DNA from: Pseudomonas xantholysinigenes
GTDB lineage: Bacteria > Pseudomonadota > Gammaproteobacteria > Pseudomonadales > Pseudomonadaceae
Assembly (NCBI RefSeq): GCF_014268885.2
Contig: NZ_CP077095.1
Coordinates: forward strand, 2,299,501 to 2,363,500
Direction: 5' to 3'
Length of the DNA: 64,000 nucleotides
Shown: positions 1 to 64,000 of the stretch, piece after piece
Layout of the letters: every line of letters begins with the position of its first letter
Numbering within the stretch: position 1 is the stretch's first letter
Position numbers and translations under genes: made by a program
The notes under the pieces: generated by a model
The model's database searches: none
What the model was told of the DNA's origin: nothing
Seen by the model: the letters and a program-made list of their open reading frames with translations, nothing else

Positions 1-431
1 CAGGGGCAGTACCACATGCACGAAGGTGTCCCAGGGGCTGGCGCGCAAGGTGGCGGCCACTTCCAGGGGACGCTGGCCGATGGCGCCGAAGGCGTTCTGC
101 AGCGGTTGCACCACGAACGGCATCGAGTACACCACCGAGCCGATCACCAGCCCGGTGAAGCTGAACACCACGCTGCCCAGGCCCAGGGCCTGGGTGGCCT
201 GGCCGATCCAACCATGGGGGCCGAGGGCCAGCAGCAGGTAGAAGCCGATCACCGTCGGCGGCAGCACCAGGGGCAGGGCCACCACCGCGCCGATCGGCCC
301 GCGCAGCCAGGAGCGGGTGCGTGCCAGCCACCAGGCGATGGGCGTGCCCAGCACCAGCAGGATGGCGGTGGTCAGGCTGGCCAGCTTGATGGTCAGCCAG
401 ATCGCCCCCAGGTCACTGGCGTCCAGTGGCA

Positions 432-432
<1 letters not shown>
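1..432 (-). CDS. modB: Molybdate ABC transporter permease ModB (partial, runs off the window)
   Basis: Inner-membrane permease of the molybdate ABC transporter; it works with periplasmic ModA and an ATPase (ModC, expected beyond the window edge). The translation starts MPLDASDLGAIWLTIKLA, has a first membrane helix (LASLTTAILLVLGTPIAWWL), then the PLVLPPTVIGFYLL loop and FTGLVIGSVVYSMPFVVQP helix typical of ModB, and reaches the region around LRASPWDTF. About 144 codons are present of a usual ~226; the 3' end lies outside. The ATG overlaps the modA stop codon (TGATG), so the two are translationally coupled. Confidence 0.93.
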
Positions 433-1244
<812 letters not shown>

Positions 1245-1292
1245 CAGCCATCCGTCGGGAAGGGGTAGCGTGATAAATTCCTGATCTGCGGG

Positions 1293-2357
1293 TCAGCTTT
1301 TTGCTGTCAGGCCGGCGATCAGCCGCGTCAGCTCGCCTGCGGGCATCGGTTGCCCCAGGCGCAGTGCCTGGCCCGACCATAGGTTGCTGAAGTCGCTGTT
1401 GCCTTGTGGGTCGCTGATCGCCCGCAGCGGCATCAGCGCGCCACCGGCCAGTGGAAACCGTGGCGCCAGCGCGCTCATCGGCCCCAGTTCGCGCATGATG
1501 CGGTTGTAGATGCCCCGTGCCGGGCGGCCGGTAAACAGGTTGGTCAGTGCCGTCGCGCTCGCCGGCGCGGTGTCCAGGGCATGGCGGTGGGCCGGGGAAA
1601 CCTTGGCCTCGGGGCAGAACAGATAGGCGGTGCCGACCTGCACCGCCGAGGCGCCCAGGGCCAGGGCGGCGCGCAGGCCCCGGTGGTCGGCGATGCCGCC
1701 GGCGGCGATCACCGGGAGGCGCACCGCGTCGACCACTTGCGGTACCAGGGCGAAGGTGCCGATCTGGCTGGTAAGGTCGTCGCTCAGGAACATGCCCCGA
1801 TGGCCACCGGCCTCGTAGCCCATGGCGATGATCGCATCGCAGCCGTGCTGCTCGAGCCAAATGGCTTCTTCCACGGTGGTGGCACTGGACATGACCTTGG
1901 CGCCGCTGGCTTTCACCCGTTGCAGCAGTTCGGCAGGCGGCAGGCCGAAGTGGAAACTGACCACCTCTGGGCGCAGTTGCTCGACCAGCAGGCAGCCCTG
2001 TTCATCGAACGGCGCACGACTGGACACCGGTGTGGGTGCGTCGAAGTCGGCGCCGACTTCGTCGTAATAAGGCTTGAGTGCCTGCTTCCAGCGCGCATCG
2101 CGTACCGGGTCGGGAGAGGGCGGCTGATGGCAGAAGAAGTTGAGGTTGAGCGGGCCCTGGCAGGCCTCGCGAAACGCTGCGATCTCACTGCGAATCTGTT
2201 CGCCGTTGAGCATGGCGCAGGGCAGGGCGCCCAGGCCGCCGGCGTTGCCGACGGCGATGGCCATCGCCGAACCGCTGGCGCCGGCCATGGGCGCCTGGAG
2301 AATGGGCTCCTCGATACCCAGCAGGTCGAGGATGCGGCGGTCTTGCCAGGTGCTCAT
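1293..2357 (-). CDS. Nitronate monooxygenase (2-nitropropane dioxygenase family)
   Basis: FMN-dependent TIM-barrel enzyme of 354 residues, expected to oxidise alkyl nitronates to carbonyl compounds and nitrite. The opening ILDLLGIEEPILQAPMAGASG is the family's N-terminal FMN-binding segment. GCDAIIAMGYEAGGHRG carries the conserved catalytic-His region, and PVIAAGGIADHRG with ALGASAVQVGTAYL is the phosphate-binding part of the barrel. The start at 2357 follows AAGGAG; an open frame continues 43 codons upstream but those residues are not family-like. It is last of three genes read leftward with the 56-residue and DUF1883 genes. Substrate in vivo is unknown. Confidence 0.88.
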   Translation of the reverse strand: MSTWQDRRILDLLGIEEPILQAPMAGASGSAMAIAVGNAGGLGALPCAMLNGEQIRSEIAAFREACQGPLNLNFFCHQPPSPDPVRDARWKQALKPYYDEVGADFDAPTPVSSRAPFDEQGCLLVEQLRPEVVSFHFGLPPAELLQRVKASGAKVMSSATTVEEAIWLEQHGCDAIIAMGYEAGGHRGMFLSDDLTSQIGTFALVPQVVDAVRLPVIAAGGIADHRGLRAALALGASAVQVGTAYLFCPEAKVSPAHRHALDTAPASATALTNLFTGRPARGIYNRIMRELGPMSALAPRFPLAGGALMPLRAISDPQGNSDFSNLWSGQALRLGQPMPAGELTRLIAGLTAKS

Positions 2358-2391
2358 GGGCGACTCCTTGAGTGCGCTGCGTCGGGCGGGG

Positions 2392-2562
2392 TTACAAGGC
2401 CTTGCTGACCTGGATATCGCTGATCTTCTCGGCGTCGTCGCCGTGGATCTTGCGCAGGGCAAGCTGTGCCTGCTCGAGGGTGGCATCGGGCATCAGGGCG
2501 AAATCCCAGCGGCGCTGGCCGTCGAGCTTGTACTTGATCACGTATTTGGTGGTCTGGGTCAT
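2392..2562 (-). CDS. Small conserved hypothetical protein (56 aa)
   Basis: A 56-codon gene starting MTQTTKYVIKYKLDGQRRWD and ending DIQVSKAL, with no signal peptide or membrane segment. It begins 7 bases after the DUF1883 gene ends and is followed by the nitronate monooxygenase, so all three probably share a transcript. The sequence looks like a small alpha/beta domain (strand, then an EQAQLALRKIH helix). I do not recognise a family or function. Confidence 0.7.
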   Translation of the reverse strand: MTQTTKYVIKYKLDGQRRWDFALMPDATLEQAQLALRKIHGDDAEKISDIQVSKAL

Positions 2563-2569
2563 GCTGTGG

Positions 2570-2872
2570 TTATCCGAGTTTCGACGACGAGCGACGAATG
2601 ATCTTGATCTTGTGGGTCAGGGTCGGCTTGCGCGTCACCGAAATCGGGCGTGTGGTCACGGTGTCGATGGTGATGTTCCAGAATCCGGTGCTGGGCACGG
2701 TGATCTTCGCCGGGAACTTGTCGAAGTGCCCGCCGTGGTAGGTGTGGCGCCCGCCGTTCTTGAAGCTGCGGAAGTTGGCGTCGTTCATCAGGCGGATGTT
2801 GCAGCGCTGGGAGCATTCGATGACGACGATGTCGTCCTCGTTCAGGTGCTCGCGCTGGTGTACGAATTTCAT
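2570..2872 (-). CDS. DUF1883 domain protein
   Basis: 100-residue protein opening MKFVHQREHLNEDDIVVIECSQRCNIRLMND (residues 1-31), the DUF1883 domain, a compact all-beta fold seen alone or fused to TIR-type domains. Here the domain fills almost the whole protein, followed by a basic tail (KIKIIRRSSSKLG). ATG at 2872 follows a GGAG; a 15-codon upstream extension is possible but less likely. First gene of the small operon with the 56-residue protein and the nitronate monooxygenase. Function unknown. Confidence 0.8.
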   Translation of the reverse strand: MKFVHQREHLNEDDIVVIECSQRCNIRLMNDANFRSFKNGGRHTYHGGHFDKFPAKITVPSTGFWNITIDTVTTRPISVTRKPTLTHKIKIIRRSSSKLG

Positions 2873-3032
2873 GGGGTGCTCCGCAAGGATTGGTTCTGCA
2901 AACGCGCACGATATCACGATGTGCGGTTACACTTGCGCCCGGCTGGCCGTGCCAGGGAGATTTCTGCCAGACCAGGGAGCAAATCGGCATGGATGTGGTC
3001 ACAGGATGACTTTGACGGTGGAGAAAGCAGCA

Positions 3033-3392
3033 ATGAAATGGGTGGTAGCAGCGGTATCGCTGACCTTGGGCGGTTGTGTCAGCGTGTCGGAGCTCGAGCA
3101 GTCCCACGCGACACTGGATGTGATTTCCGGCAAGTCGCCCCGCGAATATGCCGACTGCGTGAAGCGCAAGCTGGCCGATAGCCGCGACCCGCTGCAGGAA
3201 GAGGCGCGCGGCGACGGGCTGCGCCTGATCGTGCCGCAGAAGCTGTCGTCCGGCGCTGGCCCGGCGGCCTTGCTGGATATCGACAAGCGCGGGGGTGGCA
3301 GTTCCATCAAGGTGTACGAGCGTTTGAACAACTTCCCACTGCGCCTGGGCGACGTACGCACCTCGGCGACCCAGTGCATCTCCGGTTCTTGA
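3033..3392 (+). CDS. Putative outer-membrane lipoprotein (119 aa)
   Basis: The translation starts MKWVVAAVSLTLGGCVSVSE: a short lipoprotein signal peptide with lipobox LGGC (Cys15). The rest (SPREYADCVKRKLADSRD, later AALLDIDKRGGGSSIKVYERL) is soluble, with three further cysteines at most. GGAG lies about 10 bases before ATG 3033; an in-frame ATG at 3006 would add nine residues and spoil the signal peptide. It stands alone between convergent DUF1883 and the downstream cytochrome pair. Function unknown. Confidence 0.8.
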   Translation: MKWVVAAVSLTLGGCVSVSELEQSHATLDVISGKSPREYADCVKRKLADSRDPLQEEARGDGLRLIVPQKLSSGAGPAALLDIDKRGGGSSIKVYERLNNFPLRLGDVRTSATQCISGS

Positions 3393-3537
3393 TCTGGCTC
3401 AGTTAAAAAGCGATTAACTGGCGAATTGCCACTTTCCTTCCCGGCGGCACGTTGTCGCATGCCGGGGAATAAGCCTAGTATTTCTGGGCTTATATCGTTT
3501 AAGCCTAAGCTTATAACAAGGAAATGGAGCCTCCGTG

Positions 3538-4188
3538 ATGAAACCCTTGAGCCCCGTCGTGATCGGCAGCTTGCTGATCCTGGCCTGGCCCTCGGCGCAC
3601 GCCGCCGACGGCCAGAAAATCTTCAACCAGGGCGGGCAGAACCCCGCCGCCATGGCTTGCCTGGGCTGCCATGGACCGGATGGCAAAGGCGTCGCCGCCG
3701 CCGGTTTTCCTCGCCTGGCGGGCTTGCCCGCCGGCTATCTTGCCAAGCAACTGGAAGATTTTCGCAACGGCAGCCGCAAGCAGCCGGTAATGGAACCCTT
3801 GGCCAAGGCCATGGAGCCTGCGGAAATCCAGGCCGTCAGCGCCTACCTGAGCCAGCTGCCCGCCGATACTGCGCCTGACACACGCCGCCAGCAGATCGCC
3901 ACGGACCCGGTGACCCGCCTGGCGCTATATGGCGACTGGAACCGCCAGATCCCCGGTTGCGTGCAATGCCATGGCCCGGGTGGCAGCGGGATCGGCGAGC
4001 ACTTCCCGCCCCTGGCCGGGCAGCCGGCCGGCTACCTGGTGGCCCAGCTCAACGCCTGGCGCGACGGCAGCCGCAGCAACGACCCCAACCAGTTGATGGT
4101 CAACGTGGCCAAGGCCATGACCGACGCCGAGATCAAGCAGGTCGCCGACTACTTTGCCCAGCTGTCCCGTCCGGAGGTCAAGCCATGA
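3538..4188 (+). CDS. tsdB: Dihaem c-type cytochrome, c4-like, probable TsdB partner
   Basis: Exported cytochrome of 216 residues. A signal peptide ends ...SAHA, followed by two similar halves each with one haem-attachment motif (CLGCH, CVQCH) and the repeated LAGLPAGYLAKQL / LAGQPAGYLVAQL segments of cytochrome c4. Its stop codon overlaps the next gene's start (ATGA), a TsdA-type enzyme. In Pseudomonas and relatives a c4-like TsdB precedes TsdA and accepts its electrons, so this is the probable redox partner of thiosulfate oxidation. The ATG at 3538 follows GGAG; GTG at 3535 is adjacent. The symbol rests on context; a free-standing cytochrome c4 is the alternative. Confidence 0.75.
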   Translation: MKPLSPVVIGSLLILAWPSAHAADGQKIFNQGGQNPAAMACLGCHGPDGKGVAAAGFPRLAGLPAGYLAKQLEDFRNGSRKQPVMEPLAKAMEPAEIQAVSAYLSQLPADTAPDTRRQQIATDPVTRLALYGDWNRQIPGCVQCHGPGGSGIGEHFPPLAGQPAGYLVAQLNAWRDGSRSNDPNQLMVNVAKAMTDAEIKQVADYFAQLSRPEVKP

Positions 4189-5099
4189 AGCCGATGATCC
4201 CAACCCTGCTGTTGCTGGCCATGGGCAGTGCCCAGGCCGCGCCCATCGCCATGGAAGACCAGTCGCAGCTCAAGGTCCCCGGCGTGCAGGCCGCGCCACA
4301 GTTCGCGCCGCCGGCGGAAAGCGCGATTCCCGACAACGCCTTCGGCAAGATGGTCCGCGAAGGCCACGCGCTGTTCGTCGACACCCGGCGACTGATGCCC
4401 GAGGCGGTGAAAAACGGTTTGAACTGCAGCAATTGCCACCTTGACCAGGGGCGCATGGCCCATTCGGCGCCGCTGTGGGGCGCGTACCCGATGTATCCGG
4501 CCTATCGCAAGAAAAACGACAAGGTCAATACCTTCGCCGAGCGTATCCAGGGTTGCTTTACCTTCAGCATGAACGGCAAGCCACCGGCAGCCGACAGCCC
4601 GCAGATGACTGCCCTGAGCGTCTATGCGTACTGGCTGTCGACCCAGGCACCGACCGGCGTGGAGATTGCCGGGCGGGGGTACCCGGAAGTACCCAAGCCC
4701 GCCGCTGGCTATGACTTCAAGCGCGGCCAGCAGGTCTACCAGCAGCAGTGTGCGATCTGTCACGGCGACAATGGCGAAGGGCAGAAGGTTGCCGGGGAGT
4801 ATGTGATGCCACCATTGTGGGGCAAGGACTCCTACAACTGGGGGGCGGGCATGCACCGGATCAACACGGCCGCCTCGTTCATCAAGTACAACATGCCGCT
4901 CGGCAAGCCCGGCAGCCTGAGCGACCAGCAGGCCTGGGACGTGGCCGCCTGGATCAACCGCCATGAGCGTCCGCAGGACCCGCGCCTGGTGGAGGGCTCG
5001 ATCGAGAAGACCCGACTGAAGTTCCATGCCAATGACGGGGTCAACCTGTACGGGCAGAAGGTCGATGGCGTGCTGATCGGGCAGGGGATCGGCGGCTGA
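4185..5099 (+). CDS. tsdA: Thiosulfate dehydrogenase-like dihaem cytochrome (TsdA)
   Basis: Periplasmic dihaem cytochrome of 304 residues that should couple two thiosulfates to tetrathionate. Signal peptide MKPMIPTLLLLAMGSAQA; haem motifs CSNCH (81-85) and CAICH (189-193). Between them RIQGCFTFSMNGK places a cysteine at 124, matching the unusual Cys axial ligand of the TsdA active-site haem. GHALFVDTRRLMPEAVKNGL and AYPMYPAYRKKNDKV are also TsdA-like. Start overlaps tsdB (ATGA). Sequence motifs are seen; reaction direction (oxidation or tetrathionate reduction) cannot be told from sequence. Confidence 0.82.
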   Translation: MKPMIPTLLLLAMGSAQAAPIAMEDQSQLKVPGVQAAPQFAPPAESAIPDNAFGKMVREGHALFVDTRRLMPEAVKNGLNCSNCHLDQGRMAHSAPLWGAYPMYPAYRKKNDKVNTFAERIQGCFTFSMNGKPPAADSPQMTALSVYAYWLSTQAPTGVEIAGRGYPEVPKPAAGYDFKRGQQVYQQQCAICHGDNGEGQKVAGEYVMPPLWGKDSYNWGAGMHRINTAASFIKYNMPLGKPGSLSDQQAWDVAAWINRHERPQDPRLVEGSIEKTRLKFHANDGVNLYGQKVDGVLIGQGIGG

Positions 5100-5305
5100 C
5101 TCGGCGTCATCGCGGGGCATTCTCGAAGGAGCGGGTATGCCCTGCGTCGACACCGTCAGGCGCTTAATATTCACGCCCTGGCGGAACTATCTACACTGGA
5201 ATATCTCTATGATGGCATCGGCCAGCGCGGGGGGCATTGTAAGGTGACCGCCGCCTGATTAGACTGCGCCGAATTTCGTACGCAAAGCCCTTGTTAAGGA
5301 CGTAT

Positions 5306-6145
5306 ATGATCAAGAAATGCTTGTTCCCGGCAGCCGGTTACGGCACTCGCTTCCTGCCCGCTACCAAAGCCATGCCCAAGGAAATGCTGCCGGTGGTCAA
5401 CAAGCCACTGATCCAGTATGGCGTTGAAGAGGCACTGGACGCCGGCCTGAACGAGATCTCCATCGTCACTGGCCGTGGCAAGCGTGCCCTGGAAGACCAC
5501 TTCGACATCAGCTACGAGCTGGAAAACCAGATCAAAGGCACCGACAAGGAAAAATACCTGGTCGGCATCCGTCGCCTTCTGGACGAGTGCTCGTTCGCCT
5601 ACACCCGCCAGACCGAGATGAAAGGCCTGGGCCATGCCATTCTGACCGGCCGCCCGCTGATCGGCGATGAGCCGTTCGCCGTGGTGCTGGCGGACGACCT
5701 GTGTGTCAACCTCGAAGGTGACGGCGTGCTTGCGCAGATGGTCGCGCTTTACAAGAAGTACCGCTGCTCGATCGTCGCCATCCAGGAAGTCGATCCTCAG
5801 GAAACCAACAAGTACGGCGTCATCGCCGGTGAAGAGATCAAGGACGGCATCTTCCGTGTGGATTCCATGGTCGAGAAGCCGAAGCCCGAAGACGCACCGT
5901 CCAACTTGGCGATCATCGGTCGCTACATCCTGACCCCGGACATCTTCGAGAAGATCGAACAGACCGAGCCAGGCAAGGGTGGCGAGATCCAGATTACCGA
6001 TGCGCTGATGAAGCAGGCCGCCGAAGGCAACGTGATCGCCTACAAGTTCAAGGGCAAGCGTTTCGACTGCGGTGGCGCCGAAGGCTACATCGAGGCGACC
6101 AACTTCTGCTTCGAGAACTTCTACAAGACCGGCAAGGCTTACTGA
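5306..6145 (+). CDS. galU: UTP-glucose-1-phosphate uridylyltransferase GalU
   Basis: Makes UDP-glucose from UTP and glucose-1-phosphate for LPS, exopolysaccharide and trehalose pathways. 279 residues, normal length. N-terminal MIKKCLFPAAGYGTRFLPAT is the nucleotide-binding loop with catalytic Arg; AMPKEMLPVVNKPLIQYGVEE, VVLADDLC and GKRFDCGGAEGYIEATN are GalU signatures. AAGGA precedes ATG 5306. Followed by a strong intrinsic terminator, so probably its own transcript. Confidence 0.97.
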   Translation: MIKKCLFPAAGYGTRFLPATKAMPKEMLPVVNKPLIQYGVEEALDAGLNEISIVTGRGKRALEDHFDISYELENQIKGTDKEKYLVGIRRLLDECSFAYTRQTEMKGLGHAILTGRPLIGDEPFAVVLADDLCVNLEGDGVLAQMVALYKKYRCSIVAIQEVDPQETNKYGVIAGEEIKDGIFRVDSMVEKPKPEDAPSNLAIIGRYILTPDIFEKIEQTEPGKGGEIQITDALMKQAAEGNVIAYKFKGKRFDCGGAEGYIEATNFCFENFYKTGKAY

Positions 6146-6163
6146 TAAGCACTGGCTGGTTTG

Positions 6164-6190
6164 AAGCCACCCCTCGGGGTGGCTTTTTTG
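6164..6190 (+). terminator. Intrinsic terminator after galU
   Basis: Perfect 10-bp stem AAGCCACCCC / GGGGTGGCTT with a two-base centre, running directly into TTTTTTG, 19 bases after the galU stop. Confidence 0.92.
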
Positions 6191-6242
6191 TTTGTGGCAG
6201 GCAACGGCGCTATGCTGGTCGCCTGCCCAGGAGACTGAATAC

Positions 6243-7598
6243 ATGGCTTACGATTTTGATCTGTTCGTGATTGGCGCCGGTTCCGGCGGTGTGCGCGCAG
6301 CGCGTTTTGCTGCGGGCTTTGGCGCAAAGGTGGCGGTGGCCGAGAGCCGCTACCTCGGCGGCACCTGCGTCAACGTCGGTTGCGTACCGAAAAAGCTGCT
6401 GGTGTACGGCGCTCACATCGCCGACGAACTGGAGCAGGCCGCCGGTTTCGGCTGGACCCTGGAGGAAGGGCACTTCGACTGGGGCACCCTGATCGCCAAC
6501 AAGAACCGCGAGATCGAGCGCCTAAATGGCATCTATCGCAACCTGCTGGTCAACAGCGGTGTGACCCTGCTCACCGGCCACGCCCGTATCACCGGCGCCC
6601 ATGAGGTGGAAGTCGAGGGCCAGCGCTACAGCGCCGAGCATATCCTCATCGCCACCGGCGGCTGGCCGCAGGTGCCGGACATCCCGGGCAAGGACCTGGC
6701 CATCACCTCCAACGAGGCGTTCTATCTCAAGGATCTGCCGCGCCGCGTGCTGGTGGTGGGCGGTGGCTACATCGCCGTCGAGTTCGCTGGCATCTTCCAG
6801 GGCCTGGGTGCCGATACCACGCTGCTGTACCGTGGCGACCTGTTCCTGCGCGGCTTCGACGGCTCGGTGCGCACGCACCTGAAGGAAGAGCTGGAAAAAC
6901 GCGGCCTGGACCTGCAGTTCAACGCCGACATCCAGCGTATCGACAAGCTCGACGACGGCAGCCTCAAGGCCACTCTCAAGGACGGTCGCGAGCTGCTCGC
7001 CGACTGTGTGTTCTATGCCACCGGGCGCCGGCCGATGCTGGATAACCTGGGGCTGGAGAACACCGGTGTGGAGCTGGACCCGCGTGGTTTCATCCGCGTT
7101 GACGAGCAGTACCAGACCACCGAGCCGTCGATCCTGGCCATCGGCGATGTGATCGGCCGCGTGCAACTGACCCCGGTGGCCCTGGCCGAAGGCATGGCCG
7201 TGGCCCGACGCCTGTTCAAGCCGGAGCAATACCGCAAGGTGGACTACCAGAACATCCCCACCGCGGTATTCAGCCAGCCGCCGATCGGTACTGTCGGCCT
7301 GACCGAGGAACAGGCGCTGGAGGCAGGGCACAAGGTGCAGATCTTCGAGAGCCGCTTCCGGGCGATGAAGCTGACCCTCACCGATATCCAGGAAAAGACC
7401 CTGATGAAGCTGGTGGTCGATGCCGACACCGACAAGGTGCTGGGCTGTCACATGGTCGGGCCGGACGCCGGTGAGATCATCCAGGGGCTGGGTATCGCGT
7501 TGAAGGCGGGCGCGACCAAGCAGCAGTTCGACGAGACCATCGGCGTGCACCCGACTGCAGCCGAAGAGTTCGTCACCCTGCGTACTGTCACCCGCTAG
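6243..7598 (+). CDS. gor: Glutathione-disulfide reductase
   Basis: Cytosolic FAD enzyme that regenerates glutathione with NADPH. 451 residues, normal for the family. N-terminal FAD fold [16 protein letters not shown], redox-active disulfide CVNVGC (Cys42, Cys47), NADPH fold [19 protein letters not shown], second FAD contact AIGDVIGR, and C-terminal [13 protein letters not shown] with the catalytic His-Glu pair. AGGAGA precedes ATG 6243. It stands next to ahpC/ahpF, giving a local peroxide and thiol defence cluster. Confidence 0.95.
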
Positions 7599-7668
7599 TT
7601 CGGATTTATCGCGGTCTCTGTGGGGGGCAACTGTCTTGCTCAACTGCTAAAAAAGCTAGCGCGGTCGC

Positions 7669-7770
7669 TGTGGGAGCGGCTTCAGCCGCGAACACCGGCA
7701 CAGCCGGTGCCAGGCACCGCGCCGCTTGCTTCGCGGCGGTTCGGTGCTCCGATAAACCCGCTCCCACACG
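7669..7770. repeat. REP-type palindrome pair and ahpC upstream region
   Basis: The 320-bp gap between gor and ahpC (7599-7918) holds no gene. Inverted arms TGTGGGAGCGG and CCGCTCCCACA flank internal palindromes (CACCGGCACAGCCGGTG and CACCG...CGGTG). This is the Pseudomonas REP class. The rest, 7771-7918, is AT-richer and should carry the ahpC promoter; I could not assign a convincing OxyR site. Confidence 0.8.
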
Positions 7771-7918
7771 TTTGCTCAGCCCAATCCCTTCTATTAATAA
7801 TCCCGCCTTATAGCCAAAACCAATCACCAGCATGAGCTTTGCCAATGAGCCTTTGGCCGGAGCAGTCGGTAGGATTCACTCCATCAACTGATTCCAACCC
7901 CATGAAGGAGTGTCTCTC

Positions 7919-8482
7919 ATGCCAATCATCAACAGCCAGGTCAAACCGTTCAACGCCACTGCCTACCACAAGGGCGAATTCGTCCAGGTCAGCGAAGCCG
8001 ACCTGAAAGGCAAGTGGTCCGTCGTGTTCTTCTACCCAGCCGACTTCACCTTCGTCTGCCCGACCGAACTGGGTGACCTCGCCGACAACTACGCCGAGTT
8101 CCAGAAGCTGGGCGTCGAGATCTACGGCGTGTCCACCGACACCCACTTCACCCACAAAGCCTGGCACGACACCTCGGACACTATCGGCAAGATCCAGTAC
8201 CCGCTGATCGGTGACCCGACCCACATCATCTCGCGCAACTTCGACGTGCTGATCGAGGAAGCCGGCCTGGCCGATCGCGGTACCTTCGTGATCAACCCGG
8301 AAGGTCAGATCAAGATTGTCGAGCTGAACGACGGCGGTGTAGGCCGTGACGCCACCGAGCTGCTGCGCAAGGTCAAGGCTGCCCAGTACGTTGCCGCCCA
8401 CCCAGGCGAAGTCTGCCCGGCCAAGTGGAAAGAAGGCGAAGCCACTCTCGCTCCATCGCTGGACCTGGTCGGCAAGATCTAA
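7919..8482 (+). CDS. ahpC: Alkyl hydroperoxide reductase peroxiredoxin AhpC
   Basis: Typical 2-Cys peroxiredoxin of 187 residues, reducing hydrogen peroxide, organic peroxides and peroxynitrite. Peroxidatic Cys47 lies in FTFVCPTE and resolving Cys166 in [21 protein letters not shown] is the AhpC subfamily segment. AAGGAG precedes ATG 7919 ([11 protein letters not shown]); a GTG nine bases upstream is unlikely. AhpF, its reductase, follows after a terminator-like hairpin. Confidence 0.97.
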
Positions 8483-8542
8483 GCCGATGCGCATGTCGCG
8501 GGCGGTGGACAGCCGCCAAAGCTGAAGCAGTTACCGCCCCGT

Positions 8543-8577
8543 AAAAACGCCCGGGCGACTTCGCCTGGGCGTTTTTG
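8543..8577. terminator. Bidirectional-looking terminator between ahpC and ahpF
   Basis: AAAAACGCCCGGGCGA, two bases, then TCGCCTGGGCGTTTTT: a 16-bp stem with one G-T pair, an A-run before and a T-run after. It would stop most ahpC transcripts and leave ahpF to read-through or its own promoter, in line with the much higher need for AhpC. Confidence 0.88.
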
Positions 8578-8607
8578 TATCCGAGTTTTGAAAAAGGAAT
8601 CGCCCGT

Positions 8608-10170
8608 ATGTTGGACGCCACGCTTAAATCGCAACTGAAAACCTACCTGGAGCGGGTCACCCAGCCGATCGAGATCGTTGCCTCCCTCGACGACGGCGCG
8701 AAGTCCCGCGAATTGCACGACCTGCTGGCAGAAATCGCCGGCCTGTCGAACCTCATTACCTTCAGCGCGGACGGCAGCGACGCCCGTCGACCTTCGTTCT
8801 CGCTGAACCGCCCGGGTGCCGATATAAGCTTGCGCTTCGCCGGCATCCCCATGGGCCACGAATTCACCTCGCTGGTGCTGGCGCTGCTGCAGGTTGGCGG
8901 GCACCCCTCCAAAGCCAGCGCCGAAGTGATCGAACAGATCCAGTCCCTGAAGGGTGAGTTCACCTTCGAGACCTACTTCTCGCTGTCGTGCCAGAACTGC
9001 CCGGACGTGGTCCAGGCGTTGAACCTGATGGCGGTGCTCAACCCCAACGTGCGCCATGTGGCCATCGACGGCGCGCTGTTCCAGGACGAAGTCGACGCCC
9101 GCAAGATCATGGCGGTGCCAAGCATCTACCTGAACGGCGAAGTGTTCGGCCAGGGCCGCATGGGCCTGGAGGAAATCCTCGGCAAGCTCGACACCAATGC
9201 CGGCGCCCGCCAGGCCGAGAAGATCAACGCCAAGGACGCCTTCGACGTGCTGGTGGTTGGCGGTGGCCCTGCCGGCGCTGCGGCCGCCATCTATGCCGCG
9301 CGCAAAGGCATCCGTACCGGTGTTGCCGCCGAGCGTTTCGGCGGCCAGGTGCTCGATACCCTGGCCATCGAGAACTTCATCTCGGTGCAGGAGACCGAAG
9401 GGCCGAAGCTGGCCACCGCGCTGGAAGAGCACGTCAAGCAATACGATGTCGACATCATGAACCTGCAGCGCGGCGAAGCGCTGATCCCGGCCACCGATGG
9501 TGGCCTGCACGAAGTACGCCTGGCCGGCGGCGCTTCGCTCAAGGCCAAGACCGTGATCCTCGCCACCGGCGCTCGCTGGCGTGAAATGAACGTACCGGGC
9601 GAGCAGGAATACCGCGCCCGTGGCGTGGCCTACTGCCCGCACTGCGACGGCCCGCTGTTCAAGGGCAAGCGCGTGGCGGTGATCGGCGGTGGCAACTCCG
9701 GCGTGGAAGCGGCCATCGACCTGGCCGGGATTGTCGCCCAGGTCACCCTGATCGAGTTCGACAGCCAGCTGCGTGCCGATGCCGTGCTGCAGCGCAAGTT
9801 GCACAGCCTGGCGAACGTGAAGGTGATCACCAGCGCGTTGACCACCGAGGTGGTGGGCAATGGCGAGAAGGTGACCGGCCTGCGTTACAAGGACCGCGGC
9901 ACCGAGCAGGTTCATGACCTGGCGCTCGAAGGCATCTTTGTGCAGATCGGCCTGCTGCCGAACACCGACTGGCTCAAGGGCAGCGTCGAGCTGTCGCCGC
10001 GTGGCGAGATCATCGTCGATGCCAAGGGGGCCACCAGCATCCCTGGGGTTTTCGCCGCTGGTGACGTGACCACGGTGCCGTACAAGCAGATCGTGATCGC
10101 CGTGGGCGAGGGCGCCAAGGCTTCGCTGGCCGCGTTCGATCACTTGATCAGGACCTCCGCGCCGGCCTGA
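8608..10170 (+). CDS. ahpF: Alkyl hydroperoxide reductase subunit F
   Basis: FAD/NADH disulfide reductase that recycles AhpC. 520 residues, normal length. The N-terminal double-thioredoxin region has the active dithiol SCQNC (Cys128, Cys131). The thioredoxin-reductase-like part starts [20 protein letters not shown], has the CPHC dithiol in [12 protein letters not shown], an NADH fold [18 protein letters not shown] and a C-terminal FAD contact [21 protein letters not shown] precedes ATG 8608. Confidence 0.97.
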
Positions 10171-10192
10171 AACCTGACGCTTTGACCTGACA

Positions 10193-10230
10193 CGCCGCCG
10201 CTTCCCGGGAAGCGGCGGCGTTGTTGTTGC
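10193..10230 (+). terminator. Intrinsic terminator after ahpF
   Basis: Stem CGCCGCCGCTTCC / GGAAGCGGCGGCG with almost no loop, followed by TTGTTGTTG. It begins 23 bases past the ahpF stop. Confidence 0.8.
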
Positions 10231-10448
10231 TGGAGCAGGCACTCGCTCGGTCGGATCGCTGCACGTGCCCGCCACGCTATGCTAAGTTTGATGACGTCCT
10301 CGTGACGCGCCGGATCAGGATGCAGGGATGACAGGGTGCCAGTTGACCCTGTGCGCGCCTGTCGGGCAGCCAACAATAAGAAAAGATGGTGTGTTTCAAC
10401 TGCCGTCAATCAAATCGCCTGAGTGAGATCACGTCTCAAAGGATCAGC

Positions 10449-10937
10449 ATGAAAAGGAAATCGTGTGCGTTGGATTCGGTAGACCTGCAAATCCTTTCCA
10501 TCATGCAAGCGGACTGTCGCACGACATTGTCCAGGCTGAGCGAGAAGATAGCCCTGAGCGAAACACCCTGCTGGCGCCGGCTGAAAAGGCTGGAGGAGGA
10601 GGGTTATATCAAGCGTTACCAGGCCGTGCTGAACAAGCAGGTGCTGGGCTTCGACATCACCGCGTTCATCCAGCTCTCGATGGACTCCCATACCGCCGAA
10701 TCGACCCGGGCCCTGGAACAGCGCCTGACACCTTGCCCAGAGGTGGTGGCGTTGTACAACGTCACCGGTGATTTCGACTTCATGATCCACATCGTCTGCC
10801 CAAACATGGAGGCCTATTCACGGTTCGTCGAAGTGACCCTGCGCTCGCTGGGCAGTGTGCGGCAGATCAAGACGGCAGTGAGCCTGCGTGAGATCTGTGC
10901 GAACAATGTACTGCCGTTGTCGGCAATATCGGCCTGA
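10449..10937 (+). CDS. Lrp/AsnC-family transcriptional regulator
   Basis: 162-residue DNA-binding protein. N-terminal winged helix: LDSVDLQILSIMQADCRTTL, recognition-helix region LSEKIALSETPCWRRLKRLEEEGYI, then the RAM ligand/oligomerisation domain (ALYNVTGDFDFMIHIVCPNM, VRQIKTAVSLREI). AAGGA precedes ATG 10449. It faces the end of the leftward biosynthetic operon (10982-18589), 44 bases apart. Lrp-type proteins sense amino acids, which suits a neighbour with ATP-grasp and aminotransferase genes, but the target is inferred only from position. Confidence 0.88.
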   Translation: MKRKSCALDSVDLQILSIMQADCRTTLSRLSEKIALSETPCWRRLKRLEEEGYIKRYQAVLNKQVLGFDITAFIQLSMDSHTAESTRALEQRLTPCPEVVALYNVTGDFDFMIHIVCPNMEAYSRFVEVTLRSLGSVRQIKTAVSLREICANNVLPLSAISA

Positions 10938-10981
10938 TCGAACCCCGTTGGCCGCCATCGCAGGCGACGGCGGCCAACGTG

Positions 10982-11425
10982 TCAGCGCTTGTAGATATCG
11001 GGCCGGTGCAGTTGCCACAGGTAATTGGGCTGGTTGACCGGGGTGAAACCGAGCTTCTCGTACAGCCAGGGCGCCGTGGTGGTGGCCAGCAGGATGCGGC
11101 GCAGGGCCTGCACCTCTGGCACGTCCAGTAGCGCCTCGGATAACCGTCGGCCCAAGCCCAGGCCGCGATAGCGCTCATCGACGAACACATCGCAGAGGTA
11201 GCCGAAGGTGGCGTAGTCGGTGACCAGCCGGGCAAAGCCCACTTGTTGCTGGCCCGCATAGGCGCCCATGCACAGGCTGTTGGCGATGCTCGTCTCGACC
11301 CGATCACGGCTGATCCCCGCTGCCCAGGTCGAGCCGGTGAGAAAAGCGTGGATGACGTCCAGGTCCAGCCGTGTCTTGTCCGCTGACAGGCTGAAATCCT
11401 GGGTGGGGACGCTAGGGGTGTTCAT
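10982..11425 (-). CDS. GNAT-family N-acetyltransferase
   Basis: 147-residue acetyl-CoA-dependent acetyltransferase. The core is VGFARLVTDYATFGYLCDVFVDERYRGLG (residues ~62-90), with the acetyl-CoA loop YRGLGLGRRL and the C-terminal APWLYEKLGFTPV segment. It is the last gene of the leftward operon and overlaps the MFS gene by 14 bases. In antibiotic-like clusters such a gene often gives self-resistance by N-acetylation, or tailors the product; which applies here is unknown. Confidence 0.85.
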   Translation of the reverse strand: MNTPSVPTQDFSLSADKTRLDLDVIHAFLTGSTWAAGISRDRVETSIANSLCMGAYAGQQQVGFARLVTDYATFGYLCDVFVDERYRGLGLGRRLSEALLDVPEVQALRRILLATTTAPWLYEKLGFTPVNQPNYLWQLHRPDIYKR

Positions 11426-12629
11426 AGTGGCCTTCCTTGACGGGCTGCTGATCCTGCTTACGGTAGGCCACGACGAGCAGGATCGCCATGGCCGACAGTG
11501 CGCAGTTGATATACCAGAAGTGGCTGAAATCGAGCGCGGCGGCGTACAGGCTCGCGCTGGTGTTGCCGAGCACCGAGCCTAGCAGCCCCATCAACCCCAG
11601 CAAGCTGAAACCCACCGGCAGCAGGTCGACGCCCACGCTTTTGCTCAACAGCGAGTCGATGGCCGGGTCGATGGTGATTTCGCCCAGGGTGAACAACAGG
11701 ATGGCGCACAGGAACAGGGCCTTGCCCGACAGCTCGGCCATGAGCCAGAAGGTCAGCAGCATGCAGCCAAAGCCCAGGGCCAGGGTGGCATAGACTGGCA
11801 TTCGTCGCGACAGCCAGGTGTTGAACGGCAGTTGCAGCAACATCACGACAGCGGCATTGACCCAGAACACATGGGCCACCGCGTCGGTGCCCCACTGTTC
11901 GACGGCGATCAAGGGGAACGAGTACTCCAGCTGGATGTAGTGGAACTGGTAGGCCAGCGAAACCAGCATCAGCACGACTGCCAACGGACTGCGCAGGATG
12001 ACCCACAGCGCGCGGCTGAACGCCAGGCCGCGCGTGGCCTGGCTGCCAGGGCCAGGCGCGGGCGGGCGCACGGCGGCGAGAATCACCAGGGCCAGGCACT
12101 GGATCGCCGCGGCGGCGGCAAAAAACGCGGTGGGTGTCTGTTCGATCAGGGCGGCGCCCAGGCAGCTGCCCAGGGCCACGCCAAGGTTGTTCACCGTGCT
12201 GCGAAAGGAAAACAACAGGTAGTGGTTGTCGCCCGGCGTCAATGCCACCAGCGCAGCCTTGGCCGCCGGGGTGAAGAACGCCTTGCTCACGCCCAATGCC
12301 AGGCTGAGCACGCTGAGGCCCCAGGGGCTGGTGATGCCCGTGGCGAACAGGGCGTAAGTGCTGATCTGCATCACCAGGCCGATGCGCATGGTCAGCAGCG
12401 GGCCTTTGCGATGGCTCAGGTAGCCGCCGAGAAACGCGGCGCAGTATTGACCGAGCAGAAACAGCGTCAGTTGCCCGGCGGCGAACGAAGGCGGATGGTC
12501 AAGCACCTTGACCAGGTAGACGACGAAGAACGGAATGACCGAGAAATACCCCAGGGCTGTCAGGAACTGTACCAGTACCACGCGCCTGGCATCGCCCGGC
12601 ATGCTGCTCAGCAAGGTGCGCAGGCTCAT
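11412..12629 (-). CDS. MFS transporter, putative product exporter
   Basis: 405-residue protein with about 12 hydrophobic helices (for example GQLTLFLLGQYCAAFLGGYL, then YLSHRKGPLL as the MFS loop 2-3 signature). It has the drug-efflux MFS layout. It overlaps the ATP-grasp gene by four bases (ATGA) and the GNAT gene by 14, so it is translated with both. Likely exports the cluster's product; substrate unknown. Confidence 0.87.
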   Translation of the reverse strand: MSLRTLLSSMPGDARRVVLVQFLTALGYFSVIPFFVVYLVKVLDHPPSFAAGQLTLFLLGQYCAAFLGGYLSHRKGPLLTMRIGLVMQISTYALFATGITSPWGLSVLSLALGVSKAFFTPAAKAALVALTPGDNHYLLFSFRSTVNNLGVALGSCLGAALIEQTPTAFFAAAAAIQCLALVILAAVRPPAPGPGSQATRGLAFSRALWVILRSPLAVVLMLVSLAYQFHYIQLEYSFPLIAVEQWGTDAVAHVFWVNAAVVMLLQLPFNTWLSRRMPVYATLALGFGCMLLTFWLMAELSGKALFLCAILLFTLGEITIDPAIDSLLSKSVGVDLLPVGFSLLGLMGLLGSVLGNTSASLYAAALDFSHFWYINCALSAMAILLVVAYRKQDQQPVKEGHYEHP

Positions 12630-13774
12630 ACGACGATCACCTCGATATGATCGATGACCTGGCGCAGGCGCTCATGCAACTGCTGGGTATCGGGCGCTGA
12701 GGCGATGAGGCTGCCGTGACGCTGAAATGAATCGGCCAGTGGCTTGATCCGGTCGTCGGGCTTGAGGTTCAGCTCGAACCAGTGCACGTGGGTGGGGAGG
12801 CTGGCCGGCAGGCGGACGGACTGCACGGTACCGGGGGCGTATTCGAAGAACTTGATGGCCGCGCAGTCGCGCCGTGCCGGCTCCACCACGACCGGTTCGT
12901 CCAGCAACAGCCGAGCGTGGGCGCTGACCATGTCGAAGCCGGTGGCCAGTTCCACCAGTTGCCAGATCCGATCACCTCCCGGGCGATTATGGCATTCGAT
13001 GATGTCGATGCTGTCGCCGTCGCGCTTGAATTCGAGGTGGGCGGGGCCATCCACCAGGCCGATGGCATCCAGGCAACGTTGCAGGTAGGCCCAATGCTCG
13101 GGTATCAGGTCAAAGGCGCCGGGGGCGATCAGGTGGCCCGTCTCCACCAGGCCGTTGTCTCCCCCCAGCCATTTTTCGGTGATCGCCAGCAGGTGATGGC
13201 AGCCCTTGACGCTGAACGTCTCGCAACTGAACTCCTTGCCGTCCAACCATGACTCGATGATGTAGCGTCGTGCCGGGTGCAGGGTCACCGACTCACCTGG
13301 GGCCAGCACATGCACGTCGCGGCTGCCGGTGCCATCCTCCGGCTTGACCACCTGCCGCTCGGCCCAGCGATTGTGCAACAACGCCCCTTCCTGCGCAGTG
13401 TCCAGGGGGAGGAAGCGCACCCGGGTCAGGTCGTTGTCGAGCAAGGCCTGGCGCGTCAGCAGTTTGTTGCGTGTCACGACTGAAGGCTCGAGCAAAGGGG
13501 CCGGTACACCAAGCATCTGGCCGATGATGGCCGCTGGTACCACGCCTAGCTCGGTGTAGGAGAGCACGGCCCGCACGGGTGTGGCGGCGGCGATGGCCGT
13601 GGCCTGGAGCAGCAACTCCGGCAGTTGCGCGAAATTGCCCAGGTGTACCGGGCACGGTGCGCTGCGTTGCCAGGGCGTGAGGCGTTCCGGCTCGCTCAGC
13701 ACCACGACCGCGGGGGTCACGGCCAGCACCTTGCGCAGGTAGTCGTCGGTGGGGCCCAGTAATAACAAGCTCAT
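12626..13774 (-). CDS. ATP-grasp ligase, L-amino-acid-ligase-like
   Basis: 382-residue ATP-grasp enzyme: carboxylate + ATP + amine to amide via acyl phosphate. N-terminal MSLLLLGPTDDYLRKVLAV, middle TRNKLLTRQALLDNDL, ATP-binding QVVKPEDGTGSRDVHVL, ESWLDGKEFSCETF, and the metal/phosphate site HLEFKRDGDSIDIIECHNRPGGD. The overall pattern resembles BacD-type dipeptide ligases. It sits between the aminotransferase (3 bases away) and the MFS gene (4-base overlap). It may join an amino acid to another acid or to the peptide product; substrates are unknown. Confidence 0.85.
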   Translation of the reverse strand: MSLLLLGPTDDYLRKVLAVTPAVVVLSEPERLTPWQRSAPCPVHLGNFAQLPELLLQATAIAAATPVRAVLSYTELGVVPAAIIGQMLGVPAPLLEPSVVTRNKLLTRQALLDNDLTRVRFLPLDTAQEGALLHNRWAERQVVKPEDGTGSRDVHVLAPGESVTLHPARRYIIESWLDGKEFSCETFSVKGCHHLLAITEKWLGGDNGLVETGHLIAPGAFDLIPEHWAYLQRCLDAIGLVDGPAHLEFKRDGDSIDIIECHNRPGGDRIWQLVELATGFDMVSAHARLLLDEPVVVEPARRDCAAIKFFEYAPGTVQSVRLPASLPTHVHWFELNLKPDDRIKPLADSFQRHGSLIASAPDTQQLHERLRQVIDHIEVIVV

Positions 13775-13777
13775 GGG

Positions 13778-15028
13778 TCATCCTTGAAAGTCGGTGGCCA
13801 ATTCGGTGAACACTTCGAGAAAATCGTCCAGCGCGGCCTGGCTGACCGTCAGCGGGACGATCAGCTTGAGGGTGTCCGGCGCATGCGCACAGACCGTGGC
13901 GCAGATATGGTTGAGAAACAATGAATGCCACAGGTTGAAGCAGAGCTGGGCATCCTGGGCCTGGATGAAGACGCACGCGCCCAGGGTGTCGACCTGCCTG
14001 AGCACCCGCGGGCAGCGTGAGGCGATGCCTTGTAGCTGCTCGCCAAAGGCGGCCAGTGGTTGCCAGGTGGCGGGGGCTTGCAGATGGCTGTCCAGCAAGT
14101 CCAGCACCGCCTCGGCCAGGCGCAGCGCCAGGTTGTTGCTGGCGAAGGTGGAGCCGAGGATCTTCTGGCAGCCAGGTCGGGCGAACAGCCCGTCATAGAG
14201 CGCGTCGCGCATGAGCAACTGGGCGCTGGGGATCCAGGCGCCGGTCAGCGACTTGGCCAGCAGCAGCACATCGGGCTGTTCTCGCCAGCCCAGGGCCTGC
14301 ATGGCCGAGTAGTGCCCGCAACGCCCGAGGCCGCTGAATACTTCATCGACAATGCTGACCGTGGCGTGCGTGCGACAGCCGGCCAGTAAACGGTCGGCCT
14401 GGCTGGCGGGCAGGGTGCGGCCGCCACCCATGGCCTGCAGCGGCTCGATGATCAGCGCCGCGATATCGCCCTGGGCGAGCAGGGCCAGGGCTTCGTCAGG
14501 GTGGTCGAAGTAGTCGATGGTCAGGGCTGGTTTCAGGCTGTCGAATCCCATGCGTAGCGCGGGTTGGTCGCTCAGGTACTGGGTGAGGGCGCCACTGCCG
14601 TGAAAGCAACGTCGCCTGGCCAGCACCCGGCTTCTGCCGGTGGCCAGCAACGCCGCCTTGAGCGCCCCTTCCACCGCTTCGGTCCCGGTGCTGAGGCTGC
14701 ACAGCTTCCAACCCCCTTGCAGACCAAGGCGCGATATCAACCGGGGAGCCAGCGCTGCCCCGCCCTGGCAGATTCCCAGCGGCGCGCCGGTGGGAAGGTC
14801 CTCGGCCAGCAGCGTCAGCAGGCGCTGGCGCAGGCCGTCATGGTTGTGGCCCAGGATGGCCGCGCCATAGTGCCCGACCAAGTCCAGCCAGCGGTTGCCC
14901 GCGCTGTCGTACAGGTATTCCCCCCGGGCCTGGGTGAACAGCGGGACCTCGCCCAGTTGCTCCAGCAGCGCGGCCCACTGTGGATTGACGTGCTCGCAGT
15001 ACTGCGCCAGCACCTGGGCAGAGGTCAC
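13778..15028 (-). CDS. Class III pyridoxal-phosphate aminotransferase
   Basis: 416-residue fold-type I PLP enzyme. SLSTGTEAVEGALKAALLATG is the cofactor phosphate region, STVSIVDEVFSGLGR-like segment VSIVDEVFSGLGRCG holds the ring-binding Asp, and LLAKSLTGAWIPSAQLLM carries the Schiff-base lysine. GTG start at 15028 overlaps the upstream HDO gene stop (TGTGA). Family members use amino donors such as Glu, ornithine or alanine. In this cluster it could aminate an aldehyde or ketone made by the HDO enzymes; that is inference. Confidence 0.88.
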   Translation of the reverse strand: MTSAQVLAQYCEHVNPQWAALLEQLGEVPLFTQARGEYLYDSAGNRWLDLVGHYGAAILGHNHDGLRQRLLTLLAEDLPTGAPLGICQGGAALAPRLISRLGLQGGWKLCSLSTGTEAVEGALKAALLATGRSRVLARRRCFHGSGALTQYLSDQPALRMGFDSLKPALTIDYFDHPDEALALLAQGDIAALIIEPLQAMGGGRTLPASQADRLLAGCRTHATVSIVDEVFSGLGRCGHYSAMQALGWREQPDVLLLAKSLTGAWIPSAQLLMRDALYDGLFARPGCQKILGSTFASNNLALRLAEAVLDLLDSHLQAPATWQPLAAFGEQLQGIASRCPRVLRQVDTLGACVFIQAQDAQLCFNLWHSLFLNHICATVCAHAPDTLKLIVPLTVSQAALDDFLEVFTELATDFQG

Positions 15029-16434
15029 AGGAACTCATCCATGGTGAAATTCAGCGGTGGACGGCGCTGGAGCACATGGATGCGATGCAGTTCTTCCCAG
15101 GTCCGGTGGGTCAGTTCCAGCAGCAGCGCATAGACGGTGGCGGTGCCCTGTTGCTGCTGCTCGCTGAGCTCGCCGACCTCGGCCAGCATGATCCGCGAGA
15201 TGTACTGGTGGGCAAGTTTTTCGTTGAGCTGCTCGTGCTTGCGCGAGGGCCGGTTGTTGAACACCGTGGTACTGCTGAATTGGCTGGACAGGGCGTTGAG
15301 CAGGTTTTCCTGGCCCGGCAGGCCCTCGGTGATGGTGGCGGCGGCGAAGTAGGACACCACGTCGCGGGTGGCGATGTAGGTGTAGAAGTCGCACATCAGC
15401 TGGGCGCAGGGCGTGGGCAGCGCGCTGTGCAGTTGCTCTTCGGTCATGCCCAGCGACTTGCAGGTCTTGAGCTCGTACAGTTCATGCCCGGCCTCTTCCA
15501 TGTAGTAGCGTCGGGCCAGGCGCTTGAGCGGCCTGGGCAGGCGCTGGGCGATGGCGGGGCAGATCAGGTCGATGAAGCGGTCGGTGATGTAGTACTCCTG
15601 GGCGTAACTGGCAGCGATCAGCGCGTCGCAACGGTCGTTGTCGCCACGGAAGGCGGCGCGATACTGGCTGGGCGGCTGCTCGGCGAGAAAGTCCAGGCCC
15701 CAGCGCTCCAGGCGAATGGCCAGGTTGACGCCAGAGTCCACGCCTTCGATCGGCAGGATGGCCGAGCACAGCCTTTGCGCATCAGCCTGCTGGCTGCGCA
15801 CCAGCAACCAGGTCATGACGAACAGGCACTTGCGCACCTCGCCGGCCCAGAAGGCGCTGAACTCGATGTCGGGCAGCACCGGGGCCTTGCCGCCGATGCC
15901 TTGCAGCAAGGCGGCTGCCGCCGGAATCGCCGGCGGGCACACCACGCTCCAGCTGGTGAGGGCCAGGCGGGCATAGACCAGGAACATGTTCGAGCTGCTG
16001 GCGTAGATCTCGGGAATGCTTGCCGGGGTCGGCCGGGCGATGAAGGCCAACAATTCCTCGGCCACCTCCACGCGGGTGAAGTTGTGCTTGCGCAGGGTCG
16101 CCAGGGCTTCGTCGAGTGCCTGGGCCAGCAACGCGCGCTTGTTGGCCAGGGTGTGCTCCGGCGCCGACTCCCTGATCAAGCCAGCATCGTCGAGCAAGGT
16201 CATGATGTCCTGCAATTGCGGGTCGCCGCCGCTCTGGCGCAGTGTCGACCAGTGCTCGCTGTCACCGCTGGCCAGGCTGCGCAAGGTGCTGTCGAGCTGC
16301 TCGAGTGCGTCGGCTGAGAGCACGAACTCCGGGTGCCGCTCGCCAATCTCCAGGGTATCGCTGGCGCTGTCGACGGCCTGGTAGCCGATATTGAGGAAAG
16401 GTTTTCTGTAGCTGCCGATCGACCACTTGTCCAT
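15025..16434 (-). CDS. HDO-like (haem-oxygenase-fold diiron) protein 3 with PqqD/RRE-like N-terminus; possibly degenerate metal site
   Basis: 469 residues, the longest of three paralogue-like proteins in this operon. N-terminal residues ~38-90 have a PqqD-like pattern (LEQLDSTLRSLASGD, LQDIMTLLDDAGLIRE). The C-terminal helical part has an iron-ligand-like motif EEAGH at 313-317. In the second motif region, residues ~391-401 (VFNNRPSRKHE), the His and Glu seen in its two relatives appear lost, leaving His400. The extra ~140 residues in the middle are not seen in the other two. ATG 16434 follows GAGGTGAGG; GTG 16443 is an alternative. It overlaps the aminotransferase by four bases. Exact role unknown: enzyme or scaffold/regulatory subunit. 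Confidence 0.72.
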   Translation of the reverse strand: MDKWSIGSYRKPFLNIGYQAVDSASDTLEIGERHPEFVLSADALEQLDSTLRSLASGDSEHWSTLRQSGGDPQLQDIMTLLDDAGLIRESAPEHTLANKRALLAQALDEALATLRKHNFTRVEVAEELLAFIARPTPASIPEIYASSSNMFLVYARLALTSWSVVCPPAIPAAAALLQGIGGKAPVLPDIEFSAFWAGEVRKCLFVMTWLLVRSQQADAQRLCSAILPIEGVDSGVNLAIRLERWGLDFLAEQPPSQYRAAFRGDNDRCDALIAASYAQEYYITDRFIDLICPAIAQRLPRPLKRLARRYYMEEAGHELYELKTCKSLGMTEEQLHSALPTPCAQLMCDFYTYIATRDVVSYFAAATITEGLPGQENLLNALSSQFSSTTVFNNRPSRKHEQLNEKLAHQYISRIMLAEVGELSEQQQQGTATVYALLLELTHRTWEELHRIHVLQRRPPLNFTMDEFL

Positions 16435-16444
16435 GTGCCTCACC

Positions 16445-17434
16445 TCAGCTGAACAGACGCAGCTTGACCGCGTCCTGGTAGTAGGTGCAGATCTGGCTGT
16501 CCCATTTGCCCATCAGTTCCAGCAACGAGCACACGTGTACCAGGGTGACCCGGGTTTCCTCTTCCGACAGGGCAGGGAAGTAGCCCAGCAGGTCGTGGGT
16601 GATGTTGCCGTGGCCTTCGGCCTCATTGACGTTGGAGTGGCCGATGATCGGGCCCCAGAACGCCTTGGGCAGGTCCAGGCGTTCGCAGGCGGCAATGAAT
16701 TGCTGGTTGAATTCCGGGTAGGGCTCCTCGAACAGGAACAGCGAGCTGATGAACGACAGCAGGTGCTGGCGGGCGAACACGCCCAAGGAGGCGTAGATCG
16801 AGAAAGTGGTCGACAGCGGCGCCGTCTGCTTGAGCTTGTCCCGGTCGATGCCGACCGCGTGCAGGGCATCGGCCAGCAGCGATTCGTGGTCGTGTTCTTC
16901 GAGGAACAGCTTCTTCACCCCTTGGTACACCTCGGGGCTGCTGTTGTGCGCCAGCGCCGGCGAGATGACCCGCGGCGCCTGCTTGACGATGTGGTAGTAC
17001 TCGATGGCGAAGCCGATCAGTTGGCTGCGGGTCACGCGCTGCTCATGCATGCGTTGGTACAGCGGCGAGTCGCCCTGGCGCCGATGGAACGCGGCGATGG
17101 TCGCGGCCAGCCGGCGCGAGAACTCGCGGCCCGACAGCACTCCCTGGGGCTTGGGATAGCGGCCCTCGGTGAGCAGATAGTGCTTGTCCAGGTCGATGAT
17201 CAAGCTTTCGATGGTGGGTGCATCCAGCGACTGCGCGTACTTGCTGTAGAGCTCGTCGGTGCTCAGGCTGCCGTGCTTGAGATCCTCCAGCAGCTCGACC
17301 AGGCCGGGCAGTTGCGGATCTTCCAGGACGACGCCCTGCAGGCGGTAGTCCAGGTGGTGATTGTTGCCGTCCTGGGTGTGCTGGACCCCGGGCCGCAGTT
17401 TGGGGTAGCGGAAACGTTGGCTTTGCGTGTGCAT
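16445..17434 (-). CDS. HDO-like (haem-oxygenase-fold diiron) protein 2 with PqqD/RRE-like N-terminus
   Basis: 329 residues. Residues ~28-92 fit a PqqD/RRE winged-helix pattern (LDYRLQGVVL, LVELLEDLKHGSLSTDEL, IESLIIDLDKHYLLTE). The rest is a helical bundle with candidate diiron ligands in FLEEHDHESL (Glu179/180, His183) and GHSNVNEAEGH (His266, Glu271/273, His275). HDO-fold enzymes (UndA, BesC, SznF types) perform O2-dependent oxidative cleavages, N-oxygenations or decarboxylations. It is 10 bases from protein 3 and 11 from protein 1, so the three are co-translated. Confidence 0.75.
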   Translation of the reverse strand: MHTQSQRFRYPKLRPGVQHTQDGNNHHLDYRLQGVVLEDPQLPGLVELLEDLKHGSLSTDELYSKYAQSLDAPTIESLIIDLDKHYLLTEGRYPKPQGVLSGREFSRRLAATIAAFHRRQGDSPLYQRMHEQRVTRSQLIGFAIEYYHIVKQAPRVISPALAHNSSPEVYQGVKKLFLEEHDHESLLADALHAVGIDRDKLKQTAPLSTTFSIYASLGVFARQHLLSFISSLFLFEEPYPEFNQQFIAACERLDLPKAFWGPIIGHSNVNEAEGHGNITHDLLGYFPALSEEETRVTLVHVCSLLELMGKWDSQICTYYQDAVKLRLFS

Positions 17435-17445
17435 GCAGGCGCCCC

Positions 17446-18423
17446 TTATGGGTTCACGGACCGGAGGAGGGTGTCGGTGTTGGCGTAGTGCTCCCAGACC
17501 GCCGTGTGGAAGTCGTCGTACAGCTCGACGAAGACATGGGTGTTGGCCTTCATGCCGTTGAGCTGCTCAAGGGTGACCACCGGTATCTCGGCGAACAGTT
17601 CGCGGGTCAGCACGCCATGCTCGGCGCCGATGTTGATGTTGGCGTGGGCCAGGATCGGGGCGATGAACGCATCGCTGATCTTGCCGCTCTGCTGCATGGC
17701 GATGATGTAGCTGTCGACCTCGATGTCCTTGCCTTCGAGGATGCCCATGGTGGTGAAGAAGAACAGCGGGTCGGTGGCGGCCCAGTAGGCCAGCGCGTTG
17801 CACAGCGCCAGGGTCTCGGGCAGTGGTACCGAGGCGCGGATTTGTTCGGCGGTGATGCCCAGGGTGGCCAGGGCCTTGAAGATCAGTTCGTCGTGGCCGT
17901 ACTCCTCGCCATAGAACTCGTTCATCTTCAGGCGCGCCTTTTCCGAGGCGACATAGTTGAGCACCGGGGAGTCGAACCAGCTTTCGCGGTAGAGGAAGTT
18001 GAAGTTCTCGATGGCCATGCCGTAGTAGACATTGGCGGGAACCTCGGTCGGTGTCTGCAGGGCCTGCCAGAACTTGTTGGCGTAGAGCGTCTTGTGCAGC
18101 AGTTCGGCCTGCAGGTCCTCGATGATCAGGATCGCCTCGTCGCCGCTGAGGTAGTGCTCGCCGGAGTCGGTCCGGTAGGCCAGGTTACTGTGCGCCAGGG
18201 TGTCGAGGAACTCGCTGATCGCCTGGGGCTCCAGCGCGCTGTTGAGGGCGCTGACCTGGGCCAGCGTGCGTGAACCGTCGCACTGCGACAGCACCTGGTT
18301 CCAGTGCGCGGCCTTGCCTTCCAGCCCGGTGACTTCATGTGCGTTGCCCGAGAACATCAGGGTCTTCGCGTTGGGATCGTGGCCTTCCTCGAACCGGCCG
18401 AAGGCGATGAAGGATTCGCTCAT
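17446..18423 (-). CDS. HDO-like (haem-oxygenase-fold diiron) protein 1 with PqqD/RRE-like N-terminus
   Basis: 325 residues. Residues ~30-84 have a PqqD/RRE-like layout (HWNQVLSQCDGSRTLAQVSA, AISEFLDTLAHSNLAYRT). The C-terminal helical domain has EEYGH at 173-177 and a second ligand cluster HANINIGAEH at 260-269, which fits a haem-oxygenase-fold diiron oxidase. AAGGAG precedes ATG 18423. It follows the 35-residue peptide gene by 58 bases and leads the enzyme genes. If the N-terminal region is a true RRE it would bind the peptide leader; this is a prediction from pattern, not structure. Confidence 0.75.
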   Translation of the reverse strand: MSESFIAFGRFEEGHDPNAKTLMFSGNAHEVTGLEGKAAHWNQVLSQCDGSRTLAQVSALNSALEPQAISEFLDTLAHSNLAYRTDSGEHYLSGDEAILIIEDLQAELLHKTLYANKFWQALQTPTEVPANVYYGMAIENFNFLYRESWFDSPVLNYVASEKARLKMNEFYGEEYGHDELIFKALATLGITAEQIRASVPLPETLALCNALAYWAATDPLFFFTTMGILEGKDIEVDSYIIAMQQSGKISDAFIAPILAHANINIGAEHGVLTRELFAEIPVVTLEQLNGMKANTHVFVELYDDFHTAVWEHYANTDTLLRSVNP

Positions 18424-18481
18424 CCGTGGCACTCCTTGTCTGTAGGAAAGCCGGGCGTTGCGCCCGGCCATCGACATCGTG

Positions 18482-18589
18482 TTACAGGTGCGACGCCATC
18501 AGGATCGGGCGCTCGTTCTTGGCCTTGATGACGATCTTGCGGGTGGTGGACTCGGTTTTCTTTTCCGGCTTGACGGTGGTCTTCGACAT
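18482..18589 (-). CDS. Small basic peptide, candidate RiPP-type precursor (35 aa)
   Basis: 35 codons, ATG 18589 preceded by GTGAGGACA at good spacing. The N-terminal two thirds are rich in Lys, Thr and Glu (MSKTTVKPEKKTESTT), then a basic-hydrophobic stretch RKIVIKAKNE and the C-terminus RPILMASHL. It has no signal peptide, is the first gene of an eight-gene operon and is followed by three proteins with RRE-like N-termini. That is the layout of a ribosomally made, modified peptide: leader plus short C-terminal core. No standard annotation would name it. Family unknown. Confidence 0.62.
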   Translation of the reverse strand: MSKTTVKPEKKTESTTRKIVIKAKNERPILMASHL

Positions 18590-18872
18590 ATCATTGTCCT
18601 CACGGTTTGGGTGATGCCGGGCCATCCGATGATGGTGTCCATGCAATCGCGCCGCGCAACCTGCTCGATCCCGGCGGCACTCATTCAAGCACTCGGCGGC
18701 AGGAAGAAAATTGCTTTTTTGGCGGTGCGCGATGGCTATTGCTGGAAGTTTTTTTCCTCTTGGCGGCTTGGCCGGCGCAAGCGCGCCATGACGCACTTGC
18801 TCATGTTTCTCGCCTCCACCCGCCCACTCCCCCCATGCTAGAATCCGCCCCTTCGAATCTGGAGGTAGACGC

Positions 18873-19442
18873 GTGCGCAAACTGGCGGTGGTAATGGCGG
18901 TGCTGGCCCTGGCGGGCTGTGACAACGAAGTCGAGGGTGTGCACAAGCAGGTGGCCGAACACTTGCAAAACCCCAAGACGGCCAAGTTCGCCAACGTGCG
19001 CTTCGACACCCAGGGCTCGATCTGCGGCCAGGTGCGTGGCAAGGACGACGCCGGCCAGTTCGAGCCCTATCGCAGCTACGTGGCGATCAAGCACGATGGC
19101 CAGTACGAAATCCTCATCGACCAGACTGGCAACAACCTGCGTATCCGCGAGGTGTGCGGCGGTGCCGAACTGCAGCGCCGCGCCGACGAACTGGCCGAAC
19201 AGCCCGCGCCGGAAGGTTGGGACGTGGAGGTGATCCAGGGCCCGAACATGGGCGCGCTGACCGACATGACCGCACGCTTGATCGAGAAGGGCATCCCGTC
19301 GTCGGTCGAGTACCGCGAGGGCAAGCCGGTGGTGCTGATGGGGCCGTTCCCGAGCAAGGCCGAGGCCGAGGCACGCAAGGCCGAGGTGATGGGCAAGCTG
19401 GGCACCGACTCGATCGTCATCCAGCATGGCGCCAAGCGCTGA
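18873..19442 (+). CDS. SPOR-domain lipoprotein
   Basis: 189 residues, GTG start at 18873 with GGAGG 7 bases upstream. Lipoprotein signal MRKLAVVMAVLALAGC (lipobox LAGC, Cys16). The C-terminal ~75 residues (WDVEVIQGPNMGALTDMTAR, VEYREGKPVVLMGPF, SKAEAEARKAEV) form a SPOR repeat, which binds denuded septal peptidoglycan. It is divergent from the peptide operon; the 283 bp between (18590-18872) must hold both promoters. Precise partner unknown. Confidence 0.78.
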   Translation: MRKLAVVMAVLALAGCDNEVEGVHKQVAEHLQNPKTAKFANVRFDTQGSICGQVRGKDDAGQFEPYRSYVAIKHDGQYEILIDQTGNNLRIREVCGGAELQRRADELAEQPAPEGWDVEVIQGPNMGALTDMTARLIEKGIPSSVEYREGKPVVLMGPFPSKAEAEARKAEVMGKLGTDSIVIQHGAKR

Positions 19443-19641
19443 GCCTGCGTAGTTCTTGCAATTCCTGGGGCTGCTGCGCGCAGCGTGGTGCCTACCTCCC
19501 GCCATGCGCTCTACCTGTAGGCGCCAGCCTTGCCGGCGATGGGATGTGCAGCGCTCCCGGAACAGCCTCGCGGTCCAACTGTCACACCCTCAAGGTCACA
19601 GCTATGCTGAACAAGGCAGGATCAAGCGGGGGAAACACCTC

Positions 19642-20067
19642 ATGGCAACGCTGGAACGGGCCATCGCGGTGGCCATCAAGGCTCATGAAGGGCAGTACGA
19701 CAAAGGTGGGGCGGCCTACATCCTTCACCCATTGCGGGTAATGGAACGGGTGGTGACCCCAGAGCAGCGCATCGTCGCGGTGCTGCACGACGTACTGGAA
19801 GACACTCCGTTCACCCTTTCCGACCTGGCCCGCGAAGGTTTTCCGCTGAAGATCCTCGCCGCATTGCTGGCCCTGAGCCGCCGTGAAGGGGAGAGCTACG
19901 AGGCCTTCGTCATCCGCCTGGGCGTCGATCCCCTGGCTCGTCAGGTCAAGCTGGCGGACCTGGCCGACAACAGCGACCTGTCACGTATTCCCCACCCCGG
20001 CCCCGCCGACCTGGCGCGGCTGAGCCGCTACCAGCAGGCCAGTGCCTACCTGCAGGCGCTGGCCTGA
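19642..20067 (+). CDS. HD-domain protein, small alarmone-hydrolase-like
   Basis: 141 residues, a single HD domain. Metal-binding pattern: His29 in YILHPLRV, His49-Asp50 in VLHDVLEDT, and VKLADLADN near residue 105, as in the hydrolase half of SpoT and in Mesh1-type single-domain enzymes. Predicted (p)ppGpp or related nucleotide hydrolase; other HD phosphohydrolase substrates are possible. Start ATG 19642 has only a weak GGGGG-type ribosome site. Convergent with endonuclease I (7 bases apart). Confidence 0.8.
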   Translation: MATLERAIAVAIKAHEGQYDKGGAAYILHPLRVMERVVTPEQRIVAVLHDVLEDTPFTLSDLAREGFPLKILAALLALSRREGESYEAFVIRLGVDPLARQVKLADLADNSDLSRIPHPGPADLARLSRYQQASAYLQALA

Positions 20068-20073
20068 CCGGCA

Positions 20074-20766
20074 TCAGCCGCAGGCCTTGAGGTTGACCGG
20101 CCCGACGAACTCGTTGCCACGGCCCATCACGCACGCCACCTGCTGGTTGCGTTGCAGCTCCCAGGTCTGCGGCGGGTAGGTCTTGTTCCAGGCCTCGAAC
20201 AGTTGCCGGTCCTGCTTGGACAGGCGCAGATCGTACTGCTTGCTCATGTAGAAGTAGGTGCGCGCGATCATCCCGCGGATCGAGGGGCGCGGCATGACCT
20301 TCTTGGCCTTGAAGTCGACCTGGGTCAGACAGCTGCCGTACTGGCCATGCTGCTCGGGCAGCCAGCCGAAGCTGTAGTTGCTGCGATCACCGTTGACCTC
20401 GCCAATGCTCGGCACCAGGTTGTGCAGGTCGGCCTCGGCGCGCTGGTAGACCTTGTCGTTGCGCGAGCAGTTCTTGCGCCCGCCGCTTTGCCAGCACTGG
20501 CGCTGGTGGCCGATCTGCCAGGCCGGGACTATGTGTTCCCACTCGATGCGCGAGGCGCGCTGCAAGTTCTTGCGTGGTTCATAGCCACAGGACGCCAGGT
20601 CGACCCTGTTGCCCTTGTACTTGCAGCCGCAATAGAACTCGGTGGATTGCGGCGCGTACAGCTTCCAGGCGACCTTCTTGGCCTCCTGGAAGGTGCGCGG
20701 GGCATCGGCGTGGGCAAGTGGGGCGGTCAACAGCAGGCAGGCGACAGCAAAAAGCGAAACTCTCAT
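20074..20766 (-). CDS. endA: Periplasmic endonuclease I
   Basis: Secreted/periplasmic non-specific DNase of 230 residues. Signal peptide MRVSLFAVACLLLTAPLAHA; catalytic beta-beta-alpha-metal motif EWEHIVPA at 75-82 with His78; many cysteines (CGCKYKG, QRQCWQSGGRKNCSRND, CVMGRG) for disulfides; AEADLHNLVPSIGEVNGDRSN is the family's metal-Asn region. Ends 6 bases after the DUF1654 gene stop, so the two form an operon that may share the upstream LexA site. Confidence 0.92.
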   Translation of the reverse strand: MRVSLFAVACLLLTAPLAHADAPRTFQEAKKVAWKLYAPQSTEFYCGCKYKGNRVDLASCGYEPRKNLQRASRIEWEHIVPAWQIGHQRQCWQSGGRKNCSRNDKVYQRAEADLHNLVPSIGEVNGDRSNYSFGWLPEQHGQYGSCLTQVDFKAKKVMPRPSIRGMIARTYFYMSKQYDLRLSKQDRQLFEAWNKTYPPQTWELQRNQQVACVMGRGNEFVGPVNLKACG

Positions 20767-20772
20767 GCGGGG

Positions 20773-21015
20773 TCAGTCTTCCTTCGGCACGGTCCAGAAA
20801 ATCTGCACGCCGCCATCGTCGCGGTGGGCGAGGGTGACGTTGTCGTTCTCGGCGATTTCCTCGAGCAGGGTGGCCCAGTCGTCGGGCGATTCGTGTTCGA
20901 GGCGGAAGATCAAGGCGGCGCGGCTGCGCTGGGCGGTGGGGCTGTTGATGATCTTCTGGATGCGCTGACCCAGTTGTTCATAACTGCTCGGTGTTGCGGA
21001 GGCGGGACTGGCCAC
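20773..21015 (-). CDS. DUF1654 protein, predicted SOS-regulated
   Basis: 80 residues from GTG 21015, which has AAGGA at ideal distance. The domain SYEQLGQRIQKIINSPTAQR ... LEEIAENDNVTLAHRDDGGV is DUF1654, common in pseudomonads and their plasmids and phages. An ATG at 21045 would give a longer form, but that codon lies inside a perfect LexA palindrome (21034-21049), so the GTG start is preferred. Followed by endA after 6 bases. Function unknown; regulation suggests a role in DNA damage. Confidence 0.8.
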   Translation of the reverse strand: MASPASATPSSYEQLGQRIQKIINSPTAQRSRAALIFRLEHESPDDWATLLEEIAENDNVTLAHRDDGGVQIFWTVPKED

Positions 21016-21033
21016 GGGCTTTTCCTTGTTTTG

Positions 21034-21049
21034 CTGTATGTGCATACAG
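21034..21049. promoter_or_regulatory. LexA box upstream of DUF1654-endA
   Basis: CTGTATGTGCATACAG: perfect 16-bp palindrome of the gamma-proteobacterial LexA form CTGT-N8-ACAG. It lies 19 bases upstream of the GTG start at 21015. Confidence 0.85.
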
Positions 21050-21135
21050 TATTAAACTGTAGGCCATTTCGCAACAGCAGGTAGGGCGAAAGCCCTATAA
21101 GACCGTGGTGGAGGGATTGGTTCCGTCGAAAGCAT

Positions 21136-21198
21136 TGCGGGGCAAGCCCGCTCCCACAAGGCACACATGACCTTCGTGGCAGCGGGCTTGCCCCGCGA
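21136..21198. repeat. REP inverted pair
   Basis: Arms TGCGGGGCAAGCCCGCT (21136-21152) and AGCGGGCTTGCCCCGCGA (21181-21198) face each other between DUF1654 and ansB. Confidence 0.82.
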
Positions 21199-21240
21199 TG
21201 GGCCGGTATGTTCAACACACCAGCCCGAGGTGTATGCCGA

Positions 21241-22670
<1,430 letters not shown>

Positions 22671-23624
22671 ATGAAACTGCCGTTTTCCGGCCGTCCACTG
22701 GCCCTCGCCGTGCTGTCTTCACTCATCTTCGCCCTGCCATTGTCCGCCGCCCATGCTGAAGACGCGCCCAAGGTCGCCCTGGTGATGAAATCCCTCGCCA
22801 ACGAGTTCTTCCGCACCATGGAAGACGGCGCCAAGGCCTACCAGAAAGACCATCCGAACGACTTCACCCTGGTGGCCAACGGTATCAAGGACGAAACCGA
22901 CACCGGCAACCAGATCCGCATCGTCGAACAGATGATCGCCACCGGCGCCAAGGCGCTGGTGATCGCCCCGGCCGATTCCAAAGCTCTGGTACCCGTAGTG
23001 AAGAAGGCCATGGATGCCGGCATCACCGTGGTCAACATCGACAACCGTCTCGACCCCGACGTCCTCAAGAGCAAGGGCATCAGCGTGCCCTTCGTCGGCC
23101 CGGACAACCGCAAGGGCGCGCGCCTGGTGGGCGACTACCTGGCCCAGCAGAAGCTCAAGGCCGGCGACCAGGTCGGCATCATCGAAGGCGTGCCGACCAC
23201 CACCAACGCCCAGCAACGCACCGCCGGCTTCAAGGACGCCATGGCGGCCGCGCAGATGAAGATCGTCTCGGTGCAGTCGGGCAACTGGGAAATCGACAAG
23301 GGCAACGCCGTGGCGGCCTCGATGCTCAACGAGTACCCCGAGCTCAAGGCGCTGCTGGCCGGCAACGACAGCATGGCCCTGGGCGCGGTCTCGGCCGTGC
23401 GCGCCGCCGGCAAGACCGGCCAGGTGCAGGTGGTCGGCTACGACAACATCAACGCCATCAAGCCGATGCTCAAGGACGGTCGCGTGCTCGCCACCCTCGA
23501 CCAGGCGGCCAGCCAGCAGGCGGTGTTCGGTATCCAGGCAGCATTGAAAATGCTCAAGGGCGAAAAGCCGGGCGTGGATGCCGACAACGTCATTCAGACC
23601 CCGGTCGAACTGATCACCCAGTGA
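22671..23624 (+). CDS. rbsB: Ribose ABC transporter substrate-binding protein
   Basis: Periplasmic sugar-binding protein of 317 residues. Signal peptide ends ...SAAHA; the mature part starts EDAPKVALVMKSLANEFFRTM as in RbsB, then VIAPADSKALVPVVKKAMDAG, VGPDNRKGARLVGDYLA and GYDNINAIKPMLKDGRVLATLDQ. First gene of rbsBACRKD; a REP pair separates it from rbsA, which may stabilise the rbsB mRNA end and give excess of the binding protein. Confidence 0.95.
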   Translation: MKLPFSGRPLALAVLSSLIFALPLSAAHAEDAPKVALVMKSLANEFFRTMEDGAKAYQKDHPNDFTLVANGIKDETDTGNQIRIVEQMIATGAKALVIAPADSKALVPVVKKAMDAGITVVNIDNRLDPDVLKSKGISVPFVGPDNRKGARLVGDYLAQQKLKAGDQVGIIEGVPTTTNAQQRTAGFKDAMAAAQMKIVSVQSGNWEIDKGNAVAASMLNEYPELKALLAGNDSMALGAVSAVRAAGKTGQVQVVGYDNINAIKPMLKDGRVLATLDQAASQQAVFGIQAALKMLKGEKPGVDADNVIQTPVELITQ

Positions 23625-23633
23625 TGTTGCGAT

Positions 23634-23728
23634 CCCTGTAGGCGCGGGCTTGCCCCGCGATCACCGGCGTAGCCGGTGCCATGCGCCGCGTTGACTGTTT
23701 CGCGGGGCAAGCCCGCTCCTACAGGGGG
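23634..23728. repeat. REP inverted pair between rbsB and rbsA
   Basis: CCCTGTAGGCGCGGGCTTGC (23634-23653) mirrors GCAAGCCCGCTCCTACAGGG near 23706-23726, around a small CACCGGCGTAGCCGGTG hairpin. Confidence 0.85.
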
Positions 23729-23756
23729 GGTAGTGCCAACCTAGGAGAGAATGGCC

Positions 23757-25310
23757 ATGCCAGTACCGGCCAATGAAACCGTGCTAGCCGTCAGCGGCCT
23801 GGGCAAGACCTACGCCCAGCCCGTGCTCGGCGACGTCACCCTCGAGCTGCGCGGCGGCGAAGTGCTGGCCCTGACTGGCGAGAATGGCGCGGGCAAGTCG
23901 ACCCTGTCCAAGCTCATCAGTGGCCTGGAGGTTCCCAGCACCGGCCAGATGCTGTATCGCGGCCAGCCCTACAGCCCTGGCAGCCGCGCCGAAGCCGAGC
24001 GCCTGGGTGTGCGCATGGTGATGCAAGAGCTCAACCTGCTACCGACCCTGACCGTGGCCGAGAACCTGTTCCTCGACAACCTGCCTAGCCGCTTCGGTTG
24101 GATCAGCCAGAAACGCCTGCGCCAACTGGCCACGGCAGCCATGGCCCAGGTGGGCCTTGAGGCCATCGACCCGGACACCCCGGTTGGTGAGCTGGGCATT
24201 GGTCATCAGCAGATGGTCGAGATCGCCCGCAACCTGATCGGCGATTGCCATGTGCTGATCTTCGACGAGCCCACCGCGATGCTTACAGCCCGTGAGGTGG
24301 AGCTGTTGTTCACCCAGATCGAGCGTCTGCGCCAGCGTGGCGTGGCCGTCGTCTATATCTCCCATCGTCTCGAGGAACTGCAACGCGTGTCCCAGCGCAT
24401 CGCCGTGCTGCGCGACGGCAAGCTGGTATGCGCCGAGCCGATCCAGCGCTACAGCAGTAACGAGCTGGTCAACCTGATGGTCGGCCGCGAGCTTGGCGAG
24501 CATATCGACCTGGGCCGTCGGCAGATTGGCGCCCCCTTGCTCAAGGTCGACAAGCTCAGCCGCGGCGACAAGGTCCGCGAGGTATCGCTTGAGGTCAGGG
24601 CAGGGGAGATCTTCGGTATCTCCGGCCTGATCGGTGCCGGGCGCACCGAGCTGCTGCGCCTGATCTACGGCGCCGACCGCGCCGACAGCGGCAGCGTCGC
24701 CCTCGGCCAGCCTCCCCAGGTGCTGAGCATCGACTCGCCCAAGGCTGCGGTGGCCGCGGGCATCGCCCTGATCACCGAGGACCGCAAGGGCGAAGGCCTG
24801 CTGCTGTCGCAGTCGATCAGCGCCAACATTGCCCTGGGCAACCTCGGTGCGGTGTCCCGGGCCGGCGTGCTCGACCCCGACGCCGAGCGTACCCTGGCCG
24901 AACGTCAGATCGCCGCCATGCGCATCCGCAGCGCAAGCCCGGCCCAGGCGGTCGGCGAGTTGTCGGGCGGCAACCAGCAGAAAGTGGTGATCGGCCGCTG
25001 GCTGGAGCGTGACTGCCAGGTGCTGCTGTTCGACGAGCCCACCCGCGGCATCGACGTTGGCGCCAAGTTCGATATCTATGGCCTGCTCGCCGAGCTGGCG
25101 CGCCAGGGCAAGGCCCTGGTGGTGGTGTCCAGCGACCTGCGCGAACTGATGCTGATCTGCGACCGTATTGCCGTGCTCAGCGCCGGTCGTCTGATCGACA
25201 CCTTCGACCGCGACCATTGGAGTCAGGACCAGATCCTCGCCGCCGCCTTTGCCGGTTACCAGAAACGTGATGCCCTGCTGCACGACGCAGCCCCCAGGAT
25301 GGACGCATGA
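23757..25310 (+). CDS. rbsA: Ribose ABC transporter ATPase (two nucleotide-binding domains)
   Basis: Cytoplasmic ATPase with duplicated ABC domains, 517 residues. Domain 1: Walker A TGENGAGKSTLSK; domain 2 has the degenerate ISGLIGAGRTELLRLIYG loop and the ELSGGNQQKVVIGRWL signature with VLLFDEPTRGIDVG Walker B. AGGAG is 9 bases before ATG 23757; ATG 23751 is only 3 bases from it. Overlaps rbsC by 4 bases. Confidence 0.94.
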   Translation: MPVPANETVLAVSGLGKTYAQPVLGDVTLELRGGEVLALTGENGAGKSTLSKLISGLEVPSTGQMLYRGQPYSPGSRAEAERLGVRMVMQELNLLPTLTVAENLFLDNLPSRFGWISQKRLRQLATAAMAQVGLEAIDPDTPVGELGIGHQQMVEIARNLIGDCHVLIFDEPTAMLTAREVELLFTQIERLRQRGVAVVYISHRLEELQRVSQRIAVLRDGKLVCAEPIQRYSSNELVNLMVGRELGEHIDLGRRQIGAPLLKVDKLSRGDKVREVSLEVRAGEIFGISGLIGAGRTELLRLIYGADRADSGSVALGQPPQVLSIDSPKAAVAAGIALITEDRKGEGLLLSQSISANIALGNLGAVSRAGVLDPDAERTLAERQIAAMRIRSASPAQAVGELSGGNQQKVVIGRWLERDCQVLLFDEPTRGIDVGAKFDIYGLLAELARQGKALVVVSSDLRELMLICDRIAVLSAGRLIDTFDRDHWSQDQILAAAFAGYQKRDALLHDAAPRMDA

Positions 25311-26299
25311 AAACCACAACAAACACCTCGGCCGCCGCGCCCGTGCGCCGCAGCGGCACCTACTTCGGCCTGGGCACCTACCTGGGGCTGGCCGGCGCCT
25401 TGCTGGCGATGATCGTGCTGTTCTCGCTGCTCAGCAGCCACTTCCTGTCCTACGCCACCTTCAGCACCCTGGCCAACCAGATCCCCGACCTGATGGTGCT
25501 GGCGGTGGGCATGACCTTCGTGCTGATCATCGGTGGCATCGACCTGTCGGTGGGCTCGGTACTGGCCCTGGCGGCTTCCGCCGTCAGCGTGGCCATCCTG
25601 GGCTGGGGCTGGGGCGTGTTGCCCGCCGCCTTGCTGGGCATGGCCGTGGCGGCGCTGGCCGGCACCGTCACCGGCAGCATCACCGTGGCCTGGCGTATCC
25701 CGTCGTTCATCGTCTCGCTGGGCGTGCTGGAAATGGCCCGCGGCCTGGCCTACCAGTTCACCGACTCGCGCACCGCCTACATCGGCGATGCCTTCGCCTG
25801 GTTCTCCAACCCCATTGCCTTTGGCATCTCGCCGGCCTTCATCATTGCCCTGCTGGTGATCGTGCTGGCCCAGCTGGTGCTGACCCGCACCGTGTTCGGT
25901 CGCTACCTGATCGGTATCGGCACCAACGAAGAAGCGGTGCGCCTGGCCGGTATCGACCCGCGCCCGTACAAGATCCTGGTGTTCACCCTGATGGGCGTGC
26001 TCGCCGGCCTGGCTGCATTGTTCCAGATCTCCCGCCTGGAGGCCGCAGACCCCAATGCAGGCTCCGGTCTCGAACTGCAGGTGATCGCCGCCGTGGTGAT
26101 CGGCGGCACCAGCCTGATGGGAGGGCGCGGCTCTGTCATCAGCACCTTCTTCGGCGTGCTGATCATTTCGGTGCTGGCCGCAGGCCTGGCCCAGATCGGC
26201 GCTTCGGAGCCGACCAAGCGCATCATCACCGGGGCGGTGATCGTCATCGCCGTGGTACTCGACACTTACCGCAGCCGGCGCGCGAGCCGGCGGAACTGA
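25307..26299 (+). CDS. rbsC: Ribose ABC transporter permease
   Basis: 330-residue inner-membrane permease of the branched AraH/RbsC family: about eight to ten helices, LMVLAVGMTFVLIIGGIDLS and VIGGTSLMGGRGSVISTFFG being the conserved family blocks. Start overlaps rbsA (ATGA), and rbsR follows after 3 bases. Confidence 0.95.
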   Translation: MKTTTNTSAAAPVRRSGTYFGLGTYLGLAGALLAMIVLFSLLSSHFLSYATFSTLANQIPDLMVLAVGMTFVLIIGGIDLSVGSVLALAASAVSVAILGWGWGVLPAALLGMAVAALAGTVTGSITVAWRIPSFIVSLGVLEMARGLAYQFTDSRTAYIGDAFAWFSNPIAFGISPAFIIALLVIVLAQLVLTRTVFGRYLIGIGTNEEAVRLAGIDPRPYKILVFTLMGVLAGLAALFQISRLEAADPNAGSGLELQVIAAVVIGGTSLMGGRGSVISTFFGVLIISVLAAGLAQIGASEPTKRIITGAVIVIAVVLDTYRSRRASRRN

Positions 26300-26302
26300 A
26301 CC

Positions 26303-27325
26303 ATGGCTACCATCAAAGACGTCGCGGCACTGGCGGGCATCTCCTACACCACCGTGTCCCATGTACTGAACAAGACCCGCCCGGTCAGCGAGCCGGTGCG
26401 GCTGAAGGTCGAGGCGGCGATCGCCGAGCTCGACTACGTGCCCAGCGCCGTGGCCCGCTCGCTGAAGGCGCGCAGCACCGCCACCATCGGCCTGCTGGTG
26501 CCCAACAGCGTCAACCCGTACTTCGCCGAGTTGGCCCGGGGGATCGAGGACGCCTGCGAGCGCAACGGCTATTGCGTGATCCTGTGCAACTCCGACGACA
26601 ACCCGCAAAAACAGCGCAGCTATCTGCGGGTGTTGCTGGAAAAGCGCATCGATGGGCTGATCGTCGCCTCGGTGGGCGAGGACCAGGACCTGCTCGACAG
26701 CCTGGGCAGCGTACGCACGCCGATGGTCATCGTCGACCGCGCCCTGGATGGCGTCGAGGCCGACCTGGTGCGTATCGACCACGAGCAGGGCGCTTACCTG
26801 GCCACTCGCCATCTGCTGGAGTTGGGGCATCGCGAAATCGCCGCCATTGCCGGCCCGGTCGACACCGGCGTCAGCCAGCTGCGCCTGGCCGGTTTTCGCC
26901 GGGCCATGGCCGAGGCGGGCGCGTCCATCGCTGCCGGGCATGTGCTGCACAGTGACTTCACCAGCCCCGGCGGCCATGCGGCGGCGGTGCGCTTGCTCGA
27001 TGGCGAGCGACCCACGGCGATCTTCGCCGGCAACGACATGATCGGCTTCGGCGTGCTGCGCGCCGCCGCCGAGCGCAACATCGACGTGCCGGGCGAGTTG
27101 TCGGTGATCGGTTTCGACGACATCGAACTGAGCCGCTACGTCTACCCGGCGCTGACCACGGTCGGCCAGTCGATCCGCGAGCTGGGCGAGAGCGCCGCCG
27201 GCCTGCTGCTGTCGCGTATTGCCACGCCCGGTCGTGGCGTGGCCGAACAACGCATCGTCGCGCCGCGTATCGTGCTGCGCGAATCCACCGGGCCGCGCCC
27301 GGACCTGTTCAATGCTTACCGTTAA
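26303..27325 (+). CDS. rbsR: LacI-family repressor of the ribose operon
   Basis: 340 residues. N-terminal helix-turn-helix IKDVAALAGISYTTVSHVLN plus hinge VPSAVARSLKARSTATIG, then a periplasmic-binding-protein-like effector domain (GLLVPNSVNPYFAELARGIE, FAGNDMIGFGVLRAAAE, LSVIGFDDIELSRY). Expected to bind the palindrome at 22622-22635 and release it with ribose or ribose-5-phosphate. Encoded within the operon it controls. Confidence 0.92.
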   Translation: MATIKDVAALAGISYTTVSHVLNKTRPVSEPVRLKVEAAIAELDYVPSAVARSLKARSTATIGLLVPNSVNPYFAELARGIEDACERNGYCVILCNSDDNPQKQRSYLRVLLEKRIDGLIVASVGEDQDLLDSLGSVRTPMVIVDRALDGVEADLVRIDHEQGAYLATRHLLELGHREIAAIAGPVDTGVSQLRLAGFRRAMAEAGASIAAGHVLHSDFTSPGGHAAAVRLLDGERPTAIFAGNDMIGFGVLRAAAERNIDVPGELSVIGFDDIELSRYVYPALTTVGQSIRELGESAAGLLLSRIATPGRGVAEQRIVAPRIVLRESTGPRPDLFNAYR

Positions 27326-27334
27326 GGAATACCC

Positions 27335-28243
27335 ATGAATGCCAAGGTGGTTGTGGTCGGCAGCCTCAACATGGACCTGGTGGCGCGCGCCCAGCGCCTG
27401 CCCCGTGGCGGCGAGACCTTGCCCGGCGAAAGCTTCTTCACCGCGCCAGGCGGCAAGGGTGCCAATCAGGCCGTGGCGGTCGCGCGCCTGGGCGCCAGCG
27501 TGGCGATGGTCGGCAATGTCGGTGACGACGCCTATGGCCAGCAGCTGCGTCGGGCGTTGCAAGTCGAAGGCGTCGATTGCCAGGGCGTGGGCACCTGCAC
27601 GGGCGTTTCCAGTGGCGTGGCCTTGATCGTGGTGGATGCCGCCAGCCAGAACGCCATCGTCATCATCCCGGGCGGCAATGGCCTGCTGGGGCCCGAGTCG
27701 GTGCGCCGCTTCGACGCGCTGCTGCAACAAGCCGAAGTGATCATCTGCCAGTTGGAGGTGCCGGCGGCCACCGTGGCCTGGACCCTGGCCCGCGGTCGCG
27801 AGCTTGGCAAGACGGTGATCCTCAATCCAGCGCCGGCCACCGGCCCGCTGCCGGCGGAATGGTTCGCCCATATCGACTACCTGATCCCCAACGAGAGCGA
27901 GGCCGAGGCCCTGGCCGGGGTCAAGGTCGACGACCTGGACAGTGCGCGTCGGGCGGCCGAACGCCTGCGCAAGATGGGCGCGGGCAAGGTGATCGTCACT
28001 CTGGGCGCTGAGGGCGCTCTATTGGTCGATGCCGCTGGTAGCCGGCATTTTCCGGCCCCGCGCGTGCAGCCGGTGGATACCACCGCGGCGGGCGATACTT
28101 TCGTCGGCGGCTTTGCTGCCAGCCTGGCGCGTGGTCTGCCCGAGGCTGAGGCGATCGGCTTCGGCCAGCGCGCCGCTGCGTTGTCGGTGACCCGAGCCGG
28201 CGCGCAGCCGTCGATCCCTTACCTGAAGGAGCTGGCGCCATGA
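27335..28243 (+). CDS. rbsK: Ribokinase
   Basis: 302-residue PfkB-family kinase making ribose-5-phosphate. N-terminal [20 protein letters not shown], substrate loop [16 protein letters not shown], and catalytic anion-hole motif [14 protein letters not shown] with the base Asp. Its 3' end overlaps rbsD by 4 bases. Confidence 0.95.
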
Positions 28244-28644
28244 AAAAGACGCCGTTGCTGAATATCGCCCTGTCGCGGACCATCGCCGGATTGGGGCATG
28301 GTGACCTGCTGGTGATTGGCGATGCCGGCTTGCCGGTGCCGCCAGGGGTGGAACTGATCGACTTGGCGCTGACTCCCGGCATTCCGGATTTCGCCAGCGT
28401 GCTGCGCGTGGTGCTGAGCGAGATGCAGGTGGAGCGGCATGTGCTCGCCGAGGAGGTGTTCCAGGCCTTGCCGCCGGGGTTGGCCGAGGTCGAGCGGATG
28501 CACGCCGTTGGCGAGATCGGCCAGCGGGAAGTCATGAGTCATGCTGATTTCAAGGCCCTGTGTCGTCAGGCTCGGGCCGTGGTGCGTACGGGGGAGTGCA
28601 AGCCCTATAGCAATATTGCCCTGGTGGCTGGCGTTACCTTTTAG
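28240..28644 (+). CDS. rbsD: D-ribose pyranase
   Basis: 134-residue mutarotase interconverting pyranose and furanose ribose before RbsK. Opens [23 protein letters not shown] with the catalytic His in GLGHGD and then [19 protein letters not shown]-terminal [14 protein letters not shown] is family-typical. Last gene of the ribose operon proper. Confidence 0.95.
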
Positions 28645-28653
28645 ACCGAATGC

Positions 28654-28760
28654 GAGGGCTTTGCCCTCGATCGCGGCGCAAGGCCGCTCCTACAGAGGGG
28701 CAACCCGGTTCGTGTAGGAGCGGCCTTGTGCCGCGAAAGGGCCGCAAAGCGGCCCCTGTT
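28654..28760. repeat. REP cluster after rbsD
   Basis: Arms TCGCGGCGCAAGGCCGCTCC (from 28670) and GGAGCGGCCTTGTGCCGCGA (to 28736), preceded by GAGGGCTTTGCCCTC and followed by GGGCCGCAAAGCGGCCC, three hairpins in about 107 bp. Confidence 0.85.
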
Positions 28761-28791
28761 GAATCCATCCCCTAGCAACAAGGAGTGCTGA

Positions 28792-29802
28792 ATGTCCCTC
28801 AAAACCTTGCTCCAAGGAGCCGTCCTCATGTCCGCGCTGGCCGCCACCTCCCTGATGGCCGCGCCCCGCGACCTGATCATCGACACCGACCCCGGCGCAG
28901 ATGACGTGGTGGCCCTGCTGTTGGCCATGGCCTCGCCAGAGGAACTGAAAATCCGCGCCATCACCACCGTGGCCGGCAACGTGCGCCTGGAAAAGACCTC
29001 GCGCAACGCTCGCCTGGCCCGTGAATGGGCGGGGCGCGAAGAGATCCCGGTTTACGCTGGGGCAGGGCGACCGATGGTGCGCACGCCGATCTACGCCGCC
29101 AACGTCCATGGCGAAGAAGGCCTCACCGGCGTGCAGGTTCACGAGCCGAACAAGCCCCTGGCCAAGGGCAACGCCGTGCAGTACCTGATCGACACCCTCA
29201 GCACTGCCGAGCCCCACAGCATCACCATTGCCATGCTCGGCCCGCAGACCAACCTGGCCCTGGCGCTGATCCAGAAGCCCGAGATCGTCAACGGCATCAA
29301 GGAGGTGGTGGTGATGGGCGGCGCCCACTTCAACGGCGGCAACATTACCCCGGCCGCCGAGTTCAACCTGTTCGCCGACCCCCATGCCGCCGAGGTGGTG
29401 CTGGCCAGCGGCGTCAAGCTGACCTACCTGCCGCTGGATGTCACCCACAAGGTGCTCACCAGTGACGCTCGCCTCAAGCAGCTGGCCGCGGTGAACAACC
29501 ACGCCAGCAAGCTGGTGGTGGACATCCTCAACGCCTATATCAAGTTCGACATGGACAACTACGGCATGCTTGGCGGCCCGGTACATGACGCCAGCGTCAT
29601 CGCCTACCTGCTCAAGCCCGAGCTGTTCAAGGGCAAGCAGATCCATATGGTGGTCGACAGCCGTGAGGGCCCGACCTTCGGCCAGACCGTGGCCGACTGG
29701 TATGGCGTGCTCAAGCAGCCGGCCAACGTGATGTGGATTGAAGAGGGCGACGCCCAGGGCTTCTTCGACCTGCTCAGCGCGCGGCTGGCGCGATTGAAAT
29801 AG
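28792..29802 (+). CDS. Exported nucleoside hydrolase
   Basis: 336-residue inosine-uridine-type N-ribohydrolase: splits nucleosides to base and ribose. The signature DTDPGADD is at 31-38, and the family's second metal/ribose site lies in HDASVIAYLLKPELF near the C-terminus. An N-terminal hydrophobic segment (GAVLMSALAATSLMA) looks like a signal peptide, so it may act in the periplasm and feed ribose straight to RbsB; the cytosolic enzymes lack this. AAGGAG precedes ATG 28792; ATG 28828 is the alternative cytosolic start. Confidence 0.9.
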   Translation: MSLKTLLQGAVLMSALAATSLMAAPRDLIIDTDPGADDVVALLLAMASPEELKIRAITTVAGNVRLEKTSRNARLAREWAGREEIPVYAGAGRPMVRTPIYAANVHGEEGLTGVQVHEPNKPLAKGNAVQYLIDTLSTAEPHSITIAMLGPQTNLALALIQKPEIVNGIKEVVVMGGAHFNGGNITPAAEFNLFADPHAAEVVLASGVKLTYLPLDVTHKVLTSDARLKQLAAVNNHASKLVVDILNAYIKFDMDNYGMLGGPVHDASVIAYLLKPELFKGKQIHMVVDSREGPTFGQTVADWYGVLKQPANVMWIEEGDAQGFFDLLSARLARLK

Positions 29803-29986
29803 CCTCGCTTGGCGCGTAGCGCTCGAGCACCTGCTCGATGAAGCTGCGCGCCGCCTCGCCACCACGATCGCGCACCAGCAGGTCGACGGCGATCAGCATC
29901 AGTTCCTCGGGGGTGCCAGGGCTATAGGCGCTCTGGCCCTCGTCCCACTTGACCTTGATATCGGCATCGATGCTGTGGCTGCTCAT
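29774..29986 (-). CDS. Small hypothetical protein (70 aa)
   Basis: 70 residues starting MSSHSIDADIKVKWDEGQ and containing TPEELMLIAVDLLVRDRGGEAARSFIEQVL, a helical segment. It overlaps the nucleoside hydrolase end by 29 bases in convergent orientation. Ribosome site weak (GAGAA). The amino-acid composition looks real rather than a shadow. No family recognised. Confidence 0.6.
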   Translation of the reverse strand: MSSHSIDADIKVKWDEGQSAYSPGTPEELMLIAVDLLVRDRGGEAARSFIEQVLERYAPSEAISIAPAAR

Positions 29987-30274
29987 GGGGCGGTTCTCGC
30001 TGGGGCCTGGGGGATAGGTTGAATACCGCGTCCTGGCGTTCGAAGGGGAGACGTTTCGCGCTCCGCTTCTTGCAGTAAATCATGCCTTTGCCGCAGGGGC
30101 CCTGCGACTTAAGCATAAGCGCCGGGCAGGGGAGAACCGCAGGTTTGGTGCAAAATCCGGTCACGATTGCGTTTCGCGTCTAGCATCGTAGTCAGGCAGA
30201 ATCGTGCGGTTTTGCAACAAACAGTTGGAGGAACTGTCCGAGAGTGCAGTTCCCAGATCGATTTAGGAGGATTC

Positions 30275-30595
30275 ATGTTCCGTACCCGCGCTTCCCTGGC
30301 GACCCTGCTGGTGGCTTCCGTTCTGGCTGGTTGCAGCACTGGTGGTTCTACGGGGGGCAGCAGCGCTCCCGCCACCCCGGCTGACAACCATGGCCGCTGC
30401 GAAGCCAGCGGCGCCGATTTCACCATCGGCAAGGTGGCCAGCCCGGAGTTGCTGGAGCAGGCGCGCAAGGCCAGCGGCTCGCAGATGGCACGCGTCCTCA
30501 CGCCGCATGATGTGATCACCCTGGAATACCGCTCCGAGCGGTTGAACCTGAATGTCGATGACAAGGGTGTGGTCACCCGCGTCAACTGCGGCTGA
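30275..30595 (+). CDS. I78-family peptidase inhibitor lipoprotein
   Basis: 106 residues. Lipoprotein signal with lipobox LAGC in LVASVLAGCSTGG. After a Gly/Ser linker the domain GRCEASGADFTIGKVASPEL ... NLNVDDKGVVTRVNC is a proteinase inhibitor I78 unit with two cysteines. It would protect the envelope from serine proteases. AGGAGG precedes ATG 30275. The 288 bp upstream (29987-30274) hold no gene I can support. Confidence 0.8.
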   Translation: MFRTRASLATLLVASVLAGCSTGGSTGGSSAPATPADNHGRCEASGADFTIGKVASPELLEQARKASGSQMARVLTPHDVITLEYRSERLNLNVDDKGVVTRVNCG

Positions 30596-30657
30596 TCCGA
30601 CCCCGGCGTAAAGCCGCTCCCACAGGGAACGCGCCAACCTCAAGCCATGCGCTTCTC

Positions 30658-30776
30658 CTGTAGGAGCGGCCTTGTGTCGCGAAAGGGGCGCGCAGCGGCC
30701 CCAGGTTCTTAGCCACAGCACAGGTCGCCGGGGCCGCTTTGCGGCCCTTTCGCGACACAAGGCCGCTCCTACAGGG
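30658..30776. repeat. REP inverted pair
   Basis: CCTGTAGGAGCGGCCTTGTG from 30658 mirrors CACAAGGCCGCTCCTACAGG ending near 30776; each side also has a GGGGC/GCGGCCC hairpin. Confidence 0.87.
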
Positions 30777-30836
30777 GGACTTGGCCAGCCTTCCAGTTCG
30801 AGGTAGCCGATTCCGATGGGCTGCAGCGCAGCCAAT

Positions 30837-30866
30837 AAAAAACCCGCCACAAGTGGCGGGTTTTTT
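30837..30866. terminator. Terminator of the cold-shock gene
   Basis: AAAAAACCCGCCAC, two bases, GTGGCGGGTTTTTT: a perfect stem with A and T runs on both sides, so it works in either direction. It is 15 bases past the csp stop. Confidence 0.92.
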
Positions 30867-30880
30867 ACAGCTATCCGAAA

Positions 30881-31093
30881 TTACTCCGGACGAACCTGTG
30901 CAGCCTGCATGCCCTTCTGGCCTTTCTCGGCAACGAAGGAAACGGTCTGGCCTTCTTTCAGGCTCTTGAAGCCGTCGGATTCGATGGCCTTGAAGTGAAC
31001 GAACAGGTCGTCGCCGCCGCCTGCTGGAGTGATGAAGCCGTAGCCTTTTTCATCATTGAACCATTTGACGGTGCCTTGTTGGCGATTGGACAT
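30881..31093 (-). CDS. Cold-shock-domain protein (CspA family)
   Basis: 70-residue RNA chaperone: one OB-fold with RNP1 GYGFITP and RNP2 DLFVHF, opening [20 protein letters not shown]. Start at 31093 gives standard size. The upstream 160 bp (to 31257) likely hold its promoter and leader. Confidence 0.94.
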
Positions 31094-31257
31094 GAGGTGA
31101 ATCTCCAGAAACATGATTTTTATCGGGGTGCAACGTTGCCGAGGCCACAGGAGCACCGGCAACATCATAGTGCATTTCTGCGAATCTAGCGCCTCTTACC
31201 TTCGCAGGATGTTGATCCAGGGCAAAAGATGCCAGGGATGGACCTGAACGGCCCAAG

Positions 31258-31560
31258 TTATTTAGGTTTGCAGGCCGCCTGCACCACGCTCTGGGCGCGC
31301 TGCATCAGCTTGGCGTCGACGCCGTCCTTGCTGTCGAGGTCCTCGATCTCCTTGTCGGTGAAGTTCTTTTTGATGGTCTGGGCACCGCAGTCGCAGTGTT
31401 TTTTCGCCATTGCCGCGTTTACGCCCTGGCCGGTGGCTACTTGCTGGCATTGAGCCATGTAGGCTGCTTCCTTGCCCGCAGGGAAATTGCCCGCATTGGC
31501 AGCCAGAGGCAGCAGCAGGGCGCTTGCGGCACAGACGGCCAGAAGAGACAGAACTCGCAT
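31258..31560 (-). CDS. Small exported cysteine-containing protein (100 aa)
   Basis: Signal peptide MRVLSLLAVCAASALLLPLAANA, then a ~77-residue domain with four cysteines (AQCQQV, KKHCDCGAQTIKK, QAACKPK), suggesting a disulfide-held periplasmic protein. An alternative reading frame start upstream looks spurious. Family not recognised; similar small proteins are common in Pseudomonas. Confidence 0.75.
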   Translation of the reverse strand: MRVLSLLAVCAASALLLPLAANAGNFPAGKEAAYMAQCQQVATGQGVNAAMAKKHCDCGAQTIKKNFTDKEIEDLDSKDGVDAKLMQRAQSVVQAACKPK

Positions 31561-31897
31561 AACCAGACACTCCTTGGGTTAAGGTCTCATCAAGAGTAGG
31601 TTGCTTCAGAAGGTCTGATAGGAAATTTTCCGTACAAGTTCACCACCCCAGCGTAATTTCCAAATATTTCTACGAGCCACGCAACCTGCGTGCTAGCATG
31701 CTTGGCTTGCAGCTCGCCACTTGTAGCTTGCAGCTTCTTTATTACCTTCCAGTCACTCTGGTTCGTCCCTGGCAGGCCGAAAGGTCTCTGCCACTGTGAG
31801 GCAGGCTTTCCCGCGGGAAAGGCAGGGCGGATCTTGTACTGGCTCATCCCAACCCACGTGACCTTTGGTAGGGGTCACCACTAGGAGAGGAGGCGCC
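31561..31897. other. thrS upstream region, no supported gene
   Basis: 337 bp. AT-richer than its surroundings between about 31610 and 31760 and so the likely promoter zone of the thrS-infC-rpmI-rplT operon. It has tandem CTTGCAGC-type repeats (31707-31735). An 85-codon leftward open frame here lacks codon bias and a ribosome site. Confidence 0.55.
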
Positions 31898-33820
31898 ATG
31901 CCCGTTATTACTCTTCCCGATGGCAGTCAACGCACGTTCGACCAGCCGGTATCCGTAGCCGAAGTCGCCGCATCCATTGGTGCGGGCCTCGCCAAGGCCA
32001 CCCTGGCCGGCAAGGTCGACGGCAAGCTCGTCGATGCCTGCGACAAGATCGACCACGACGCCACCCTGCAGATCATCACCCCTAAAGATGAAGAGGGACT
32101 GGAGATCATCCGTCACTCGTGCGCCCACCTGATCGGCCACGCAGTGAAGCAACTGTATCCGACCGCCAAGATGGTGATCGGCCCGGTGATCGACGAAGGT
32201 TTCTACTACGACATCGCCTACGAGCGTCCCTTCACCCCGGACGACCTCGCGGCCATCGAAAAGCGCATGCAGCAGCTGATCGATACCGACTACGACGTCG
32301 TCAAGAAGATGACCCCGCGCGCCGAAGTCATCGACGTGTTTACCCAGCGTGGCGAAGACTACAAGCTGCGCCTGGTCGAGGACATGCCGGATGAACAGGC
32401 CATGGGCTTGTACTATCACGAAGAATACGTCGACATGTGCCGTGGCCCGCACGTGCCGAACACTCGCTTCCTCAAAGCATTCAAGCTGACCAAGCTGAGC
32501 GGCGCCTACTGGCGCGGCGATGCCAAGAACGAGCAGCTGCAACGTGTGTACGGCACCGCCTGGGCCGACAAGAAGCAGCTGGCCGCCTACATCCAGCGCA
32601 TCGAAGAAGCCGAAAAACGCGACCACCGCAAGATCGGCAAGCAGTTGGACTTGTTCCACTTGCAGGAAGAAGCGCCGGGCATGGTGTTCTGGCACGCCAA
32701 CGGCTGGACCGTGTACCAGGTGCTCGAGCAGTACATGCGTAAAGTGCAGCGCGAGAACGGCTACCAGGAGATCAAGACCCCGCAGGTCGTCGATCGTATT
32801 CTCTGGGAGCGTTCCGGCCACTGGACCAACTATGCCGAGAACATGTTCACCACTTCGTCGGAAAGCCGTGACTACGCGGTGAAGCCGATGAACTGCCCGT
32901 GCCACGTGCAGGTGTTCAACCAGGGCCTGAAGTCCTACCGCGACCTGCCGCTGCGCCTGGCCGAATTCGGTGCCTGCCACCGCAACGAACCATCTGGCGC
33001 CCTGCACGGCATCATGCGCGTGCGTGGCTTCGTGCAGGACGATGCGCACATCTTCTGTACCGAAGACCAGGTGAAGAAGGAAGCCGCCGACTTCATCAAG
33101 CTGACCTTGGACGTCTACAAGGACTTCGGTTTCACCGATGTCGCCATGAAGCTGTCGACCCGTCCGGCCAAGCGCGTGGGTTCCGAAGAGCTGTGGGATC
33201 GCGCCGAAGGCGCCCTGGCCGACGCCCTGAACGATTCGGGCCTGGAGTGGGAATACCAGCCGGGCGAGGGCGCGTTCTATGGTCCGAAGATCGAGTTCAC
33301 CCTGCGCGATTGCCTCGGCCGTAACTGGCAGTGCGGCACCCTGCAGTACGACCCGAACCTTCCAGAGCGTCTGGATGCCAGCTATATCGCCGAAGACAAC
33401 AGCCGCGTGCGTCCGGTGATGCTGCACCGCGCCATCCTCGGTTCGTTCGAGCGTTTCATCGGCATGCTCATCGAGCACTACGCCGGCGTGTTCCCAGCCT
33501 GGCTCGCACCGACCCAAGCCGTGATCATGAACATCACCGACAAACAGGCCGATTTCGCCCTCGAGGTGGAAAAAGCCCTGAACGGAAGCGGATTCCGTGC
33601 CAAGTCGGACTTGAGAAATGAGAAGATCGGCTTTAAAATCCGCGAGCATACTTTGCTCAAGGTCCCATACCTGCTGGTTATAGGGGATCGCGAAGTCGAA
33701 ACGCAGACCGTCGCCGTACGCACCCGTGAAGGCAAAGACCTCGGCTCCATGCCGGTGGCTGAATTCACGCAGCTGCTCAACAGCGCTGTCGCCCAGCGCG
33801 GTCGCCTAGAATCGGAGTAA
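31898..33820 (+). CDS. thrS: Threonyl-tRNA synthetase
   Basis: 640 residues, normal length. N-terminal TGS domain ([20 protein letters not shown]), editing domain with [16 protein letters not shown], class II core with [12 protein letters not shown] (zinc cysteine), motif 2 [20 protein letters not shown] and motif 3 [18 protein letters not shown], then the anticodon-binding domain. GGAGAGGAGG precedes ATG 31898. Its stop overlaps the infC region. First gene of the classical thrS-infC-rpmI-rplT-pheST-ihfA run. Confidence 0.97.
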
Positions 33821-33825
33821 TGACT

Positions 33826-34371
33826 ATTAAGCGTGAAATGAGAAACGATAAACGAACTGCACCGAAAGCCCCGATCAACGAGAATATCTCGGCACGCGAG
33901 GTTCGGTTAATTGGTGCTGACGGCGAGCAGATTGGCATCGTCTCGATTGATGAAGCGCTGCGTATCGCTGATGAAGCGAAGCTGGATCTGGTGGAAATCT
34001 CTGCAGACGCGCAACCGCCCGTCTGCAAGGTGATGGACTACGGCAAGCACCTCTTCGAGAAGAAGAAGCAGGCCAACGAAGCCAAGAAGAACCAGAAGCA
34101 GATCCAGATCAAAGAAATCAAGTTTCGTCCAGGGACGGAAGAAGGGGATTACCAGGTAAAACTACGCAACCTGGTACGTTTCCTTAGCGATGGGGACAAG
34201 GCCAAGATCTCTCTGAGATTCCGCGGCCGTGAGATGGCCCACCAGGAGCTGGGCATGGAGCTGTTGAAGCGGGTCGAAGCTGACCTCGTGGAATACGGCA
34301 CCGTTGAGCAGCATCCGAAGATGGAAGGACGCCAGCTTATGATGGTCATCGCCCCCAAAAAGAAGAAGTAA
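33826..34371 (+). CDS. infC: Translation initiation factor IF-3 (AUU start)
   Basis: IF-3 keeps ribosomal subunits apart and proofreads start codons. About 181 residues: ANN domain [20 protein letters not shown], a lysine-rich linker, and the C-terminal domain ending [20 protein letters not shown] at 33814-33817 is 8 bases from ATT 33826 but only 2 from ATG 33820, so the rare AUU start seen in E. coli infC, which allows IF-3 to repress itself, is preferred. If ATG 33820 were used the protein would begin MTIKREMR. Confidence 0.93.
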
Positions 34372-34434
34372 TCTCCCGGGCACGGCAGGCCTGATGATTA
34401 TTGTGTAATTTTTATTCGAATGCGGAGTTCCAAC

Positions 34435-34629
34435 ATGCCAAAGATGAAAACCAAGAGCGGTGCTGCGAAGCGCTTCCTGAAGACGGCTTCCGGCTTCAAG
34501 CACAAGCACGCTTTCAAGAGCCACATCCTGACCAAAATGTCGACCAAGCGTAAGCGTCAACTGCGCGGTGCCAGCCTGCTGCACCCGTCTGACGTGGCAA
34601 AAGTCGAGCGCATGCTGCGCGTTCGTTAA
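34435..34629 (+). CDS. rpmI: 50S ribosomal protein L35
   Basis: 64-residue basic protein starting [20 protein letters not shown] and ending [10 protein letters not shown], standard L35. Between infC and rplT; its translation is probably controlled by L20 as in enterics. Confidence 0.97.
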
Positions 34630-34656
34630 TTCTGGTTAAGATAGAGGAAGTTACTC

Positions 34657-35013
34657 ATGGCTCGTGTTAAGCGCGGCGTTATCGCTCGTAAGCGTCACAA
34701 AAAAATTCTGAAACTGGCTAAAGGTTACTACGGTGCACGTTCGCGCGTATTCCGTGTAGCCAAGCAAGCGGTCATCAAGGCAGGCCAATACGCCTACCGC
34801 GACCGTCGCCAGAAGAAGCGTCAGTTCCGCGCACTGTGGATCGCTCGTATCAACGCCGGTGCCCGCACCAACGGTCTGTCGTACAGCCGTCTGATTGCTG
34901 GCCTGAAAAAGGCGTCGATCGAAATCGACCGTAAGGTTCTGGCCGATCTGGCAGTGAACGAAAAAGCGGCGTTTGCTGCGATTGTCGAGAAGGCTAAAGC
35001 CGTACTGGCTTAA
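34657..35013 (+). CDS. rplT: 50S ribosomal protein L20
   Basis: 118 residues, [20 protein letters not shown], the typical very basic N-terminus, and [20 protein letters not shown] at the end. Assembly protein of the 50S subunit and autoregulator of the operon. Confidence 0.97.
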
Positions 35014-35069
35014 GTACCCACGACAATCATCCGGCGGCGCCTGCGCCGTCGGGTGTAAAACGTCATCGG

Positions 35070-36141
<1,072 letters not shown>

Positions 36142-36172
36142 GCCCAATCGACGCAACTTTCAGGAGAACAGC

Positions 36173-38554
36173 ATGAAATTCAGTGAACAGTGGCTGCGCG
36201 GTTGGGTAAACCCGCAAGTCTCCCGTGACGAACTGGTCGCCCGCCTGTCCATGGCCGGCCTCGAAGTCGACAGCGTAACCCCCGCTGCCGGCCAGTTCAG
36301 CGGCATCGTGGTGGGCGAGATCCTCACCACCGAACAACACCCGGACGCCGACAAGCTGCGCGTATGCCAGGTGAGCAACGGCGCAGAGACCTTCCAGGTG
36401 GTCTGCGGCGCCCCGAATGCCCGCCCAGGCATCAAGATCCCGTTCGCGATGATCGGCGCCGAACTGCCGGGCGACTTCAAGATCAAGAAAGCCAAGCTGC
36501 GCGGCGTCGAGTCGTTCGGCATGCTCTGCTCGGCTTCCGAGCTGCAGATCAGCGAAGAGAACGACGGCCTGCTGGAACTGGCGGCTGACGCCCCGGTTGG
36601 CGAAGACATTCGCAAGTACCTGAACCTGGACGACGCCAGCATCGAGATCGGCCTGACCCCGAACCGCGGCGACTGCCTGTCCCTGGCCGGTCTTGCCCGT
36701 GACGTCAGCGCCCTGTACGACGTGCCGGTCACCCGCCCGGTGGTGCCAGCGGTACCGGCCGCCCACGACGAAGTGCGCCCGGTCGAAGTCAGCGCCCCGG
36801 CCGCCTGCCCACGCTACCTGGGCCGCGTGATCCGCAACGTCGACCTGAGCAAGCCGACCCCGCTGTGGATGGTCGAGCGCCTGCGCCGCAGCGACGTGCG
36901 CAGCATCGACGCCGCCGTCGACATCACCAACTACGTGATGCTCGAACTCGGCCAGCCGATGCACGCCTTCGATCTCGCCGAAATCAACGGCGGCATCCGC
37001 GTACGCATGGCCGAGGAGGGCGAGAAGCTCGTCCTGCTGGACGGCCAGGAAGTCGCCCTGCGCGCCGACACCCTGGTGATCGCCGACCACACCCGCGCCC
37101 TGGCCATTGCTGGCGTGATGGGTGGCGAGCACAGCGGCGTCAACACCGAGAAGACCCGCGACCTGTTCCTCGAGAGCGCCTTCTTCGAGCCGATCTCCGT
37201 CGCCGGCAAAGCCCGTTCCTATGGCCTGCACACCGACGCCTCGCACCGCTACGAGCGCGGCGTGGACTCGCAACTGGCCCGTGAAGCCATGGAGCGCGCC
37301 ACCGCCCTGATCCTCGAGATCGTTGGCGGCGAAGCAGGCCCCGTAGTCGAGACCGTGAGCGAGCAGCACCTGCCGAACATCGCGCCGATCACCCTGCGCG
37401 CCGAACGCATCACCCAGATGCTTGGCATGGAGATGGACGCCGCCCAGGTCGAGCAGCTGCTCAACGCCCTGGAGTTGAAAACCAGCGCAAACGGGGCAGG
37501 GCAATGGACTGTCACCGTCCCAAGCCACCGCTTCGACGTCAGCCTGGAAGTCGACCTGATCGAAGAGCTGGCCCGCCTGTACGGCTACAACAACCTGCCG
37601 GTCCGCTACCCGCAGGCCCGCCTGGCCCCGCAAGCCCGCCCGGAAACCCGCGGCGAGCTGCCGAACCTGCGTCGCCTGCTGGTTGCCCGCGGCTATCAGG
37701 AAGCCATCACCTACAGCTTCATCGACCCGAAACTGTTCGAGCTGTTCACCCCAGGCGTCGAGCCGCTGCTGCTGGCCAACCCCATCTCCAGCGACATGGC
37801 CGCCATGCGCGCCTCGCTGTGGCCGGGCCTGGTCAAGGCGATGCAGCACAACCTCAACCGCCAGCAAGACCGCGTGCGCCTGTTCGAAAGCGGCCTGCGC
37901 TTCGTCGGCCAGCTCGGTGACCTCAAGCAGCAGCCGATGATCGCCGGCGTCGCCACCGGCAGCCGCCAGCCCGAAGGCTGGGCCAACGGCCGCGACGGCA
38001 TCGACTTCTTCGACGTCAAAGCCGACGTGGAAGCCCTGCTGGGCTACTCCGGTGCCCTGAGCGACTTCAGCTTCGTCGCCGGCAAGCACCCAGCCCTGCA
38101 CCCAGGCCAGACCGCCCGCATCGAGCGCGACGGCAAGGAAGTCGGCTACCTCGGCGCCATCCACCCGGAGCTGGCCAAGACCCTCGGCCTCGACCGCCCG
38201 GTGTTCGTCTTCGAGCTGGTGCTCGGTGATGTCGTGGAAGGCCGCCTGCCGAAGTTCAGCGAGCTGTCCAAGTTCCCGGAAACCCGCCGTGACCTGGCCT
38301 TGATCGCAGGTCGTGATGTGGCTTCTAGCTCGGTGCTTGAAGTAATTCGTGACAATGCAGGCGAATGGCTCACAGACCTCAGGCTGTTTGACGTCTACCA
38401 GGGTAAAGGCATTGATCCTGATAGAAAAAGCCTGGCCGTCGGCTTGACCTGGCAACATCCATCGCGCACTCTTAACGACGATGAGGTGAATGAAACCCTG
38501 CAAACCATCCTCACCTCGCTTGAACAAAGGTTGAACACCACGTTAAGGAAATAA
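36173..38554 (+). CDS. pheT: Phenylalanyl-tRNA synthetase beta chain
   Basis: 793 residues: N-terminal tRNA-binding OB domain ([20 protein letters not shown]), B3/B4 editing domain, B5 domain, catalytic-like core ([18 protein letters not shown]) and C-terminal anticodon-binding FDX-ACB domain ([14 protein letters not shown]). AGGAG precedes ATG 36173. Only 4 bases separate it from ihfA. Confidence 0.97.
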
Positions 38555-38558
38555 CGGC

Positions 38559-38861
38559 ATGGGTGCTCTGACGAAAGCTGAGATGGCCGAAAGGCTGTAC
38601 GAGGAGCTGGGGCTTAACAAGCGTGAGGCCAAGGAGCTGGTCGAGCTGTTTTTCGAAGAAATTCGGCACGCGCTTGAAGACAACGAGCAGGTCAAGTTGT
38701 CCGGTTTCGGCAACTTCGACCTTCGCGACAAACGCCAGCGGCCGGGCCGCAACCCTAAAACAGGGGAAGAGATCCCGATCACCGCGCGCCGTGTCGTCAC
38801 CTTTCGTCCAGGGCAGAAGCTGAAAGCCCGGGTAGAGGCCTATGCTGGAACCAAGCCATAA
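38559..38861 (+). CDS. ihfA: Integration host factor subunit alpha
   Basis: 100-residue DNA-bending protein. [19 protein letters not shown], then the DNA arm with Pro-intercalation in [14 protein letters not shown], ending VEAYAGTKP. Dimerises with IhfB. It overlaps the MerR gene by 20 bases. Confidence 0.97.
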
Positions 38862-39198
38862 CGACGAGCTGCCCCCCATCCCGGGCAAACGCTACTTCAC
38901 CATCGGTGAAGTCAGCGAGCTCTGTGCGGTAAAACCGCACGTGCTGCGCTACTGGGAGCAGGAATTTCCGCAGCTCAACCCGGTGAAGCGCCGTGGCAAC
39001 CGGCGGTATTATCAGCGGCAAGACGTGCTGATGATCCGCCAGATCCGCGCTTTGCTGTATGACCAGGGCTTTACCATTGGCGGGGCGCGGTTAAGGCTCT
39101 CCAGTGATGAGGTCAAGGATGAGTCCAGCCAGTACAAGCAGCTGATTCGGCAGATGATTGCGGAGTTGGAGGATGTGTTGGTGGTGCTGAAGAAGTGA
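38842..39198 (+). CDS. MerR-family transcriptional regulator
   Basis: 118 residues. Winged helix [26 protein letters not shown] at 17-42, then [21 protein letters not shown], and a C-terminal coiled coil. It lacks metal-binding cysteines of MerR/CueR, so effector and targets are unknown. The ihfA-merR pair is conserved in gamma-proteobacteria and borders many tRNA-Pro islands. Confidence 0.92.
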
Positions 39199-39297
39199 CC
39201 TGGTTGACGACGAGTGGAAATTTTTGAAAAAAAGCTTCCATTATTCAAAAGGTTAGGTTAAATTCTTCAACGTTCTCAGCGGTATCGAGAATGATGT

Positions 39298-39374
39298 CGG
39301 GGCGTAGCGCAGCCCGGTAGCGCACTTGCATGGGGTGCAAGGGGTCGAGTGTTCGAATCACTCCGTCCCGACCA
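39298..39374 (+). tRNA. tRNA-Pro (anticodon GGG)
   Basis: 77 bases. Acceptor CGGGGCG pairs with CGTCCCG (one G-T), D arm AGCGCAGCCCGGTAGCGCA, anticodon stem CTTGC / GCAAG with loop ATGGGGT (anticodon GGG), T arm GAGTG TTCGAAT CACTC, encoded CCA end. Marks the left edge of the island. Confidence 0.95.
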
Positions 39375-39388
39375 AAATACTCCAAAGA

Positions 39389-39420
39389 ATCCAGTCACTT
39401 AGCGGTGGCTGGATTTTTTT
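39389..39420 (+). terminator. Terminator after tRNA-Pro
   Basis: ATCCAGTCAC, six bases, GTGGCTGGAT with one G-T pair, running into TTTTTTT. Confidence 0.88.
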
Positions 39421-39750
39421 ATGGCTGTCCGCTTTTCTCTCGTTAACAATTTCCCTCACTTTCTGCCCCGCCGAATTTCAACTGTTAGTTAATCAAAAAT
39501 TCAGAATCGGCAGAGTCTTGGTAATTTGCGTCCGCTCATACGGAGTGGCAATTACCCCTCCGAGTTTCGGTGGCCTCGAGCTCACCTTGCGAAGGCATAC
39601 GACTTCGCGTTCCGTAGAATTCCTAACCGCGAAGCGGAGCCTAATTCGATAGCAAGCAAGAATCGTATCTACATTGCAGGCTTGTCCTTGCACGGAGCCG
39701 TAAGCCTACCGTCGGTACCGGTGAGTCGTGGATGAAATCGAGACCAGCTT
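39421..39750. other. Non-coding left end of the island
   Basis: About 330 bp, AT-rich at first, with no open frame that has a ribosome site or codon bias. No integrase remnant is visible. It leads into the promoter of the sspB-like gene. Confidence 0.5.
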
Positions 39751-39780
39751 TTGTAGAGTGATAGGAGGTTCCTATACAAT
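39751..39780 (+). promoter_or_regulatory. Predicted promoter with operator palindrome for the sspBCD-like operon
   Basis: TTGTAG at 39751 and TACAAT at 39775 make sigma-70-like -35 and -10 boxes 18 bp apart. Between them ATAGGAGGTTCCTAT (39761-39775) is a palindrome (ATAGGA / TCCTAT), a natural repressor site. Transcript would start near 39787, about 70 bp before the gene. Confidence 0.55.
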
Positions 39781-39857
39781 GCGCCCTTATCACCTTGGAC
39801 GACTGGATGGGTCCTCCAGGCCGGACCTCTGGTACTGGAAAGGGTAAGCATTTTGGG

Positions 39858-40793
39858 ATGGGGCCAATGACTTCGATGCACGATGGCAAGATAGACGCCC
39901 ATTTTTCTGGGCATGAGACGTTTCCGCTTCGTCAGATGTGGCTAAAAAAAGCGGTTGAGACCGCAGATGCAGATGGGCTCGTGCCCAAGACCACTTTCAC
40001 TGACGATAGGGCTATCGCAGAATTCGGTGTAGGCCGAAACATGGTTGCGGCTATCAAGCATTGGGCACTTGCGTGTGATGTTTTGGTGGAGGATGAGTCA
40101 CGACGTAATTTCCAGCTCAGCCCGGCAGGTAGAGAAATCTTCCTCGATGAGGGTTTGGATCCATTCTCTGAAAATCCTACTACCGCATGGTATGCACATT
40201 GGTGCTTGGCCGGTCGCGGGAACCGTTCCACCACATGGTATTGGCTTTTCAATGTATTCACCTCGCAATCATTCAGTCGAGACGAGGCGCTGCCTACGCT
40301 CACCAAATTTGCCCAAGCCATTTCTGGCGGGAGAAAACTGTCTAGCGCAACGCTGAGTCGCGATTTGGATACATGCTTGCGAGGATACGCTCCTAGATCC
40401 GCAATGTCCTCGGTTGAGGAAGCTGCTGAGCCTATGCTTGCTGAGCTCGGTTTACTCCAAGAGGAGCGAAAAGGCGTCTTCTCCTTCCGGCGCGGACCTA
40501 AATCAACGCTTACTGACGCTTTCTTCACATGGGCCCTCCTCGATTTTTGGCAGCGGCACCGGGTAGGTGAATCTTCCCTCACATTTGAAACCACAGCCTA
40601 CGCGCCAGGCTCTCCTGGTCGAGTCTTCAAACTCGATGAGGAATCAGTAGCGGAACGTCTTTTCACTTTAAGTGAGCTTACTGACGGCAAGCTACGGTGG
40701 TCTGATACCTCCGGACTACGTCAGGTTTACCGCGGTGATTTTGAATGTGAATTGATGATGGCCAAATTGTTGAGAGAGTCCTATGTCCGTTGA
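39858..40793 (+). CDS. DUF4007 protein, SspB-like
   Basis: About 311 residues with the DUF4007 N-terminal block (HFSGHETFPLRQMWLKKAVE) and a wing-like RNFQLSPAGREIFLDEGLDPF segment, suggesting a DNA-binding winged-helix. DUF4007 proteins precede a large ATPase and a PAPS-reductase homologue in Ssp-type phosphorothioation operons, where SspB is reported to nick DNA. ATGs at 39858, 39867 and 39876 are all possible. Overlaps the next gene by 11 bases. The family match is from memory; the nuclease residues were not verified. Confidence 0.75.
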   Translation: MGPMTSMHDGKIDAHFSGHETFPLRQMWLKKAVETADADGLVPKTTFTDDRAIAEFGVGRNMVAAIKHWALACDVLVEDESRRNFQLSPAGREIFLDEGLDPFSENPTTAWYAHWCLAGRGNRSTTWYWLFNVFTSQSFSRDEALPTLTKFAQAISGGRKLSSATLSRDLDTCLRGYAPRSAMSSVEEAAEPMLAELGLLQEERKGVFSFRRGPKSTLTDAFFTWALLDFWQRHRVGESSLTFETTAYAPGSPGRVFKLDEESVAERLFTLSELTDGKLRWSDTSGLRQVYRGDFECELMMAKLLRESYVR

Positions 40794-43700
40794 GCCTGAT
40801 GTTTTGCTCGAGCCCGCGCCAGTGAGAATCGAACGACACTATCGGCGCTCAGTCCGGATAGATGCAGATCTTGGACGGGATGATGCTTTGGACGGCTATG
40901 TGCTGACCGAGACTGCACGTGAAGCGCTTTCGATCATGACGCGACAGATCGTTGGCAGTAGTCAGCGCGCGTTCACTTGGACAGGTCCTTATGGAGGAGG
41001 GAAGTCGTCTCTGGCTCTCGTCCTAGCTGCTGCTATCGCCGATGATGCATCATTGCGCGAAAAGTCGGAGTGCTTCGTTGATAAGGTTCCCTCATTTCGA
41101 GAGGCGTTTAACACTGACGATGGCAGCTGGCTTGTTATTCCGGTTGTTGGACGTCGCAGCAGTATCCTCGCAGAACTTTCCAAGTCGCTTAGTAAAGCCA
41201 CCGGTCGGTCGGAATCAGCTGATAGCTCAGATGCATTGATACATGCGTTGGTGAGTGAGGCTGAAAAGGATGGCCGTGCCGGCGTACTTCTAATTGTCGA
41301 CGAAATGGGGAAGCTGCTTGAGGCATCAGCCGCGGGTGGTGACGATGTTCACTTCTTCCAAGATCTGGCGGAAGTCGCGGCTCGGAGCCGGGGAAAACTA
41401 GTCGTTTTGGGTGTTCTTCATCAGGCGTTCCGACAATACGCATCCCGTCTTGGCATTGAAGCAAGAGAAGAGTGGGCTAAAGTTCAAGGGCGTTTCTCAG
41501 ACGTCTCTTTTGTTGCCACGGGTGATGAAGTAGTCGAGCTCATAGGAAGGGCGATCCATTGCGATATTGCCCATCCAAACACAGCCGATATGAGCGACAC
41601 TATTGGAGCTGCCATTTCCGGCCGTCGTCCTGCAGTAGGGTGTGGTATGGGATCTCTTCTTGATAAGTGTTGGCCACTTCATCCAATAACTGCAGCGTTA
41701 CTTGGACCTGCTTCTCGTAGGCAGTTTGGCCAAAATGAGCGAAGTGTTTTTGGGTTTCTAACATCGCTTGAGCCCCACGGTTTCCAAGATTTTCTTTCGA
41801 CTTGGGATCAGCAATCTGTTTATGGGCCAGATCTTTTTTGGGATTATCTGCGAGCAAATCTTGAGCAGGCCATTCTCGCTTCTCCTGACGGGCACCGCTG
41901 GGCTCAGGCTGTTGAGGCAGTAGAGCGCGCTGCTTCCAAGGGTGCCACAGAAATAGAAATTTCGCTGGCAAAAGCACTCGCGTTGATCGACATGTTCCGC
42001 AGTGTTTCGGGACTTGCGGCAGATGAGGCTGTGCTGCACACCGTTTTACCTGGCTACTCGAAAGTTGAGATAGCCCGGGCTATGGAGCGCTTGGCGACTT
42101 GGCGGGTGGCGCTCTATCGAAGTCATCTCGGGGCCTGGACCATTTTTGAGGGCAGCGACTTTGATATTGATCAAGAAGTCGCGAAAGCTCGGGCGACGTT
42201 CGTGGAGGCTGACACGAAAGCATTGACGGCGCTGGCGAGTTTGAATCCGATCATCGCCAAGCGTCACTACCACTCCACCGGTACGTTCCGATGGCTAGGT
42301 GTGACTATGCATTCTGTGCAAGAAGCAGAGAGATTGTCGAAAAGCTACGAACCCGATAGTGGAGAGTTTGGTAGGCTGGCATTGGTTCTCCCTGAACGTG
42401 CGTCCACGCTCGAGGATGTGGCTAGGACCCTAAGCAAGCTGCAGAGTAACTCGAAGAAGACGCTGTTCTTCGGCATCCCGCCTAACCACCAGCTCATAGC
42501 TGACCTTGGTGCTGAGCTTATGTCATTGCGACTGGTTTACGAGAGCAGCCCTGAATTAGAGGGAGACTCGGTTGCTAGGCGCGAGGTGGCTGCGCGTTTA
42601 TCTTCTGTAAAGGGCGCGATAGAAGAAGCGTTGCGTGAGGCTGTCGCGCGTGCCGAGTGGTTGTACGAGGGGCACTTTATAAGACCGGCTAGCCTGTCCT
42701 CACTTGCCTCGGACGTGGCAGCTCGAACCTTCAGCTCTGCTCCTCAAGTGTGGAGTGAGCTCGTAAATAGAGATGCCCTATCCAGTAATAGCGTGAAAGC
42801 ACGCCGTGATCTGCTCCATCGTATGGTTCAAAATCCGCATGAGGAATGTTTAGGCATCGAGGGATACCCTGCAGAGCGGGGTCTGTACGAAACTCTTCTT
42901 TCCTCAACGGGGCTGCATCGTTTGGATAAGCAAGGAGTTTGGGGTTTCCAAGCACCCAAAGCAAGCAACTCGAGGAATTTCCATCCTCTGTGGAATGCAG
43001 CACTCAAGAAGTTCGCCAGCCAAATTGTCGGTCCGGTAGGGGTTAGGGAGCTTTACACCCTTTGGAGCGGCGCTCCCTATGGAGTGAAAAGTGGAATGCT
43101 CCCAGTGCTTGCTGTGGCGTTAATGCTCGCTCACTCTGACAAGGTTGCTATCTATCGGGACGGGATCTTTGAGCCTCGATTTACAGACGTCGACGTGGAC
43201 GAAATGCTGCAAGACCCTAGCCGCTTTGCGCTTCGGTGGGTTGATGAAGATCTTGAAAAATCCCAGCAGCTTAAAACTATCTCGGCTGTACTGATTAAGT
43301 GTGGTTTTGAAGCTACTTCCGAATCTCCGCTAGATATTGCCAGAGCGCTTGTAAAGGTCATTTTCACTCAACCGTTGTGGACAAGGCGTACGCAGCAGTT
43401 GTCGGGGCTGGCACGTGCTGTCCGCGATCTCTTGGTGAAAGCATCTGATCCACATCAGCTGCTGTTCGTAGATCTACCGAGCGTTTTTGAGAATGGCGCT
43501 GTGCGAGATGGAGCTCTCCTTGAGAGTGTTCTATTGGAGCTAACAGAAGCGTTTCCAGCAATGTTGAGAAAGGTAGATAACCGGCTAGCAGAAGCCATTG
43601 ACGCCAAAGAAGGAGATGATCCCGAACTCAGGGAGCGTGCCGGTTACGTCTCCAAAGCTACTGGAGATCTCCGCCTTGAGGGCTTTGCACTCCGCTTGCA

Positions 43701-44091
43701 GGAGCGGGATGGCACGGTTTTGGGGATGGATAACATACTGAGCCTGGCAGCGAAAAAGCCCCCACGCGATTGGACTGATTTAGATGTAGACGCTGCCTTG
43801 ATTGCAGTAGCTGATCTGTCGCTTGCTTTCAGGAGGGCCGAAGCGCTGATCGCGGTGAATGGTAGAGCACCAGGGCGTGAAGCCTTCTCTATTGTGATTG
43901 GTTCCGGCGGGTCGTCAGATGTGGTCAACAAGACCTTTGAGGTTGCCGGCAGAGATAGGGAGGCAGTTTCAGGTGCAGCCACGAAGGTTCTGGAGTTACT
44001 GCGTAACTCCGGGCTTGAGGGGGATCTGCTCCTCGCAGCTCTTGCTCGGGCTGGATCCACGATCGTGAACGAAGGGCCAGGTCATGCGTGA
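40783..44091 (+). CDS. Large P-loop ATPase, SspC-like
   Basis: 1102 residues. Walker A GPYGGGKSS at 68-76 and Walker B LLIVDE at 169-174 lie in an N-terminal AAA-like ATPase; the rest (~850 residues) is mostly helical and unannotated. It lies between the DUF4007 and PAPS-reductase genes with overlaps of 11 and 8 bases, so all three are translated together, which is the sspBCD order. Predicted to power PT installation or DNA scanning. Codon use is less GC-rich than in the flanking core genes. Confidence 0.78.
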   Translation: MSVEPDVLLEPAPVRIERHYRRSVRIDADLGRDDALDGYVLTETAREALSIMTRQIVGSSQRAFTWTGPYGGGKSSLALVLAAAIADDASLREKSECFVDKVPSFREAFNTDDGSWLVIPVVGRRSSILAELSKSLSKATGRSESADSSDALIHALVSEAEKDGRAGVLLIVDEMGKLLEASAAGGDDVHFFQDLAEVAARSRGKLVVLGVLHQAFRQYASRLGIEAREEWAKVQGRFSDVSFVATGDEVVELIGRAIHCDIAHPNTADMSDTIGAAISGRRPAVGCGMGSLLDKCWPLHPITAALLGPASRRQFGQNERSVFGFLTSLEPHGFQDFLSTWDQQSVYGPDLFWDYLRANLEQAILASPDGHRWAQAVEAVERAASKGATEIEISLAKALALIDMFRSVSGLAADEAVLHTVLPGYSKVEIARAMERLATWRVALYRSHLGAWTIFEGSDFDIDQEVAKARATFVEADTKALTALASLNPIIAKRHYHSTGTFRWLGVTMHSVQEAERLSKSYEPDSGEFGRLALVLPERASTLEDVARTLSKLQSNSKKTLFFGIPPNHQLIADLGAELMSLRLVYESSPELEGDSVARREVAARLSSVKGAIEEALREAVARAEWLYEGHFIRPASLSSLASDVAARTFSSAPQVWSELVNRDALSSNSVKARRDLLHRMVQNPHEECLGIEGYPAERGLYETLLSSTGLHRLDKQGVWGFQAPKASNSRNFHPLWNAALKKFASQIVGPVGVRELYTLWSGAPYGVKSGMLPVLAVALMLAHSDKVAIYRDGIFEPRFTDVDVDEMLQDPSRFALRWVDEDLEKSQQLKTISAVLIKCGFEATSESPLDIARALVKVIFTQPLWTRRTQQLSGLARAVRDLLVKASDPHQLLFVDLPSVFENGAVRDGALLESVLLELTEAFPAMLRKVDNRLAEAIDAKEGDDPELRERAGYVSKATGDLRLEGFALRLQERDGTVLGMDNILSLAAKKPPRDWTDLDVDAALIAVADLSLAFRRAEALIAVNGRAPGREAFSIVIGSGGSSDVVNKTFEVAGRDREAVSGAATKVLELLRNSGLEGDLLLAALARAGSTIVNEGPGHA

Positions 44092-44923
44092 GCGTCATCT
44101 GTTGGGGCTTTCTGGGGGACGTGATAGCGCTGCTCTAGCGGTATACATCCGCCAGACCAGGCCCGAATTGGATATCGAATATTTCTTTACCGACACCGGT
44201 GAGGAGCTGCCAGAGGTGCAGGACTTTCTCGGCCGGCTTGAAGGATTTTTGGGTAAGCCAATCCTGAGGCTGAATCCCAGGAGAGATTTTGAGTTCTGGT
44301 TAAGGGAGTACAACAATTTTCTTCCTTCACCTCAGACACGCTGGTGTACGCGGCAATTGAAGCTTGCACCCTTCGAGGAGTGGACTCGACCGATGCTAGC
44401 GGCAGGTGAGAAGGTTTTCTCTTACGTCGCAATCAGATCCGATGAAGACTATCGCGAAGGGTATGCCTCAAAGCATGAGAGCCTTAAGGTAGTGCTCCCT
44501 TTCCGTGAGGAGGGAGTAGATAAGCCCGGGGTTATCGAGATCCTGGAGTCCTCTGGTGTCGGCTTGCCCGAGTATTACGAGTGGCGAAGCCGAAGCGGTT
44601 GCACCTTTTGTTTCTTCCAACAAAAAATTGAATGGGTTCGACTGCGCGAACGGCACCCTGGCGCTTTCGAAGAAGCTAAGGCGCTGGAAAAGACAGCTTT
44701 GGATCATGGATCACCATTCACCTGGACTAAAGGTGAGCCGCTTTCTGATTTAGAAAAACCTACGCGCGTCGCTGCAATCCGTAAAGAATACGAAGCTCGT
44801 AAATTACGTGCCAAAGCACGGCGGTCAAGAAACCCTCTACGTCCATGGGAATACAACATGGATATCGATGATATTTATGGGGTCGATGAGGCTGACGGGG
44901 GCTGTAACATCTGTCATAAATAA
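44084..44923 (+). CDS. PAPS-reductase/DndC-family protein, SspD-like
   Basis: 279 residues. ATP-pyrophosphatase loop SGGRDS at 10-15, FFTDTGEELPE after it, Cys88 in RWCTRQLK, Cys173/Cys176 in SGCTFCFFQQK and Cys274/Cys277 in the C-terminal GGCNICHK. That gives cysteines for an iron-sulfur cluster as in DndC and SspD, which adenylate the DNA backbone for sulfur transfer. No cysteine desulfurase gene is in the window; a housekeeping IscS would have to supply sulfur. An ordinary sulfate-assimilation role is unlikely in this context. Confidence 0.82.
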   Translation: MRERHLLGLSGGRDSAALAVYIRQTRPELDIEYFFTDTGEELPEVQDFLGRLEGFLGKPILRLNPRRDFEFWLREYNNFLPSPQTRWCTRQLKLAPFEEWTRPMLAAGEKVFSYVAIRSDEDYREGYASKHESLKVVLPFREEGVDKPGVIEILESSGVGLPEYYEWRSRSGCTFCFFQQKIEWVRLRERHPGAFEEAKALEKTALDHGSPFTWTKGEPLSDLEKPTRVAAIRKEYEARKLRAKARRSRNPLRPWEYNMDIDDIYGVDEADGGCNICHK

Positions 44924-45030
44924 AGCGGTCGCCCCAGTAGTGCTCTGCGGTTCCCCTAAACCAATGTGTACAAATGGTAACGAGCTGCCGAATTTCTCGA
45001 CTATGTAATATCCTGGTCTGTTAAACTTGG

Positions 45031-45062
45031 TACGGCATTTGCAAAAAAAATTGCGAATGCCG
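45031..45062. terminator. Terminator-like hairpin between convergent island operons
   Basis: ACGGCATTTGCA (45031-45042) pairs with TGCGAATGCCGT (45051-45062) around an A-run; one mismatch. It lies midway between the sspD-like and receiver-protein stops. Confidence 0.6.
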
Positions 45063-45078
45063 TCCGTGTCATATTGAG

Positions 45079-46932
45079 TTAGGCGTGCCAAACGGCCAGC
45101 ACTAGCTTTGCTTTATTCTGTCCGTTGCTAAGCCAGTTATCATGATTGATTAGGAATTTCAAATCTCTCATGGAGCTAGGCTTTTCTTTGCAGTAAATCA
45201 GTAGCGTCTCGTTTATGAGTTTGTTGCCGGCCTTGAGTTGTACCCCCATATATGCGCGTAGTAACTCTTCATTGATAGAGGCTGGAAACGCCTCAATGAT
45301 GGAGCTCATACTTTCTCGATCTATATGAAGTTCGTCTGAGTTCCCTCTGCTCATGGCGTGTCCCGTTAAAGGGGTTCCTGCAAGTACAGACTCAGGGTCA
45401 GCTTCCGATAGTGTGCCGGCTAGTAAGGCAGTCCCTTGCAAATGCCAGCTAGACAACCTTCGCTGGAGTCCGACTCTCGATGCTCTCGAGCTATAGGTGG
45501 CTGCGATACTTTGAGCTTGGTCGAGGCGAAGCTCGCCTAGACCGGACCAGCCGTTTACAAAATCTTCCGCAAACTCTTGTATTGATGGTGTTCGGATGTT
45601 TCTTAAGTTCCATCCCAGGATTTCAGTTTCCGTATCGGTCGCTGTCGAGCTGAGGTAGACCATCGCCTGGTTTTTTTCTTGATTCAAGGGGCGCGAACGA
45701 ACCCCGCTTATAAGCAATAATGATACCTTGTCGAATGCATCCTCTTTGGCTTGAGCAAGATCACATGCTTGCGTTAGATTAAGCCACTCTGTGCCATCAT
45801 TAGAGCGTAGTACCATGCCAAAGCGAAGGCTCTTCTTTAGCCATTGCGCTTTGTTTAAAGCAGAGGACTGGGCAGGGTAAGTCGTATGATCAAGACTTGG
45901 TCCGCCACGCCACTCCATACTTCTCATAAGCCCTCGAATAGCTGCTCGAGAATCGCCTATCTCGGCCACTGGGGCTATAACATTTGTGTTGCGATGCTCC
46001 ATCAATGAGTCGCCGAGCACGCGAAGTGAACTACGTATTCCAGTATACGACTCCAGTGCTGTCAGTAAGTGGCGACTAATGCATTCCTCCACGTAGCGGC
46101 AAAAGTCATCATTGTCCAATGTTGCTGTTTCGTGGAGTATGTCCATGGCTTGCAAGTCTAGCTCCCAAAGCTTATTTGCTTGGTCTCGAGCTGCAAGCTC
46201 TAGTCCTTTAGATGTCTCACTTACAAAGTCTTCGACTGCTGAAACGAATGGTCTGTCGGACGCTAGCTGATGCAGCGCAGTCTTCCAGTGGATTAAATCA
46301 TCATCAGTCATAGGTTTGCCCATGATGCGCATTCTGGAACTTGATGCTTTCAGAAGTGGGCGGATACTGCGAAACTCGGACTGCAGTTGCGTGACGTGGG
46401 TTGACATCAATATAACTTGGAGTGGGTTGTCGCAGTCTTTGTGTGCGGTTATTACTGTGTCTATGAAGGGGAGCGTTTGCTGATTGGAGTTTCGAACTAA
46501 GTAGTAATCAACTATTATCAGGTCGTAGAATTTATCCGCAGGGATGAGCGGGGAGGAGTAGAAATCGATGTTTTTCGTCAGAAGTCCGCCATCTTCTAAT
46601 AATTTTAGTACGCGTCTTACAGGTGCAGCGTTATCATGTCGGGCCTCTAATATTTTATGAACTGCGTCACTTAATCGGGTTGGCGCTTCTTCGAGTATGG
46701 CCTTATCGGAAAGCGGTGTGGCAAGGTCAGGAATTGTTTCTATTTTCAGACCATGCTTGGTTAAGACGCCGATATATGCCTCATAGTCAGGATCGTGAGG
46801 ATCTCCAAGCAGTGCTGCGACGTCACCGTCGATGGAGAGCAGGTCTGCGGTACAAATATCGTTAGATAAGTCATCATCAATTATAGCAATTTTGATGATT
46901 TTTGCGTCTTGCAGAGATTTTTTGAGATCCAT
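45079..46932 (-). CDS. Large protein with diverged receiver domain (partner of the kinase-like protein)
   Basis: 617 residues. N-terminal response-regulator receiver with all key residues but a ~110-residue insertion: acidic triad Asp19-21 (IAIIDDDLSND), phospho-acceptor Asp142 in IIVDYYL, Ser177/Thr178 in ILMSTH and Lys206 in MGKPMTDD. The remaining ~400 residues are helical and show no known output domain. AAGGA precedes ATG 46932, and it starts 2 bases after the kinase-like gene ends, so the two are a unit. Whether phosphotransfer occurs is untested. Confidence 0.72.
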   Translation of the reverse strand: MDLKKSLQDAKIIKIAIIDDDLSNDICTADLLSIDGDVAALLGDPHDPDYEAYIGVLTKHGLKIETIPDLATPLSDKAILEEAPTRLSDAVHKILEARHDNAAPVRRVLKLLEDGGLLTKNIDFYSSPLIPADKFYDLIIVDYYLVRNSNQQTLPFIDTVITAHKDCDNPLQVILMSTHVTQLQSEFRSIRPLLKASSSRMRIMGKPMTDDDLIHWKTALHQLASDRPFVSAVEDFVSETSKGLELAARDQANKLWELDLQAMDILHETATLDNDDFCRYVEECISRHLLTALESYTGIRSSLRVLGDSLMEHRNTNVIAPVAEIGDSRAAIRGLMRSMEWRGGPSLDHTTYPAQSSALNKAQWLKKSLRFGMVLRSNDGTEWLNLTQACDLAQAKEDAFDKVSLLLISGVRSRPLNQEKNQAMVYLSSTATDTETEILGWNLRNIRTPSIQEFAEDFVNGWSGLGELRLDQAQSIAATYSSRASRVGLQRRLSSWHLQGTALLAGTLSEADPESVLAGTPLTGHAMSRGNSDELHIDRESMSSIIEAFPASINEELLRAYMGVQLKAGNKLINETLLIYCKEKPSSMRDLKFLINHDNWLSNGQNKAKLVLAVWHA

Positions 46933-46934
46933 AC

Positions 46935-49340
46935 CTATTCCTTGGGAAGCTCAAGTACAAAGCCCCGAAAACGGCCGTCATCGTCCGCTGAATCCAATAC
47001 AAGCTTTGCTTCGTGATAAGTGGCAACCTCGGCTGCAATGAAAAGCCCGAGACCTTGGCCGCGTGGCCTTAGTGAAAAGCCCGCCGTGAATATTCTATTT
47101 TTATCGGCAGGTGAAATTCCAGGGCCGTTGTCCCTTAGAGTTAATGTCCGTGATTCAGGGTCAAGTTCGATGGAGATGCATCTGTCAGTTTGGCCCGGCT
47201 TGATACTTTGTTGTACCCAGTAGATGGAGTTTGTGATCAGGTTCTCAATTGCCAGGCTTACAAAACCTCGAACCATATTTACCTTTACTGGTCGAAGCTC
47301 TGGTTCATTTGAGATTATCAGCTTGCATTTTACTTCGTGGCGTTCAAATCGAGCCGCATAACCTTCAATTATGGTGTTTAGCAAGGCCGATAGGTCAAAT
47401 ACCTCTTTTCTATGTCTGCCGGACGGAGTGAGTGGGTCTAGTTGACGTAACCGAGTATTGATAGCTTTGATTTCAGCGTCTAGTTTTCCGAGCAGTGCTT
47501 TGGTTTGTGGTGATTCATCTTTAGACAGTTTTTGCATTAACTGCCTAGTGTGACCGGTTGTTCTCGTTAGCTCGTGGAGTACGCCCGACATAACCGTGCC
47601 AACTCCGGCTAGCTCAAGAATGTCTTCGCGGCGTTCTCCTGCTAGTTTGCTTGCCTCTTCGAATCTTGTTACTTCATTCTTTATGAAGTGAAGATGGTCT
47701 GCAATGGACTGAACAGAGCCTTGAACTTCTAGCGGAACCTTTGAGCGGATGTCAGTTAAGCCTTGTTCAGCTTGAACGACCCTCGCCCTTATCGTAGCTG
47801 GGGCGCTTTCGACAATGTCATCAAGTTTTGCTTTTTTCTCCTCGTGACCTTCATGTCCGATGTATCGCCGTAGCTCATCAATTGCGAATTTTGTCAGCAT
47901 TTCTCGGACGAGGTTAGATTCAGGAGATTCGATAAGTCCTTCACGGTTTGAACGATCAACTAAGCCGGGATTCTCTGCTCTGGAAATCTCTAATGCGCCT
48001 ACAGTTTGTATTCGGTTGACTGCAAAGCCCCCGCGTTTTAGCGCTGAGCTGTCTAAACCCAACCAGTCTTCACCGGTAGACTGTCCTGAGAATCCTACGC
48101 GAAAGCCGTCGCGATAAATTGCTATCCCGCCACTCCATATGTCAAGCTCTGCTTTCGCTGCCTTCCAGTTGCCATGTAATGTCGCTTGTTGGCGAAGTCT
48201 GTCACGGTTGAACCAGCGAATTGTCGCACGGATAGGGCCAATTTTTTTTAACGCAACTATGCTAGTGGTTAGCGCATGAGTAAGTTCGCTGGTGGTTCTT
48301 ACAGTTATTTCTGGTTCGTTTCCCCGTTGATAATCAATTAGCTCAGTTCGCAGTGCTGGTCCGTTATTATCACTCAGTTCTTTTGGGTTGAATTCCAGCT
48401 CTATGTCGGTCTGAACGAGGTCGGTTAATAGTTTCTTCATTCCTTCAATGGGGATGCGGGCACCACCATTTATGTGGATGTCGATAGGAAAACCTAATAT
48501 TTTTGTCTTTTCGATTGTGCCAGCTTGCAGGTTTTTATCTGCTCCTTCATTTGTTTCTTCCGGCTTTACGAATGGATTTTGCAAGCGACGGAGGAAATCT
48601 CCAATTAGCTTGTTCCTTATTTTTTCCTCGGTCCAGTGACTCTTCAAGGCCGAAATCGTTATGACTGTTCCCGATTCAGTCTGTCGAACGCGAGTGCTAG
48701 ATTTTATGTCTAGACTTATGTCGTTGATGTCCTTGGTAGGGTCGTCAAATAATCGCCAATCAAAAAGTATTTCGTGTGCGTTTCCACCCTTGCTCCAAGA
48801 AGTTACTTTGGCACTGTCTCCAAGGCGCATCATTGCTAAGCGGCCGATACCTTTATTGCCTAAGATTTTGCGGCTAAGATCCTTGGAGTTATTGGTTGTT
48901 AATTTGGATGGTGTTCCAATTGCTAGGAATACGGATTCAAGTGTTTTTGCATCCATTCCGCAGCCTGAATCTTCAATAGAAATATAATTGAGTGATTCAA
49001 TTGTTCGTGTTGCTTGCTCAGCTGTGGGGTGAGAGTCGAATTCCTCAAGTAGCTCTATTACTCTTGAGTGTTCGCTAGTGCCGTAGGTTTGTTCGGTGAT
49101 TTCTTTTTTTATTTCTTGTATGACTGCTTTGAATGTTGGGGTGCCTTTGCTTCTATTGATCTTGCTGATGCTCTCGTCAACTACTGGCTGAGGCACAGGG
49201 ATATGGATGTCAATTTTTACTCTGGGGGATTCTGCGTCAAACGCATTTTTAATGAGCTCATTAATTGCGACCTCGTCTGAGGTGATCAGTTCTGCACCAA
49301 GATGCACTAATGTCCTAGCTGCTACCGAAAATGTTGCCAC
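46935..49340 (-). CDS. Double GHKL ATPase / histidine-kinase-like protein
   Basis: About 801 residues from GTG 49340, which has AGGGA ten bases upstream (TTG 49349 is the alternative). N-terminal Hsp90/MORC-like ATPase: NELIKNAFDA at 27-36, IEDSGCGMD at 122-130, GNKGIG at 161-166. C-terminal histidine kinase: H-box LHELTR with His589, N-box ENLITNS at 699-705, DNGPG 737-741 and GQGLGL 761-766. No membrane segment, so it senses something cytosolic. Two ATP-binding GHKL modules in one protein are unusual outside conflict-system kinases. Function unknown. Confidence 0.78.
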   Translation of the reverse strand: MATFSVAARTLVHLGAELITSDEVAINELIKNAFDAESPRVKIDIHIPVPQPVVDESISKINRSKGTPTFKAVIQEIKKEITEQTYGTSEHSRVIELLEEFDSHPTAEQATRTIESLNYISIEDSGCGMDAKTLESVFLAIGTPSKLTTNNSKDLSRKILGNKGIGRLAMMRLGDSAKVTSWSKGGNAHEILFDWRLFDDPTKDINDISLDIKSSTRVRQTESGTVITISALKSHWTEEKIRNKLIGDFLRRLQNPFVKPEETNEGADKNLQAGTIEKTKILGFPIDIHINGGARIPIEGMKKLLTDLVQTDIELEFNPKELSDNNGPALRTELIDYQRGNEPEITVRTTSELTHALTTSIVALKKIGPIRATIRWFNRDRLRQQATLHGNWKAAKAELDIWSGGIAIYRDGFRVGFSGQSTGEDWLGLDSSALKRGGFAVNRIQTVGALEISRAENPGLVDRSNREGLIESPESNLVREMLTKFAIDELRRYIGHEGHEEKKAKLDDIVESAPATIRARVVQAEQGLTDIRSKVPLEVQGSVQSIADHLHFIKNEVTRFEEASKLAGERREDILELAGVGTVMSGVLHELTRTTGHTRQLMQKLSKDESPQTKALLGKLDAEIKAINTRLRQLDPLTPSGRHRKEVFDLSALLNTIIEGYAARFERHEVKCKLIISNEPELRPVKVNMVRGFVSLAIENLITNSIYWVQQSIKPGQTDRCISIELDPESRTLTLRDNGPGISPADKNRIFTAGFSLRPRGQGLGLFIAAEVATYHEAKLVLDSADDDGRFRGFVLELPKE

Positions 49341-49502
49341 GTGATTCAATTCCCTGAATAGATGTTAATAAGTACAGGTTTAAGCCAGGAGGATGACTTT
49401 ACATCGACCTACTATCCATGAAGCCAGAGCACCCTGTAGCCATAGGGTCAAGATCCTCCCTAGGTTAGCATTTGTAGATGATGCCATGATGATGTCGTGG
49501 TC

Positions 49503-50630
49503 TCAATGCATGCCAGCCTCAGCTCTGTAGTGGTCAACTCGGCCTTCAATTGCTTTAAGTCGCAGCTTCAACTGCTCGTTAAGCAACATTCCGTGCACGC
49601 CTGAGTGAATCTCGCGATGGCAGGACGGGCAGACAGCACCTACGTATCGAGGGTGGTCGAGGCCTCCGTCGGAGAGCCGATTTACATGATGCGGTTCGAG
49701 GTACGGGGATCCATCCTTCTTAATGAAGGGGGCTGGTTTTTCACAGCTTTCACATAAGCCTTTGGCACGCATGAGGACGTAGTGAGCGACCTTTCGGCTG
49801 CGCTGGTAAATTTTGCGTTGCGCTGATTGGCCCATTGCATTCGTTACCGGCTTGCAGGCAGCCAGTGCGGCTATCCGAGCAGCCGTTGACGAATCTGCGA
49901 GTTCGACCTCTGCCTCTAACTCAGTTTCGATGTTCAGCTCTGGACTACCCACAGGTACCAATCTGAATACAAGAGCAGTGCGGTCCTCGCCATCAACATC
50001 CGGCTGGGTTCGTTCAAAGACGTCGGCGCAGCAGAACTCACCTATGTAGCGATTACCTTTTCCTTTACCGAGCGATGTGAACAGATGAAGCGCACGACCT
50101 GTCTCAGCATGCTCAGCGACAGCTCTATTGCCTCGGTTCAATGTCATAGGCCCACGCTGCCCCTCACCGGTGTAGAGAAACGCACCGTTCTCCCAGCGGT
50201 CGGCATAGCCGTATTGTTCGCCACTATCACCTGTAAACAAGAAAATCACTGGGTGGGTAGCGGATGCCGCTATGCCGCTCTGCCGGCTACCCCCGAATGG
50301 CCCGTTGATTTCAGTCACGCGATCGTAAATGGCCCCAGGCTCGAACTGCAGGACTGGTTCTAGACCAGTGCTTTGCAGCTCGATAATGGTAAACCCACGC
50401 TTTTCTAAATAGCGGTTTGTGAGGTGTCCGCCAGGGAATTGGCCCACTGCGATACCGGTAGCCAAGGAGACTATTTTCTTTGCTGGGTACGATGTACCCC
50501 CTACAGCAATCGCGTAGCGGTGGGCAGGGTTCGTCTCCCAACCATGCCACTCTCGTCTTCCTCTAAAGTCGCGGTCAAATTCCAGCAAAGCCTCGTCAAT
50601 ACGTTCCTTCGATACAGCTTTGATCGCCAC
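49503..50630 (-). CDS. HNH endonuclease with ScoMcrA-like head and SRA-like domains
   Basis: About 375 residues from GTG 50630 (TTG 50714 would add 28). Residues 5-85 look like the ScoMcrA N-terminal head: SKERIDEALLEFD, GGTSYPAKKIVSLATGI, LEKRGFTII. Residues ~95-230 look SRA-like (FEPGAIYDRVTEINGPFGG, YGYADRWENGAFLYTGEGQ). The C-terminal HNH nuclease has Cys293/Cys296, HH at 314-315 (EPHHVNRLSDGG) and CPSCHREIH at 334-342. ScoMcrA cuts methylated and phosphorothioated DNA; a separate sulfur-binding domain is not obvious here. Likely a modification-dependent or modification-checked nuclease in the island. Confidence 0.75.
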   Translation of the reverse strand: MAIKAVSKERIDEALLEFDRDFRGRREWHGWETNPAHRYAIAVGGTSYPAKKIVSLATGIAVGQFPGGHLTNRYLEKRGFTIIELQSTGLEPVLQFEPGAIYDRVTEINGPFGGSRQSGIAASATHPVIFLFTGDSGEQYGYADRWENGAFLYTGEGQRGPMTLNRGNRAVAEHAETGRALHLFTSLGKGKGNRYIGEFCCADVFERTQPDVDGEDRTALVFRLVPVGSPELNIETELEAEVELADSSTAARIAALAACKPVTNAMGQSAQRKIYQRSRKVAHYVLMRAKGLCESCEKPAPFIKKDGSPYLEPHHVNRLSDGGLDHPRYVGAVCPSCHREIHSGVHGMLLNEQLKLRLKAIEGRVDHYRAEAGMH

Positions 50631-50930
50631 GTGCGCTGCCCTTTGTCGCCGATGTTTGTAGGAAATTTCCCCATCGTCGCCAAAGTGATCAAACGGTTCA
50701 AGAAAAACTGGCAAAGCGCCACTGCGATCGTAGCGTCCGCGCGCGAGTTCGTATGCGTATCAGGTCCATATTCGTTGTGGCAGCAGGCGTGCCCAGGGTC
50801 TACGGAATCGGATTTTCCCTCTTCTCTGTAGTCCGTTTCCGAAACATACTTCTACCCCCTTACAGCCCGTTGCAGCCGCTGCATCACCCATCTAGTCTCG
50901 CCAAGTCGCTGCCAATTCAGCGACCGGTTT
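50631..50930. other. Right edge of the island, no gene seen
   Basis: About 300 bp upstream of the HNH gene, with no credible open frame. It contains the HNH promoter on the minus strand and, after about 50.9 kb, the structured element of the next entry. Confidence 0.5.
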
Positions 50931-51049
50931 TGACAGACCGGGAAGATAGTAACGCGCGTGCATGGCCGTCTATGGTGGCTGTACGTGGGGCACTTCGGTG
51001 CGCCGGTTTCCTATTTTCCCGGTCTGTCAACCCGCGTACAGCTGCCACC
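50931..51049 (+). ncRNA. Structured RNA-like element with interleaved arms (pseudoknot or switch)
   Basis: Arm A TGACAGACCGGGAA (50931-50944) is perfectly complementary to A' (51016-51029). Arm B GGTGGCTGTACG (50974-50985) pairs with B' (51035-51049), 12 bp with a 3-base bulge. The order A-B-A'-B' is a pseudoknot, or two exclusive folds. A GCAC-TTCG-GTGC hairpin lies inside (50990-51001). It precedes the small gene at 51103. I recall similar sequence before DUF6124/DUF3077 genes in Pseudomonas, but no named RNA family. Confidence 0.6.
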
Positions 51050-51071
51050 TTTCTGTTTGACAGCAGAGAAC

Positions 51072-51102
51072 GGTAGCTCCATTTGAAAATAGGAGCTCTA
51101 CC
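51072..51102 (+). promoter_or_regulatory. Hairpin sequestering the ribosome site of the 51103 gene
   Basis: GGTAGCTCC (51072-51080) pairs with GGAG (51092-51095) and CTACC (51098-51102), hiding the AGGAG just 7 bases from ATG 51103. Confidence 0.55.
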
Positions 51103-51339
51103 ATGCTGAAAATAGTCCCCGATCCACCCCTACACGACAAATACACCACCCACACCCTCGAAGACCTCCTGGTCCAGATCTCCGAGTACCTCGTCTGCGC
51201 CCTGACCGTCAGCCAGCAGACCGTCCTGCTCCACGCCAAACCCCCAGGTCAGGTCCTGACCCTCGCCGCCATGCACGAAATCGACAGCGCCCGCACCTTG
51301 GTGGAGGTGGCGCTGAGCCGCGTGCAATCCCGGCACTGA
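51103..51339 (+). CDS. Small protein, DUF6124-like (78 aa)
   Basis: 78 residues, MLKIVPDPPLHDKYTTHTLEDLLVQ start, then a helical region with two hydrophobic-rich helices (ISEYLVCALTVSQQTVLL, MHEIDSARTLVEVALSRV). It resembles the DUF6124 group that is widespread and multicopy in Pseudomonas; the assignment is by recollection. It is preceded by the RNA-like element and ribosome-site hairpin and followed by a DUF3077 gene, probably an operon. Function unknown. Confidence 0.65.
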   Translation: MLKIVPDPPLHDKYTTHTLEDLLVQISEYLVCALTVSQQTVLLHAKPPGQVLTLAAMHEIDSARTLVEVALSRVQSRH

Positions 51340-51378
51340 CCTGGCGAGCCTGGGCTCGCACTGGATGTTCACCGATCA

Positions 51379-51401
51379 GGCCCCGCGCCGTTCGCGGGGC
51401 C
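51379..51401 (+). other. GC-rich hairpin between the two small genes
   Basis: GGCCCCGCG, five bases, CGCGGGGCC, just before AGGAGGA of the DUF3077 gene. No T-run, so probably mRNA stability or partial attenuation. Confidence 0.6.
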
Positions 51402-51415
51402 GCAGGAGGAATGGT

Positions 51416-51724
51416 ATGGATAAGGAATTGCAAATCCCGCGCATCAAGAAACTCGCCACCACCGGCGTCGGGCATTTTGGCGAAGGCGCGCAGGTGAGTG
51501 TGCAAGACCCGCTGTTCCGCGTGGTGGCGGGGCATCCGCTGGACCATGCGGTGGAGCAGGCGACCGTGCTGATGTGTGCGGTGCACATGATCAGTGATCT
51601 GGCGATGGTGGAGACTGATCATCTGCCTACGCTGCTGACGGCGGTGCATTACCTCAGTGGCATGGCCAAGGCGTTGGCCCAGGATGTGAATCATGGGTTG
51701 ATGGTTGTGCGGGGGGCTGAGTAG
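51416..51724 (+). CDS. DUF3077 protein
   Basis: 102 residues. FRVVAGHPLDHAVEQATVLM and AVHYLSGMAKALAQDVNHGL are the DUF3077 segments, an all-helical Pseudomonas family of unknown function. AGGAGGA precedes ATG 51416. Second gene of the pair with 51103. Confidence 0.82.
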   Translation: MDKELQIPRIKKLATTGVGHFGEGAQVSVQDPLFRVVAGHPLDHAVEQATVLMCAVHMISDLAMVETDHLPTLLTAVHYLSGMAKALAQDVNHGLMVVRGAE

Positions 51725-51766
51725 GGGAGGGTATCTGGCTGGGGGCTTGGTTGTCTGGGCGGGCGC

Positions 51767-51800
51767 TATCGCGGGGCAAGCCCGCTCCCACGAGTCCGCG
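51767..51800. repeat. Single REP-like unit
   Basis: CTATCGCGGGGCAAGCCCGC with CTCCCAC following, a lone copy of the REP arm in the 137-bp gap after the DUF3077 gene. Confidence 0.6.
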
Positions 51801-51861
51801 CCTGCGAGCCCGATTCCTCGAACCCGGTCCCACAGGGCTGCTCCCGCGTTTCGGATAGCCG

Positions 51862-52251
51862 TTATGGCGCCAGGTTCACGCCGTTACAGCGGCCCTTGGT
51901 GGAGAAATCGTTGATCTGCCGGGCCTTGTTCACCGACATCAGGATCGTACAGCCGCCAGGATGGGCCACGTCGTCCCAGTAGTTGGTATGGACCATCACG
52001 TTGCCTTGCATCTCGGCGGTGCTGCCGACCACCTCCTTTTGCACGTAGGTGGTATCGCGGTACCAGCCCAACTGCACCCCGCCGCCATCGGGCAGCGGCT
52101 CCATGCGCATGGGCGGGCCGAAGAAGTCGATGGCCTGCTTGGCGTCGCGCCCTTGCCATTGGTTGCCCGCCATCAGCTCCGACAGAGTCGGGATGCAGCC
52201 GGCCAGCGCCGGCAATAACAGGCCAAGGACCAGCAGAGGGCGTGTGTTCAT
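51862..52251 (-). CDS. Putative lipoprotein (129 aa)
   Basis: Lipoprotein signal [19 protein letters not shown] (Cys19), then [24 protein letters not shown] region [20 protein letters not shown], the SmpA/OmlA-like start of many small lipoproteins of unknown function, and [15 protein letters not shown]. It overlaps the upstream exported-protein gene by four bases (ATGA). A much longer frame on the same strand is a shadow of the upstream gene. Confidence 0.75.
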
Positions 52252-52811
52252 CGTGGGGTGTTCGCCAGCATGTCGTCCAGCTCCTGCACCGCCTGGCTGT
52301 TGGCCTGCACGCCAATCAACTGGATGAACATGGCCTGGATGGTGGCGACCATTTTCGCCGTCGGCATCTTGCCGATCGACAGCATCTGGTTGCGTGCGCG
52401 GTTGTCGGGGGCGCAGACGAAGGCGAAGGTGCGCTGCAGCCAGTAGTCCTTTGGTGCGACCCAGTCTTTGGCGTTGGTTTTCACATCGCGCACGGCGCCG
52501 TCGAAGCGACGTATCGCCCGGGCGCTGTCCAGGCGGATCTGGCGCTGTTTGCATTTGACCTGCACCTCGTAGGCGGCGAGGGTCGGGAAGGCCGGGTCTT
52601 CGAACAGCTGCATGACCTGGGCCGATTGCACGCCACCGGGCTTTTGCAGGATGCCGGCGGCATCGGCGACGTAGACCTCGTTGTGCAGGCGTTCGCCTTT
52701 GCCGTAGATGATCCAGTAGTCGCCTGAGGCGGGTGCGGCGAGGGCCGGGGTGCTGCAGGTGAGGGCCAGGATGGCCAGCCATTGGCAGAGGGGTGGAAGT
52801 TTGTGACCCAT
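52248..52811 (-). CDS. Exported hypothetical protein (187 aa)
   Basis: Signal peptide ends ...STPALAA. The mature part ([61 protein letters not shown]) is soluble with two cysteines. It overlaps the downstream lipoprotein gene (ATGA), so both are co-translated. No family recognised. Confidence 0.72.
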
Positions 52812-53008
52812 GGCGTCCTTTCCTGGTTTTTGTAATTCAGAAGGGACTATACGAGCGCTGGGTGAGTAGGGTCGATTAGGGCGGTTGTGCTAATGGCTAA
52901 AGGCCTGTAACACGTTGAGGCAATAATGGTGGGTGAGGTCGGGATTGTGGTTTGAGCGAAAATCGCTGGGACCGCTTTGCGGTCCTTTCGCGACGCAAGG
53001 CCGCTCCT
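52812..53008. repeat. Left part of a REP sequence interrupted by IS110
   Basis: Gap before the IS. Positions 52967-53008 read CCGCTTTGCGGTCC, CGCGACGCAAGGCCGCTCCT, the same as intact REP units elsewhere in the window but stopping at CCGCTCCT. The missing ACAGGGG is found at 54234, right of the IS. Confidence 0.8.
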
Positions 53009-53244
53009 TGTATCTCGACTTTCGCCTCCCTAGAGGCGAAAGTTCTCGACTGATCATCGAGGGAAGGCCTTGAAGCAGAGCCGCTCCAAGGGCATCAAGC
53101 CCGCACTGTAGATAACGCTCTGGTCTTCCAACCCCACTCGACGAGTTCGAACGGTATCTAGTGCCCGCCCCCGGCGTGAGCACGCATTAACAAGGTTGAA
53201 CTGAGTGTAGGGTGATCGACTTTCGTAGTTTGAAGGAGGAGATC
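53009..53244 (+). ncRNA. Candidate bridge RNA region of the IS110 element
   Basis: Non-coding 5' end of the IS. Hairpins CTTTCGCCTC-CCTA-GAGGCGAAAG and TCTCGA-N7-TCGAGG lie at its left. GCCGCTCC at 53080-53087 repeats the left target half (REP GGCCGCTCC), as a target-binding loop of a bridge RNA would. Boundaries and fold are inferred. Confidence 0.45.
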
Positions 53245-54216
53245 ATGTCCGTCTTTGTTGGCGTTGATGTCGCCAAAAAATCTTTCGACATTGCCATCCC
53301 GCTCCCCAATGGCAAGATGCGCACCAAAGCCAAGCTGTCCAATGATCCTGGAGGGTTCAGGCAGTTTAGCGACTGGCTTGAGCGCCATGCTGAACCAGGC
53401 GCCTGGATTGTTATGGAGGCTACAGGCATCTATCACGAAGCGCTGGCCGAGCACTGTCACAACCAAGGTTATCGGGTGTGCATTCTGAACCCGGCGGTGA
53501 TTGCGAAATTCGCTGACGTGGAGCTTCGGCGCGTCAAAACAGATAAGGCTGACGCCAAAGTCATTGCTGCCTATGGCCAACAAAAGGCTGTCTCGCTTCG
53601 CCAGTGGGAGCCTGAGCCCCCTGCGCAGCGCCGCTTGCGTGCTCTGGTGCGGCGACTGGACGACCTCAAGGAAATGCGCCAGATGGAGCAGAATCGTTTG
53701 GATGTCGCACTAGATGCGGTACAGCAGTCGATTCAAGACGTAATCGGGCACATCAACGAAGAGCTGGAAAAGACCAGGAAGGCCATCGAGCAGACGATCG
53801 ATGATGATCCAGACCTGCGCAAGCGACGTGAGCTGATTACCTCGATTGATGGTTTGGGTGACACCACTGCTACGTTGCTGCTCGCCGAACTGGGCGATCC
53901 ACTGAAATACCAAAGCCCTTCTGCGATTGTCGCGTTTTCAGGCTTAAACCCAGTGGTGCAGCAATCGGGAGAGTTCATAGGTAAGAGCACTATTTCGCGT
54001 ACAGGCGCCTCAAGGCTGCGTGCAGGCTTGTGGATGTCAGGCACTGTCTCAATCAGACATAACCCTGTTGTGAAGGAACTGGCAGAGCGGTTGAGCAGCC
54101 GGCACAAAGCTTACAAACAGATCGTCTGCGCGGCGATGCGCAAGCTGCTGCACCTGGTTTACGGGGTGGTGAAGTCGGGGATACCGTTTGACCCCAAAAT
54201 CCCTCTTGCGGGGTGA
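53245..54216 (+). CDS. IS110-family transposase (recombinase)
   Basis: 323 residues. N-terminal DEDD/RuvC-like domain: FVGVDVAKKSFDIAIPLPNG with the first Asp, WIVMEATGIYHEAL with Glu, then KTDKADAKVIAAYG. C-terminal transposase_20 domain: LITSIDGLGDTTATLLLAEL, AFSGLNPVVQQSGEF, SRTGASRLRAGLWMSG with the catalytic serine region. AAGGAGG precedes ATG 53245. Full length, so potentially active. Confidence 0.93.
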   Translation: MSVFVGVDVAKKSFDIAIPLPNGKMRTKAKLSNDPGGFRQFSDWLERHAEPGAWIVMEATGIYHEALAEHCHNQGYRVCILNPAVIAKFADVELRRVKTDKADAKVIAAYGQQKAVSLRQWEPEPPAQRRLRALVRRLDDLKEMRQMEQNRLDVALDAVQQSIQDVIGHINEELEKTRKAIEQTIDDDPDLRKRRELITSIDGLGDTTATLLLAELGDPLKYQSPSAIVAFSGLNPVVQQSGEFIGKSTISRTGASRLRAGLWMSGTVSIRHNPVVKELAERLSSRHKAYKQIVCAAMRKLLHLVYGVVKSGIPFDPKIPLAG

Positions 54217-54257
54217 GGGTCAAGACGGTATCTACAGGGGGCGGCGTTTGGGTTGGG

Positions 54258-55202
54258 TTAGGCGATAGGTGGCAGCTCATGCTCGAAGGGCAGGTTTGGG
54301 CCTGTTCGCGAGCAGGTGATTGCTGCGGCATGGATTGCGTAGGCGAGGATTGCATCGATGGTTTTATGGGGGAGCGTCGCTATCGCGGCCGGGCTGTCTG
54401 CACCGAGGCGAGCCAAGTAGGCGAGCACGGCGGCTTGGAAGGTGTCACCGGCGCCGACGGTGTCGCATACCGGCAACGAGGTATCTGCTGGGCGCTGCCA
54501 TGAGCCATGTGCGCAATGCACGCTGGCACCATCCGCCCCATGAGTAATGAAAACCAGTCGGCAGCGCTCGTTTAGCCAGCCTTGAGCCACGTCACGGGTC
54601 TCCCGGCCTGGGTAGAGCAGGGCGATGTCTTCCTCACTGGCCTTGATCACATGCGCATACCCAGCAAACGCTTCCACCTGCCGCCGCCACAGCGCCACAT
54701 CCGGCTGCGGATTCAGCCGCACATTCGGATCCAGGCTGATCAGCCGCCGGTCCCGCTCGCGCTCCACCAGCGCCATCAGCGTATCGGCCACGGGCTTCAC
54801 CACCAGGGTGTACGAACCCACATGGATTCCCCGCACACGCTCATCCAGCTCCGGCAAATGCGCCAGCGTCACCTGCCGATCCGCACAGCCTTCACCGCGA
54901 AACTGATACTGCGCCGAGCCATTGGCATCCAGCCCGACCATGGCCAAGGTGGTCGGTGCATCGCTGGTTACCACATAGCGGCAGTCCACCCGTTCCTCTT
55001 CCAGTACCCGGCGCAGCCGGGCACCGAGGTAGTCGCTGGACAACCCGCCGAACAACGCCGATTCCACGCCCAACCGGCGCAGGCCGACGGCCACGTTGAA
55101 CGGCGACCCGCCGGCAATCGCGGTAAACCCCAGCTCGCTGCTGCGGTTGCTGTTTTCCAGGCTGAACACATCGAACAGGGCCTCGCCACACACCAGGTAC
55201 AT
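54258..55202 (-). CDS. mtlZ: Fructokinase of the polyol operon (PfkB family)
   Basis: 314 residues. MYLVCGEALFDVFSLEN start, AGGSPFNVAVGLRRLG substrate loop, and CDTVGAGDTFQAAVLAYL anion-hole/catalytic motif, all typical of fructokinases. It phosphorylates fructose produced by MtlD from mannitol. Last gene of the leftward mtlEFGKDYZ operon. Confidence 0.9.
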   Translation of the reverse strand: MYLVCGEALFDVFSLENSNRSSELGFTAIAGGSPFNVAVGLRRLGVESALFGGLSSDYLGARLRRVLEEERVDCRYVVTSDAPTTLAMVGLDANGSAQYQFRGEGCADRQVTLAHLPELDERVRGIHVGSYTLVVKPVADTLMALVERERDRRLISLDPNVRLNPQPDVALWRRQVEAFAGYAHVIKASEEDIALLYPGRETRDVAQGWLNERCRLVFITHGADGASVHCAHGSWQRPADTSLPVCDTVGAGDTFQAAVLAYLARLGADSPAAIATLPHKTIDAILAYAIHAAAITCSRTGPNLPFEHELPPIA

Positions 55203-55243
55203 GCAGTTCTCCAGAACGATAGATAAGGGAAGGATACCCGCAC

Positions 55244-56735
55244 TCAGCGTGCAGGCAGTTGTTCCCGGTAGCGTTGATAGGCGACCTCGTACTCGGCCTG
55301 TTGCGCCGGGCGGGGCAGGGTTCGGGTGCTTTCGTCGAGGGCGACGCAGCGTTTGCACAGGGTTTCGAGGCTGTCGCCCTGGCCCAGCTGGCGGCCGAGG
55401 CTCCAGGCGGCCTGGATCGCGGCGCCCAGGGCGGCGGCTTCGGTCTGTTGGGGGCACACCACTGGCAGGCCGAGCAGGTCGGCCAGTGTCTGGCGCCATA
55501 GCGGGCTTTTCGCCGCGCCGCCGACCAGGCGGATTTCGCTGCCTGGCAGGCCGCTGGCGCGCAGCAGGTCGAGGCCGTAGCGCAGGCTGAAGTAGGTGCC
55601 TTCGAGCACGGCGCGGCAGAGGTTGGCGCGGGTCAGGTTGGCGCTGGTCATGCCGTGCAGGCTGGCCGTGGCTTCGGGCAATGCGGGTACGCGCTCGCCG
55701 TCGAAGAAGGGCAGCATCAGCAGGCCGTCGGCGCCGATTGGGGGCTTGGGCGGCGAGCTCAGTGAAACGCTCGAGGTCGAGCTCCAGCAGGTCGCGCACC
55801 AGGGCGCAGGCGCTGGTGAGGTTCATGGTGCAGATCAGCGGCAGCCAGCCGCCGCTGGAGGCGCAGAAGGTCGCCACTTCGCCCTGGGCGCTGACGTGGG
55901 GCTGGTCGGCGTGGGCGGCCAGGGTGCCGGAGGTGCCGAGGCTCAGGGTGATCATGCCGGGGGCGATATTGCCGGTGCCGATGGCGCCGAGCATGTTGTC
56001 GCCGCCGCCCGTGGCCACCCAGGTCTGCGGGCTCAGGCCGAGGGCCGTGGCGGCCTGTTCGCGCAAGGTGCCGATGCAATCGCCGGATTCGAGCAACTCA
56101 GGCAGTGCGGCCAAAAGACGCTCGCCCGGCTCGATGTGTTGAAGGACATCGGGTGCCCAGGATCGTCGGCGCACGTCGTAGTAGCCGGTGCCGGAGGCGT
56201 CGCCGGGTTCCGTGCAGGCGCGACCGGTCAGCCAGTAGTTCAGGTAGTCGTGGGGCAGCAGGAGATGGGCGAGGCGGGCGAACAGCTCGGGATGATGGTG
56301 CTTGGTCCACAGCAATTTGGACAGGGTATAGCCCGGCGCGATCACCAGCCCGAGGCGTTCGAGCGAGCCGTGGGCGCCACCGAGGGCATCGAGCAGTGCC
56401 TGGTTCTCGGGCGCGCTCTCGGTGTCGCACCAGAGCTTGGCCGGGCGCAGCACCTGGCCCTGGGCGTCGAGCATCACCAGGCCGTGTTGCTGGCCGGACA
56501 CCGCCAGCGCGCGGATCGCGTGGCCATCCACACCGGCGTCACACAATGCAGCGGCCACCGCCGCTCGCAAGGCATCCAGCCAGTCGGCGGGGTCCTGTTC
56601 ACGCCGGCCGTCACGGCCCTGGGGCGGGGCGTGGGCGGCGCTGCCCAGGCCAAGCACCTGGCCGCTGCCGGCGTCCAGCACCAGGGCCTTGGTGCCCTGG
56701 GTGCCGCAGTCGATGCCGAGGAACAATCCGTCCAT
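55244..56735 (-). pseudogene. mtlY: Xylulokinase, frameshifted
   Basis: FGGY-family kinase, expected to phosphorylate xylulose from arabitol. N-terminal MDGLFLGIDCGTQGTKALVLDAG and VATGGGDNMLGAIGTG are intact up to ...FTELAAQAP. At 55738-55746 (CCCCCAAT on the minus strand) one extra base shifts the frame; the downstream part LPFFDGERVPALPEA ... VGGAAKSPLWRQTLADLLG ... YQRYREQLPAR continues in another frame. Removing one base restores a full-length ~496-residue kinase. It may be a true mutation or a sequencing error at a short homopolymer. Confidence 0.85.
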
Positions 56736-56751
56736 TTCGAAACACTCCGTA

Positions 56752-58227
56752 TCAGTCACCGAGGACCTGGCGCAGGGTTTCACCCACGCCGACTTCGCGC
56801 AAGCTGTCGTACAGGCGCTCGAAGGCGCTGACGAAAGCCTTGGACGCAGGGATGGCGCTGCCGAAGATCGCCTCGTCGCCCAGCACCCGGGCGGCCAGGC
56901 CGTCGCGCTGCACCACCCGGGCCTGGCAGTCGGCGGCGCGGGGGTCGGGGATGCTGTAGCGGGTGCCGTGTTCGTCTTCGCCGCGCAGGTACAGGGCCCA
57001 GGCGGCCACCACCAGGGCCACGCGCTCCAGCGGCTTGCCGTCGGCGATCAGGCGGCTGGCGGTGGGCACGATGAACTTGGGGAACTTCGACGAGCCGTCG
57101 GAGCACACGCGCTCCAGCTGGTCGGCGATGGCGCGGTTGGCGAAGCGTTCGCTGAGGCTTTGCTTGTAGCGCTCAAGATCGATGCCGGGCACCGGGGCCA
57201 GTTGCGGGGTCACGTCCTGGTCCATGAAGGTGTGCATGTAGCGGCGCAGCAGCGGGTCGGCGAGGGTTTCGTGGACGAAGCGGTAGCCTTGCAGGAAGCC
57301 CAGGTAGGTGAGGGCCAGGTGGCTGCCGTTGAGCAGCTTGATCTTCATCTCTTCATACGGGGTGACGTCGCGGGTGAACTGCACGCCGACTTTCTCCCAG
57401 GCCGGGCGGCCCGCGACGAAGTCATCTTCCACCACCCACTGCAAAAACGGCTCGCACACCACCGGCCAGGCATCGTCGACGCCGTGGCGTTCGCGCAGTT
57501 GCTGGCGGTGGGCGGGGCTGGTCATCGGGGTGATGCGGTCGACCATGGCGTTGGGGAAGCTGACGTGGCTGGCGATCCAGCTGGCCAGGTCGGGGTCGAG
57601 GCGCTGGGCGAAGGCCAACAGGGCCTTGCGGGCGACGTCGCCGTTGTGCGGGAGGTTGTCGCAGGACATCACGGTGAACGGGCCGGTGCCGGCTTCGCGG
57701 CGGCGGCGCAGGGCTTCGCAGAGGTAGCCGAAGACGCTTTGCGGGGTTTGTGGGTTGGCCAGGTCGTGCTGGATTTGCGGCAGGTCGGCGCGGAACTCGC
57801 CGGTGCTGTCGTCGATGCAGTAGCCGCCTTCGGTGATGGTAAGCGAGACGATGCGGATATTGGGCTCGGCCAGTTTGGCCAGCAGCGGTTCGGCGCCGTC
57901 CTCGGCCAGCAGCATGCCGTTGATGGCGGCGATTGCGCGTACCTTGGTGTCGGGCTGGTCGCCCAGTTCGAACAGGGTGTAGAGGTGATCCTGGCCGGCC
58001 AGGGCGTCGCGCATGGCGCGGTCTTCGCTGCGCAAGCCGACGCCGCAGATGGCCCAGTCGAGGCCTTCGCCGCAGTTCATCAGGGCGTCGGTGTAGGCGG
58101 CTTGGTGGGCGCGGTGGAAGCCGCCGACGCCGATGTGGACGATGCCCTGGCGCAATTGGGTTGGGTTGTAGGTAGGGCGAGCGACAGTAGGCGGTAGTTG
58201 GCCGAGGTTGTGCTGGTTCAGTTTCAT
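56752..58227 (-). CDS. mtlD: Mannitol 2-dehydrogenase (polyol dehydrogenase)
   Basis: 491-residue NAD-dependent long-chain polyol dehydrogenase: mannitol, arabitol and glucitol to fructose or xylulose. Opens with QGIVHIGVGGFHRAHQAAY, the NAD fold; VTLTITEGGYCIDDS and the catalytic KIKLLNGSHLALTYLG (Lys and His) follow. Overlaps nothing; mtlY begins 16 bases after its stop. Confidence 0.95.
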   Translation of the reverse strand: MKLNQHNLGQLPPTVARPTYNPTQLRQGIVHIGVGGFHRAHQAAYTDALMNCGEGLDWAICGVGLRSEDRAMRDALAGQDHLYTLFELGDQPDTKVRAIAAINGMLLAEDGAEPLLAKLAEPNIRIVSLTITEGGYCIDDSTGEFRADLPQIQHDLANPQTPQSVFGYLCEALRRRREAGTGPFTVMSCDNLPHNGDVARKALLAFAQRLDPDLASWIASHVSFPNAMVDRITPMTSPAHRQQLRERHGVDDAWPVVCEPFLQWVVEDDFVAGRPAWEKVGVQFTRDVTPYEEMKIKLLNGSHLALTYLGFLQGYRFVHETLADPLLRRYMHTFMDQDVTPQLAPVPGIDLERYKQSLSERFANRAIADQLERVCSDGSSKFPKFIVPTASRLIADGKPLERVALVVAAWALYLRGEDEHGTRYSIPDPRAADCQARVVQRDGLAARVLGDEAIFGSAIPASKAFVSAFERLYDSLREVGVGETLRQVLGD

Positions 58228-58237
58228 CCTGGAGTCC

Positions 58238-59350
<1,113 letters not shown>

Positions 59351-59397
59351 GTCGAGTCACCTCAGTGGTGGCCAGGTTTTGAGGGGAGATCACAGTT

Positions 59398-59487
59398 CCC
59401 TGTGGGAGCGGGTTTACCCGCGAAGCAGGCGGCGCGGTGGATGGCACCGGCTTTGCCGGTGTTCGCGGGTAAACCCGCTCCCACAGG
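59398..59487. repeat. REP inverted pair between mtlG and mtlK
   Basis: CCTGTGGGAGCGGGTTTACC and GGTAAACCCGCTCCCACAGG are perfect mirror arms (26 bp in all) around CACCGGCTTTGCCGGTG. It lies inside the operon and may adjust the mRNA level between transporter membrane parts and ATPase. Confidence 0.9.
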
Positions 59488-59515
59488 AGCAGTGGCACAT
59501 ATGAAGGGGCACGAT

Positions 59516-60349
59516 TCATTTCACAGCCCCAAACGAAAGCCCGCGCACCAACTGCTTCTGGCTGATCCAGCCAAAGATCAGGATCGGCGCGCAGGCCAGG
59601 GTCGAGACGGCCGAGAGCTTGGCCCAGAACAGCCCTTCAGGGCTCGAATAGGAAGCCACCAACGCTGTCAACGGCGCGGCGGCGGACGAGGTCAGGTTCA
59701 GCGACCAGAACGCCTCGTTCCAGCACAGGATCAGCGACAGCAGCAAGGTCGAGGCCAGCCCGCCGCGGGCAATCGGCAGCAGCACGCGGACGATCTCCTG
59801 CCAGGTGCCGGCGCCGTCCAGCCGCGCGGCTTCGAGGATGTCCACGGGGATGTCCTTGAAGTAGGTGTACACCATCCACACCACGATCGGCAGGTTGATC
59901 AGGGTGTAGACGATGATCAGCGCCAGGCGCGAATCGAGCAGGCCGAACTGCTTGGCCAGCAGGTAGATCGGCATCAACACGCCCACCGGTGGCAGCATCT
60001 TGGTCGACAGCATCCACAGCAGCGTGCGCTTGGTGTGGCGGGTTTCGAAGAAGGCCATCGAGTAGGCCGCCGGCACCGCGATCAGCATGCACAGCAGGGT
60101 CGCCGAGAACGAGATCAGCACCGAGTTCCAGGCGTAGGCGAAGTAGTCGCTGCGCTCGTTGATGTGCAGGTAGTTCTCCAGCGTCGGCGCGAAGATGAAT
60201 TGCGGCGGCGTGGCGAAGGCGTCCAGCTCGGTCTTGAAGCTGGTCAGCAGCATCCAGAAAATCGGGAAGAAGATCACCAGGGCGATGGCCCAGCACAACA
60301 GGCCGAGCAGCGCGTTCTTCAGGGTGCGGGTTTGCTTGAGTGTCAGCAT
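59516..60349 (-). CDS. mtlG: Polyol ABC transporter permease 2
   Basis: 277 residues, MalG-like permease: six predicted helices and the EAA loop EAARLDGAGTWQEIVRVLLP for contact with the ATPase. GAGGAG precedes ATG 60349. Confidence 0.94.
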   Translation of the reverse strand: MLTLKQTRTLKNALLGLLCWAIALVIFFPIFWMLLTSFKTELDAFATPPQFIFAPTLENYLHINERSDYFAYAWNSVLISFSATLLCMLIAVPAAYSMAFFETRHTKRTLLWMLSTKMLPPVGVLMPIYLLAKQFGLLDSRLALIIVYTLINLPIVVWMVYTYFKDIPVDILEAARLDGAGTWQEIVRVLLPIARGGLASTLLLSLILCWNEAFWSLNLTSSAAAPLTALVASYSSPEGLFWAKLSAVSTLACAPILIFGWISQKQLVRGLSFGAVK

Positions 60350-60359
60350 GGCGGGCTCC

Positions 60360-61283
60360 TCAGCTGCGCGCGGTGAGGTTCTTGCCGATCATGCGAACCA
60401 GCACGATGGCGGCGATATTGGCGATCAGCACGGCGATCAGGCCTCCGGCCGAGGCCATGCCGACGTCGAACTGCAGCAGCGCCTGGTTGTAGATCAGGTA
60501 GGCGAGGTTGGTGGACTCGTAGCCCGGGCCGCCGCTGGTGGTGGTGAAGATCTCGGCGAATACCGAGAGCAAAAAGATCGTCTCGATCATCACCACCACG
60601 GCAATGGGCCGGGCCAGGTGCGGCAGGGTCAGGTGCCAGAAGATCGCCAAGGGGCCTGCGCCATCCAGGCGGGCGGCTTCCTTCTGTTCCTGGTCCAGCG
60701 ACTGCATGGCGGTCATCAGGATCAGGATGGCGAACGGCAGCCACTGCCATGACACGATCAGGATGATCGACAGCAGCGGGTAGTGCGCCAGCCAGTCCAC
60801 CGGTTGCGCGCCGAACAGGCGCCACACGGCGGCGAGAATCCCCGACACCGGGTGCAAGATCAGGTTCTTCCACAGCAGCGCGCTGACCGTGGGCATGATG
60901 AAGAACGGCGAGATCAGCAGCACCCGCACCACGCCACGGCCCCAGAATTCACCGGCCTCCAGCAGCGCGGCGATCAGCACGCCGAGCACCACGCTGATCG
61001 CCAGCACGCTGCCGACCAGGGTCAGGGTGTTGAGGGCGCCAGGCATGAAGCCGGCGTCGGTGACGAAGTAGCTGAAGTTCTCAAGGCCGACGAATGCGTT
61101 TTCGCCGGGGTACAGCAGGTTGTAGCGGATCAGCGAGAAATACAGGGTCATGCCCAGGGGCACGATCATCCACAACAGCAGCAGCGCCACCGAAGGGCTG
61201 ACCAGGAACCAGCCGGGGCCGACGCGGCGTTTGCCGGGGCGCGCGGTGGCGAGGCTCGGGGTGTCGAGGGCCGAGGTATTCAT
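60360..61283 (-). CDS. mtlF: Polyol ABC transporter permease 1
   Basis: 307 residues, MalF-like permease with the EAA motif EAARLDGAGPLAIFWHLTLP and about six helices. GGAG precedes ATG 61283. Ten bases from mtlG. Confidence 0.94.
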   Translation of the reverse strand: MNTSALDTPSLATARPGKRRVGPGWFLVSPSVALLLLWMIVPLGMTLYFSLIRYNLLYPGENAFVGLENFSYFVTDAGFMPGALNTLTLVGSVLAISVVLGVLIAALLEAGEFWGRGVVRVLLISPFFIMPTVSALLWKNLILHPVSGILAAVWRLFGAQPVDWLAHYPLLSIILIVSWQWLPFAILILMTAMQSLDQEQKEAARLDGAGPLAIFWHLTLPHLARPIAVVVMIETIFLLSVFAEIFTTTSGGPGYESTNLAYLIYNQALLQFDVGMASAGGLIAVLIANIAAIVLVRMIGKNLTARS

Positions 61284-61353
61284 GGCGACTCCGTGTGCAG
61301 CGCAAAGGGGTGGTCACCGCGCCTTGGTTCGGCGCGGTTGGCGGCGTGACGGG

Positions 61354-62664
61354 TTACTTGGGGTAACCGGCGCGTTTCATCTCGCGTTCGGTGGACTGCT
61401 GGGCCGAGGCCAGCACCTGGTCCACTTTCATCTGCCCGGTGAGGGCGGCGGCGAACAGCTTGCCGACCTGGGTGCCGATGGCCTGGAATTCGGGGATGGT
61501 CACCAGCTGGATGCCGACGTAGGGCACGGGCTTGAGGGTGGGATGGTTGGGGTCGACGCGTTTGAGCGATTCCAGCGTCACCTTGGCGAACGGCGCAGCG
61601 GCCAGGTACGCGTCGCTGTAGGTCGAGGCGCGGGTGCCCGGCGGCACGTTGGCCACGCCTTCCTGCTCGGCCACCAGCTTGCCGTAGGCCTCAGAGGTGG
61701 CCCAGGTGGCGAACGTCCTGGCGGCGGCCTTGGATTTGGAACTGGTGGGGATCGCCAGCGCCCAGGAATACAGCCAGGTGGCGCCCTTGTCGGTGACTTC
61801 CTTGGGCGCGAAGGTGAAGCCGACCTGGTCGGCGACCTTGCTCTGGGTCTTGTCGGTGACGAACGAGCCGGCGACGCTGGCATCGACCCACATCGCGCAC
61901 TTGCCGCTGTTGAACAGCGCGAGGTTTTCGTTGAAGCCGTTGCTCGAGGCGCCGGGCGGGCCGTATTGCTTGAGGGTGTTCACATAGAAGTTCAGCGCGT
62001 TCTTCCACTCGCTGCCGCTGAACTCGGGTTTCCACTGCTCATCGAACCAGCGCGCGCCGAAGGCGTTGGCCACGGTGCCGATCAGCGCCATGTTCTCGCC
62101 CCAGCCGGCCTTGCCGCGCAGGCAGATGCCGTACTGGCCCTGGTCGGGGTGGTTGAGCTTGGCGGCGAACTCGCCGAGCTGGGTCCAGGTGGGTTGCTCG
62201 GGCATGCTCAGCCCGGCTTTTTCGAACAGGTCCTTGCGGTAGTAGGTGATCGAGGCTTCGGCGTAGAAGGGCAGGGCGTACAGCGTGCCGTTTGCCGACA
62301 GGCCGTTGCGCACCGAGGGGAATACGTCGTCGAGGTTGTAGTCGGCGGGCAGGTCGGTCATCGGTGCCAGCCAGCCCTTGGCGCCCCACAATGCGGCTTC
62401 ATACATGCCGATGGTCAGCACATCGAACTGCCCGCCTTGGGTGGCGATGTCGGTGGTCAGGCGCTGGCGTAGCACGTTCTCTTCGAGCACCACCCACTTG
62501 AGCTGGATGTCCGGGTGCTGTTGCTCGAACACCTTGGCCAGGCGCTGCATGCGGATCATGTCGTTGTTGTTGACCGTGGCGATGGTCAGGGTCTCGGCGG
62601 CCTGGACGTGCAGCGGCAGGCTGAGGCAGGCGGCGGCCAGGCAGGCCTTGATCGAGTCGTTCAT
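61354..62664 (-). CDS. mtlE: Polyol ABC transporter substrate-binding protein
   Basis: 436 residues, family-1 binding protein. Signal peptide MNDSIKACLAAACLSLPLHVQA, then AETLTIATVNNNDMIRMQRL; WALAIPTSSKSKAAARTFATW is typical of polyol/maltose binders. First gene of mtlEFGKDYZ; GAGGGAG precedes ATG 62664. Confidence 0.95.
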   Translation of the reverse strand: MNDSIKACLAAACLSLPLHVQAAETLTIATVNNNDMIRMQRLAKVFEQQHPDIQLKWVVLEENVLRQRLTTDIATQGGQFDVLTIGMYEAALWGAKGWLAPMTDLPADYNLDDVFPSVRNGLSANGTLYALPFYAEASITYYRKDLFEKAGLSMPEQPTWTQLGEFAAKLNHPDQGQYGICLRGKAGWGENMALIGTVANAFGARWFDEQWKPEFSGSEWKNALNFYVNTLKQYGPPGASSNGFNENLALFNSGKCAMWVDASVAGSFVTDKTQSKVADQVGFTFAPKEVTDKGATWLYSWALAIPTSSKSKAAARTFATWATSEAYGKLVAEQEGVANVPPGTRASTYSDAYLAAAPFAKVTLESLKRVDPNHPTLKPVPYVGIQLVTIPEFQAIGTQVGKLFAAALTGQMKVDQVLASAQQSTEREMKRAGYPK

Positions 62665-62754
62665 CGGTGAACTCCCTCGGGGATGACGTTATTGTTTTTG
62701 TGTCGCTCGCGGTGGATTACACCGTTGTGCGACGACGACGACAAAGCCTCGCCT

Positions 62755-62785
62755 GCACCTTGACTGATACTTTTTTGCAGTTGGC
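62755..62785 (-). promoter_or_regulatory. Possible MtlR activator site upstream of mtlE
   Basis: On the minus strand AACTGCAAAAAAGTATCAGT followed by CAAGGTGCAGG, about 95-125 bp before mtlE. AraC-type activators bind such A-rich direct half-sites; assignment is by position. Confidence 0.35.
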
Positions 62786-62806
62786 TTGGGGGTGTGCATT
62801 CCCCTG

Positions 62807-62917
62807 TGGAGCGGCCTTGTGTCGCGAAAGGGCCGCGCAGCGGCCCCGGCGATTGATGCGTTAACGCCGAAACCCTGGGTCTGCTGCGCAGCCCTTTCGC
62901 GACACAAGGCCGCTCCA
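62807..62917. repeat. REP inverted pair between mtlE and mtlR
   Basis: TGGAGCGGCCTTGTGTCGCG from 62807 mirrors CGCGACACAAGGCCGCTCCA to 62917, with inner GGGCCGCGCAGCGGCCC. Confidence 0.88.
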
Positions 62918-62935
62918 GGAGATTGCGTATGACGT

Positions 62936-63841
62936 TCAGGCGCGGTTCTGCTCGGTCAGCCGCTGGGTCACCAGGCTGCGGTAGTCGGAGGGCGTCATGC
63001 CCTTGAGCTGCAGGAAACGCCGGTTGAAGTTCGATAGGTTGCTGAACCCCGACTCGAAACACACCTCGGTCACCGGCAGCTCGCCCTTGGCCAGCAGCTC
63101 GCACGACTTGCTCACCCGCAGCCGATTGACGAACTCGACAAAGCCACGCCCGGCGGCCTGCTTGAAGAAGCGCGAAAAGTAGGTGGGGGTCATCCCCAGG
63201 TGCTCGGCGACTTCGTTCTGGCTCAGGTCCTGGGCGTAATGCTGGAAGATGTAGTCCACCGCCCGATTGATGCGCTCGACGTTGTGCTCGTCGGCCAGCT
63301 GCGAGGAGGTGACGGTGGACAGCAGCTGGTAGTCGTCACAGGCGGCCAGCTGCTCCATGAGGATAAAAAAGTATCCCAGGCGGGTCATGCCACGGCTGTC
63401 GGCGATGCGTTGCAGCAGCTGGCGGCTCTCGCGGATCAGCGTCGGATCGCGAAACTCGATGCCATAGCGCGCTCGGGCCAGCAGCGGGGCAAGTTGGGTA
63501 AGTTCGGAGAACACCTGGCCGCCGTCCTCGAGCACTTCGTCGGTGAAGTTGACCAGCATGTCGCGCTTGCCCACCACCTCGTCGGGGCCAACCTGGCTGA
63601 TCCAGTTGTGCGGCAGGTTGGGGCCGGTGAGGAACAGCGTGTCGGGGGCGAAGTTGCCGATGTAGTCGCCGATGAACACCTTGCCGGCGCTGGCGACGAT
63701 CAGGTGCAGCTCGTATTCCTTGTGGAAATGCCAGCGCACCAGCGGGCTGGGGAAGCCGTGTTGGCGGTAGATCAGCGAAGCGCCTTCGTGGTCGTCCATC
63801 AACTCGTAGGACGGGTCGGTGACTTTGCTCGTTCTGGGCAT
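62936..63841 (-). CDS. mtlR: AraC-family activator of polyol utilisation
   Basis: 301 residues from ATG 63841 (ATG 63874 possible). N-terminal cupin-type sensor (WHFHKEYELHLIVASAGKVFIG), C-terminal two helix-turn-helices (NEVAEHLGMTPTYFSRFFKQ and LPVTEVCFESGFSNLSNFNR). Same strand as and upstream of mtlE, the known arrangement in P. fluorescens, where MtlR activates mtlE with polyols. The last 126 bp of the window (63875-64000) hold no gene I can see. Confidence 0.92.
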   Translation of the reverse strand: MPRTSKVTDPSYELMDDHEGASLIYRQHGFPSPLVRWHFHKEYELHLIVASAGKVFIGDYIGNFAPDTLFLTGPNLPHNWISQVGPDEVVGKRDMLVNFTDEVLEDGGQVFSELTQLAPLLARARYGIEFRDPTLIRESRQLLQRIADSRGMTRLGYFFILMEQLAACDDYQLLSTVTSSQLADEHNVERINRAVDYIFQHYAQDLSQNEVAEHLGMTPTYFSRFFKQAAGRGFVEFVNRLRVSKSCELLAKGELPVTEVCFESGFSNLSNFNRRFLQLKGMTPSDYRSLVTQRLTEQNRA

Positions 63842-64000
63842 CGCGCTGGCAGGCTCCGAGGGGCGAGGGGGCATCGTAACGCGAAGTCCGCGAGCCGGGC
63901 AGGGGGCGCGATGTGTTCCTACACCTCAGATTCTGTGGTTTTTGTAGTCCGATTCCTAAAGGCCATTTTCTCCCTGTTTGGCCATTGTGGCGGAGCGCCT

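Follow-up and report, generated by a model that had tools for sequence, protein, structure and literature searches.

Organization of the operon

Why should an operon encoding three HDO-like proteins begin with a gene for a 35-residue peptide? This question is raised by eight genes, all on the minus strand at positions 10982..18589 of a 64-kb stretch of Pseudomonas xantholysinigenes DNA (the window). The evidence presented here suggests that the operon probably encodes a pathway of the RiPP type: HDOs that grip the peptide would oxidise its C-terminal His-Leu, and a small product would be exported. The features of the locus are as follows.

18482..18589, minus strand: precursor-like peptide, 35 aa, MSKTTVKPEKKTESTTRKIVIKAKNERPILMASHL
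18449..18469, minus strand: stem-loop between the peptide and HDO-A genes, probable partial terminator
17446..18423, minus strand: HDO-A, 325 aa; PqqD-like N-terminal domain and HDO domain
16445..17434, minus strand: HDO-B, 329 aa; PqqD-like N-terminal domain and HDO domain
15025..16434, minus strand: HDO-C; N-terminal domain laid out as in HDO-A and HDO-B, extra helical region, HDO domain
13778..15028, minus strand: class III PLP aminotransferase (Pfam Aminotran_3)
12626..13774, minus strand: ATP-grasp ligase of the L-amino-acid-ligase type (Pfam ATP-grasp_4 and LAL_C2)
11412..12629, minus strand: MFS transporter, probable exporter (Pfam MFS_1)
10982..11425, minus strand: GNAT acetyltransferase, probable self-protection (Pfam GNAT)
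10386..10937, plus strand: Lrp/AsnC regulator, adjoining the operon

From the peptide gene to the GNAT gene, the intergenic spacings are 58, 11, 1 (10 with the ATG start of HDO-C), –4, 3, –4 and –14 bases. Eight genes in this order, tightly spaced or overlapping, had been described in a sequence-only reading of the same DNA, and all of the ORFs were recovered in place on the minus strand; the Lrp/AsnC gene was absent from its list. Translation of HDO-C could begin at a GTG (16443), but the ATG at 16434 is more likely, because 16 HDO-C relatives start there. Pfam confirmed the identities previously proposed for the aminotransferase, the L-amino-acid-ligase-like ATP-grasp, the MFS protein and the GNAT. 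For the aminotransferase, the nearest NCBIfam model is PigE, with a score far under that model's cut-off. A Pfam search of the 35-residue peptide gave no match, and the same search of the eight proteins gave no protease, YcaO, TfuA, radical SAM, reductase or deiminase domain and only one ATP-grasp. No promoter was detected in a promoter scan.

The peptide gene is conserved

If the peptide matters to the function of the operon, then its gene should accompany the enzymes elsewhere. True relatives of HDO-A occur in nine of the loci that we fetched (five from Pseudomonas, one from Vibrio and three from plasmids), and each of these has an upstream short ORF with His-Leu as its last two residues, compared to a background of only 42 in 8298 stretches of 300 bases. 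Codon differences within the gene are mostly synonymous, with synonymous changes outnumbering non-synonymous ones in 15/15 pairs (last 18 codons; six sequences). Both the recurrence of the His-Leu peptide and the synonymous drift favour the RiPP-type reading. In the Pseudomonas, Vibrio, Robbsia and Tistrella peptides, residues before the final His-Leu are conserved as well, and in the window a Shine-Dalgarno-like GAGGA precedes the start codon. Sequence comparison indicates that the 35-residue peptide is a real gene. The outcome that the sequence-only reading had named as fatal to its proposal, conservation of the enzymes with no short peptide gene beside them, did not occur in these nine loci. 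Two loci fit the RiPP-type reading less well. The Rhodococcus peptide, whose start position is uncertain, is divergent, having little in common with the others besides His-Leu, and in Tistrella, where the stem-loop is also weak, the peptide precedes a different gene.

PqqD-like domains on the HDOs

PqqD is a RiPP recognition element (RRE). Comparison of the HDO N-termini with PqqD using hhalign gave values of 91% for HDO-A (score 33.7, against a maximum of 12.0 in 60 column shuffles) and 82% for HDO-B (score 31.3, against 13.4 in as many shuffles). For HDO-C the match is weak (14%; score 20.6, shuffle maximum 12.7), although this N-terminus resembles those of HDO-A and HDO-B at 88–94%. The catalytic part of HDO-A, which served as negative control, gave 0.16%. 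A Pfam PqqD search of the operon's proteins yielded no match reaching E 1. We conclude that HDO-A and HDO-B appear to start with a PqqD-like candidate RRE, and HDO-C weakly so. These domains provide a reason, independent of the peptide's conservation, to regard the peptide as a likely HDO substrate, and thus argue for the RiPP-type reading. The ribosomal or scaffolded peptide product anticipated from the letters alone gains support from the conserved peptide and these domains together. On the other side, the weak match of HDO-C and the lack of a protease among the eight proteins count against the RiPP-type reading.

Catalytic domains of the HDOs

HDO-A and HDO-B match Pfam Haem_oxygenas_2 above its cut-off, while HDO-C falls below it (E 5.5e-5); HDO-B also has a sub-cut-off match to TIGR04305 (CADD). 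The predicted ligands are E174, H177, E230, H260, N264 and H269 in HDO-A and E317, H320, E373, H403, N407 and H412 in HDO-C; in HDO-B the pattern begins at E180. All 11 HDO domains checked carry the complete diiron pattern with the spacing seen in MboA, the acetylenase of mangotoxin biosynthesis, and with Asn for one Asp. That is, five of the six positions of the 3-His/3-carboxylate set are retained and the sixth is Asn in 11/11 domains, a position that is invariant in alignments of 24 HDO-A and 17 HDO-C sequences. In the three HDOs of the window, a carboxylate follows the first His, at the position of MboA's Asp90. The recurrence of the pattern favours the RiPP-type reading. The substitution counts against it, since with Asn in place of MboA's Asp ligand in all checked domains metal binding is not certain.

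An HO-like helical bundle is predicted for HDO-A and HDO-C by structure models and for HDO-B by Pfam. In a profile search of PDB sequences, the best match of HDO-A was MboA (E 1.1e-4). The HDO-A model had four fold matches at E ≤ 0.001, comprising 3dde and CADD. The 50 structures listed for this model do not include MboA, a further point against the RiPP-type reading. No PDB match at E ≤ 0.001 was obtained with the HDO-C model; its best neighbours are HDO/HO-like folds, HrmI being the top one (E 4.0e-3). PqqC, itself an HO-like fold, is among the matches listed for HDO-C, and the structures listed for the HDO-A/HDO-C models include a naturally occurring PqqCD fusion. The earlier claim of three HDO-like proteins is therefore upheld by Pfam for HDO-A and HDO-B, and by the complete ligand pattern and the neighbours of its model for HDO-C.

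Variation among lineages

The same gene order occurs in four other Pseudomonas loci, suggesting that the operon is more than a chance arrangement, and each of the four has an Lrp/AsnC relative; none was found in the parts of the Vibrio and plasmid loci that were examined. The genes of Vibrio sp. AND4 are divided between two contigs, one with those for the peptide and HDO-A and the other with those from HDO-C to GNAT; HDO-B was not seen. Tistrella has a thiamine-diphosphate (ThDP) enzyme instead of the aminotransferase, and the Robbsia form has an EamA exporter. HDO-C accompanies either the aminotransferase or the ThDP enzyme, and Rhodococcus lacks HDO-C along with both, an association that favours the RiPP-type reading. 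Common to all lineages are the peptide, HDO-A and HDO-B (HDO-B not seen in Vibrio), and the eight-gene set is one form among these. Relatives from Photorhabdus, Xenorhabdus, Paraburkholderia, Chromobacterium and Sorangium were seen as proteins only.

Searches with HDO-A gave 3/398 genomes in the organism's own genus and 1/369 in its class, namely its own genome. The genus and order of the Vibrio genome gave 1/118 and 1/394, both being that genome itself, and the order of one class-level genome gave 0/2; this genome had been picked when 85 genomes were screened with a DNA polymerase for a Burkholderia relative. Plasmid searches with HDO-B and HDO-C returned no further record. An HDO on an Enterobacter plasmid (24% identity) belongs to a different gene set and was excluded from the nine loci; no small ORF ending in HL was found on the plus strand of this plasmid before about position 9900. 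The co-occurrence check suggested earlier, anchored on HDO-A, thus came out in favour of a recurring gene order in Pseudomonas, but the loci are few and the full set is not universal.

The distribution of the ligase bears on what the peptide does. In PEARL pathways, a peptide serves as a re-used scaffold. Similarly, the ATP-grasp or another enzyme might add a C-terminal amino acid to the peptide here, the HDOs would modify the added residue, and cleavage would allow the peptide to be recycled. The L-amino-acid-ligase-type ATP-grasp of the Pseudomonas and Vibrio forms and the absence of a protease gene from the operon are in keeping with this idea, which we nonetheless consider unlikely. The Robbsia and Rhodococcus clusters have no annotated ATP-grasp, and matching against the stretches from Robbsia, Tistrella and Rhodococcus gave none either, yet the encoded His-Leu end is retained in all three. 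In addition, that ligase family is not known to use an amino-acid C-terminus like that of this peptide as a substrate.

The stem-loop after the peptide gene

Just past the peptide stop codon, a stem-loop is predicted in all nine loci. That of the window is more stable than shuffled sequences (z –2.39), whereas in Tistrella 31/200 shuffles were equally good. A consensus terminator scan found three terminator-like sites, and 18449..18469 was not among them. This arrangement could point to attenuation, with the ribosome stalling at the His-Leu codons of a leader peptide so that the stem-loop opens, and with the HDOs using a free amino acid. His-Leu lies at the very end of the peptide, as this would require, and free amino acids are the substrates of characterised HDOs in the available text of a 2026 review (PMC13108848), where ribosomal peptide modification is mentioned once, citing the thiovarsolin paper. 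We regard attenuation as slightly less probable still than a scaffold, because there is one His codon and one Leu codon instead of a run of them, conservation of amino acids past these residues is coupled with synonymous drift (six sequences), and the PqqD-like domains are fused to the enzymes.

Comparison with known systems

Searches of an open-access library gave no characterised cluster with the same gene set, in line with the sequence-only reading, and the mbo and var clusters share parts only; this set may be among the at least 25 HDO/ATP-grasp clusters of the mangotoxin authors. As for a described RRE-HDO RiPP, these searches gave thiovarsolin, with VarO, as the sole HDO-containing RiPP, and no RRE is mentioned for VarO in the portions available. 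Thiovarsolin (var) is a RiPP pathway of Streptomyces varsoviensis, and VarO is its HDO (PMC6511847). As far as that paper's available text goes, var resembles the present operon in having a precursor peptide, an HDO, an ATP-grasp (VarL) and an MFS protein (VarP), and in lacking a specific protease, with leader removal by host peptidases proposed. It differs in its YcaO/TfuA thioamidation, repeated core motifs and one HDO, compared to the three HDOs, class III aminotransferase, GNAT and C-terminal His-Leu seen here. VarO is a precedent for an HDO within a RiPP pathway, which favours the RiPP-type reading, and by analogy host peptidases could possibly remove the leader here too.

MboA acts on a peptide C-terminus, with the C-terminal carboxylate of Leu-Ala-Arg entering the diiron site, according to the accessible part of its description (PMC13185094). 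As the best PDB sequence match of HDO-A, it thereby also favours the RiPP-type reading. From what is available on mangotoxin (mbo, Pseudomonas syringae; PMC13185094, PMC3355146), the likeness extends to an HDO with the same ligand spacing, an ATP-grasp ligase and an exporter, in this case EamA as in the Robbsia form. Unlike the case here, mangotoxin is a tripeptide made by two ligases, with a flavin/Fe2S2 reductase partner and an arginine deiminase, and no ribosomal precursor is described there. Gene content (no MboB reductase, second ligase or MboE deiminase among the eight proteins) rules out identity of the two pathways. A mangotoxin-like route, in which the ATP-grasp joins free amino acids, the HDOs desaturate the short peptide and the small gene is incidental, is the least probable alternative: of the solved HDOs, MboA is nearest in sequence, and HDO, ATP-grasp and exporter are shared, but an MboB-like reductase, a second ligase and an MboE-like deiminase are missing from the eight proteins, the ligase is not seen in three of five lineages, and the peptide gene is conserved.

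PQQ and mycofactocin are made from a short ribosomal precursor with the help of a PqqD-type recognition domain; a radical SAM enzyme acts on the precursor, and a small product is cut from it. The present operon is similar in its short putative precursor and PqqD-like domains, and its product too would be a small one cut from the peptide; it differs in that none of its eight proteins has a radical SAM domain. CADD and 3dde, the HO-like proteins that best match the HDO-A model in fold, have no peptide partner and chains of 214–215 residues, and CADD uses up one of its own tyrosines in the available text of the review (PMC13108848).

Proposed pathway

In the RiPP-type pathway that we favour, the 35-residue peptide would be the precursor. 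Its strand-like stretch KIVIKAKNERPILMA would be gripped by the PqqD-like N-termini of the HDOs, placing the carboxylate of the C-terminal Leu in the diiron site, as with Leu-Ala-Arg in MboA. HDO-A and HDO-B would oxidise the C-terminal His-Leu. HDO-C may then generate a carbonyl, which the aminotransferase would aminate (with the ThDP enzyme in its place in Tistrella), and the ATP-grasp ligase of the gammaproteobacterial form would attach an amino acid. We infer that a small amino-acid- or dipeptide-like product is then released and exported by the MFS or EamA protein, and that the GNAT acetylates whatever product remains inside the cell.

Beyond this pathway, we tentatively suggest, at somewhat less than an even chance, that the operons represent a RiPP class with two or three RRE-fused HDOs and an Asn-containing metal site, which carves an exported antimetabolite from a ribosomal His-Leu. 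Such a class would follow the logic of PQQ and mycofactocin by way of diiron oxidases rather than radical SAM enzymes, and would have spread horizontally across proteobacteria and actinobacteria.

HDOs form a fast-growing enzyme superfamily, and in this operon family they apparently come with their own peptide-gripping domain and with a gene-encoded substrate whose C-terminus is constant. The Asn at the position of MboA's metal-binding Asp raises the question of that ligand's role in catalysis, and a GNAT beside a small exported product suggests that the compound may be bioactive. Because the gripping domain is fused and the substrate encoded, HDO chemistry on ribosomal peptides would be testable by simple co-expression.

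A conserved peptide ending in His-Leu

We examined all HDO-A loci given by the searches: three genomes of the genus out of 398 (the window's own, G144 and G312), three named genome contigs (L009, L010, L011) and four plasmids (L012-L015). From these ten, the Enterobacter locus (L015) was excluded (24% identity, different gene set). All nine remaining loci (the window, seven others and Tistrella) have a short ORF with a His-Leu end upstream of HDO-A; on the Tistrella mobilis plasmid pTM3, a thiamine-diphosphate (ThDP) enzyme gene (L013:9914-11671) separates this ORF from HDO-A, which is there naturally fused to HDO-B. Only His and Leu are invariant across the nine C-termini.

Peptide C-termini
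Window: RPILMASHL
Four other Pseudomonas and Vibrio: RPILMAAHL
Robbsia: RPVLIPVHL
Tistrella: KPVLIAVHL
Rhodococcus: TIVAVAVHL (ORF start uncertain)

Two further database peptides share the KPVLIAVHL end. Small ORFs ending in HL occurred in 42 of 8298 overlapping 300-base stretches, true peptides included. In all 15 pairs drawn from six loci, the final 18 codons show more synonymous than non-synonymous differences.

A stem-loop lies 3' of the peptide gene in 9/9 loci, with z-scores of -2.39 (window), -1.71 (L004), -2.02 (L005), -1.85 (L009), -3.14 (L010), -3.33 (L011), -7.86 (L012), -0.94 (L013) and -4.74 (L014). It likely serves surplus precursor production, attenuation being the rival purpose.

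PqqD-like domains

Predicted models of HDO-A and HDO-C (mean pLDDT 89 and 82) open with roughly four strands followed by three helices and a last strand, a layout resembling that of PqqD. HDO N-termini were compared as profiles with 13 PqqD-family domains, with 60 column shuffles of each as controls and E-values applying per single comparison. HDO-A matched at 91% (score 33.7; shuffle maximum 12.0), HDO-B, from a profile of eight sequences with over-long starts in two, at 82% (31.3; 13.4) and HDO-C at 14% (20.6; 12.7). The three N-terminal domains matched one another at 88-94%, and the HDO-A catalytic part, a negative control, matched PqqD at 0.16%. No PqqD family model matched at E <= 1. From profiles and models, the HDO enzymes seem to grip peptides.

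Predicted metal site and fold

The pattern E-x2-H-x52..54-E-x28..31-H-x3-N-x4-H is present in 11/11 HDO domains (three from the window, two of the Tistrella fusion, Tistrella HDO-C, three Robbsia, two Rhodococcus); the search was open to N or D at the fifth ligand position, and every match has N. According to PMC13185094, the MboA ligands are Glu86, His89, Glu143, His172, Asp176 and His181; the spacing is identical, whereas MboA has Asp where the operon HDOs have Asn. All six positions are invariant in 17 aligned HDO-C sequences; the 24 aligned HDO-A sequences keep them too, save for one Tyr in place of the first His. Most aligned relatives share a second E-x-x-H motif (IENYHF, HDO-A residues 139-142); window HDO-A (17446-18423, minus strand), P0010 and P0012 have IENFNF.

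Among PDB sequences, the HDO-A profile matched MboA best (E 1.1e-4), and the HDO-C profile gave no clear match. By fold, the HDO-A model best matched 3dde and CADD and the HDO-C model HrmI (E 4.0e-3); MboA was absent from the best 50 fold matches listed for either model.

Gene sets and spread

The eight-gene operon proposed in the sequence-only reading was borne out, with all genes closely spaced on the minus strand; its gene identities agree with Pfam names, HDO-C by a match below cut-off only.

Gene sets by lineage (A, B, C: HDO-A, HDO-B, HDO-C)
Pseudomonas, five loci: peptide, A, B, C, aminotransferase, ATP-grasp, MFS, GNAT
Vibrio AND4: one contig with peptide and A, a second running from the end of C to GNAT; B not seen
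Robbsia plasmid: peptide, A, B, C, aminotransferase, EamA, GNAT
Tistrella plasmid: peptide, ThDP enzyme, fused A-B, C; no match for GNAT or ligase in this stretch
Rhodococcus plasmid: peptide, A, B, MFS, GNAT

Peptide, A and B therefore form the core, with C tied to carbonyl-handling enzymes and the ligase optional; from the five lineages we infer that HDO-C provides a carbonyl. As proteins only, HDO-A has 208 relatives at E <= 0.001 (120 listed) and HDO-C 16; sources among those listed include Photorhabdus, Xenorhabdus, Chimaeribacter, Dickeya, Enterovibrio, Paraburkholderia, Chromobacterium and Sorangium. The Enterobacter chuandaensis plasmid carries a distinct cluster (L015:379-9158) of two HDO genes, aminotransferase, M14 metallopeptidase, MFS and nucleotidyltransferase.

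The operon-containing 8.3 kb aligns with Pseudomonas contig L009 at 72% DNA identity, which points to Pseudomonas as the genus of the window. An Lrp-type regulator occurs with the operon in 4/4 other Pseudomonas loci, in L010 at its other side. In four relatives, right-flank homology starts at window 18829-18836; from there towards the operon, the 1.5 kb that was fetched gave no more matches. Scattered, rare occurrence on chromosomes and plasmids fits spread by horizontal transfer. The genome carrying the window is a single 5.6 Mb contig, and three other features were observed in the window:

About 19495-19540: REP-like short repeat, with ten further matches elsewhere in the genome
40783-50714: long ORFs (1102, 279, 617 and 403 aa) with no Pfam match at 1e-5, and amid them an 804-aa ORF with HATPase domains
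54258-56783, minus strand: single ORF with FGGY carbohydrate-kinase N-terminal and PfkB kinase domains

Precedents

RiPP-type systems are a kind already known. The open-access literature found (PMC13185094, PMC3355146, PMC6511847, PMC13108848, PMC12614342) holds one case of an HDO in a RiPP pathway, VarO of thiovarsolin, a product proposed to be released with no protease dedicated to it (PMC6511847); MboA of mangotoxin is a precedent for a C-terminal carboxylate in an HDO site (PMC13185094). The novel elements are the fusion of several HDOs to PqqD-like domains, the fixed His-Leu C-terminus of the peptide, Asn at a ligand position of the operon HDOs and the gene set as such.
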